DNA from: an uncultured bacterium | Lineage (GTDB): Bacteria > Patescibacteriota > Minisyncoccia > Phycocordibacterales > UBA6065 | DNA length: 36,489 nt | Direction: 5' to 3' | Assembly: GCA_903842365.1 (NCBI GenBank) | Contig: CAIMLU010000029.1 | Coordinates: 1-36,489, forward strand | Shown here: piece after piece, positions 1 to 36,489 of the stretch | How the letters are laid out: every line of letters begins with the position of its first letter | Numbering within the stretch: the stretch's first letter is position 1 | The notes under the pieces: model-generated | What the model was told of the DNA's origin: nothing | Database searches by the model: none | What the model saw: only the letters and a program-made list of their open reading frames with translations | Made by a program: the position numbers and the translations under genes

Positions 1-122
1 CTGTATATGGTTTTCTCGTGTACCCCATGATCAAGCGATGCTTGGGCAACGGTGACACCATCGATTTTGATACGGTTAATGATTTGCTCCTTGAGGTCAG
101 GAGCTACCCGTGGTTTTTTCAT
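1..122 (-). CDS. Transposase N-terminal part (OrfA-like helix-turn-helix), cut by window edge
   Basis: Reading the minus strand from the ATG at 122 gives an open frame running off the window start, beginning MKKPRVAPDLKEQIINRIK and continuing with a helix-turn-helix (VTVAQASLDHGVHEKTIY). This layout, basic start then HTH that recognises DNA ends, is typical of the first protein of IS3-like or related DDE elements; the family name is inferred from the pattern. Only 40 codons are visible, so the catalytic part lies outside. The start sits about 60 bp inside a likely insertion-sequence terminus (see 1-184), the usual arrangement for such a transposase. Confidence is good for a transposase-type HTH protein and low for the exact family. 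Confidence 0.6.
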   Translation of the reverse strand, partial: MKKPRVAPDLKEQIINRIKIDGVTVAQASLDHGVHEKTIY

Positions 123-184
123 ATGCGTGTATATTATGTGATTAAGTATACAGAATGGGTGTCAAAAATTTGGGGTCCGGGCCA
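1..184 (-). mobile_element. End of an insertion sequence, rest outside window
   Basis: The stretch from about 184 back to 122, read on the minus strand, starts TGGCCCGGACCCC and continues into an A/T-rich segment before the transposase start. A TG-initial terminus of this kind is expected for an IS3-like inverted repeat. The matching terminus and any target duplication are outside the window, so the exact boundary near 184 is an estimate. Confidence 0.5.
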
Positions 185-529
185 CTCTGTGGCGTGAAGG
201 CATCGAACAAGGGCCCAGGTCTTCAGTTTCGGCGTTTTGCGAAAGCAATCAGTGAGAAGGGGTATGGCTACGAGGTTAATAACCTTTTGGCACACTACTT
301 CGATTACTGGTCTCAGTTTGTAACTCCTGTTGTTGATCGTGACAACGCGGTGCAAACAGCTTGTCTCGAGATTGATAGGTTTGTTAACCTTATGGTGAGT
401 GAGAAGCTTAACCTTCCACCTCCACGGGGTGAACTTACTGAGGCATATTTACATCGCCTGGTGTATACTTGTAATGCAGATATTTACGAGATACGTAAGG
501 TGATACAAGCATGCAAAACACAACCATAG
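155..529 (+). CDS. Hypothetical protein, probably 5'-truncated by IS insertion
   Basis: An open frame of 124 residues whose product I do not recognise. The first ten residues (MGVKNLGSGP) are encoded by the insertion-sequence terminus, and an in-frame stop lies at 143-145, so the native N-terminus is probably lost and this start may be fortuitous. From about residue 22 on the sequence looks like an ordinary soluble helical protein (FRRFAKAISEKGYGYEVNNL, then DRFVNLMVSEKL). No membrane segment or catalytic motif is visible. Its last 19 nt overlap the following peptidase gene in another frame, so the two were probably cotranscribed before the insertion. It could now be a pseudogene. Confidence 0.5.
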   Translation: MGVKNLGSGPLCGVKASNKGPGLQFRRFAKAISEKGYGYEVNNLLAHYFDYWSQFVTPVVDRDNAVQTACLEIDRFVNLMVSEKLNLPPPRGELTEAYLHRLVYTCNADIYEIRKVIQACKTQP

Positions 530-1206
530 AAAAGAGAATATATTTGTCGGGGGGAGGCAGCGAAAAGCAGTCTTTTTCCCTCGACAAATTTTTTTTTGAC
601 GCCATACCTAAAAATGGAAAATTTCTCTACGTACCAATAGCATTACGTGGGCATAAACTTTATCCTACGGCACATATTTGGATGAGAAGTGTTGTTGACC
701 TCCACGATAGAAAGGATGTTACGTTTGAAACGATGGATGATCCTTCAAAATATTCACATGCTGATTTAAGTGCCTTTAGTGGTATTTACATAGGTGGGGG
801 AAATACATGGGGTCTCATCAAGGAATTCAAGGAATCTGGTTTTTCTAAAGTACTTATCGACTATCACAATAATGGTGGGGTTGTGTATGGTGGTAGTGCG
901 GGTGCGATCATTCTTGGTAAAAGAATTGATACCCACGATGATCAAAATAAGGTTGGTGTAACCGATATGTCTGGGTTTGATGTTTTGAATGGGTATTCAA
1001 TCGCATGTCATTTTAAAGGTGAACAGGAAGAGCGATTTAAGCTGTGGTCAAAAGAGAAAGCATTGCCAATTATTTGTCTTGCTGAAGAAACGGGGATCAT
1101 GATAAGTGGGTCAACGTTGTGTTGTAAGGGTGCTCTCCCTTGTGTTGTGTATTATCCTGACAGTTCAATAAAACACATTGCTCCTGATGAGAGCATGTCT
1201 CTGTAG
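511..1206 (+). CDS. Peptidase E-like protein (peptidase family S51)
   Basis: A 231-residue soluble protein of the size usual for S51 peptidases, the family of aspartyl dipeptidase PepE and cyanophycinase. It has the family glycine-rich strand IYIGGGNTWGL near residues 90-100 and the nucleophile elbow GGSAGA with the presumed catalytic serine at residue 129; a later His (ACHFKG) fits the catalytic region. S51 enzymes cleave Asp-X dipeptides or related acidic peptides in the cytoplasm; the substrate here cannot be told from sequence. The ATG at 511 lies inside the end of the upstream gene. A strong hairpin follows at 1240-1269, shared with the convergent gene. Confidence 0.75.
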   Translation: MQNTTIEKRIYLSGGGSEKQSFSLDKFFFDAIPKNGKFLYVPIALRGHKLYPTAHIWMRSVVDLHDRKDVTFETMDDPSKYSHADLSAFSGIYIGGGNTWGLIKEFKESGFSKVLIDYHNNGGVVYGGSAGAIILGKRIDTHDDQNKVGVTDMSGFDVLNGYSIACHFKGEQEERFKLWSKEKALPIICLAEETGIMISGSTLCCKGALPCVVYYPDSSIKHIAPDESMSL

Positions 1207-1239
1207 GATAGATTTTTTTTCACTGCATCTAATTAAAAA

Positions 1240-1269
1240 GCACCCGCGATCATTTCTGATTGTGGGTGC
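1240..1269 (-). terminator. Intrinsic terminator between convergent genes
   Basis: The arms 1240-1252 and 1257-1269 pair over 13 positions (GCACCCGCGATCA with TGATTGTGGGTGC, allowing G-U) around a TTTC loop. Read on the minus strand it is followed by TTTTTAATT, so it mainly ends the methionine adenosyltransferase mRNA, whose stop is 8 bp away. It may also stop transcription from the plus strand. Confidence 0.8.
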
Positions 1270-1276
1270 GTTCGTA

Positions 1277-2536
1277 TTAATACAGGTTAAGCTCTCCGCT
1301 CACTATCTTGCGGGTTACTTCACCGGCATTGGCAAGATTCTTCTCGAGTATCACCTCGATCATCTGTTTTTGAGTCGGCGAGGGTAATACCCCACACACC
1401 TCAATACATGCTGACCATGGATCCGTTAAGCTTCTCCCCATTTGAGAGGTGAGGTACACATATGTTTCGAGTCCGGTGAGATCAAAGATCTCTTTGGAAA
1501 CAAGAGCGCATATTGCCGTGTATACCTTTCCAACATGGTAGACGGGATTCTTACCGCAACAAGCCTCCATTGTCATTCGCCGAGTGAACGGTATGACTCC
1601 GTTGTACCTGTTACCTCTGCCCACAACACCTTCGTCGCCACTTTCGATTGCGCTTCCAGTGAGTGTGAGGTAGTAGTCTGACTTACTCGGATTATCTCTC
1701 GTATTGAGTGAAACGCTTACCTCAAACATTGGGTAATTTGATAGTATGAGTTTCTCCACGGTCTCCTTAAGGAATTCAAGTTTCTCAGCATAGAATTCCT
1801 TGGTCGATGTATGTGCAGCAACAAACGGGATGCAAACAGTGACATCGAGCTTCTTTCCGAGCCTTCTCGCCATCACCTTAATGTCGGTGCCGACGTACGG
1901 GTAAAGTTTTTTGAATTCTTTACCGTTCAGGGTCGTCTCGATGAGTATCACTATTTTCTCAGTATTGCTGAGCGGGCTATACCCAACCGCCGTTGATGTA
2001 TCGTTTGATCTCAAACTGTTGTCATGGAAGACGCCAAACTCTTTCTTTGGTATTTCGAAGAAGAATTGGCGTTCATTTTGTGTCGAGCCGTCAGCGTCAT
2101 ACACGACGCCGGGGCCGGGTGCAAAATGAGTGTTGTCGATGATTGTGAGCCATTCATCAACATTGAGGAGGGGTAGTACATTTCCGAAATGTTCACGTAC
2201 GACCTCCTTGACGATATCGAGGTAGGGGATGGATTCTTTCTGGAACGTCCTAGTGAATCGGCAGTTGAGATACAGTCTGATTGGCTTCTGCATCTCACCG
2301 CCACCAAACATAACCTTTGACGACCCTCCCGAGAGAGCGATTTTATCAACCATGTGCCGCAGGATTGTTCCGTAGTGCTTAAGGCAATACAGGGAATAAG
2401 CTTGAGACACTTTCTCTGCAATTGTGTCGCAGAAGGTATCGGGATGACCGATGCCTTTACGCTCAACTACTTCGAATTCAGTTTCATCAATACGTGGAAG
2501 ACCTGAGGAATAGATGAGTAGATTTTCCTTCTTCAT
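1277..2536 (-). CDS. mat: S-adenosylmethionine synthetase, archaeal type
   Basis: Makes S-adenosylmethionine from methionine and ATP in the cytoplasm. At 419 residues it matches the archaeal methionine adenosyltransferase family (Pfam AdoMet_Synthase, PF01941) rather than bacterial MetK. Visible family motifs are KGIGHPDTFCDTIAEKVS near the N-terminus, SGGSSKVMFGGGEM, FAPGPGVVYDADGSTQ, LTGSAIESGDEGVVGRGNR and HVGKVYTAICALVS. The ATG at 2536 is supported by an AGGAG ribosome-binding site about 10 nt upstream, one of the few clear Shine-Dalgarno sequences in this window. It is a single-gene unit with its own promoter (2599-2625) and terminator (1240-1269). Archaeal-type enzymes are known in some bacteria, so this is a lineage marker rather than a recent oddity. 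Confidence 0.93.
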   Translation of the reverse strand: MKKENLLIYSSGLPRIDETEFEVVERKGIGHPDTFCDTIAEKVSQAYSLYCLKHYGTILRHMVDKIALSGGSSKVMFGGGEMQKPIRLYLNCRFTRTFQKESIPYLDIVKEVVREHFGNVLPLLNVDEWLTIIDNTHFAPGPGVVYDADGSTQNERQFFFEIPKKEFGVFHDNSLRSNDTSTAVGYSPLSNTEKIVILIETTLNGKEFKKLYPYVGTDIKVMARRLGKKLDVTVCIPFVAAHTSTKEFYAEKLEFLKETVEKLILSNYPMFEVSVSLNTRDNPSKSDYYLTLTGSAIESGDEGVVGRGNRYNGVIPFTRRMTMEACCGKNPVYHVGKVYTAICALVSKEIFDLTGLETYVYLTSQMGRSLTDPWSACIEVCGVLPSPTQKQMIEVILEKNLANAGEVTRKIVSGELNLY

Positions 2537-2598
2537 GCGTTTATTTCTCCTTGAAATGGGTTGTTTTGTGAATGTGCGTTTTTTGTACCTGTCATGAA

Positions 2599-2625
2599 AC
2601 TATAATGCGTTTTGCATTATGTCAA
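2599..2625 (-). promoter_or_regulatory. Promoter of the mat gene with a palindrome between the boxes
   Basis: On the minus strand TTGACA (2625-2620) is followed after 15 nt by TATAGT (2604-2599). The spacer holds a perfect inverted repeat, ATAATGC-N5-GCATTAT, at 2602-2620. A dyad in this position is where a repressor would act, but the binding protein is unknown and the 15-nt spacing is short. Confidence 0.5.
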
Positions 2626-2647
2626 TGTTTGTTGGTGGAATGTAAAA

Positions 2648-2675
2648 TCTCACGCAAACATAGTGTTGCGTGAGA
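2648..2675 (-). terminator. Terminator of the small membrane protein gene
   Basis: A perfect 10-bp hairpin (TCTCACGCAA / TTGCGTGAGA, 8-nt loop). On the minus strand it is followed by TTTT. It lies 20 bp past the stop of the 50-residue gene at 2695-2847. Confidence 0.7.
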
Positions 2676-2694
2676 TCGTTAAGTTTTTTTGTTG

Positions 2695-2847
2695 TTATTT
2701 GAAAATAAGAATAGCGATGAGTATTGCCACGACTATTCCTACGATAATGATTTGTCGCTTGCTGAAGGTTACTGAATCGGGGTCGATTCCAATTTTCCTC
2801 AACTCGCGACGTTCTTCTGTAGCCTTGTCGTCGGGATCAAATTGCAT
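2695..2847 (-). CDS. Small single-pass membrane protein, 50 residues
   Basis: A short gene on the minus strand. Residues 1-29 are charged (MQFDPDDKATEERRELRKIG...), followed by one hydrophobic segment QIIIVGIVVAILIAILIF at about 32-49 and a final Lys. This predicts a cytoplasmic N-terminal tail and a C-terminal membrane anchor. Support for it being real comes from the clean stop followed 20 bp later by a strong terminator on the same strand and from the coherent charged-then-hydrophobic composition. No good Shine-Dalgarno sequence precedes the ATG. Function is unknown. Confidence 0.6.
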   Translation of the reverse strand: MQFDPDDKATEERRELRKIGIDPDSVTFSKRQIIIVGIVVAILIAILIFK

Positions 2848-3124
2848 TTGATGAGAAAGAAATGCAGGTGAAAGACTTTATGACACCTTCATAAATACCA
2901 ATCTTACACTTTGGTATAAAAATAGTCTTTTTATTGAATTGTTGCAATTGATTTTGAGTTATTTTTTAGGTTGATGAGAAGGGGATAACCCCTCTACACA
3001 TCACCCCCTAACGAAGCTACAGTACCGACACGTCCCCATAAGGACGTGTCGTATGTGTATATATACCCTCATATCACTCACCATCTCTCGAATATTCCTC
3101 TTCTCCACAGAGTCTCTCTTTCCG
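2848..3124. other. Intergenic stretch with two inverted repeats
   Basis: No gene seen. It contains an inverted repeat ATACCAA-N9-TTGGTAT at 2895-2917, upstream of the small membrane protein gene and possibly an operator, and a perfect 10-bp hairpin CGACACGTCC / GGACGTGTCG at 3026-3051. The latter lies downstream of the DUF5681 gene but lacks a T-run on either side, so a terminator role is uncertain. Confidence 0.5.
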
Positions 3125-3406
3125 CTATTTCGCTTTACCGTACATATGATCATAGAAGAGCTTGGTCATCTTTGGGTTTCCCTTTGCCACCTCTATAACA
3201 AGCCTCTCCCATATAAGCTCTTCATACGTTCTCATCTTACCCCCAATCTTAACCTTCTGCTTCAGTACCTCCCTAATCATAGTATTAAAATCCTGCTGAC
3301 CCTTAGGGCGTCCTTTGGTGTTACGCCTCGGGTCATGACCTGACTTGAATGGCTTGAGTGTTTGGAGATTAGACATACGTGGTGGGGTAGTAAACCATGC
3401 TCTCAT
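3125..3406 (-). CDS. DUF5681-like small basic protein
   Basis: A 93-residue basic protein. The segment LKPFKSGHDPRRNTKGRPKG (residues 17-36) matches the hallmark KPGQSGNPKGRPKG-type start of DUF5681 proteins, often found in phage-related or mobile regions; function is not established. The rest is helical (MIREVLKQKVKIGGKMRTYEELIW...). A second Met at residue 11 (codon at 3376) starts only six residues ahead of the conserved segment and is an equally good start; neither has a clear ribosome-binding site. It stands alone on the minus strand. Confidence 0.6.
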   Translation of the reverse strand: MRAWFTTPPRMSNLQTLKPFKSGHDPRRNTKGRPKGQQDFNTMIREVLKQKVKIGGKMRTYEELIWERLVIEVAKGNPKMTKLFYDHMYGKAK

Positions 3407-3457
3407 ATAAGGAGGGTGTGGTTCTCTGTAGTATAGTCCTTTTCCCTTATACCGAAA

Positions 3458-3582
3458 ACCTGTTTTTTCACAGTAAAATCACAGTAAAAACAGGTGAAGC
3501 CCGAGACACTTTTTACCCACAAACACGGTGTATTGCATACGGGTGAAGTGCCTGTTTTTCACCTGATTATTCAGGTGAAAAA
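3458..3582. repeat. Repeat cluster: inverted repeat, 10-bp tandem repeat and hairpin
   Basis: ACCTGTTTTT (3458-3467) is the inverse complement of 3486-3495. Between them CACAGTAAAA occurs twice (3469-3478 and 3480-3489), an 11-bp period. Farther on, 3555-3566 and 3571-3582 form a perfect 12-bp hairpin (TTTTTCACCTGA, TTAT loop). The sequence CCTGTTTTT plus CAC occurs in both parts. This could be a protein-binding region or the remnant of a replication or recombination site; no gene lies here. Confidence 0.5.
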
Positions 3583-3653
3583 TCGCTACCAAAAAAAGCG
3601 AGGTCTATATTCTCACTAGTTTCTTTCTAGTGAAAACCCACATATTCTAGGTT

Positions 3654-3667
3654 AGACCAAGAGGGGT
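3654..3667 (+). repeat. Candidate left attachment core, 14-bp direct repeat
   Basis: AGACCAAGAGGGGT occurs here and at 16552-16565, same orientation, bracketing a 12.9-kb block that contains a serine recombinase and several defence-like genes. Joining the left flank of this copy to the right flank of the other gives a site with partial dyad symmetry (GGT..GACC / GGTC.ACC). A 14-bp repeat somewhere in 36 kb can arise by chance; only the placement makes it interesting. Confidence 0.35.
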
Positions 3668-3780
3668 GGAACAGGTGGGTGATTAGGTTATGAAATATGG
3701 CTCAACGGTCTTGCTCGGGCATTACGAGACCAGACATTGCAGCCAAGTCGAGTGATAGTGTATCGCTCGAGAAGGGTACA

Positions 3781-3818
3781 AACAAAAGCATCAGCCTAGT
3801 GTGGCTGATGCTTTTGTT
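3781..3818. terminator. Strong 16-bp hairpin, probable bidirectional terminator
   Basis: AACAAAAGCATCAGCC (3781-3796) is the exact inverse complement of 3803-3818, with a 6-nt loop; the distal arm ends CTTTTGTT followed by TAATTAA. It isolates the operon starting at 4001 from upstream transcription. Confidence 0.7.
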
Positions 3819-3960
3819 TAATTAAGGTTTTACGAGCGTCTTGCGGGTATCTCTCCAAGTTTGGCTGCAATCCCGGACGTCTCTGAAACCAACAACCCTT
3901 TCGGTGAGTTTGTTTAAGTTTGATATAAATCATATTTGAGCATTTCTTTTAATGTTAGAT

Positions 3961-4002
3961 ATGGGGGTATAATGAATATTATTGGCTAAATAAAACCCCC
4001 AT
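3961..4002 (+). promoter_or_regulatory. Promoter of the 4001-6394 operon with inverted repeat
   Basis: A TATAAT box at 3968-3973 lies 27 bp before the ATG at 4001; no good -35 box is visible. ATGGGGGT (3961-3968) and ACCCCCAT (3995-4002) form an exact inverted repeat that touches both the -10 box and the start codon, a possible repressor site. No Shine-Dalgarno sequence precedes the ATG. Confidence 0.5.
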
Positions 4003-4219
4003 GGCAGACGATAAGAAAAATGTAGGGAAAGAGGATGATAATCTAATTAGCTTCAAACAGAGATATGAAGTGGATTATGCTGTGAATCAGCTTAAGAAGC
4101 AGTTTCCTGATGAGTCGAAGAAAGACATAAAGGAAGCTCTTTTCGATGCGGCAAAAAAGATTCGTCCAAGTGAAGGGAGGAAAAAGATTATGCAGCAAGC
4201 ACGTAAAAACTTAATTTAA
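4001..4219 (+). CDS. Small charged hypothetical protein, first gene of Shedu operon
   Basis: A 72-residue soluble protein, rich in Lys, Glu and Asp, predicted mostly helical (MADDKKNVGKEDD..., KDIKEALFDAAKKIRPSEGRKK). I do not recognise a family. The second half (QFPDESKKDIKEALFDAAKKI) resembles a small helical bundle such as a DNA- or protein-binding module, but no motif proves this. It begins 27 bp after a TATAAT box and its stop TAA shares one base with the ATG of the next gene (TAATG), which indicates translational coupling. It is read as a component or regulator of the four-gene unit ending in SduA. Confidence 0.6.
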   Translation: MADDKKNVGKEDDNLISFKQRYEVDYAVNQLKKQFPDESKKDIKEALFDAAKKIRPSEGRKKIMQQARKNLI

Positions 4220-4641
4220 TGGTGCAATTTTTTTCTGATAATTTCGCATCTTTTCTAAATATAGGTCTTTTGATTGGTTGGCTTGCCACAACCATCAGTT
4301 GGTATATGGATGGGGTTCGTCAACAAAAACAAGCGTTAATTGATGTGAGGCGTAATACATATGGGAGACTTGTTGCTGCGTTAAAAGAACGAGGTAATTA
4401 TCCCGGTTTTGATTTTAATCGTCCTCTAGATGAGGTTGTTGAGAAGAAAAAAGAAGAAGAACGCAGAGTGTGGTCTGAAAAAAATAAAGTAGTGAAAGGG
4501 ATTGCTTCAGAGGCTCTGTTATTAGCGTCTGATAATGATTTGATTCAAAAACTCGAAGTTATTTCCGCAGATTTTTCTCTTCTTGACCATGCGGTGAAAT
4601 GTGAAGATTTATTAAGTTTACTGAAGAAGGATTTAAAATAA
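4219..4641 (+). CDS. Membrane-anchored hypothetical protein in Shedu operon
   Basis: A 140-residue protein with one hydrophobic segment at about residues 9-30 (FASFLNIGLLIGWLATTISWYM) and a long charged cytoplasmic part containing a probable coiled coil (LDEVVEKKKEEERRVWSEKNKVV, about residues 74-96). Family not recognised. The ATG overlaps the stop of the preceding gene by one base. A membrane tether next to a HEPN-like protein and a Shedu nuclease suggests it anchors or senses for the system, but this is inference from position only. Confidence 0.65.
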   Translation: MVQFFSDNFASFLNIGLLIGWLATTISWYMDGVRQQKQALIDVRRNTYGRLVAALKERGNYPGFDFNRPLDEVVEKKKEEERRVWSEKNKVVKGIASEALLLASDNDLIQKLEVISADFSLLDHAVKCEDLLSLLKKDLK

Positions 4642-4662
4642 AAACTCAATCATCAGGTTTAT

Positions 4663-5217
4663 ATGGAGATAACAAAATTCCAGGCAGCGGAGTTTCAATT
4701 GATTACTGCGATTGATCTCTATTTTAAGGATAAGGACCCTGTTTCTGTTCATACCCTGGTACGATCAGCTCATGAAATTTTCAATTGTCTCTGTGAACAT
4801 AGTGGTCTGGAGAGGAGTGTTGTCGAACAAAGTGCTGCTGAATTCGTTAAACCAGAACTCAAGAAAGATTTTTTTAAGAAAATAAATGAAGCCAGGAACT
4901 TTTTTAAACATGCGGAAAATGACCCTGAGGCAACTCTGAGTTGGAACCCATATCTTTCAACCTTTTTTATCTGGGACGCCACTTGTCTTTATAGGCGACT
5001 TTGTCCTGGGGAGATGCCCTGTGAAATTCTTATTTTTTCAGCGTTCTTTAGAGTCCAGCACAGTGAGCTTTGGAAAGACAAATCACCCCTTGATTGCGAG
5101 ATACCAGGTGCAAAAGAAGAATTAAAAAACATAAGCAAAAGAGATGCTTATGATATTTTATTGAGTCAGTGTAAACACGGAGGCAAAGCATTACCTAATT
5201 TAACCTTTTTGTTATGA
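4663..5217 (+). CDS. HEPN-like protein, candidate RNase, in Shedu operon
   Basis: A 184-residue helical protein. It contains an Arg-x4-His motif, ARNFFKHAENDP, with R78 and H83, the catalytic signature of HEPN ribonucleases found in many toxin and phage-defence proteins. The N-terminal part (FQAAEFQLITAIDLYFKDKDPVSVHTLVRSA) resembles the helical start of such proteins. It could be a non-enzymatic relative, since the motif alone does not prove activity. It starts 21 bp after the membrane protein gene and ends 7 bp before sduA, so the genes are likely cotranscribed; its last codons also hold a promoter-like box for sduA. Confidence 0.6.
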   Translation: MEITKFQAAEFQLITAIDLYFKDKDPVSVHTLVRSAHEIFNCLCEHSGLERSVVEQSAAEFVKPELKKDFFKKINEARNFFKHAENDPEATLSWNPYLSTFFIWDATCLYRRLCPGEMPCEILIFSAFFRVQHSELWKDKSPLDCEIPGAKEELKNISKRDAYDILLSQCKHGGKALPNLTFLL

Positions 5218-5218
5218 T
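5213..5218 (+). promoter_or_regulatory. Possible internal promoter box for sduA
   Basis: TATGAT lies 6 nt upstream of the sduA ATG, at the spacing seen before other starts in this window. It would give a leaderless sduA transcript in addition to readthrough. The -35 region (TTACCT, 16 nt upstream) is weak. Confidence 0.3.
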
Positions 5219-5224
5219 ATTGAT

Positions 5225-6394
5225 ATGATTGATATATTGGTTATTGATAATAACCTCGTTTTAAGATACTCAACAGAAAATCCATGGGTTATTGATAGGT
5301 CGCAGATCACAGACATAATTCCTATCAAAAAAAACCTGTTCGTGTTCTCAAAACACGATATTTTGAGGAGTGATAATACTTACGGTGAAGAAGTTGATTT
5401 CATTTTAGGAAAACTAAATGACGCAGGGTACTTTTATATTGAAGGAAAAAAACTTGAAATTGAACACGATGTATATTTATATAAAGATATTAATATCTCA
5501 GACCGTTTTTTTATAGGGGTACGAAATACTAGTATTTTTAGAGAAATTAGTAGTGTGGTTACACAGGATATTTATATTGGAGGACATCACCCTGAAGCGA
5601 TACCTGGTGACGATTTTTTGTTAATGCTGAAAGATTTTCCAAACCCATATGAAGTTGATAAGTATATTAAAGATAGATTGTCTTCTGTTTTGGAGAACTA
5701 TTTTGATTCAGCTTCTCATGTTCGTGGAAAATATGAAGCCTACATGAATAAAAGGAAAAGTATCCAAGGTGAAAATCTGACGAATTTATTTAGAGAAAAT
5801 GAGGTTGTTAAATATGAGTCAATCTTGGAGAAACTTAGATTCATGCTTGCGAATGAGAAAAAGTACAATGAAAAGCAATGGCAGGTTGAAATACTTCAAA
5901 TTATTTTGTTGTTATATCCAAAATATATTTACTCTTTTAAGGAGGCACCTGTTTATGATTCTTATAGAAAGACAGAGCGCAAAATCGATTTTTTGTTAGT
6001 AGATCCCAATGGAAATGTTGACATTATTGAGATTAAAAGACCAATGGGTGAGAAAATAATAACAAAAACACAATATAGGGATAATTTTATACCACTGAGG
6101 GAATTGTCTGGAACTGTAATGCAAGTCGAGAAGTATGTGTATCATCTAAGCAAGTCAGGCCAAGATGGAGAAAATAAATTGACAAAAAAGTACAAAAATA
6201 AAATTCCTCCCGGTTTTAAAATTAAAATAACCAATCCAAGTGGAATAATTATTATGGGTAGGGATAATCTGCTTTCCAGTGAGCAGAAGGATGATTTTGA
6301 GGTCGTGAAGAGAAAATATCGTAATGTAATTGATATTATAACTTATGATGATCTTTTGAGGAGGTTGGGATCTATCATTGTTGCCTTGAAATAG
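5225..6394 (+). CDS. sduA: Shedu anti-phage nuclease SduA (DUF4263)
   Basis: A 389-residue protein. The C-terminal half matches the Shedu/DUF4263 nuclease domain, a PD-(D/E)XK fold: KIDFLLVDPNGNVDIIEIKRP carries the presumed metal ligands D255, E269 and K271, followed by a Gln-containing helix (ELSGTVMQVEKYVYHL) and the family ending GIIIMGRDNL... and VIDIITYDDLLRRL. Shedu proteins protect bacteria against phages and act as nucleases when triggered. The N-terminal 180 residues form a separate, unrecognised domain, probably the sensor, as is typical because Shedu N-termini vary. Shedu is normally described as a single-gene system; here it follows three small genes on one transcript, which is unusual. 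It is convergent with the recombinase gene with only 42 bp between them. Confidence 0.85.
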   Translation: MIDILVIDNNLVLRYSTENPWVIDRSQITDIIPIKKNLFVFSKHDILRSDNTYGEEVDFILGKLNDAGYFYIEGKKLEIEHDVYLYKDINISDRFFIGVRNTSIFREISSVVTQDIYIGGHHPEAIPGDDFLLMLKDFPNPYEVDKYIKDRLSSVLENYFDSASHVRGKYEAYMNKRKSIQGENLTNLFRENEVVKYESILEKLRFMLANEKKYNEKQWQVEILQIILLLYPKYIYSFKEAPVYDSYRKTERKIDFLLVDPNGNVDIIEIKRPMGEKIITKTQYRDNFIPLRELSGTVMQVEKYVYHLSKSGQDGENKLTKKYKNKIPPGFKIKITNPSGIIIMGRDNLLSSEQKDDFEVVKRKYRNVIDIITYDDLLRRLGSIIVALK

Positions 6395-6436
6395 AATAAT
6401 AGATTACATATCAGGTCGAATAGGAAATGCTTATTG

Positions 6437-7699
6437 TTAACTCAACTTAATTTCTTTATTACTTAAGACCAGCTTACTTTTTAAACAAACCAACAAATCT
6501 CTTTTCTCAAAAATACTTCCTTCTTTAAGTAAGTATTTTGCGTAATTGCGAATATCGATGTCTTTCACGGAATAGTCACGTTCCGTGTTTCCAAGAATTC
6601 CAACACTAAATCTCTTATGTCTCTCAATCTCAGCACTAAGTTTTTTCCTCAGTCCTGATTGGTTGAGGTCTATTTTATCCATCATTTCAGTAAGCTGGCT
6701 GATTAAGTCTTCTTCTTGGAGAAATACTTTCTTACAGTTCCTATCTTTAATTGCGGTACAAGAATAGTAAATATATTTCCTCACGGAACCATCCGCAAGT
6801 TTTTTGTACTTTTCCTGTGCTGTTATTCCTGATCCGCATAAACCACATGTCATCATTTTAGTGAAAGCGAACTCTTTCGGAGTTGCTTTTGCGGTTCTTC
6901 GATATACTAATAACCCTTGGACTTCATCAAATAATTCTTTGGAAATAATAGGGGTGTGTTTACCTTGATACCATTTGCCACTTTTCTTTGGATATTCAAA
7001 TACACCGTAATAGAAATGATTGTGAAGTATGCAGAATATGTTACTCATCGTGAGCGGTTTTCCACTACGTGCCGTCATCTTTAGTTCGTTATGAATCCAT
7101 AGGGAGACTTTCTTTCCGCTCCATCCTTCATAAGCAATCTTTTCGAACATTTGTTTGACTATCGGGGCTCGTATAGGGTCAGTGTGAACCACGCAGAGTT
7201 CATTAACATTTGGACTGTTTAAGTATCCTGTGGGCGCCTGTGCGGGCCACAGACCCATTTCACAGCGCGTTCGCAATCCTCGCTTCACATTCACGCTTTT
7301 GTTGTCATTCTCGAGTTTTGCTTGGGAACAGAGGATCATGAGGAGAAACTTATCACTTGGGTTATTCGTAAACTTTTGCCCGTACGTTCTAATCTCAACA
7401 AGTGCTTTTTGATCCATTAAATCTACTACTGAACCAAGGTCGCCGGCGTTGCGAGAGAGGCGATCAGGATTCCACGAAATGATGCCGTTAAACTTTCCTG
7501 AGCGTATATCTTCCAGTAGCTTTTTAAATACAGGTCGCTGTCCAGAATCTTTTGCTGAATGGGCTTCTCGGTAGATATCGGCGACTTCAATGTTGTCGCG
7601 TTTTGCGAGAGCGAGCATTTCATTTACCTGAGAATCAATCGACAGAATTTGTTTTTCTTCTTGCTCGGTACTCTTACGAGCATAGATGCAATACTTCAT
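6437..7699 (-). CDS. Large serine recombinase (site-specific integrase)
   Basis: About 420 residues with the order expected of large serine recombinases: resolvase domain with nucleophile S10 in YCIYARKS, NPDRLSRNAGDLGSVVDLM, the recombinase domain (GYLNSPN..., GWSGKKVSLWIHNELKM), and a zinc ribbon with C285-x2-C288 and a later Cys pair region (YSCTAIKDRNC). Such enzymes integrate and excise phages and mobile elements by a phosphoserine intermediate at short attachment sites. The frame is open upstream to an ATG at 7795, but MKYCIYARKS at 7699 fits the family start, and the extra 32 residues have no recombinase character; no clear ribosome-binding site decides. It is the best candidate for having mobilised the surrounding accessory block. 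Confidence 0.88.
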   Translation of the reverse strand: MKYCIYARKSTEQEEKQILSIDSQVNEMLALAKRDNIEVADIYREAHSAKDSGQRPVFKKLLEDIRSGKFNGIISWNPDRLSRNAGDLGSVVDLMDQKALVEIRTYGQKFTNNPSDKFLLMILCSQAKLENDNKSVNVKRGLRTRCEMGLWPAQAPTGYLNSPNVNELCVVHTDPIRAPIVKQMFEKIAYEGWSGKKVSLWIHNELKMTARSGKPLTMSNIFCILHNHFYYGVFEYPKKSGKWYQGKHTPIISKELFDEVQGLLVYRRTAKATPKEFAFTKMMTCGLCGSGITAQEKYKKLADGSVRKYIYYSCTAIKDRNCKKVFLQEEDLISQLTEMMDKIDLNQSGLRKKLSAEIERHKRFSVGILGNTERDYSVKDIDIRNYAKYLLKEGSIFEKRDLLVCLKSKLVLSNKEIKLS

Positions 7700-7904
7700 C
7701 TTTATTGCCGGTGCAATGGTTGATTGGGCCATCAAGGCGCTTGTTTGTATTTCCATGCATCCATTGATGACAGACCAACCAGGGGAGTAAAGCAAGGGAA
7801 GTTGGCAACGTGTTGGCAGCTGCTCTTAGCAAGACTAATGGTCTGCGTTAAGGTTGGACTGGTAGTGCATTTGGCGCTATCATGTTCCCTGACAGTAAAA
7901 AAGT
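7700..7904. other. Stretch upstream of the recombinase gene, no gene seen
   Basis: This is either the N-terminal extension of the recombinase or its control region. It contains AGACCAACCAGGGG (about 7773-7786), similar but not identical to the 14-bp repeat at 3654 and 16552, so an attachment-related site here is possible. Short potential stems are present (for example CAAC/GTTG near 7808), none convincing alone. Confidence 0.3.
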
Positions 7905-8045
7905 AGCCTAAACCATCGAGAGATCGGTGGCATGGTGAAAGAAGTCGATCAAGAATAAAGAACCCATCATGGGGTTTGCTTGATCGCCGTGTCAGGAAAC
8001 TGGCACGTGGGGCTTCGGCTCCAACCCGTGGTGGGCTTTTTGTTT
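7905..8045 (+). ncRNA. Candidate structured RNA with stable tetraloop hairpins
   Basis: Four hairpins follow one another: CCATCGA-GAGA-TCGGTGG (7913-7930), CGATCAAG/CTTGATCG with an inner AACCC/GGGTT (7946-7986), CGTGTCAG-GAAA-CTGGCACG (7988-8007) and TGGGGC-TTCG-GCTCCA (8008-8023). The last is followed by CCCGTGGTGGGCTTTTTG, a terminator-like end. GNRA and UUCG loops closed by full stems, with G-U pairs, are signs of selected RNA structure. The 5' end and promoter are not identified. It lies between the recombinase gene and the OB-fold gene and could be a small RNA or a leader of the latter. I do not recognise tmRNA, RNase P or SRP signatures. Confidence 0.5.
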
Positions 8046-8078
8046 ACCGCGATTTATAAGACGATCAAGCAAATAATT

Positions 8079-8738
8079 ATGAACACACCAGTTCAGCCTT
8101 CAGAGAGTAAGGCTAAAAAGATAACTCTCGGCGGTATTTTTAGTTGGATGTTTTTTCTCTTTTTCGCTTTAGCTGGTCTCATCGCTCTTGTTGGAAAACC
8201 ATCTGTGGGCGTGTTGTTTTTGTTGGCATCGGTAATTTGTTTACCAGCCACAAATTCACTTCTTAAGAAGCATGCTAACTTTTCATTCTCAGGGGGTGTA
8301 AAAGTCCTCCTTGTTCTTGTTCTCATTGCTATATCAATCGGTATTTCTGCTCCAGGAAGTTATAACGTAGATAGTGGTAAGCAAGCAGACACACCGCAAG
8401 CACCATCTGCACCTCGTGAGACAATCAAGGTAACTGCAACTCAACTTGCTGATGATTATAAGAACAATGAAATTGCTGCAGACGCAAAATACAAAGGCAA
8501 TTTTGTAGAGGTGTCGGGTGTTATCGATACCATTGGAAAAGATATTATGGATACACCTTATGTATCACTAACGGCTTCTCAGTATTCCATTGTTGGTGTT
8601 CAGTGTATGTTCAGCAGGGAAGACGCTTCTCGCCTTGCTGGCTTATCAAAAGGCCAATCAGTAACCCTTCGTGGCGAGGTTTCATCAAAGATGATGAATG
8701 TAATTGTAAGGGGTTGTTCAGTTGTGGGGACAAAATAA
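8079..8738 (+). CDS. Membrane protein with OB-fold tRNA_anti-like domain
   Basis: A 219-residue protein starting at the ATG at 8079; an upstream in-frame ATG at 7980 would lie inside the structured RNA and is unlikely. Residues 15-95 contain three hydrophobic segments (FSWMFFLFFALAGLIALV, VGVLFLLASVICLPA, VKVLLVLVLIAISIGIS). Residues 112-219 resemble the tRNA_anti-like OB-fold family: VTATQLADDYKNNEIAADAKYKGNFVEVSGVI..., ending SKGQSVTLRGEVSS. Proteins of this family are often membrane or secreted; their ligand is unknown despite the name. It ends just before a strong bidirectional terminator. Confidence 0.7.
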   Translation: MNTPVQPSESKAKKITLGGIFSWMFFLFFALAGLIALVGKPSVGVLFLLASVICLPATNSLLKKHANFSFSGGVKVLLVLVLIAISIGISAPGSYNVDSGKQADTPQAPSAPRETIKVTATQLADDYKNNEIAADAKYKGNFVEVSGVIDTIGKDIMDTPYVSLTASQYSIVGVQCMFSREDASRLAGLSKGQSVTLRGEVSSKMMNVIVRGCSVVGTK

Positions 8739-8755
8739 GATTTAAACAAATAGCG

Positions 8756-8792
8756 AAACCCAGACGTACTTTATTCAAGTACGTCTGGGTTT
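8756..8792. terminator. Bidirectional terminator between convergent genes
   Basis: AAACCCAGACGTACT (8756-8770) pairs perfectly over 15 bp with 8778-8792; the loop contains the stop codon of the minus-strand gene. T-rich sequence (TCGTTTTGTTTTT) follows on the plus strand. Confidence 0.85.
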
Positions 8793-9208
8793 TCGTTTTG
8801 TTTTTCTTTGTTTTGCTTCTCAATCTGAGCCTGTATTTGTTCTTCAGTTGGATCCGGGTCACCGTGTTGCATAAATACAACTGTTTCAATACGCCTTGGT
8901 TTCATAAATTCTGGTGGTGTTTGCTCCCTCGGCTTCCTATACGCCTTCTTGTTGTTTTCAAGTATGATTTTTGCAGCCTGGATGTTTCCCTCACGTGCCT
9001 TTTTTACAAGTGTATTCTCTGCAATATCACATATGTGATCTGTGCCCATTTGTAAGGCCTCTTCCACTTCGTACCTAAATCTAGGGTCTTTAGCTTCCCA
9101 TCGGTATACACTCTGTCGAGATATTCCAATCTTTTCACAGCAGAGTGATTTATTGCAGGTCTTCGTCAAACACTCGAGGAAAGGTTTTTCCTTCTTATAG
9201 CGTTTCAT
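8771..9208 (-). CDS. Terminase small subunit-like HTH protein
   Basis: A 145-residue soluble protein. Residues 12-45 (LTKTCNKSLCCEKIGISRQSVYRWEAKDPRF) form a helix-turn-helix of the type seen in phage terminase small subunits and related DNA-binding proteins; it is followed by the usual helices (EVEEALQMGTDHICDIAENTLVKKAREGNIQAAKIILE). The tail (residues 100-145) is acidic and Gln/Glu rich, probably disordered. It overlaps the 3' end of the methyltransferase gene by 14 bp, so the two form an operon. No large terminase is present, so it may be a phage remnant or a DNA-binding partner of the methylase. Confidence 0.65.
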   Translation of the reverse strand: MKRYKKEKPFLECLTKTCNKSLCCEKIGISRQSVYRWEAKDPRFRYEVEEALQMGTDHICDIAENTLVKKAREGNIQAAKIILENNKKAYRKPREQTPPEFMKPRRIETVVFMQHGDPDPTEEQIQAQIEKQNKEKQNENPDVLE

Positions 9209-10466
9209 AGGCTTTCTTCACTAAAGCTTTCTTTCCGGTAAGTTTCTCGTATCGACGCATCGCGAGTTCGCAGAAGACAGGTTCAATCTCTACGGCGAAT
9301 ACACGACGTTTGAGTTTCTCTCCAGCCATGATGGTGCTACCAGACCCAGAGAAGCTGTCGAGAATAATGTCACCCATCTTTGTGCAACGGCGAATTGCTT
9401 TTTCATACACATCAGGTGGTTTCATGGTGCTGTGTTCGTATTCGTTTCCTGGAAGCCTCTTTGCGAGCCATAAATCAATCTCATCGAGCATGTCGTTGCC
9501 TGTTGTTCCGTTTACATTCATAACCTCGTTGAGTTTAGTAATCCCTTTAACTATGTACGGCTTTCCACGGACACCATATGTGCAAGGTTCATAGCATTTA
9601 TTGAATGCGATTCCAGGTGTGGGGTTTTGTCCGTTTTTGACCCAGAGGCATACTCGCTTGTTGGTGATACCAAGAGAGCGGTAGAGGATTTGTATGAGCC
9701 AGATATAGGTTTGATCAGACCAATAGAAGACATGAGCATCTTCTTTGGTGACGGATAGGGCAGCGACCATGCTCTTTCGTATGAATTCCTCATATTCCTG
9801 GTCGCTCTTGTTATCGTCCACTGTTCCACCGTATGCCTGCTTTCCCCCAATACCTCCGTTGTAGTCCACAGAGATGTTGTAGATAGGGTCAGACATGATT
9901 ATAGATGCCCGTTCGTTTCCGAAGAGTTTTTCGAGCGTTTCTTTCTTGGTTGAGTCGCCGCAGATTAATCGGTGTTCTCCAAGTTCAATAATGTCTCCTT
10001 GAACGATAGAGGTTTCTTTTATTTTCTTTAGTTCTTCCTCTTCGTCGAAGGGTTTTTCTTCGGCCTCAAAGTTCCACATCGAGTCGAGTTCATTTTGATT
10101 GAACCCAATATCGAGAAGGAGATCGAGGTCGAAGTCTTTCAATTTATCGAAGTCGAATTCACCAGTGTTTTTATTGAGGCGGATATTGAGTTCTTTTTCT
10201 TTTTCAATATCTGTGATGTGTAGATAAACGATAGGTACCACATCCATACCAATTTTCTTGGCCACTTTGAGCCTGAAATGCCCACCTATGACGATGTTTT
10301 CTCGTCCAGGTGCGTTATTGCATATGATAGGGTCGACTAAGCCGAACTTGGTTAGGCTATCTGAGAGTTGTTGCTCCTGCTCCTTTGTATGCTTACGGGG
10401 ATTGTATTCCGCTGCTTTAAGGGTGGTTGCTAATACGTACTCGATTGCGATGTTTTTTGAGGACAT
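9195..10466 (-). CDS. ParB-domain DNA methyltransferase (phage type)
   Basis: A 423-residue fusion. Residues 8-95 are a ParB/sulfiredoxin-like N-terminal domain (NPRKHTKEQEQQLSDSLTKFG, VIGGHFRLKVAKKIGM). Residues 155-420 are an N6-adenine/N4-cytosine methyltransferase with motif IV before motif I: SDPIYNISVDYNGG at 192-205 and DSFSGSGSTIMAGEKLKRRVFAVEIEP near the C-terminus. Such fusions are common in phages and mobile elements and methylate host or phage DNA. The catalytic tetrapeptide reads DPIY (D193-Y196) in place of the usual DPPY, which may alter or impair activity. It is the first gene of a two-gene minus-strand operon. A typical start (MSSKNIAIEYV) is used. Confidence 0.85.
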   Translation of the reverse strand: MSSKNIAIEYVLATTLKAAEYNPRKHTKEQEQQLSDSLTKFGLVDPIICNNAPGRENIVIGGHFRLKVAKKIGMDVVPIVYLHITDIEKEKELNIRLNKNTGEFDFDKLKDFDLDLLLDIGFNQNELDSMWNFEAEEKPFDEEEELKKIKETSIVQGDIIELGEHRLICGDSTKKETLEKLFGNERASIIMSDPIYNISVDYNGGIGGKQAYGGTVDDNKSDQEYEEFIRKSMVAALSVTKEDAHVFYWSDQTYIWLIQILYRSLGITNKRVCLWVKNGQNPTPGIAFNKCYEPCTYGVRGKPYIVKGITKLNEVMNVNGTTGNDMLDEIDLWLAKRLPGNEYEHSTMKPPDVYEKAIRRCTKMGDIILDSFSGSGSTIMAGEKLKRRVFAVEIEPVFCELAMRRYEKLTGKKALVKKAYETL

Positions 10467-10930
10467 GGTTATTGTTTTTAATTGTTAATCTTTGTCTTTG
10501 CATAAATTTATTATTAGAAATTTGTAAGCTTATTTTTTGGCGTGTTTATTGAAGTGCTGATTCGTAGGGAGGGCCCACTTCTCTTCGGATCCGCATTTAC
10601 CATTTTACCACTTGGGTATTAAATCCATTTTCCTCCACTCTAAAAAAAGCTTATTTTAAGCCAAAAAAAGCCTAGCAGACGTTTGCTTCCGTCTTTAAAA
10701 ACCCTTGATTTATATAGGTAATTTAAAATCAGCAAAAAAAATTCTATTTGCTATACAAAATACTTTTTATTCTATGTCAATACTTATTTAGTGCGTACTT
10801 CGACGTATAAATGGTCATAGGAGGAGGTGGGTTTGGTAAGGTTTTTTTGATGGTAAATATAGAAAGATTTTGAGGAAGATAGGAGTGGTGATTGGTCGGT
10901 TTTACTATAGAAATTTATATAATTAAGGCA
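10467..10930. other. Divergent intergenic region, A/T-rich
   Basis: It separates the minus-strand methyltransferase operon from the plus-strand zinc-ribbon gene and must hold promoters for both. It is rich in A-tracts, with repeated AAAAAAAGC-type words near 10640-10670. A minus-strand segment near 10565-10630 faintly resembles a tRNA D-arm but does not fold as a tRNA. No gene is supported. Confidence 0.5.
10918..10923 (+). promoter_or_regulatory. -10 box for a leaderless transcript
   Basis: TATAAT ends 7 nt before the ATG at 10931, so transcription would begin at or next to the start codon. No convincing -35 box at the usual spacing. Confidence 0.45.
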
Positions 10931-11695
10931 ATGCAAATATCTCAAGAAAAAATCCAAGAAATGAAAGACTTGCTCGAAAAAGAGCATGGTCGCGAATTTA
11001 CGTGGGAAGAAGCATCAGATGCTGCGTATCGACTCGCAGGACTTGCTGAGATTATGTTTGATTCATGGAAAGAAGAATGTCGGAGAAAAGCGAAGCTTGA
11101 AGAGAATCCGAATGGGTTTAAGCTCGATGGTGTTGGGTATACCTGTGCAATCTGCGGACAAGGTACTCAAGCTGGTGAGAATTGGTTTGATAAATGGGGT
11201 ATCAAGTGCACCATCTGTCAGAATGCAATAAATAAAAAAGAGATACCTGCGTCACTCGCAAAACATAAGGATGGTTGGTACACAAAATATGATCTTGAAT
11301 CCGCTTTCAATTTAAAAACCCCTGCGTTGAAAAGCTGGGTTAAAGATGGGGTTATAAAATCGAGGATTGTTACCCATAACGGTAGGGGTGTACACACTGA
11401 ACTTTTTCTTATCAAAGACAACGAAGGGTTTCTGCCTCCTAAGAAGATGGTGAAGTCTCAATTGGTGAGTGAGAAGCACGAGGATGGGTCTATCTGGCAT
11501 CATTCTGAACCATGGTATCGATTTGTTGATCCATTTGAACATCTCAAGGGATACAAGATAATGGAACATGTGCGAGTTATTCCACCTGAAGAAATGAAAA
11601 CTCGTGAGGAAGAGAAGAAAAAGAAAGAGGAAGTGAGAGGGGCTAAGTTACGAGCACAGCGAGAGGCAAGACTTAAAAATAGAAAATTTAAATAG
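10931..11695 (+). CDS. Zinc-ribbon, winged-helix-like hypothetical protein
   Basis: A 254-residue soluble protein starting at the ATG at 10931 (an in-frame ATG at 10892 is upstream of the -10 box). Residues 1-50 are helical (MQISQEKIQEMKDLLEKEHG...). C72-x2-C75 (YTCAICGQ) and C93-x2-C96 (IKCTICQ) make a four-cysteine zinc ribbon. Residues 107-140 (WYTKYDLESAFNLKTPALKSWVKDGVI) look like a MerR- or winged-helix-type DNA-binding segment. The C-terminus is a highly charged Lys/Glu/Arg helix. This suggests a nucleic-acid-binding or regulatory protein; the family is not recognised. Nothing downstream is clearly in the same operon because the next gene has its own promoter. Confidence 0.65.
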   Translation: MQISQEKIQEMKDLLEKEHGREFTWEEASDAAYRLAGLAEIMFDSWKEECRRKAKLEENPNGFKLDGVGYTCAICGQGTQAGENWFDKWGIKCTICQNAINKKEIPASLAKHKDGWYTKYDLESAFNLKTPALKSWVKDGVIKSRIVTHNGRGVHTELFLIKDNEGFLPPKKMVKSQLVSEKHEDGSIWHHSEPWYRFVDPFEHLKGYKIMEHVRVIPPEEMKTREEEKKKKEEVRGAKLRAQREARLKNRKFK

Positions 11696-11714
11696 CGTCT
11701 TTTGATGGAAGGCA

Positions 11715-11720
11715 TATAAT
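11715..11720 (+). promoter_or_regulatory. -10 box for a leaderless transcript
   Basis: TATAAT followed by six bases and the ATG at 11727. No ribosome-binding site would fit in the transcript. Confidence 0.45.
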
Positions 11721-11726
11721 ACCGGT

Positions 11727-12239
11727 ATGAGCTGGTATAGAAACACTCTCACAAAATACGGTAAAGAAATAAAGCAATCAGCGGTTGCTTCTTTTGTGTT
11801 GTCATTGGTATTTCTTATTTACACCTACTCAGTTGGACACACGTTTTCATGGCAAGAAATCAACCCGATAGAACAACCGAGTATTTTTGCTCGTGCATTT
11901 TATAGCGCACTCGCTTTCGTGATTCCTGGCTCATTCCTCTATCACAAACTCAAGTTTTGGAAATTTCTGTATGCACCATATCGCGGTGGTGGACGGAAGG
12001 CTTATCGTGAGTACACAAAGACGAAGAGGGGTGTCTGGGCCCTACTCATTCTGTTGACTTATTCTGTTATCGTACCGTTTATTGTTGATATTTTAAACGC
12101 CATTGTTTCGTTTTTTTATAATATTTTCAATTTGATTTTATATCTGTCACCAACGCTTGGTGTGTTTCTTATTCTCTTAATTGTTGGGGTTTACCTTATA
12201 AAACGGTTCAAATTATCGCCAATGATTATTAAAAATTAG
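11727..12239 (+). CDS. Four-segment integral membrane protein, unknown function
   Basis: A 170-residue protein with four hydrophobic stretches at about residues 19-37 (SAVASFVLSLVFLIYTYSV), 55-75, 103-125 (WALLILLTYSVIVPFIVDIL) and 138-158 (LSPTLGVFLILLIVGVYLI), and a basic cytoplasmic loop between segments 2 and 3 (YAPYRGGGRKAYREYTKTKRG). No family recognised. It heads a group of small genes (11727-13330) that sit between the zinc-ribbon gene and the HEPN/SEFIR pair; membrane proteins in such islands can be pore-forming effectors, but nothing here proves it. Confidence 0.65.
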   Translation: MSWYRNTLTKYGKEIKQSAVASFVLSLVFLIYTYSVGHTFSWQEINPIEQPSIFARAFYSALAFVIPGSFLYHKLKFWKFLYAPYRGGGRKAYREYTKTKRGVWALLILLTYSVIVPFIVDILNAIVSFFYNIFNLILYLSPTLGVFLILLIVGVYLIKRFKLSPMIIKN

Positions 12240-12255
12240 ACATCAAAATAGTATT

Positions 12256-12663
12256 ATGAACAAAATATTTAAAACCAAACCAGAAGAAACCGAGGTTGCT
12301 GAATATGAGGAGCGTTTAAATAAGTATCTTCAGTATTTAAAAGGTACTGTAAAAATAAATTTATTTACACATCCTTTGATAATGTTTTCTAGTTTGAATA
12401 ATGAGAAAGAAGAGTTGTGTTATTGGGTAGAGTCTGTTGTGTTCACTTCTACCACCGGCGATATTGTGTTACTCAATTCTTTGCTTTCTGAAGATGCTGA
12501 TGGAAAAGAAAAATATTTTGATTTAAAATTTGCGTGGCAAGATGCGGTGGATATTCAAAATTCTGTATACAGTAAGCTTGGAAAATTTACTAAAAATTTC
12601 TCACGCTCAAACGGAGATCCTTATTGGAAGCTGTGGGATTTCCTTGACCCTAATCTGAAATGA
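12256..12663 (+). CDS. Hypothetical soluble protein
   Basis: A 135-residue protein without membrane segments or a recognised motif. It is acidic with aromatic-rich strands (LCYWVESVVFTSTTGDIVLLN; YFDLKFAWQDAVDIQ), so an alpha/beta fold is likely. It starts 16 bp after the membrane protein gene and ends 22 bp before the HEPN-like gene, compatible with one transcript. Codon use looks like its neighbours. Function unknown. Confidence 0.55.
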   Translation: MNKIFKTKPEETEVAEYEERLNKYLQYLKGTVKINLFTHPLIMFSSLNNEKEELCYWVESVVFTSTTGDIVLLNSLLSEDADGKEKYFDLKFAWQDAVDIQNSVYSKLGKFTKNFSRSNGDPYWKLWDFLDPNLK

Positions 12664-12685
12664 GACAATTGATGATTCAAGGGAA

Positions 12686-13330
12686 ATGGTTTTAGATTAT
12701 ATAAAAGGTATTAAGGTTGATATAAACAATTTACCTATTGATAACCTTCAAGCTCTGGAATACTTGAGGGATGGTATCTTTCATTTGGCTGGAATAATCG
12801 AAACGAAAGAAGAAAGTCATAAAAAAGAGAGTGAGGTTGGTGTTAATGGTTTTGTTCCAGGAAAGAGTACGGTTTTTTATTGGAGTAATTCAAATCCAGG
12901 GCACAATCTCATTCTGAATCAATTTAATTGGTTTGCTGTTTCGTGTGTAAATTACATAAGAGTGGTTGGTTTGGTTGATATTATGAATAAAAATGGCTGG
13001 AAAAGTGCAGATATTAAAGACCATATCAAAGAGATTAAAGATCATTGTGATCAATATATTTCTGAAGTTGCATCGGAGTTGGTTTGGTGGAGGAATAAGA
13101 TATCAGCTCATCCAAGCGCTACAGACCCACGAAAGAAAGATAACCTTAGTTTGCTAGAGTTCTCTTTAATGAATCAACTGACTTTTGAATCACCTCACTA
13201 TTTTGTTGGTAGCCTCAATTGGTCTAATGGAGAGGGGTCATCTGATTCTAAAAGATGGTCGTTGGTGAAGGTTTTTAAGGAGAAACTAATTCCAAGATAT
13301 TGGCCAGATGTAAGGGTGGATAAAGCCTAG
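12686..13330 (+). CDS. HEPN-like protein with RX5H motif
   Basis: A 214-residue, mostly helical protein. The segment LVWWRNKISAHPSATDP has R136 and H142, an Arg-x5-His motif close to the HEPN signature, placed at the end of a long helix as in HEPN/abortive-infection proteins; many proteins with an RNKIxAHP sequence belong to this broad group. Whether it cleaves RNA is unknown. It follows the 12256 gene by 22 bp. A purine-rich AAGGGAA lies directly before the ATG, too close for an ideal ribosome-binding site. Transcription probably ends before the independent promoter at 13357. Confidence 0.55.
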   Translation: MVLDYIKGIKVDINNLPIDNLQALEYLRDGIFHLAGIIETKEESHKKESEVGVNGFVPGKSTVFYWSNSNPGHNLILNQFNWFAVSCVNYIRVVGLVDIMNKNGWKSADIKDHIKEIKDHCDQYISEVASELVWWRNKISAHPSATDPRKKDNLSLLEFSLMNQLTFESPHYFVGSLNWSNGEGSSDSKRWSLVKVFKEKLIPRYWPDVRVDKA

Positions 13331-13356
13331 TTTGTTTATTTTACGGGAACATTTTA

Positions 13357-13386
13357 TTGACGTGAATTGTATGGGTATGGTATAAT
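13357..13386 (+). promoter_or_regulatory. Sigma70-type promoter for the 13390-13550 RNA
   Basis: TTGACG (13357-13362), 18-nt spacer, TATAAT (13381-13386): the best -35/-10 match in the window. It is not followed by any start codon with an open frame before the terminator at 13523-13549. Confidence 0.7.
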
Positions 13387-13392
13387 GGTATT

Positions 13393-13552
13393 GTTCCTCA
13401 TAAATCTAAATACGAAACCAAGTCATCGGGGGTTCAACAACACATAGCATTTGAACCACATTAATTTATCACCCTCGATCCCGCATTTATCATCCAAGAT
13501 ATATCTATTTTTGGCATAAAAAGGCGAGATCGAAAGGTCTCGTCTTTTTGTT
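13393..13552 (+). ncRNA. Candidate small RNA ahead of the HEPN/SEFIR pair
   Basis: A promoter (13357-13386) and an intrinsic terminator (13523-13549) delimit a transcript of about 160 nt with no credible open frame. It folds into a nested stem: ATCGGG (13425-13430) with CCCTCGAT-side bases 13474-13479 as the outer helix, and GGTTCAA (13431-13437) with TTGAACC (13451-13457) as the inner helix. The HEPN gene starts 41 bp after the terminator, so the RNA may control it, act as its antidote, or be a sensor or target. The family is not recognised. Confidence 0.6.
13523..13549 (+). terminator. Intrinsic terminator of the small RNA
   Basis: GGCGAGATC-GAAA-GGTCTCGTC, a 9-bp stem with two G-U pairs and a GAAA tetraloop, preceded by an A-run and followed by TTTTTGTTTTT. 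Confidence 0.85.
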
Positions 13553-13592
13553 TTTGTACGAACATTATTCATTAGTTAAATAAGGTATAAAA

Positions 13593-14303
13593 ATGATTGA
13601 TTATTTAAAGAAGTTTAAAGACTCATTAGGAGATATTGATAAACTTGAACAAACACCCCAGATAGTGAGAGATATGGCTGTTGGTGTTTTGGAAGATATT
13701 TGCAAAGATGAAGCCGTTCAACGTACGGTTCGAATGAAGCTTGAGGGGCGTATTCAGGCTTTGAAGTCAATACACGAGAGTTCTATTGAAGATAATTTTA
13801 AAGTTATCTATTCCCAGATGTGTGTTTTGGCAGTTTCTAGCCTCGAGGCAATTCTTGAAGAGTATTTTGAGTATGCTCTAAATAGTTCTGCGAAGACTGA
13901 GGGTAAGTTGGTTAAAAAAATGGATGATTTAAAAATTACTCTCAAAGAGTTGGTTGAAAATGATTTAAATCTTGCTGGAAAATTTGGCTCTATTTTTCTA
14001 GAGAAGGCTAAGCTGAACTTTCAGGATTTAAAATCTATTAAAGATTCATTTTCGGATTATTTAGGGAAGAAAATTGATCTTGATGAGGATACAGAAAAAC
14101 TTATTTGTTTCTATCTTTTAGCGCGACATGTTTTGGTGCACAAAGGGGGTGTTGTTGATGATAAATTCATTTCAGCATCAACTCGTTATCTTAACGCAAA
14201 CACCAAAGGATATAAAAAGGGTAGTAAGATTATTTTTAATCCAGAAGACTGGATGAATATAAAAAAAGTATTTGTTAAGTTGGTTAACGAGGTTGTTAAA
14301 TAA
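13593..14303 (+). CDS. HEPN-domain protein paired with SEFIR/TIR protein
   Basis: A 236-residue helical protein. Its C-terminal half has the Arg-x4-His motif LLARHVLVHKGG (R178, H183) followed by the VDDKF turn, the arrangement of HEPN domains related to RiboL-PSP and MAE_28990-type proteins, which are predicted RNases. The N-terminal 90 residues are helices that could mediate dimerisation or sensing (VIYSQMCVLAVSSLEAILEEYFEYAL). AAGG 8 nt before the ATG may serve as ribosome-binding site. The SEFIR gene begins 18 bp downstream, so they form an operon. Activity is inferred, not shown. Confidence 0.7.
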   Translation: MIDYLKKFKDSLGDIDKLEQTPQIVRDMAVGVLEDICKDEAVQRTVRMKLEGRIQALKSIHESSIEDNFKVIYSQMCVLAVSSLEAILEEYFEYALNSSAKTEGKLVKKMDDLKITLKELVENDLNLAGKFGSIFLEKAKLNFQDLKSIKDSFSDYLGKKIDLDEDTEKLICFYLLARHVLVHKGGVVDDKFISASTRYLNANTKGYKKGSKIIFNPEDWMNIKKVFVKLVNEVVK

Positions 14304-14321
14304 AAAAAAGAGAAATTAATT

Positions 14322-15236
14322 ATGAATCAAGATTTATTTATCTCCTATGCGTGGACTTCACCTGAACACCGTGAGTGGGTTAGGTTGTTTGCGAGTCAGC
14401 TTCATTTGCTTGGCTACAATATAAAGATTGACGAAACCGTTGATTATGGATCAAGCCTCAGTGGCTTCATGCGGGAAATTACCGATGCTAATCACGTTTT
14501 ATTGATTATCGACGAGAATTATACGGAACGCGTCAATACTAAACCAGAGTCAGGGGTGGGTATAGAGAACAAGTGGATTCGTGGTGTATTCAATGACAAA
14601 CCAGCTGGGTGGTTATCCGTTATTTTTGTCCGAAATCCTAAGTGTAAGATGCCTGATTGGTTAACTAATCACAATCCGAAAGGTTTTAACTTTAATTCCA
14701 ACCCTGATAAGAATGAGTTCCCTGGCACTACACAAATTGATGATGTTTGGCGATGGGTTGAGGGTTTACCGGCTGATAAAATAAATGCGGTGCCATTAGC
14801 TGAGGTTTGTAAGCGTGCTGCACGAGTTGAACGTGTTGATGCGCAGCGTGATCCTGCTAATTATACAAATCCAACTCTTAAAAATAGAGTTACGTTTCGG
14901 TATCGAGACCATCAATATTTTACGGTTGGTAATGGAGAGTACAAGTTTCAGATCAGTTTTAGTGGGGCAAACACTAATTGTGTTCATGTCTACACTGATG
15001 GTGGTCTTAAAGCACTAGGTCTTATTACTTCATCAAATTATAATCCAGAGACTGCTGAGTCTTTTCTTAGACCTGGGCGTGTTGTTACACCAGTTGTGGG
15101 TCAACGGGTAGTGCTTTTAAATCAGCATGGCACACTATGTATTATTACGATTGATGAAGTACAGTACGAGGTTAACACTGCTGAGGAATATATTCCTGGG
15201 CATGTAACATTTTCTTATGAGGTGTTAATGAATTAG
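14322..15236 (+). CDS. SEFIR/TIR-domain protein with C-terminal beta domain
   Basis: A 304-residue protein. Residues 1-170 are a SEFIR/TIR fold: DLFISYAWTSPEHREWVRLFA at the start, LHLLGYNIKIDE, HVLLIIDENYTERV, and SGVGIENKWI with E82 where catalytic TIR domains carry the NADase glutamate. Bacterial TIR and SEFIR proteins are often effectors of phage defence that consume NAD+ or make signal nucleotides. Residues 185-304 are a separate beta-rich domain (VTFRYRDHQYFTVGNGEYKFQISFSG, then GHVTFSYEVL) that I do not recognise and that may sense an infection cue. It is coupled to the HEPN gene; together with the upstream RNA they may be one system. Confidence 0.75.
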   Translation: MNQDLFISYAWTSPEHREWVRLFASQLHLLGYNIKIDETVDYGSSLSGFMREITDANHVLLIIDENYTERVNTKPESGVGIENKWIRGVFNDKPAGWLSVIFVRNPKCKMPDWLTNHNPKGFNFNSNPDKNEFPGTTQIDDVWRWVEGLPADKINAVPLAEVCKRAARVERVDAQRDPANYTNPTLKNRVTFRYRDHQYFTVGNGEYKFQISFSGANTNCVHVYTDGGLKALGLITSSNYNPETAESFLRPGRVVTPVVGQRVVLLNQHGTLCIITIDEVQYEVNTAEEYIPGHVTFSYEVLMN

Positions 15237-15299
15237 TCCAACTAACACTAGTTTATATAAGCACTTGCCAGATATTTTTCTTGATTTATTCCTAGTTGC

Positions 15300-15305
15300 T
15301 ATACT
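15300..15305 (+). promoter_or_regulatory. -10 box for a leaderless NUDIX transcript
   Basis: TATACT followed by six bases and the ATG at 15312; there is no Shine-Dalgarno sequence. Confidence 0.4.
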
Positions 15306-15311
15306 ACACAC

Positions 15312-15779
15312 ATGAAACGAAACCGCTCTGCTGGCATAGTTATCAAGGATGGCAAAGTCCTCGTTATGCATCGCATTAATAAAGGTGATGAATATTGGGT
15401 ATTTCCAGGTGGTGGGCAGGAAGAGGGTGAGACTCCGGATCAAACCGCAGTTCGTGAGATTGAAGAGGAAACTACTGTAAAAGTGAAGGCGGATAAACTT
15501 GTGTATCACATTACATGGGACACAGGTGAGGAAAACTTTTTCTATCTTTGTGATTATGTGTCAGGTGAGCCAAAATTGAATGAGGATTCTGAAGAATTTG
15601 AAGAAAGTAAAAACGCTACACAGTTATACGAACCAATGTGGATTGAGATAGATAAACTCTCGAGTTTAAAGTTGTATCAACTTGAAATCAGGGATTTATT
15701 CTTGAATGATTACAAAAATGGGTTTCCTGATATTGTACAGGAATTGTATATTAAGCTCGCTGAGAGGCGACACGTATAA
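15312..15779 (+). CDS. NUDIX hydrolase
   Basis: A 155-residue protein with a NUDIX box at about residues 35-58: GGGQEEGETPDQTAVREIEEETTV, spanning G-x5-E-x7-REUxEE; the terminal conserved Gly is Thr. NUDIX enzymes cleave nucleoside diphosphates linked to another group (NTPs, ADP-ribose, NADH and others), and the substrate cannot be told here. The N-terminus KRNRSAGIVIKDGKVLVMHR is the normal strand before the box. It is followed 9 bp later by a P-loop kinase gene. Because it is adjacent to a SEFIR/TIR gene, an ADP-ribose-type substrate is an attractive but unproved idea. Confidence 0.85.
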   Translation: MKRNRSAGIVIKDGKVLVMHRINKGDEYWVFPGGGQEEGETPDQTAVREIEEETTVKVKADKLVYHITWDTGEENFFYLCDYVSGEPKLNEDSEEFEESKNATQLYEPMWIEIDKLSSLKLYQLEIRDLFLNDYKNGFPDIVQELYIKLAERRHV

Positions 15780-15788
15780 GTATAAAAA

Positions 15789-16283
15789 ATGAAAAAGATA
15801 CTCTTTATTATTGGCGCCTCTGGTGCTGGAAAAACAACGGTAGCTCGATTGGTTGAAAAGGCGCACATTCCAAATCTTGTTGTTTACTATGCAGACGCTG
15901 TTAAGGTTCCTCTACTTACAGGCAGTGCTCCAGAAGAGATGCAAAAAGAGAGCACTTTGTGGTGGGTAAAAGATGTAAGAGATACGCATCTCAATAACCA
16001 CAATATTCTACTTGATATTCAATCTCGACCTCAGTTTATACAGGAAGCATGTAGTTTGTTTGGTATTACTGATTATGAAGTAATCCTGTTCGATTGTTCT
16101 GATGAGGAGAGAAAACGAAGACTTATTGAACGTAAACAACCTGAACTTGCGAATGATGACATGGCGAATTGGGCACGATATTTAAGGAAGGTCTCGGTGG
16201 AGAGTGGTTATCAGATTGTTGATACAACAAAGGGCACGCCAGAAGAAAACTTTGTACAGCTGTTGGGTGTCATGGGTAAATAA
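15789..16283 (+). CDS. P-loop nucleoside/nucleotide kinase-like protein
   Basis: A 164-residue soluble protein with a Walker A motif at the N-terminus, GASGAGKTTVARL (residues 9-21), and the compact size of small kinases such as shikimate or adenylate kinase relatives. DCSDEERKRRLIERKQPELAND has the Arg-rich lid-like pattern of these folds. The phosphate acceptor is unknown. It lies 9 bp behind the NUDIX gene and is probably cotranscribed with it; the terminator at 16305 ends the unit. Confidence 0.75.
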   Translation: MKKILFIIGASGAGKTTVARLVEKAHIPNLVVYYADAVKVPLLTGSAPEEMQKESTLWWVKDVRDTHLNNHNILLDIQSRPQFIQEACSLFGITDYEVILFDCSDEERKRRLIERKQPELANDDMANWARYLRKVSVESGYQIVDTTKGTPEENFVQLLGVMGK

Positions 16284-16304
16284 TTCACCTTTCTAAATTA
16301 CTGT

Positions 16305-16330
16305 AAAAAGTGTCACTTTTGTCACTTTTT
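16305..16330 (+). terminator. Intrinsic terminator after the kinase gene
   Basis: AAAAAGTG (16305-16312) pairs with CACTTTTT (16323-16330), and T residues continue to 16331. It sits 21 bp past the kinase stop codon. Confidence 0.65.
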
Positions 16331-16597
16331 TAGGTCGCTCGAGACCCGTCGTTTGGGCTACTTGGGAAGTCTTTGAAAACCATTACAGGGCTTGGTTGAG
16401 GTTGGTTCCATTACGACTCGGTCAGCAGTCTAGTTAAAGTATCGATGGACCAGAAATGGTTAAGTAAAATAAGGGTTTTTCAGGAAGCTCTCAAAAGCGT
16501 CCTAGACGGGTCAAAATCGGTTTCTATATTTTAAGCCGTGGTTTCAGTTCGAGACCAAGAGGGGTCACCCTCAATAGCTAGCACGAAGAGCAAATAC
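16331..16597. other. Gene-free stretch with long-range pairing
   Basis: No open frame of note. GACCCGTC (16343-16350) is the exact inverse complement of GACGGGTC (16505-16512), 154 nt apart, and GAGGG-GTCA-CCCTC occurs at 16559-16572. It lies between two strong terminators. It could be a further structured RNA or the decayed end of an integrated element. Conserved signatures of RNase P RNA, tmRNA or SRP RNA were sought and not found. Confidence 0.35.
16552..16565 (+). repeat. Candidate right attachment core, 14-bp direct repeat
   Basis: Second copy of AGACCAAGAGGGGT (first at 3654-3667). A GGTTTCTATATT-like sequence precedes both copies, at unequal distance. Confidence 0.35.
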
Positions 16598-16642
16598 ATG
16601 TAGTAAAAACACTGTTATTTTATAACAGTGTTTTTACTACAT
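16598..16642. terminator. Very strong bidirectional terminator
   Basis: A perfect 21-bp stem with a 3-nt TTT loop: arms 16598-16618 and 16622-16642, with A5/T5 tracts inside the stem. It insulates the giant glucan synthase gene from the accessory block. Confidence 0.85.
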
Positions 16643-16780
16643 TGCTGACTTATTTCTATAAGTACCCAACAGAAGGACCTTTTAGGTATAAATTCTGCGG
16701 AGTTTTTCTGATTTGGAGGTTGAAGAGAATAGGGATCGATGTGGATAAGGTGTATTCCAACTAAAAATGCGTCTTCTGTG

Positions 16781-16786
16781 TATAAT
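16781..16786 (+). promoter_or_regulatory. -10 box of the glucan synthase gene
   Basis: TATAAT lies 3 bp before the ATG at 16790 and 9 bp before the in-frame ATG at 16796. Transcription starting 6-9 bp after the box would exclude the first ATG, so 16796 is the likelier start of a leaderless mRNA. The -35 region is weak. Confidence 0.5.
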
Positions 16787-16789
16787 TAG

Positions 16790-19700
16790 ATGGTTATGAT
16801 TTTTTCCAAGGAAAACACGCTTTCTGACGCTTTAATTCATCGTGCTGATGAACTGGGTAAGATCACCTCACTGTCTATGGATGAATCGGTTGCACAAAAC
16901 TGCGTTGTTGGACATCGCACTGCTTCGTCCGTGGTAATAGATCGTTTTCGTACGCTTGCAAAACAAGTTTCTCATTCTCGTTACATAAACCACGAAGTTG
17001 AGTCAATCCTCGATAATTTTTTTATCATCGAGACGACTGTTTTTGATATAAACACCGCATTCAAGAAGCGTGATTTCAAAAAATTTCCACTTATCACAAA
17101 AGCAAAAGGTGAACGATTTTTGCGTCTCTATTCGGTGCTTCGTGAGTTTGTTCAAGATACAAAGGGTAGGGTAGAAAAGACAGACCTCCTCACTTTTATA
17201 AACACGTATCAGCAGTGGAGCCCTTTTTCTATTCGTGAACTCAATGCGGTGCCGGTGATGCTTAAACTTATTCTTGTGGAGGATTTTGGCGAGCTCGTCT
17301 CAAATGCATGTTCTGTTATTGATGAATACAAGAAAGCTGAAGATGACTATGTTGCTATTACAAAAGCTTCTAAGCGTTCATCGTGGGACCCATCAAAAAT
17401 CACATTATCACTCGCAAAGAAATATGGTACGGTTCCTATTAATTTCGGACTTCATCTCATCGGCCGTCTGAATCAAGATGGCTCAAAAATGAGGCCTATT
17501 ATTAAATGGATTCGTCTCAATCTTGAAAAACAAGGGTTCGCAACTGATTCATTGTCATGGGTGGAAGAGGGGGTTCGTACAGAGCAGACGACCTTGATTT
17601 CTAATATCACTGAATCTCTTCACTGGCTAAATCAGGTACGGTGGGATGCTGTGGCGGAAAAGGTGAATATAGTTGATGGGGTGTTGTCAGGTGATCCATC
17701 TGGGGTTTTCAGCTCTCTCAACCTCGAAACAAAAAATGAATATCGAAACGTGGTTGTACGCTTGGCCGAACAGGTTTCAATTCATGAGGCGGAAATTGCT
17801 AGGGTTGCGGTTCAACTTGCCTCACACAACAAACAATCAAATGACCCATTGTCCTCAGTAAAACGACACGTTGGTTACTATTTAGTTGATGTCGCAGGGC
17901 GACAAATGCTTGAACGGGAGGTACATTACCGTCCCACTAATAGTGAGCGACTCTACCGGCTCATTCTTAATCATCCATCAAGGTCGTATTTTGGATTGCT
18001 ATTAAGTATTTCTCTGGGACTCTCTGCCGGCACACTCTCTTTACTGGGCTTTCCAACCCAGATGTCTTTAGTGTGGGTGGTGTGGGTACTTGCCACTTTT
18101 TTGATTAATCTCGAGATTGCTATTCATGTTTCAAATATACTCGTCACACGGGTATTACCTGTTCGCAAACTTCCTCGATTGAATCTTGAGCATGATTTAG
18201 GTGAAAATCACAGGACATTTGTGGTGGTTCCTTCAATGCTCAGATCTGAAAAATCAATACGTGACCTTGTATCTAAACTTGAGACTCGTTATGTAGGTAA
18301 TCAACAACAAGGTCTCTATTACGCTCTACTTCTCGATTTTCCCGAAGCACACAGTGAGACGTTGGATACTGATGCGTCCCTTATACAGATAACCAAAGAG
18401 GCAATTGCTTCACTCAACGCAAAGTATGCACAAGGTCTGGAAAAACGATTTTTCGCTCTTATTAGGAAGAGGATTTGGAATGAATCTGAACAAGTCTTTA
18501 TGGCTTGGGAGAGAAAGAGGGGAAAGCTCCGTGAGTTTAATGAATTAATGAGAGGGAAGGATACTACATACATTATCACGGACGATGTTGAGAGTCTTTC
18601 ACGTATACGTTATGTAATCACGCTTGATGAGGACACCGAGCTCCCACATGATGCTGCGCGTAGGTTGGTTGGTGCAATTGCTCATCCTTTGAATGCGCCC
18701 GTAATAAATACAAATGGAAAAGTTATTCGTGGTTACGGTATTATACAGCCCCGTGTAAGTGTCAGGCTTTCAACTGCAACCCGATCTGTTTTTTCACGTC
18801 TCTATTCAGTTGTTTCGGGTATTGATTCATACTCGGGACCCGTATCAGACGTGTACCAGGATTTGTTTGACAATGCTCTCTTTTTTGGAAAAGGGGTGTA
18901 TGACATTGATGCGGTTGAATCGTCGATGAAAGGCAAGATTCCAGATAATACAGTCCTTTCCCATGATCTCCTTGAAGGTTTATATACTCGAGTTGGCTTT
19001 GCGAGTGATATTGTATTGTTTGATGGTTTCCCAAAGTTTTACCACGAGTTTATTGTTAGACATGAGCGTTGGGTTCGTGGCGATTGGCAAATAATTGGGT
19101 GGCTCTCGGGTAAATTTAGACAAGGTAAATACGGTGTGCCTGTTGAACGGCTTGCTTTTGTTGATCGTTTTAAAATATTTGATAATTTAAGACGAAGTTT
19201 GGTGCCTGTTGCTGCGCTCTGTTCCCTTGCGATTGGTTATTTAACAGATATTTCCCTTGAAGTAACAACGGGTTTTATCGTACTTGCCCTTATTGCACCA
19301 TACGCATTACCGTTCATTGTTTCAATGGCTCATAAAGGTAGCGCGCCATTTCGCCTACGTATTCGCAAATGGGTTGATGATGTATTTGTTCTCGTTATTC
19401 ACAGTGCGTTGAGGATTTTCTTTTTACTTGAACAAGCACTTGTTTCTGTTATTGCGATTACTAAAACATTATGGCGTCTCTATGTTACTCGCAAGAAACT
19501 ACTTCAGTGGAAGATATCCGAAGATGTGGGCGCTAAACTTGTCGGTCGTTTTTACGAATACTACAAAGTTATGCGATTGAGTGTTTTGTTAGCCATTACC
19601 ACTTTCGTAGTTGTCTTAATACGAGATGGAAATGGTGTTATGGTTGCGTGGTCACTCGTGTGGCTTGTTGCACCTTTTATTGCATACAGTATTAGTATCC

Positions 19701-22700
19701 AGACAGATATAAAGGCTAAACTTGGCAAGCAAGGCATTTCGTTCGTGCGTGGAATGGCGTACAGAAATGCTCTCTTCTTTTTAGACAACGCAAAAAGGGA
19801 AACTAACTGGCTCATACCCGATCACGTACAGGAACGCCCTCGCGTTATTGGTGAAGATCGCAAGATGACTTCACCGACCAATATGGGAATGCATATCTCA
19901 AGCCTCATTGCGGCTCATGAGTTGGGTTACCTTTCGACTAATCGCTATGCCGATAGGATTGATAGTATGTTCAAAAGTCTTTCTAGGCTTGAACGTTGTA
20001 AGGGGCATTTTCTTAATTGGTACGATGTTGAAAAACTTGAGGCAATTCAACCAAAGTATGTTTCGAGTGTTGATAGTGCAAATTTGCTCCTAGCATTCAT
20101 TGCCGCGGAGCAATCATATCTTCGTATGGGCTCAAAGCCACTTGTAAGCCATGAAATGGGCAGGGGTGTTGCTGATGCTTTGCGTGAATTTTCACGCGAT
20201 ATCAGTATGTTCAAAAACGTCGTTCCAAAGACAGTTGCAAAAGATGTGGTGTCTTTGCAGAAAGTGTTGAAAGATATTCTTAAAGAAACGGCGACGCTGT
20301 CACAGCTTATGCCTCAAGATTACGTGAACAAGCTCACCATACTTCACAAGCGAATGAGTCGCATTGTGCATATAACGAAAGAGATTGTTGCGAATGACCC
20401 AGGACCTGCTCTTGTCTTTCATCTGAGCTCTGCTCAATCTGCAATGAGTGTGATCGAAGACCAAATGCTCTCACTTCAGTCACTTTTGCCTTATATACAT
20501 CACTCAGATCATTCCGCTGCACTCTATGCGACACATGATTCTGCGGTCCTTAATCTGGTCCACTTGATTGAAAAGGAAGCTGTCTCGGGCTTCACGTTAG
20601 ACTTGATTGCAGATTCAATACCCACTTCAATTGCGAGACTGAGTTTCCTTGAGACTCTCGATGTTTCGAGTCTTTCACGGGAGTCAAAACGTTTTCTTGC
20701 TGAGTGGTATAGGCGTATTGTTTCGGATGTTGATTCAGGTGCTGAAAACGCAAGACGTATACGCAATGTGTTTGCTCGAGTTGCTCGTGAATCTAATGCT
20801 TATGTTAAAGAGGCCGATTTTGGTTTTCTCTATAACAAAGAGAAGGAATTGTTCCATATAGGATTCAACGCCTCGTTCAACCGCATGGATGCCGCTTGCT
20901 ACAACTTCATGGCTTCTGAATCGAATGCTGTCAGTTTTGTCGCTATTTTAAAAAATCAGGCCCCTCAAAAGCACTGGTTCTATTTGAGCAGAAAATTGGT
21001 TCGTTCTGGTGGTGACGTATCTTTGGTTTCATGGGGAGGATCTCTCTTTGAGTATCTCACATCACTCATTTTTTTCTCGACTCACAAAGAAAGCCTTCTA
21101 GGTGCAACTGCGCGGGCTGCTATCAATGTGCACAGAAAGCATGCGCGCAAGCATAGAATGCTCTGGGGTATGGGTGAGTCAGCATATGCAAGCTTTGACA
21201 ATGCAAAGAGGTATCAATATCAAGTGTTCGGTAGTAATGAAATAGGTCTCAAGAGAAACCTCGGTGATTTCCTGGTTGTTGCTCCATATGTGAGCGCCCT
21301 GGCGTTGCCTATTGTGCCGAAATTAGCTTATCGCAATCTATGCCGGTTTGTTAACAATAAAATGTGTGGAAAGTATGGTTTCTTTGATGCACTTGATTAT
21401 TCTGATGGACAAGGAGGACGCGCTAAACAACCTGTTCCTGTTGAAATTTATTATGCACATCACCAGGGTTTTGCGTTGTGTTCAATGTACAACTCGATTG
21501 CTAATAATTCGATGCATCGGCTGTTTCATCTAAATCCTGCCGTTCGCTCACTCGACACCTTATTTGAGGAGAGGATGCCTGACACACCCGCAGCAGAGAC
21601 GTTGTCATTTCCTGTGTCGCTCACGCCATCGCAGCTCTCACCAGTGCGTGATACGGGCATGGAGAGCAAGAGGCTTATCATAGTGAAATCAGCATTTCCT
21701 CAATATTCATTTATTGCGAACCGGGATTGTGCTGTACGTATTTCTGAGCAAGGCTCTTGCACGAGCTCATATCGGGGAATAGCTCTCACTCGACCAAAAG
21801 CAGATGCACATAGCGGCAGTGAAGGTACTTCGATGTATATACGCACCCACAACAGTTCTGAGTTCTTTTCGGTATTACCCCATTCATCATTGTCGGATAG
21901 TAGGCGTCGGGTGACCTTCCAGGAAAATAAAGTTGAGTTTTTCGAAGACCATAAACAATTTGAAACATCTCTATCAATTTCCGTTGATGATAAAGCTCCT
22001 GTGATTATCCGTGAATTGTATGTCACAAATAAAAGCCAAGAGACGCTCTCCTTTGATGTGGTTACTTATGGTGAAGTATCTCTTGCATATGAAAACCAGG
22101 AACTCCACCATCCGCATTACCAACATATACTCGTAGAGTCAGAGGATAATCAAGCGGGGACAGGGGTTATATTCTCTCGACCCCACCCACAAGATAGATC
22201 AAAGAAGATTTATTTTACACACTACCTTGCACAATCAAGTTTCTCTCGTAGGAAAGTTTCATTTACCTGTGCCCGGAATGATGCATTTTCACAATATGGC
22301 GTCTTTAATCCGTTTCTTGTGTTTGATGCCAACAGGAAACCTAATCCAAAAGTACCACTTGATCCTGCATTTGTTGTTGGGGCCAAAATCTCGCTCAAGC
22401 CAGGAGAACATTCACACCTCTTTTTCGTTGAGATAGTTTCAGAATCAAGAAATGAACTTGAAAAATTACTGCAAAAATATGCATCACCACGTCTCGCTCG
22501 TCGTATTTCATCGCGTGCAATTGAACACAGCGTTCGCCTGACAGGCGATCTGGGTGTATCTCAAGACACGGCGGTTGTATTCCAAAACATAGCCTCCATT
22601 GTCATCTCGGGAATCAGAAAAAGTTTCGAGAGTAGTGTTCACGGAGTAAAACCGGTTGTTCACTCATTGTGGAACCTTGGTGTATCGGGCGATCACCCCA

Positions 22701-25528
22701 TTGCGCTGTTTATCGTATATGACATTGGTGATATTCCAACGGTTCGCCAAATAATTCAGTGTTTTTCTTATTGGAAGACAAAAGGTATTGAAATTGATGT
22801 GGTTATCCTCAACAATCAGCCAACCAGTTATATGAAAGTGTTTGATGATGAAATCGATTTCTTGGTGAGACAAGCAAAACAAAATAGTGCAGGCTGGACA
22901 AAATCTACGCTCTACCAAGTAAAAGGTGATTTGGCGTCCGAGGAAGATAAAAAAGTTCTCATAGGTTCTGCGCGCTTTGTTGTGGATATAAAAAAAGGAA
23001 CACTTACCGACGCGGTTCGTCTGTGCTGTAAAAATATGCCAGGTGCAGAGGCGGGTAAGCGTCTTAAGCTAAAAAGCAAAACAGTAAATGCATCACATGC
23101 CGAGGTTGAGGTGATTGAAGTACAAAAAAATCTCGACCACCATAACTCATGGGGTGGTTTTGATAGGGTAACAGGTCAATATGTTATGTCCGTTTCTTCT
23201 CACAATATGCCTCCAAAGCCATGGAATCATATTATTGCTAACGAGCACTATGGTGCGATATTAGGCATATCAGGAGCCACTTATTCGTGGTCAGAAGATA
23301 GTTATGACAACCGAATGACCTCGTTCTCGAATGATTCATTGCAATACACAAGCGGGGAGACTGTGTATATTCGTGACCGTGCATGTGGTACGGCATGGAA
23401 CCCGACGCCGTTCCCGATAAAAACAGGTGCCCCATTTTCTGTGATTTATGGATTTGGGTATGCGGAATACTGCTCTGAATATAATGGTGTTAAATCAAAA
23501 TTTACAACCTTTATACCTGAAAATGCTTCGGTAAAAATTTCTCTACTCGAACTTTCCAACACCACAAAAGAAAGACAAGACTTAACCATTTTCTCGCATT
23601 CAGTTCCAGTGATGGGTATGCTTCGTAGTCATCTTGTTGACCACATTCAATTTGATTTTGACGAGTATGCTCGTGCGCTCTTTTTCAGAAATGGTTTCAG
23701 AAATCAATTTGAGGGTTCTGTGGGATTTGTATCCTTTGGTGATGCACCAGGGGTTATATCATATACCACTGATACAAAAGAATTCTTCGGTAATCACGGT
23801 TCTTATGAAAACCCAATAGCAATGAGACTTGCATCGCTCTCAAATTCTACCAAGTCGCATGGGGATAGTTCTATTGTTCTCGCTCTCGAAGTTCATCTTG
23901 AACCAGGTGAATCGAAGACAATTCCCGTAATCATTGGTGAAGCAAAAAATCGAAGTGAAGCAGAACGCATTGCGACACACTGGTCCACACCCCACGTCTC
24001 TATTGCTGCCCTTGATCCAGTTATTAACTCATGGAAAAAGAAGTTGGGTGCCGTAAAAGTCTCTACGGGCGATACATCGGTTGATTACCTTATGAATGGG
24101 TGGCTCCTCTATCAAGCTCAAACTTCAAGGATTTTGGCGAAGACAGGATATTACCAACCCTCGGGTGCTTATGGATTCAGAGATCAACTACAAGACTCAT
24201 TGTCTCTACTCTGGTCGAACCCTCAGTTTGTGAAATCGTTCATTATGAAGGCCTGTTCAAAACAGTTCGTTGAGGGAGATCCTCTTACTTGGTGGCATGA
24301 ACACAATATGTTTGGATTGAGAACAGTGCTCTCGGACCATCAGTTGTGGCTCGCCTATGTTGCTGGTGAATATGTTCGACACACTGGAGATACTGGTATC
24401 TTTGATATTCAGGCACCGTTCCTTTCTGGTCCCACTTTGGACTTTAGCGGGCACGGTGAATGGGCGGGAATACCACATGTCGCATCCGAGGGCGCTTCTG
24501 TGTACGAACATATTATGCGTGCTATTGAGAAGAGTCTTGTGTTTGGTGAACATGATTTACCTCTCATAGGTTATTCTGATTGGAATGATGGTTTGAGTTC
24601 GGTTGGACGCAATGGTAAAGGTGAGAGTGTTTGGTCTGCGTGGTTTATACTCTCTATCATTGATTCAATACTCCCTTATGTTATTGCGCGTGGCGATACT
24701 GATAGAGCGACCTCTTTACGTAGTGCACAAAAAACGATTGAAAAAGGCCTAGAGCAGTTTGCTTGGGATGGTCGATGGTATCGTCGAGCGTTCTTTGATA
24801 ACGGAACGCCACTCGGTTCACGAAAACTGAAAGAGTTTAGGATTGATTCAATTGCACAATCGTGGTCCGTGATCAGCAGATGTGGTGACAAAGAACATAC
24901 CCTCACTGCGCAAAAATCAATGGTAAAACACCTTCTCAAGAAGGATTATTTTGCCTTGATTGACCCGGCGCTTTCTTCGGGTGCTGTACGTCCTGGATAC
25001 ATTCAGGATTATCCTCCAGGTATTCGTGAAAACGGAGCGCAATACAACCATGCGGCACTCTGGGCTATTCAATCACTTGCGATAATTGGTGATATTGAGA
25101 ACGCTTCAAAGATTCTTGATTTAGTTAACCCTATCAAACGATCCGAAGGCCGTGAGAAAGCACAGTGGTATGGCGTTGAGCCATATGTTGTTGCCTCGGA
25201 TATTTATGGGGGTGAACGGGCGGGTCAAGGTGGATGGACGTGGTACACCGGATCTGCGGGCGTTATGTATCGCACTGTTATTGATAACTTGTTTGGTGTC
25301 ACACGTCGTGGAAACATTATTGAACTCTCACCTCATTTACCACTCTCGTGGAATAATCCAAAAATAACAATCCTATGCGGGTCATCTGTCTACGATATTA
25401 TCTTTCAAACTGATAAGGGCAGAACGACGATTGAACACTGTGAACTTGATGGTGTGGCGATTGATTATCTCTCGATTCCTTTTGTTGACGATGGTTGTAA
25501 GCACATAATAAAAGCCGCGCTCATCTAG
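16790..25528 (+). CDS. ndvB: Cyclic beta-1,2-glucan synthase-like protein (GT84/GH94)
   Basis: A 2912-residue membrane protein, the normal size for NdvB/ChvB cyclic beta-1,2-glucan synthases, which polymerise UDP-glucose and cyclise the chain for export to the cell surface. Visible parts: helical N-terminal region 1-390; membrane segments about 400-450; a GT84 glycosyltransferase region with DxD in LDEDTELP (D613, D615) and HERWVRGDW at 758-766; more membrane segments about 803-970; a long middle region; beta-sandwich regions; and a C-terminal GH94-type phosphorylase module with YSDWNDGL (D2597) and a GYIQDYPPGIRENGAQYNHAALW segment. GH94 in this family trims or sets chain length. The true start may be the Met at 16796. 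It is a single-gene unit between two strong terminators. So large a glycan synthase is striking in a presumed reduced genome. Confidence 0.88.
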   Translation: MVMIFSKENTLSDALIHRADELGKITSLSMDESVAQNCVVGHRTASSVVIDRFRTLAKQVSHSRYINHEVESILDNFFIIETTVFDINTAFKKRDFKKFPLITKAKGERFLRLYSVLREFVQDTKGRVEKTDLLTFINTYQQWSPFSIRELNAVPVMLKLILVEDFGELVSNACSVIDEYKKAEDDYVAITKASKRSSWDPSKITLSLAKKYGTVPINFGLHLIGRLNQDGSKMRPIIKWIRLNLEKQGFATDSLSWVEEGVRTEQTTLISNITESLHWLNQVRWDAVAEKVNIVDGVLSGDPSGVFSSLNLETKNEYRNVVVRLAEQVSIHEAEIARVAVQLASHNKQSNDPLSSVKRHVGYYLVDVAGRQMLEREVHYRPTNSERLYRLILNHPSRSYFGLLLSISLGLSAGTLSLLGFPTQMSLVWVVWVLATFLINLEIAIHVSNILVTRVLPVRKLPRLNLEHDLGENHRTFVVVPSMLRSEKSIRDLVSKLETRYVGNQQQGLYYALLLDFPEAHSETLDTDASLIQITKEAIASLNAKYAQGLEKRFFALIRKRIWNESEQVFMAWERKRGKLREFNELMRGKDTTYIITDDVESLSRIRYVITLDEDTELPHDAARRLVGAIAHPLNAPVINTNGKVIRGYGIIQPRVSVRLSTATRSVFSRLYSVVSGIDSYSGPVSDVYQDLFDNALFFGKGVYDIDAVESSMKGKIPDNTVLSHDLLEGLYTRVGFASDIVLFDGFPKFYHEFIVRHERWVRGDWQIIGWLSGKFRQGKYGVPVERLAFVDRFKIFDNLRRSLVPVAALCSLAIGYLTDISLEVTTGFIVLALIAPYALPFIVSMAHKGSAPFRLRIRKWVDDVFVLVIHSALRIFFLLEQALVSVIAITKTLWRLYVTRKKLLQWKISEDVGAKLVGRFYEYYKVMRLSVLLAITTFVVVLIRDGNGVMVAWSLVWLVAPFIAYSISIQTDIKAKLGKQGISFVRGMAYRNALFFLDNAKRETNWLIPDHVQERPRVIGEDRKMTSPTNMGMHISSLIAAHELGYLSTNRYADRIDSMFKSLSRLERCKGHFLNWYDVEKLEAIQPKYVSSVDSANLLLAFIAAEQSYLRMGSKPLVSHEMGRGVADALREFSRDISMFKNVVPKTVAKDVVSLQKVLKDILKETATLSQLMPQDYVNKLTILHKRMSRIVHITKEIVANDPGPALVFHLSSAQSAMSVIEDQMLSLQSLLPYIHHSDHSAALYATHDSAVLNLVHLIEKEAVSGFTLDLIADSIPTSIARLSFLETLDVSSLSRESKRFLAEWYRRIVSDVDSGAENARRIRNVFARVARESNAYVKEADFGFLYNKEKELFHIGFNASFNRMDAACYNFMASESNAVSFVAILKNQAPQKHWFYLSRKLVRSGGDVSLVSWGGSLFEYLTSLIFFSTHKESLLGATARAAINVHRKHARKHRMLWGMGESAYASFDNAKRYQYQVFGSNEIGLKRNLGDFLVVAPYVSALALPIVPKLAYRNLCRFVNNKMCGKYGFFDALDYSDGQGGRAKQPVPVEIYYAHHQGFALCSMYNSIANNSMHRLFHLNPAVRSLDTLFEERMPDTPAAETLSFPVSLTPSQLSPVRDTGMESKRLIIVKSAFPQYSFIANRDCAVRISEQGSCTSSYRGIALTRPKADAHSGSEGTSMYIRTHNSSEFFSVLPHSSLSDSRRRVTFQENKVEFFEDHKQFETSLSISVDDKAPVIIRELYVTNKSQETLSFDVVTYGEVSLAYENQELHHPHYQHILVESEDNQAGTGVIFSRPHPQDRSKKIYFTHYLAQSSFSRRKVSFTCARNDAFSQYGVFNPFLVFDANRKPNPKVPLDPAFVVGAKISLKPGEHSHLFFVEIVSESRNELEKLLQKYASPRLARRISSRAIEHSVRLTGDLGVSQDTAVVFQNIASIVISGIRKSFESSVHGVKPVVHSLWNLGVSGDHPIALFIVYDIGDIPTVRQIIQCFSYWKTKGIEIDVVILNNQPTSYMKVFDDEIDFLVRQAKQNSAGWTKSTLYQVKGDLASEEDKKVLIGSARFVVDIKKGTLTDAVRLCCKNMPGAEAGKRLKLKSKTVNASHAEVEVIEVQKNLDHHNSWGGFDRVTGQYVMSVSSHNMPPKPWNHIIANEHYGAILGISGATYSWSEDSYDNRMTSFSNDSLQYTSGETVYIRDRACGTAWNPTPFPIKTGAPFSVIYGFGYAEYCSEYNGVKSKFTTFIPENASVKISLLELSNTTKERQDLTIFSHSVPVMGMLRSHLVDHIQFDFDEYARALFFRNGFRNQFEGSVGFVSFGDAPGVISYTTDTKEFFGNHGSYENPIAMRLASLSNSTKSHGDSSIVLALEVHLEPGESKTIPVIIGEAKNRSEAERIATHWSTPHVSIAALDPVINSWKKKLGAVKVSTGDTSVDYLMNGWLLYQAQTSRILAKTGYYQPSGAYGFRDQLQDSLSLLWSNPQFVKSFIMKACSKQFVEGDPLTWWHEHNMFGLRTVLSDHQLWLAYVAGEYVRHTGDTGIFDIQAPFLSGPTLDFSGHGEWAGIPHVASEGASVYEHIMRAIEKSLVFGEHDLPLIGYSDWNDGLSSVGRNGKGESVWSAWFILSIIDSILPYVIARGDTDRATSLRSAQKTIEKGLEQFAWDGRWYRRAFFDNGTPLGSRKLKEFRIDSIAQSWSVISRCGDKEHTLTAQKSMVKHLLKKDYFALIDPALSSGAVRPGYIQDYPPGIRENGAQYNHAALWAIQSLAIIGDIENASKILDLVNPIKRSEGREKAQWYGVEPYVVASDIYGGERAGQGGWTWYTGSAGVMYRTVIDNLFGVTRRGNIIELSPHLPLSWNNPKITILCGSSVYDIIFQTDKGRTTIEHCELDGVAIDYLSIPFVDDGCKHIIKAALI

Positions 25529-25540
25529 AGCGCGGCTTTT
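25510..25540 (+). terminator. Terminator overlapping the end of the glucan synthase gene
   Basis: AAAAGCCGCGCT (25510-25521) pairs perfectly with 25529-25540 around a 7-nt loop that contains the stop codon. The last sense codons thus form half the stem, and the other arm ends in TTTT. Confidence 0.85.
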
Positions 25541-25673
25541 GGTATCAGTCTGGTCATATATTAGGCACTAATAGCTTAATTACCAGGAAACCCCGGGCCC
25601 TTTGCCGCACCTGCGATAGCAGGCGGTTAAGGCGGCGAGGTGCCCCCCCCCGGGGGGGGTGAATGGATCCGTA
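25541..25673. other. GC-rich gene-free stretch with C9/G8 tract
   Basis: No gene. It is much richer in GC than its surroundings (CCCCGGGCCC near 25590; GCCGC...GCGGC and CCTGC-GATA-GCAGG stems near 25600-25637) and includes nine C followed by eight G at 25643-25659. It may be an IS end or a foreign or misassembled piece. Confidence 0.4.
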
Positions 25674-25703
25674 TACGTATCACAAGTACTCTTGTGATAC
25701 GTA
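25674..25703. repeat. Perfect 13-bp hairpin next to HUH transposase remnant
   Basis: TACGTATCACAAG (25674-25686) and 25691-25703 are inverse complements with a 4-nt TACT loop. IS200/IS605-type elements carry subterminal hairpins that their transposase binds as single-stranded DNA; lying immediately before the transposase fragment, this may be a relic of one, or only a terminator. Confidence 0.45.
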
Positions 25704-25880
25704 GTGATTGAGCCCAAACGTTCTTTCTACGCCACAATCAAGAAATATCCAACGCTCTGGATCGAGGCATTAAACACGGATGATGACCATGTACACCTTC
25801 AAATCGAGGTACCACCAAACATCGCCCTATCAGATGCCGTGGGAATCTTTAAGACAGAGTCGGGTAAACACGTTTCGTAG
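25704..25880 (+). pseudogene. Fragment of IS200-like (Y1/HUH) transposase
   Basis: The frame from 25704 reads VIEPKRSFYATIKKYPTLWI, then DDDHVHLQIEVPPNIALSDA and VGIFKTES before a stop at 25878. DHVHLxxEVPP with the His-hydrophobic-His pair is the hallmark of Y1 (HUH) transposases of the IS200/IS605 and REP-associated families (Pfam Y1_Tnp), and VGIFKTES fits the following helix. The family N-terminus and the catalytic Tyr region are missing, no start codon is convincing, and only about 55 of the usual 130-150 residues remain. It is a dead remnant. Confidence 0.7.
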
Positions 25881-26093
25881 ATGTTTCTCCTTTGGTGTGG
25901 CCTTTGGGAAACATGTTGAGCCTCTCAAGTTCTTCAGGTAAAAGTTTTTCTGATTCGGTTCTATTCTGAGTGCTATCAAAAATTACATAAATAATATATT
26001 CAGAAAATACGCTCTTAAACAAGCATGTTTTTGAATCTGTATTAGTTCTCTTCCAAGAGGGGTTAATTTTTCTATTATTGACATATAGTTTTT
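25849..26093 (-). pseudogene. Fragment of a DNA cytosine-5 methyltransferase
   Basis: On the minus strand an open frame without a proper start reads INPSWKRTNTDSKTCLF, YVIFDSTQNRTESEKLLPEE, LERLNMFPKGHTKGETSTKR, then ends in unrelated VYPTLS and a stop. TPEELERLNxFPxxHT...KR is the conserved segment that in cytosine-5 methyltransferases comes just before the final GNAL/GNSV motif; that motif and the N-terminal catalytic PCQ motif are absent. The break point near 25868-25872 abuts the HUH transposase remnant, so the gene was probably disrupted there. The upstream end runs into the arsR promoter. The assignment rests on this one motif. Confidence 0.5.
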
Positions 26094-26124
26094 ATGGTAT
26101 ATCATTCAAACATGCATTTGAATG
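26078..26124 (+). promoter_or_regulatory. arsR promoter with CadC/SmtB-like operator
   Basis: TTGACA (26078-26083), 16-nt spacer, TATCAT (26100-26105). The inverted repeat CATTCAAA-N6-TTTGAATG (26103-26124) overlaps the -10 box, the transcription start and the start codon at 26112. ATTCAAA..TTTGAAT dyads are classic operators of ArsR/SmtB/CadC repressors, so autoregulation is expected. Confidence 0.75.
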
Positions 26125-26429
26125 TATGTGTAAAAGAGGATGTAAAACAAAACAAAGTAGAAGCTCTTGCAAAGAGACTTCTTGTTGTTGGGGATCAAAA
26201 TAGACTTAAAATACTCTGTATTATATTTGACGAAAAAAAAGTGTGCGTGTCATATATTGCCAACAAGCTTGGTATGAGCGTAGCGATAGTGTCCCACCAC
26301 TTAAAATCACTCGCGGCGGCGGGGATCCTGGGTCCCGAGCGTGAGGGAAAACAAGTGTGTTATATGCTCTTGAAATCAACGTTTAACACCGATCTCAAAA
26401 ACTTCATATGTCGAAATAAGGAAATATAA
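26112..26429 (+). CDS. ArsR/SmtB-family transcriptional repressor
   Basis: A 105-residue winged-helix protein. KILCIIFDEKKVCVSYIANKLGMSVAIVSHHLKSLAAAGIL is the typical ArsR core with the recognition helix SVAIVSHHLKSL. Cysteines at C6, C36 and C45 resemble the N-terminal plus alpha-3 cysteine site of CadC/ArsR sensors, so soft metals or a thiol signal are likely inducers; the ligand is not provable. The frame opens at 26094, but that ATG lies upstream of the -10 box; the ATG at 26112 coincides with the expected transcription start, giving a leaderless mRNA. It precedes thioredoxin by 36 bp and probably controls it. Confidence 0.85.
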   Translation: MHLNVCVKEDVKQNKVEALAKRLLVVGDQNRLKILCIIFDEKKVCVSYIANKLGMSVAIVSHHLKSLAAAGILGPEREGKQVCYMLLKSTFNTDLKNFICRNKEI

Positions 26430-26465
26430 ACAATCACAAATTAATTCAATTAAACACTTAAAACC

Positions 26466-26795
26466 ATGTCAAAAATACTAAACATTAACGCAGATCATTT
26501 TGAGGCAGAGGTGATGAAATCAAATACACCAGTCCTTGTTGACTTCTGGGCTCCTTGGTGCGGCCCGTGCCAGATGATGGGTCCTGTTTTGGATGAGGTT
26601 TCAAAGGAGATTGGTCTTGATGCAAAGGTTGTTAAAGTTGATGTTAATAATGAGGCAAACATCGCACTCGCAAGGCAGTTTAGGATCATGAGTATACCAA
26701 GCATAAAAGTATTTAAAGGTGGAAAAGTTGTAGAGGAGTTTGTTGGTATGCAGTCAAAAGCAGAGCTTATAAAAACACTTAGAAATCATCTCTAA
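26466..26795 (+). CDS. trxA: Thioredoxin
   Basis: A 109-residue thioredoxin of standard length. DFWAPWCGPCQMMGPVLDEV carries the redox pair C32-x2-C35; the cis-proline loop is MSIPSIKVF. It reduces disulfides in cytoplasmic proteins. There is no signal peptide. It is probably cotranscribed with arsR, and the next gene begins 5 bp after its stop, so all three likely respond to the ArsR ligand. Housekeeping versus stress-specific thioredoxin cannot be separated by sequence alone, but the context favours a stress role. Confidence 0.92.
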   Translation: MSKILNINADHFEAEVMKSNTPVLVDFWAPWCGPCQMMGPVLDEVSKEIGLDAKVVKVDVNNEANIALARQFRIMSIPSIKVFKGGKVVEEFVGMQSKAELIKTLRNHL

Positions 26796-26800
26796 TTAAT

Positions 26801-27703
26801 ATGAAGATCATAAAAAATGAGGGGGTGGTGGATAGGTTGGCTAGGGTGTTGGTTGCCGAGATACTTTTTGTCTTCGCATTCTTTTGGCTTGCTGGAGTAT
26901 GGGCTATCATTGTGTATGTGCTGAGCGCTGTAATGCTTTTCACCTCGATAATTGGTTTCTGTGCCCTGTATACATTATTCCATTTGAACACAAAAAAGAA
27001 TACTGAAAAGGTGACTTCAAAATGGATGATTTTGTCTTTTGTATTCATCTTTATTGTAGTTGCTGTTGCTGGTGGTTATGCAAGCAATTTCTTTACAAAA
27101 AAGATATTCATCGAAGATTACAATCAGATGAATCAACACTATAAACAAACGCTCTTTTTCACTGGGCAGGAAAAGCGTGCTGAAGCGGTTGATAACTATG
27201 TGAAATTGGTTTCGGGTTATGGTGTTTTTGAAGAAAAGTATCAAACATATCGTCCGTATGCTGTCTCGTGGGATATGCAATTCACATCTGATATTAAAAA
27301 TGCACGAGAAATTATTTCTAATCTTGGCGAAACGGTACGTTCTGGTGATTTGAAATCTGCCCACCTTGAATTAGAAAAAGTGCGACCAATATTCCAAGAA
27401 TTATTAAAGAGGAACGGGTTCTCGATGCTTGCAATATCACTCGTCGATTTCCATGATGTAATGGAGAAGATAATTACGATGGCTGATGCAAAAAACCCTG
27501 CTGGTTTGATTGCTGTATATCCTGAGGTGGATGGAAAATTGAATGAAGTCGAAATTCTTGCAAATGACTCCGAAATCCAAGCCATCAGACAGAAACTCGA
27601 AGAAGTTTTAACCTTGGCAAAAGAAGGTAAATCCGACGCTTTATCTGCAAAGGCAGTAGAACTCAAGAGTGCTTTTGTGAAGGTATATCTTAAAAGAGGA
27701 TAA
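26801..27703 (+). CDS. DUF2892 membrane protein with extracytoplasmic helical domain
   Basis: A 300-residue protein. Residues 1-60 match the DUF2892 fold (GVVDRLARVLVAEILFVFAFFWLAGVWAIIVYVLSAVMLFTSIIGFCALYTLF), two close hydrophobic segments common in YgaP-like rhodanese or redox contexts. A third membrane segment lies at about 68-90 (WMILSFVFIFIVVAVAGGYA). The remaining 210 residues are amphipathic helices (QTLFFTGQEKRAEAVDNYVKL...), probably extracytoplasmic and possibly a four-helix-bundle repeat; no haem motif CxxCH is present. It starts 5 bp behind thioredoxin and ends in a terminator at 27740. Role unknown; a membrane redox or metal stress function is inferred. Confidence 0.7.
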   Translation: MKIIKNEGVVDRLARVLVAEILFVFAFFWLAGVWAIIVYVLSAVMLFTSIIGFCALYTLFHLNTKKNTEKVTSKWMILSFVFIFIVVAVAGGYASNFFTKKIFIEDYNQMNQHYKQTLFFTGQEKRAEAVDNYVKLVSGYGVFEEKYQTYRPYAVSWDMQFTSDIKNAREIISNLGETVRSGDLKSAHLELEKVRPIFQELLKRNGFSMLAISLVDFHDVMEKIITMADAKNPAGLIAVYPEVDGKLNEVEILANDSEIQAIRQKLEEVLTLAKEGKSDALSAKAVELKSAFVKVYLKRG

Positions 27704-27739
27704 GGAAAGAAAAAGAACTCTCGTATTGTATTAGAGGTA

Positions 27740-27771
27740 GAAAGGTTGAAAGAGGTAAAAATCAATCTTTC
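27740..27771 (+). terminator. Terminator of the arsR-trx-DUF2892 operon
   Basis: GAAAGGTTGA pairs with TCAATCTTTC (one G-U) around a 12-nt loop; T-rich sequence follows. Confidence 0.6.
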
Positions 27772-27799
27772 TTCATTAATTTAATTAATCTAAAACAAT

Positions 27800-28192
27800 A
27801 TGAAAAAAACAACATTAGGTTTAGGGGCTTTGGCGCTTGTCTTAGGGGTAACAGCTATTTCTGCTGGTTCAGCCCTTGCATACAGAGGGGATCCTGTAGT
27901 AAAAGGCCCAAACTATTCACCAGAACGCCACACAGCAATGCTTAAGGCATTTGAAAATAAAGACTATGTTGCATGGAAAAATCTCATGCAAAATCGAGGC
28001 AGAGCGTCTCAGGTTATTACCGAGGCAAATTTTGCAAAATTTGTAGAAGCACATAATCTTGCCTTGCAAGGTAAGACGGTTGAGGTACAAAAGATTCGTC
28101 AAGAACTTGGACTAGGTTTACAAAATGGTTCAGGTAGAAATGGTGGCGGAATGATGGGTGGTATGGGAATGGGTAGAAATTTCAGTCGCTAA
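27800..28192 (+). CDS. Secreted Met/Gly-rich protein
   Basis: A 130-residue exported protein. Residues 1-27 form a Sec signal peptide (MKKTTLGLGALALVLGVTA, then SAGSALA before YRG). The mature part is helical (SPERHTAMLKAFENKDYVAWKNLMQ...) and ends in a Gly/Met-rich tail GRNGGGMMGGMGMG. Small exported helical proteins of this shape, often called DUF2680- or Spy-like, occur near envelope-stress genes; Met-rich tails can bind Cu(I). Both points are inference. It lies between the ArsR operon and an ECF sigma factor gene and could be an output of that sigma factor. Confidence 0.65.
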   Translation: MKKTTLGLGALALVLGVTAISAGSALAYRGDPVVKGPNYSPERHTAMLKAFENKDYVAWKNLMQNRGRASQVITEANFAKFVEAHNLALQGKTVEVQKIRQELGLGLQNGSGRNGGGMMGGMGMGRNFSR

Positions 28193-28207
28193 TAATATAC
28201 GTTGAAA

Positions 28208-28237
28208 ATCAAACTCCGGCACTTGTCGGAGTTTGAT
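28208..28237 (+). terminator. Hairpin after the Met-rich protein gene
   Basis: ATCAAACTCCG / CGGAGTTTGAT, a perfect 11-bp stem with an 8-nt loop. There is no good T-run, so it may be a weak terminator or an mRNA-stabilising stem. Confidence 0.55.
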
Positions 28238-28258
28238 GTATATACAAGGGATATAGGA

Positions 28259-28264
28259 TAAAAT
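28259..28264 (+). promoter_or_regulatory. -10 box before the ECF sigma gene
   Basis: TAAAAT ends 6 nt before the ATG at 28271, again predicting a leaderless mRNA. TTGATG at 28233-28238 is a -35 candidate, but the 20-nt spacer is long. Confidence 0.35.
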
Positions 28265-28270
28265 ACAAGT

Positions 28271-28813
28271 ATGAGCGAAACTCTAAAATTAACCGATGAA
28301 GAAATAGTAGAAAAAGTTCGCTCAAACGATCGTGACCTTTACGCTGTTATAATCGAGAGATATAAAAATAAACTACTTCGATATGTTACAAACATTGTGC
28401 ATGATAATGATAAAGCAAGTCATATTGTGCAGGATTCACTCGTAAAAGCATATATAAATCTCAATGGTTTTAATACCAAAAAGAAATTCTCGAGTTGGAT
28501 GTATCGTATCGTTCACAATGAAGCGATGAATGTAGTTAAGAAATATAAAAGTGAAGTGCCAACGCTAGATGACTTTGATTTTGAGAGTGAAGAAGATATC
28601 ACTAAAGATTTTGAACAGAAGGAGACAGTTGCACGTGTAGAAAAATGTTTGAAATCAATACCCATTATATATTCCGAACCGCTCAGCTTGTACTATTTAA
28701 ATGAGAAGTCGTACGAAGAGATAAGTGATATTTTGAGGATTCCGATGGGTACGGTAGCAATACGAATGAGTCGAGCGAAGAAATTAATGAAACATATATG
28801 TCAAAAAAGCTAA
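28271..28813 (+). CDS. ECF-type RNA polymerase sigma factor
   Basis: A 180-residue protein with sigma region 2 (residues about 15-85: YAVIIERYKNKLLRYVTNIVH..., FSSWMYRIVHNEAMNVVKKYK) and region 4 (about 125-178: LKSIPIIYSEPLSLYYLNEKSYEEISDIL, GTVAIRMSRAKKLM), the two-domain form of extracytoplasmic-function sigma factors. It directs RNA polymerase to stress promoters. The next gene overlaps it by 16 bp and encodes a membrane protein, the usual place for an anti-sigma factor. Neighbouring Met-rich secreted protein and copper genes suggest envelope or metal stress as the trigger. Confidence 0.9.
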   Translation: MSETLKLTDEEIVEKVRSNDRDLYAVIIERYKNKLLRYVTNIVHDNDKASHIVQDSLVKAYINLNGFNTKKKFSSWMYRIVHNEAMNVVKKYKSEVPTLDDFDFESEEDITKDFEQKETVARVEKCLKSIPIIYSEPLSLYYLNEKSYEEISDILRIPMGTVAIRMSRAKKLMKHICQKS

Positions 28814-29304
28814 AAAACATCACCAACAATATTATGGATCAAATCCATGAGGATAAAATCAAGATGCGACCAAAAGCGTATTTTATTGTTGGGTCCATAC
28901 TTACTTTTGTAGGCCTCGTCTCTTCAGTGGTAATTTCTGTATTTCTAGTTGGGCTTATACGATTTTCTTTGCGAACACATGGTCCTATGGGAGGTTACAG
29001 GCTAGATCAAATGCTCTCTAGTTTTCCTTGGTGGGCGTCAGTGCTCGCTATTGTCGGGCTAGTTGCAGGCATCTGTTTGCTTCGTAAATATGATTTTTCT
29101 TTTAAAGTAGATTTCAAAGTAGTTATTATAGGTTTTGTTTTAGTGGTTATTGTTGGCGGTTGGGTTATTGATAGTGTTGGTTTGAATGATGTTCTTACTC
29201 GTCAAGGTCCGATGCGGGGCATGATGCGTCAATATATGCAGGATAATAATTTACAGGGTGGGCAAAGTAGTGGTCAGGGTTGGGGTAGAAATAAGGGGAA
29301 TTAA
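28798..29304 (+). CDS. Membrane protein, putative anti-sigma partner
   Basis: A 168-residue protein with a basic N-terminal tail (about 25 residues), hydrophobic segments at about 27-53 (YFIVGSILTFVGLVSSVVISVFLVGL), 77-96 (WASVLAIVGLVAGICLL) and 104-124 (FKVVIIGFVLVVIVGGWVI), and an extracytoplasmic C-terminal tail with Met/Gln/Gly (MRGMMRQYMQDNN...). It overlaps the sigma factor gene by 16 bp, so their translation is coupled, and it is small and membrane-bound as expected of an anti-sigma factor. It has no zinc-binding HxxxCxxC motif, so the role is inferred from position. Confidence 0.65.
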   Translation: MSKKLKNITNNIMDQIHEDKIKMRPKAYFIVGSILTFVGLVSSVVISVFLVGLIRFSLRTHGPMGGYRLDQMLSSFPWWASVLAIVGLVAGICLLRKYDFSFKVDFKVVIIGFVLVVIVGGWVIDSVGLNDVLTRQGPMRGMMRQYMQDNNLQGGQSSGQGWGRNKGN

Positions 29305-29785
29305 ATTTGATCAATTATTCAACTAACTAATCTGCTATATATTATGTGCCTGTGGGGGTGATGGGGTGTTCTCGGAAACAATATTAAGTTCGCTAGATCT
29401 TGTGTTGGGTAAGTTAAAAAAATGATATAGCACATGTAAAATAAACTCAGGCGTGATGTTTATTACTCGAAAAATATCCATATTTTGTAATATGTTTTGG
29501 AAAAAGCCGGATTTATTCTAGGTGTGGTCGAAAAACAAACAAAACAGTTTTTTAACTCGATACTTTTGATGTTCATTGGTGTTAACTAAGGTGAAGGGAC
29601 AGGTGGCCTGCTGCTGGTCTGAGCAGGGGGTCGGTCCATCGGAGAAAAGAAAGGTTGCAAGGTTCAGCTTTAGTGGTGTGCAGTTTGGGTCGGGTTTGGT
29701 ATGTGAGTCTAGAGTATTTCATTTATTGGTGGTAACAATATTTTAAAGCGGTACCTTGATTATTAGAGTAATTAGAGTGCTCGTT
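29305..29785. other. Gene-free stretch upstream of hsp20
   Basis: No open frame is supported on either strand. It is A/T-rich up to about 29570, then G-rich. A 6-bp stem CCTGCT/AGCAGG (29607-29627) is present without a T-run. It must hold the hsp20 promoter, but no clear -35/-10 pair was found. It may include the 3' end of the sigma operon transcript. Confidence 0.4.
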
Positions 29786-30295
29786 ATGGATACAGATATC
29801 AAGAAAGGCGAGCGTTCGATTATTTCTTCGAGGAAGCGAGACGATTTCTTGAACCCACTGTCGGTTGTTGATCGATTCTTTGGCGATTCGCCCGTCAGTA
29901 TGTTTGACTCGTTGGTTCCAAGTTTGTTTCGGGGTAGTGGCCTTGGGGGAGTAAGTGGTATGGTGTTTCCAAAGGTAGATATTGAGGAGATGGATAGAGA
30001 GATTCGAGTGGTGGCAAATGTTCCGGGGGTGGATCCTCATACTCTCAATGTAGAGGTTGGTGATGATTATCTCTCGATTTCAGGAAAGGTTGAGAAGGAG
30101 TCAAAAAGTGATGGCGCTAAAGGGAGGGTGTATCGTTATGAGCGTGAGTTCGGTGAGTTCAGGAGAGAGTTTTCGCTTCCTGCGAGGGTTGAAAAGGAGG
30201 GTATCGTTGCTAAGTCAAAGGATGGTGTCCTTACGATTACCTTACCTAAATCAAAGGATGAGATAAAGAAGAAAGTAAAAGTTGAGGTACATTAA
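29786..30295 (+). CDS. Hsp20 / alpha-crystallin small heat-shock protein
   Basis: A 169-residue chaperone. The alpha-crystallin domain spans about residues 60-155: FPKVDIEEMDREIRVVANVPGVDPHTLNVEV, YLSISGKVEKES, and the C-terminal FSLPARVEKEGIVAKSKDGVLTITLPK with the typical DGVLTITLPK strand. It holds unfolded proteins for refolding. The N-terminal arm (RDDFLNPLSVVDRFF) is short and usual. The frame also opens at an ATG at 29756, but MDTDIKK at 29786 fits better because the preceding 10 residues are hydrophobic and unlike the family. It is a single-gene unit with a strong terminator. Confidence 0.92.
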   Translation: MDTDIKKGERSIISSRKRDDFLNPLSVVDRFFGDSPVSMFDSLVPSLFRGSGLGGVSGMVFPKVDIEEMDREIRVVANVPGVDPHTLNVEVGDDYLSISGKVEKESKSDGAKGRVYRYEREFGEFRREFSLPARVEKEGIVAKSKDGVLTITLPKSKDEIKKKVKVEVH

Positions 30296-30306
30296 AAAAA
30301 ACGGAC

Positions 30307-30363
30307 GCACGCACAACACGAAAGGCCCCTTTTCGCCAAAGGAGCCTTTCGTGTTGTGCGTGC
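30307..30363. terminator. Long hairpin terminator after hsp20
   Basis: A 20-bp perfect stem (30307-30326 with 30344-30363) plus an inner CCTT/AAGG. On the minus strand an A-run at its base would give a T-run; on the plus strand TGTAAAAAG follows. Most likely terminates hsp20. Confidence 0.8.
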
Positions 30364-30421
30364 TGTAAAAAGTTGTCTCAACAGGTTATGATGTTATCAT
30401 CTATTTACAGCCTTCTGAACT

Positions 30422-31186
30422 ATGAAAATAATTACCCTTAACGCCTGGGGAGGTCGAATGAGTAATACGTTTGAATCATTTTTTAAAAAATATTCAGGGA
30501 TTGATATCTGGTGTTTTCAAGAGGTTTTTAAACTACTCCCAACCGGCCCAGTTCATGGAAGTGTGATTCATGTTGAGGGTTTTCAGGTTAACCCTGATCT
30601 ATTTAATGCTCTTGAAAAATACTTACCTTCTCATGCTGGTGAGTTTTGCCAATCTTTTAGAAGTACGTATGGAATAGCGTCTTTTTTAAATCAAACTATT
30701 TCAGTTATCGAGAAAGGGGAAATACTGGTTGCAAAAGGTGACTGGGATGGTGCAGAAAGTGATGATGATAAGGATCACCACCGCAAGATTCAATGGATCG
30801 AGATGAAAATACAGGGGAAAATGGTGCTTATTGTTAATGCTCACCTGACTCATCGACCCGCAGGAAAACAAGACAGTGAAAAGCGGTTAAAGCAATCAAA
30901 GATTATTATAGATTTTTTAGCGATGTTTGATTGCCCTAAAATACTTGTTGGAGATTTTAACCTCTTGCCAGATACCGAGAGCGTGCAAATGATTGAGAGA
31001 TCTGGAATGAGAAATCTCGTCAAGGAGTACGGTGTGACATCTACTCGTACCGAATTGTATACAAAACCACTTCGTTTTGCTGATTATGTTTTCATATCAC
31101 CGGGGATCAAAGTAAATACGTTTGAGGTACTTCCTGATATTGTTGCAGACCATTCACCGCTTATGCTCGATTTTGATATCCAATAA
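30422..31186 (+). CDS. Endonuclease/exonuclease/phosphatase family protein
   Basis: A 254-residue EEP-fold enzyme. Motifs in order: MKIITLNAWGG (N-terminal Asn), IDIWCFQEVF (metal-binding Glu), LIVNAHLTH, LVGDFNLLPD (DxN) and VADHSPLMLDF (Asp-His). These are the catalytic residues of the family that includes exonuclease III, DNase I and inositol phosphatases. There is no signal peptide, so a cytoplasmic nuclease or phosphatase; the substrate is unclear. A GIY-YIG nuclease gene starts at the base after its stop, so the two are translationally linked. Confidence 0.88.
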   Translation: MKIITLNAWGGRMSNTFESFFKKYSGIDIWCFQEVFKLLPTGPVHGSVIHVEGFQVNPDLFNALEKYLPSHAGEFCQSFRSTYGIASFLNQTISVIEKGEILVAKGDWDGAESDDDKDHHRKIQWIEMKIQGKMVLIVNAHLTHRPAGKQDSEKRLKQSKIIIDFLAMFDCPKILVGDFNLLPDTESVQMIERSGMRNLVKEYGVTSTRTELYTKPLRFADYVFISPGIKVNTFEVLPDIVADHSPLMLDFDIQ

Positions 31187-31432
31187 ATGTTTTATTACGT
31201 GTATATTGTGCGGTGTGCTGATGAGACTTTGTATACAGGGTACACAAATGATATTGAAAAGAGAGTTGAGGCTCATAACGGCGGAAAAGCAGGGGCGAAA
31301 TATACTAAAAGTCGTCGCCCAGTTACGTTGGTATACTTTGAAAAGTTTAGTACAAAGAGCGAGGCTATGAGAAGGGAAGCTGCAATTAAAAAATGTTCTC
31401 GTGTTCAGAAAATGGCTCTTATGAAGGGGTAA
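31187..31432 (+). CDS. GIY-YIG nuclease-domain protein (UPF0213/YhbQ type)
   Basis: An 81-residue protein consisting only of a GIY-YIG domain: YYVYIVRCADETLYTGYTND at the start has the paired YVY/YTG strands, followed by IEKRVEAHNGG (catalytic Arg) and SEAMRREAAIKK (Glu). The size is standard for UPF0213 proteins, which cleave or process DNA branches; their cellular role is poorly known. It directly abuts the EEP gene. Confidence 0.9.
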   Translation: MFYYVYIVRCADETLYTGYTNDIEKRVEAHNGGKAGAKYTKSRRPVTLVYFEKFSTKSEAMRREAAIKKCSRVQKMALMKG

Positions 31433-31452
31433 AACAATATTTCGTTTTTATG

Positions 31453-31513
31453 TTGACACATCCTCTGTTGGGTATATTATTAGCACCATATCACATACCC
31501 CCAGTGGGGGGTG
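31453..31513 (+). promoter_or_regulatory. csoR promoter and CsoR-type operator
   Basis: TTGACA (31453-31458), 16-nt spacer, TATTAT (31475-31480). Just downstream, ATACCCCC-AGT-GGGGGG (31495-31511) has the C-tract/G-tract pattern with AGT centre typical of Cu(I)-sensing CsoR operators. It would be bound by the product of the gene 25 bp downstream. Confidence 0.8.
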
Positions 31514-31535
31514 GGGATGCCTATAAAACAACACC

Positions 31536-31802
31536 ATGAATCACGTTCATAAAAACAAAGAAGACGTTCTCAAGAGGCTCAAAATTATTGAAGGACATTT
31601 GAAAAAAATTATCTCAATGGTTGAAAGTGATAGTTATTGTGTTGATGTACTGCAACAATCATCTGCGGTGAGGAGTGCTCTCAAAAAGACCCAGGATATT
31701 ATTTTAACGAATCATATGGAGACATGCGTCATGGCATCTCTCAAAGAAGAAGGTAAAGAAAAAGTTATTTCAGAACTTGTGAGTATCTATAACACGAAAT
31801 AA
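31536..31802 (+). CDS. csoR: CsoR copper-sensing repressor (DUF156)
   Basis: An 88-residue all-helical protein of the CsoR/RcnR family. The Cu(I) ligands are present: C35 (SYCVDVLQQ), H60 and C64 (NHMETC), the C-H-C set that separates CsoR from formaldehyde (FrmR) and nickel (RcnR) members. Copper binding releases it from DNA. The upstream operator matches. It heads the copper export operon running to the end of the window; the next genes are separated by 16, 96, 13 and 4 bp. Confidence 0.9.
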   Translation: MNHVHKNKEDVLKRLKIIEGHLKKIISMVESDSYCVDVLQQSSAVRSALKKTQDIILTNHMETCVMASLKEEGKEKVISELVSIYNTK

Positions 31803-31818
31803 GCAACGTCTTTTATTT

Positions 31819-32256
31819 ATGCGATTATTCTATAACAAGAAGAAAATACTCGCAGGGATCACACTTGTCTCAAGCGTGATGGGTTTTGTTGTTTCTTGTC
31901 ATTTGTTAATGAGTCCCACACTGGTTAATGCTGCATCAGACGCTTCTGTTGTGATTGATGAGTCTGGTCAAAGTTGTGAAGACCACGTGGGTGCACAGGA
32001 AAAAAGAGCATCAATTGCTCTCGCTTTTTCCGGTGGTGAAAAAGACGCGGGTACGCTGTTGCCATGTTGCTATGAAAAACAGACACTTGGTCAGACTATT
32101 CAAGGGGACTTTGCACCTGATCGTAGTACGTACTTACATTCAATAGAGCCCATCGATTTATCTCGACAGTTTCTAAAGGTACCTACTGTTATTATTTTAA
32201 ATGATCCACCGCTTTCGGTTACAGATACATTGTTGACAGTGATGAAGAGAGAATAA
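31819..32256 (+). CDS. Exported Cys-containing protein of the copper operon
   Basis: A 145-residue protein with a signal peptide of about 39 residues (MRLFYNKKKILAGITLVSSV, ending TLVNA before ASDA); residues 10-27 form the hydrophobic core, with a Cys at 27 that is not in a lipobox. The mature part has a Cys-His pair SCEDHVG and a CC pair (LLPCCYEK), possible metal or disulfide sites. No family recognised. Lying between csoR and the HMA/TauE fusion, it may be an extracytoplasmic copper-binding or assembly factor; this is inference from position and cysteines. Confidence 0.55.
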   Translation: MRLFYNKKKILAGITLVSSVMGFVVSCHLLMSPTLVNAASDASVVIDESGQSCEDHVGAQEKRASIALAFSGGEKDAGTLLPCCYEKQTLGQTIQGDFAPDRSTYLHSIEPIDLSRQFLKVPTVIILNDPPLSVTDTLLTVMKRE

Positions 32257-32352
32257 AAAGATATCGTTGCGTTTAAATCAGGACGTGTCTTTTGTCTTGC
32301 TCGGGATTAATGGAGGTTAGGCTTCTTTGCCTTCCTAAAACGATTATCTTAT

Positions 32353-34131
32353 ATGTCTCATACTACATCTCAAAAAATAATAGTGCCTATCAAGGGTATG
32401 CACTGCCGTTCTTGCGAAATTTTACTCGAAGAGCATCTCTCTCAAATTAAACACGTTGAACGAGTTGAGGTTAATTACCGCAAAGGTTATGCGGAAGTTT
32501 ACTATTACGAACATGAACCTCGATTACGTGACCTCGAAGAGGCTGTTCGAGTTGCAGGTTATCAAATTGGTGAAGCAGAAAAGAAAACACTTTTTAGTGG
32601 TAATCCAGCTGATTATAGAGAGTTTCTTTACTCTGTAACAATAGTTGCCATCGGTTATTTTCTCCTTAAGGTGTTTGGAATAACGGATCTTATAAATACA
32701 AGCGTCGGTGGTGGTAAGTTTGGTTTTGCAACCGCACTCACCGTTGGTCTTGTTGCAGGGTTCTCGTCTTGTATGGCGCTTGTTGGTGGCTTGGTTCTTG
32801 GCCTCTCTGCGAAACATGCAGAAGCGCGCCCAGAAGCAACAACTACTCAGAAATTCAGACCACATCTTTATTTCAATTTGGGGCGTATTGGTGGATATGT
32901 GGTTTTGGGAGGACTGCTTGGTTCATTGGGATCAGTGTTTCAATTATCTCCATCCCTTATGGGTTTTTTAACCCTGGTTGCGGGCGCCGTAATGCTTTTT
33001 GTTGGGCTTCAACTTGTGGATATCTTTCCTCGATTGAGTGCCATTAAGTTAACGTTACCAAAAGGCATATCGAAATTATTTGGTTTAAACAAACACAACT
33101 CGGAGTACAATCACAAAAATGCGATTGTCGTCGGCGCGCTCACTTTCTTTTTGCCTTGTGGTTTTACCCAGGCGATGCAGGTGTATGCAGTATCAACAGG
33201 TAGTTTTATGAGCGGCGCTATTATCATGGGCCTCTTTGCTCTTGGTACAGCTCCGGGACTCTTGTCGATTGGAGGTCTTACTTCTGCGCTCAAAAGTACC
33301 GCTGCACGTAAGTTCTTCAAAACAGCTGGTGTTGTAGTTATTATTTTCGCTCTGTTTAATATCTCAAACAGTCTCACTTTGGCCGGAATTAGAATTGGAA
33401 GCGATGCAAAGATTTCGAATGTGGCAGGTGCTGATTCGAACATTGAATTAGTAGATGGTGTGCAGATTGTTCGGATGGAAGAAAACTTCTCTGGATACTC
33501 GCCAAATGTATTTACCGTGAAGAAAGGTGTTCCTGTTAAGTGGATCATAGATGCAAAAGCTCCGTATTCCTGTGCGTCAAGTATCATCTCGCAAGGTCTT
33601 GGAATCAGAAAAAATCTTCTCGAGGGAATAAACACTATTGAGTTTACTCCTAATCAAATCGGAAACATTCCATTCTCATGCAGTATGGGAATGTACACTG
33701 GGTCGTTCAATGTAACTGATGGTGATGATACTATTTTGCTTCCTAATACTCCTACACAAACCCTTCCACCTCAGGGTACTGGATCATGTGGCGGTTCGGG
33801 TGGTGGTATCAAGCAGCAGAAGGATTCAGTCGACACAGCGGCGACTGTCACGAACGGCACACAGGTTCTCAATACAACTTACACCGCAACAGGTCTCCAA
33901 CCGAACTCATTCAGGGTCAAGGCAGGTACAAGTGTCAAACTTAATATCGATGTTCAGGCAACCGGACGGGGTTGTGGTTATGCAATTATGATTCCTGATC
34001 TCTACAATAACGTAGTTCCTCTTGTGGCGGGTAAACCCATTACTATGGAATTCACCCCAACGACTCCAGGAACGTACAGCATTACCTGCAGTATGGAGAT
34101 GATTCGTTTTGGCACTATTACTGTTGAATAA
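32353..34131 (+). CDS. HMA - TauE/SafE (DsbD-like) - twin cupredoxin fusion
   Basis: A 592-residue fusion. Residues 8-75 are a heavy-metal-associated domain with GMHCRSC (C18, C21). Residues 90-350 contain multiple membrane segments of the sulfite exporter TauE/SafE / UreH-like family (VAGFSSCMALVGGLVLGLSA, FLPCGFTQAMQVYA), which are related to DsbD-type transporters and carry Cys pairs in the membrane. Residues about 365-455 and 500-592 are cupredoxin-like beta domains with Cys/Met ligands (IPFSCSMGMYTGSF, YSITCSMEMIRFG). This suits a membrane protein that passes Cu(I) or electrons to the outside. Such fusions are known in copper operons, but the transport direction is not settled. The linker between cupredoxins has a GSCGGSGGG stretch. 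Confidence 0.8.
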   Translation: MSHTTSQKIIVPIKGMHCRSCEILLEEHLSQIKHVERVEVNYRKGYAEVYYYEHEPRLRDLEEAVRVAGYQIGEAEKKTLFSGNPADYREFLYSVTIVAIGYFLLKVFGITDLINTSVGGGKFGFATALTVGLVAGFSSCMALVGGLVLGLSAKHAEARPEATTTQKFRPHLYFNLGRIGGYVVLGGLLGSLGSVFQLSPSLMGFLTLVAGAVMLFVGLQLVDIFPRLSAIKLTLPKGISKLFGLNKHNSEYNHKNAIVVGALTFFLPCGFTQAMQVYAVSTGSFMSGAIIMGLFALGTAPGLLSIGGLTSALKSTAARKFFKTAGVVVIIFALFNISNSLTLAGIRIGSDAKISNVAGADSNIELVDGVQIVRMEENFSGYSPNVFTVKKGVPVKWIIDAKAPYSCASSIISQGLGIRKNLLEGINTIEFTPNQIGNIPFSCSMGMYTGSFNVTDGDDTILLPNTPTQTLPPQGTGSCGGSGGGIKQQKDSVDTAATVTNGTQVLNTTYTATGLQPNSFRVKAGTSVKLNIDVQATGRGCGYAIMIPDLYNNVVPLVAGKPITMEFTPTTPGTYSITCSMEMIRFGTITVE

Positions 34132-34144
34132 ACTCAAGACACAT

Positions 34145-34351
34145 ATGAAAATTGATTTCACCTTAAAAGGACTGCGCTGTATTGCGTGCGTGAAGCTCTC
34201 GCTTTTGAAGTTAAAGAAAATTTCTGGCGTGAAAAACGTAGAAATCGATTTAGCAACAGGAAAGGCTCATATTGATGCGGATCCTGTGGTTACGCTTCCA
34301 GAAATTGAACAAGCGTTGGTCGGGACAGATTATTCAGTTGTCGGCAAATAA
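34145..34351 (+). CDS. HMA-domain copper chaperone-like protein
   Basis: A 68-residue protein consisting of one heavy-metal-associated domain; [10 protein letters not shown] carries the CxxC motif, offset from the common GMxCxxC. The rest keeps the HMA pattern ([20 protein letters not shown]..., [15 protein letters not shown]). The frame opens upstream at 34109, but that part overlaps the previous gene; MKIDFTLKG at 34145 is the natural start. A cytoplasmic copper carrier delivering to CopA is expected from the neighbourhood. Confidence 0.8.
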
Positions 34352-34355
34352 ACAC

Positions 34356-36489
34356 ATGAAAATACTTGAATTAAAAATAGATGGAATGCACTGTGCTTCA
34401 TGTGAAAAAATCATCACAAGTGAGCTCTCGGAAATTTCTGGGGTCAGTGAAATACGAATCAATACAGAAACAGGGACGGGAAGTGTACACATTAACGAGG
34501 TCCTCGTCAGTGTTGATCAGGTTATTGCGACCATTAAACAAGCCGGTTATAAGGCGACTGTCTTAAACGAGACTTCTCTGTCGCAAGTTGCGATAGGTCA
34601 GGATGAAATTGTTATTAACAAACGTGAGTCTGAAGCTCATGAGCCATTCAAAATTAAACTCGAAACAAAAGCCGAGGCTAATGGAAAGGTAAAAGAGGGT
34701 AGTGATGGTAAACCTTTTTTCGAGGGTGCTATTACTAATCATAAAGTTGCAGAGATATCATTTCCTCAAAAAAACAGTGAGCTTAATAGTCTTGTTGATA
34801 GACTCGTCAGTGCGGGTAATATCTCGAAGCTGTTTGAACTTGTTCAAGGTGGAGGAGAACGAAATGATACAAATGTGTCTGCTGCCAACAAAGTAGTTCA
34901 GGCAAAAAACCTCCCCTCAAAGTCCGCTTTGGGTGGCAGGGTTAATCTCTCGCTCTCAGGAATGCACTGTTCATCGTGTGCCTTGCTCATTGAGCGTGCG
35001 GTAAAAAAAGTTCCCGGCGTAAAGCAGGTGAACGTTAACTTTGCGGCGGAAAAAACTCTCATTTCTTTCGATGAAAACACTACTGGTGTCGGTGACCTTG
35101 TAAAGGCAATTAAAAATGCAGGATACGGGGCGGAACTCGTTGATGCAAAAGATACGGAGTATGACGCTCGAAAGAGAGATGCTGAAATAAAGGGCTACAC
35201 ATGGAGGTTCTGGTTGAGCTTTGCTCTGAGCCTTCCAATGCTCTATTTCATGCTCCTTGATTTCTTCAATGTGCTCCCAGGTGCAATACGTTTTGCTCCT
35301 TATATTGGAATCATTTCGTTTATCCTCACTATTCCAGTCCAATTCATTGTTGGCGCTGGATTCTATAGGGGGTTCATTTCTGCGCTTCGTATGAAGACGT
35401 TCAACATGGATTCTCTTATTGCAATAGGAACATCAACTGCCTTCTTCTATAGCGCAGTTAACTTCATTCTCTATGTTGCAAAGACCGGATCGCTCATAGG
35501 AATAAGTGGAAAAATTCCAGAGCTCTATTTTGAAACTGCTGCATTCCTCATCACATTCGTTGTGCTGGGCAAGTGGCTCGAGATTCGAACAAAGGGCAAG
35601 ACATCAGAGGCAATTAAAAAACTTATGGGTCTTCAGGCAAAAACTGCCCGTATTATACGAAGTGGTGTGACGCTTGATATTCCTATCGATGAAGTTGCCC
35701 ATGGAGATATTGTTATTGTGCGTCCCGGGGAAAAAATTCCTGTTGATGGAAAAATTGTTCGAGGCTCATCTGCTGTTGATGAATCAATGCTCACTGGCGA
35801 ATCGCTCCCTGTGGAGAAAAAAGTAGGTGATATGGTCATTGGTGGAACAGTAAATAAGGTCGGTAGTTTTGAATTCGAGGCGACTCGGGTTGGTAGTGAA
35901 ACATCACTCGCTCAAATTATTCGCCTCATTGAAGAGGCTCAAGGGTCAAAGGCCCCTATTCAAGGATTTGCAGACAAGATTTCTGCTTGGTTCGTTCCCG
36001 CTGTTATTGGTATAGCAATTCTTACATTCCTCATCTGGTACTTTGTACTCGGCGCAACCTTGGGATTTGCTTTGATGGCATTCACGGCGGTTATTGTGAT
36101 TGCTTGTCCTTGTGCACTTGGTTTGGCAACTCCAACATCACTCATGGTTGGTACTGGTAAAGGTGCCGAGCACGGTATTCTCATTAAAGGTGGTGAACCC
36201 CTTGAAGCAGCGTGTTCTATAAACACTGTGGTGTTCGATAAAACAGGTACTCTTACAAAGGGTAAGCCTGAGGTAACTGATGTACTCTCTTTTGGATCAC
36301 TTGATGAAGAAGAGATTGTAAGTATTGCAGCAAATCTTGAAAAGCTTTCCGAGCATCCTTTGGCTGAAGCAATTTGTAATCATGCAACAGAAGAAGGTTT
36401 TGAAATCACGGAAGTTTCCAATTTCAAGGCGATTCCTGGGCATGGGGTTGAGGGCGACGTGCATGGTGCTAAATACTTTATTGGAAACA
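34356..36489 (+). CDS. copA: Copper-translocating P-type ATPase CopA, 3' end missing
   Basis: The frame starts at the ATG at 34356, 4 bp after the HMA gene, and is open to the window end (711 codons). HMA domain 1 has GMHCASC (C13, C16). A long linker of about 125 residues follows (75-197), then HMA domain 2 with GMHCSSC (C205, C208). The ATPase core shows membrane segments from about 287, the actuator TGES in [11 protein letters not shown], the Cu(I)-specific membrane motif CPC (C584-P-C586, in [12 protein letters not shown]), and the phosphorylated aspartate D628 in [13 protein letters not shown], then SEHPLAEAI. It exports Cu(I) from the cytoplasm using ATP. The ATP-binding domain end lies outside. 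The interrupted N-terminal HMA pair is unusual. Regulation is via the csoR operator upstream. Confidence 0.93.

Follow-up and report, generated by a model that had tools for sequence, protein, structure and literature searches.

The c4 RNA of phages P1 and P7 is a structured RNA located just upstream of a gene whose start pairs with two complementary regions, and the RNA and its target are parts of one common transcript. It represses in trans (PMC8546580). In the EcoRI and Eco29kI systems, restriction-modification genes are controlled by antisense RNAs from reverse promoters (PMC3874152). The LOOT RNA family (RF03000) was found by computer search, and no function was assigned to it in the literature searched. 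Rfam treats LOOT as an sRNA that stops at stem P5 and contains a local inner hairpin in P3; two base pairs were added from R-scape in Rfam 15 (PMC11701678), and the model with these additions still stops at P5. Here, we analyzed a LOOT RNA in a 36,489-nt stretch of DNA (the window) from a member of Patescibacteria (candidate phyla radiation, CPR) and compared it with its relatives.

A search with the Rfam covariance models identified positions 7905–8023 (+) of the window as a full-length LOOT RNA with a score of 75.2 bits (E = 1.4e-12), which exceeds the curated gathering score of 46.4 and covers all model positions from 1 to 121. The preliminary description of this region had recognized no known RNA class, which was wrong, and the Rfam search that it had proposed as a check ruled out a mundane RNA (tRNA, tmRNA, or another Rfam family). 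The four hairpins with GAGA, GAAA, and UUCG loops that it had reported are present on the + strand as described (Table 1), and all four stems belong to the LOOT consensus. The region 7905–8045 (+) folded at −60.3 kcal/mol, compared with −41.8 ± 3.5 kcal/mol for 200 dinucleotide shuffles, none of which was as stable (z = −5.34). The reverse fold was weak (z = −1.5), and a transcript on the opposite strand was rejected. Among 47 aligned homologues, 92.8% of the cells were paired and 37 of 43 pairs had two-sided changes, exceeding all 500 shuffles. Stems P1–P5 are thus conserved and covarying in relatives, and substitutions keep them paired rather than breaking them, which bears out the proposal of a genuine structured RNA beside a recombinase gene. 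The tetraloops, which had been taken as a sign of structured RNA because of their unusual density, are a trait of the LOOT family: the GNRA loop of P4 is nearly invariant, and P5 carries a GNRA or UUCG loop.

Table 1. Positions of the LOOT RNA, its pairing segments, and the adjacent features in the window
Feature	Position	Strand	Basis or partner
Gene for a large serine recombinase with Resolvase, Recombinase, and Zn ribbon domains, divergent from LOOT; marker of the mobile element	6437–7795	−	
Promoter-like TGGACT-17-TATCAT, about 22 nt 5′ of LOOT	7855–7883	+	9/12 matches; consensus match only
LOOT RNA according to the Rfam model	7905–8023	+	RF03000 match
P1, enclosing P2	7906–7908 with 7934–7936	+	100% of cells paired; two-sided changes
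P2 hairpin, GAGA loop	7913–7930	+	89.7% paired; two-sided changes in 6/7 pairs
P3 hairpin	7946–7986	+	Fold; covariation in relatives
P3 5′ arm (arm5), CGATCAAG	7946–7953	+	Locus-specific sequence; copied at 8062
5′ strand of the pseudoknot, located in the P3 loop; forms Rfam's local inner hairpin as well	7963–7973	+	
P3 3′ arm (arm3)	7974–7986	+	Partner arm5 (8 bp) or copy 8062–8074 (13 bp)
P4 hairpin, GAAA loop	7988–8007	+	98.7% paired; two-sided changes in 8/8 pairs
P5 hairpin, UUCG loop	8008–8023	+	85.1% paired; two-sided changes in 5/5 pairs
Pseudoknot 3′ strand, beyond the Rfam model	8025–8035	+	Partner 7963–7973
T-run 3′ of the pseudoknot strand; may act as a weak intrinsic terminator	8037–8041	+	
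Segment pairing alternatively with 8027–8036, replacing the pseudoknot	8042–8051	+	
Downstream copy of arm5, CGATCAAG at 8062–8069; arm3 pairing extended to 8074	8062–8074	+	About 4–5 nt before ATG 8079
Gene under the leader: 219-aa protein with a hydrophobic N-terminal part and a tRNA_anti-like OB-fold	8079–8738	+	PF12869, E = 5.9e-25

The comparison set consisted of about 180 LOOT relatives, with 60 regions around LOOT copies and 47 sequences aligned with their flanks (alignment A1); some of the loci are related, so counts over loci do not represent independent events. The genome of the window (813 kb, 99% complete) contains only this LOOT RNA. Of 380 genomes from the same phylum, 83 carried LOOT, in 1–7 copies per genome; the 14 control genomes had no LOOT. 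The named records bearing LOOT are almost throughout Patescibacteria, including Woesebacteria, Levybacteria, Moranbacteria, Uhrbacteria, and Taylorbacteria. In one locus (L143), LOOT and a DUF3800-IX RNA (RF02968) lie on the same contig with about 3.5 kb between them.

Of 67 loci, 46 had a large serine recombinase gene within 8 kb of LOOT; the 20 control regions taken from these genomes had none. Genes for TerS-like, TerL-like, and methyltransferase proteins were found only near LOOT and not in the controls, with profiles that were built from LOOT neighborhoods and hence favored them. In IMG/VR, 26 viral stretches were found by pattern, and the model matched 15 of them at E ≤ 0.01, 14 of which were below 1e-4; the remaining pattern matches look like chance. 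The recombinases, the phage-type genes, and the viral contigs together indicate that LOOT belongs to mobile elements that are partly phage-like. A role of LOOT as part of a recombination site was set aside, since LOOT is also found at other places within the elements and at sites distant from any recombinase. In the window, a TerS-like/HTH protein gene adjoins a fused ParB_N and DNA methylase gene (8771–10466, −), and no large terminase was noticed, so this element is possibly a remnant or satellite-like. Other genes of the window include one for an SduA (Shedu) anti-phage defense protein that adjoins the recombinase gene (5225–6394, +; 463 bits in PADLOC), one for a TIR/SEFIR-domain protein matching the bSEFIR defense family (14322–15236, +; Pfam TIR_2), and a single ORF of 2912 aa (16790–25528, +), which is very large for a 0.8-Mb genome. 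The window of this CPR genome also encodes an S-adenosylmethionine synthetase of the PF01941 type (1277–2536, −), a type typical of archaea.

The LOOT RNA does not end where the Rfam model ends. In alignment A1, the P3 loop and the tail beyond P5 form a helix of 14 pairs, in which 95% of the cells were paired and 11 of the 14 pairs had two-sided changes. At 112 loci outside the alignment, the duplex of the loop and its own tail had −26.1 kcal/mol, compared with −14.7 kcal/mol for duplexes with tails from other loci (t = −30), and the loop's own tail was superior in essentially all of them. This helix crosses P3 and is therefore a pseudoknot. The comparison shows that a covarying pseudoknot extends LOOT past the 3′ end given by Rfam in essentially all loci. 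The preliminary description was right about the hairpins and the T-run, but the RNA is not over at the last hairpin, as the tail (8025–8036) and the T-run are part of the pseudoknot region. Rfam's local inner hairpin, which was also more stable than its shuffles, is a competitor of the pseudoknot; these competing pairings are consistent with the 28 "cross-covariations" reported for LOOT (PMC7657543). The tail has a further potential partner, and its pairing with the segment just downstream was enriched across LOOT loci overall. In loci without the copied arm described below, such as L042, the pseudoknot tail can likewise pair with the segment just downstream (GCTAGCGTGG / CCACGCTAGC in G331).

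In the window, LOOT lies directly 5′ of a co-oriented gene. For the relatives, we searched for a co-oriented ORF of at least 100 aa with an ATG start within 150 nt downstream, the start codon of the next gene being chosen by rule. Such an ORF was present at 141 of 164 loci; the figures for the mirrored side and for random positions were 51 of 164 and 27%, respectively. The median distance of the ATG from the end of the LOOT model was 26–30 nt. By inspection, many relatives have TATAAT-like −10 boxes about 15–30 nt upstream of LOOT, and the short gap (20–50 nt) leads us to infer that the gene would be expressed by read-through from the LOOT promoter. The T-run in the window was not scored as a terminator in a promoter/terminator scan of the window.

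The sequence of the P3 stem varies from locus to locus. An exact copy of 8 nt or more from the P3 5′ arm (arm5) precedes the start codon of the following gene by a few nucleotides at 41 of 177 loci. When the arms were shuffled among loci, the mean number of such loci was 2.0 and the maximum was 6 (200 shuffles); 4 matches were found upstream and none with the reverse complement. In 100-nt bins, 42 arm matches fell into the first downstream bin and 0–4, or about 1 per bin, elsewhere, and there was no excess of arm matches, as would indicate further targets, within 1.5 kb beyond the first 100 nt downstream. The copy ends at a median of 3 nt, and mostly 0–7 nt, before the ATG, and the copied segment is flanked by a constant A-rich/CC sequence. 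When ten LOOT segments were tested, only the P3 3′ arm (arm3) paired strongly with the start region in the loci with a copy (own, −18.6; other, −8.1; t = −10.9), and P3-arm pairing with the start region was not detectable in the loci without a copy. Genome G358 carries several LOOT copies, and for each of five arms the best pairing partner was its own start site. Because the copies comprise 26 distinct arm cores and own pairings exceed those with other loci, a single lineage does not account for the effect.

The co-oriented gene close to LOOT and the copy of the P3 arm at its start codon suggest that LOOT is a leader acting on the next gene and not a free small RNA. The earlier label of a small RNA holds as far as a structured RNA is concerned, and the same two counts make a free sRNA doubtful. 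Whether the RNA runs into the OB-fold gene as a leader or ends at 8045 was an apt question, and the relatives point to a leader, which in the window appears to continue functionally as far as the start codon at 8079.

The genes that follow the copied arm differ from the others. Among 36 of them, eight encode N6_N4_Mtase, three MethyltransfD12, and four tRNA_anti-like proteins, the gene in the window being one of the four. Among 104 genes without the copied arm, one encodes N6_N4_Mtase, and the commonest products are zinc-ribbon proteins, DUF2726, SNase, and DUF4352. Genes with the copied arm are enriched for restriction-modification methyltransferases. PADLOC identified type II/III methyltransferases among the genes with the copied arm and the candidate defense families PDC-S11/S18 among the rest. 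A type III toxin-antitoxin system (toxIN-like) was rejected, as the 19 Pfam families that the 36 genes represent include no ToxN-like family.

The P3 helix and the helix between arm3 and the copy had average lengths of 11.2 and 11.5 bp, respectively. At 39 loci, the state with arm5 paired to arm3 (state A) and that with arm3 paired to the copy (state B) differed by 1.6 ± 3.5 kcal/mol in calculations that left pseudoknots out. The predicted pairings of the copied-arm subclass are mutually exclusive and of near-equal modeled energy, and the leader looks bistable because the two helices are nearly iso-energetic. In the window, state B was the predicted minimum (−73.3 kcal/mol, pseudoknot left out; z = −5.4). 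It is fully nested, with the arm3:copy helix enclosing P4, P5, and a hairpin of the pseudoknot tail with the segment just downstream.

The reading that we favor, and to which we give an even chance of being right on the sequence evidence, is that this LOOT RNA would be a cis-acting bistable leader switch of the OB-fold gene on a CPR mobile element. Sequence comparison shows that arm3 has two possible partners of near-equal strength, arm5 and its copy before the start codon, and that the tail can pair with either the P3 loop or the downstream segment; the two sets of partners may represent the two states of the switch. In state A, the pseudoknot would be formed and the copy beside the AUG would be free. 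In state B, arm3 would occupy the copy, which, since the copy ends so close to the ATG, would cover the ribosome-binding region and block translation. State A would be OFF as well if the T-run were an efficient terminator. A factor that binds the 5′ half of LOOT or remodels it would set the balance, and the outcome would be tuned expression of accessory genes, often those for restriction-modification methyltransferases, on recombinase-bearing elements. The copied arm is missing from about three quarters of the loci, and the switch as described therefore covers a subclass. A wider version, which we put forward only tentatively, is a shared leader of CPR mobile elements whose conserved core would sense a general signal, such as arrival in a new host or an attack by phages, and whose locus-specific start-site mimic would switch each cargo gene, defense genes included.

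The layout with two states is the usual build of a translational switch with a start-site mimic, and a c4-like antisense RNA would also be compatible with it. In the latter case, LOOT would be freed by termination or processing and would target the start of the gene just downstream in trans. The two complementary regions, arm3 with the copy and the tail with the downstream segment, are in antiparallel order; LOOT has promoter-like boxes of its own and a T-run; each LOOT in a multi-copy genome is specific to its own start site, as in an immunity-type antisense code; and the context is that of phages and mobile elements. However, both antisense regions would be locked in helices of equal strength in the mature RNA, whereas classic antisense RNAs have exposed loops, the Rfam search gave no c4 match, and the targets are diverse cargo genes rather than antirepressors. 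We regard this explanation as less likely than the leader switch but as its main rival.

An independent trans-acting sRNA, whose upstream placement would merely reflect the compactness of mobile elements, is less probable still. The Rfam type (Gene; sRNA), the diversity of the associated genes, and the absence of the copied arm from three quarters of the loci agree with it, but it does not account for the strong co-orientation and tight spacing of the next start codon or for the placement of the copied arm exactly at that codon. We also consider it improbable, to a somewhat greater degree, that recombination or cassette exchange left the copied arm behind, for instance as an insertion-point duplication, and that the arm has no regulatory role. 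LOOT does reside on recombinase-bearing elements with exchanged cargo genes, and by inspection, the copy in G119 is followed by an apparent truncated methyltransferase gene start; nevertheless, 26 different arm cores were copied, their position before the ATG is constant, they are confined to one strand and one side, and they are kept although P3 varies between loci. A guide-RNA-like element, through which a nuclease-like or repressor protein would bind the DNA where the following gene begins, would fit a variable segment that is complementary to a nearby site and has a constant A-rich/CC flank, but it is very improbable, as no effector family recurs beside LOOT apart from the recombinase, phage packaging, and methyltransferase genes and the variable segment lies inside a perfect hairpin arm and not at a free guide end.

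The leader switch that we favor yields a concrete, testable prediction through the start-site copy, which names the strand partners, the gene, and the mutations that should break and restore control. If it is correct, it would reveal gene control on mobile elements, including that of restriction-modification, in one of the largest and least studied groups of bacteria, and the annotation of the LOOT family would be corrected in its 3′ end, its pseudoknot, and its action as a cis-acting leader rather than an sRNA.

Compared with LOOT as described in Rfam, the RNA in the window has the same P1–P5 and tetraloops over a full-length match, and it adds the long-range pseudoknot past the end of the model, the gene-leader position, and the start-site copy of the P3 arm. 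None of these three additions was found described in the literature searched, which did not cover the original 2017 description of LOOT. Similar to c4, LOOT is structured, phage-borne, and directly 5′ of a gene whose start can pair with two regions; in a subclass of loci that includes the window, two regions are complementary to the start of the same-strand downstream gene. However, the c4 (RF01695) and c4-2 (RF02944) models gave no match up to E = 5, and LOOT differs from c4 in that no sequence or structure relationship was detected, its arms are held in helices, its cargo is diverse, and its hosts are CPR bacteria. LOOT would resemble a translational riboswitch or protein-responsive leader in that arm5 is predicted to mimic the start site and to compete with it for arm3 in mutually exclusive helices of near-equal energy. 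It departs from this type in that every locus has a variable arm of its own and a T-run lies between the core and the start codon, and it is not known to bind a ligand. With the antisense RNAs of EcoRI and Eco29kI, LOOT would share the control of restriction-modification genes at the RNA level, and it differs from them in being located upstream, on the gene's own strand.
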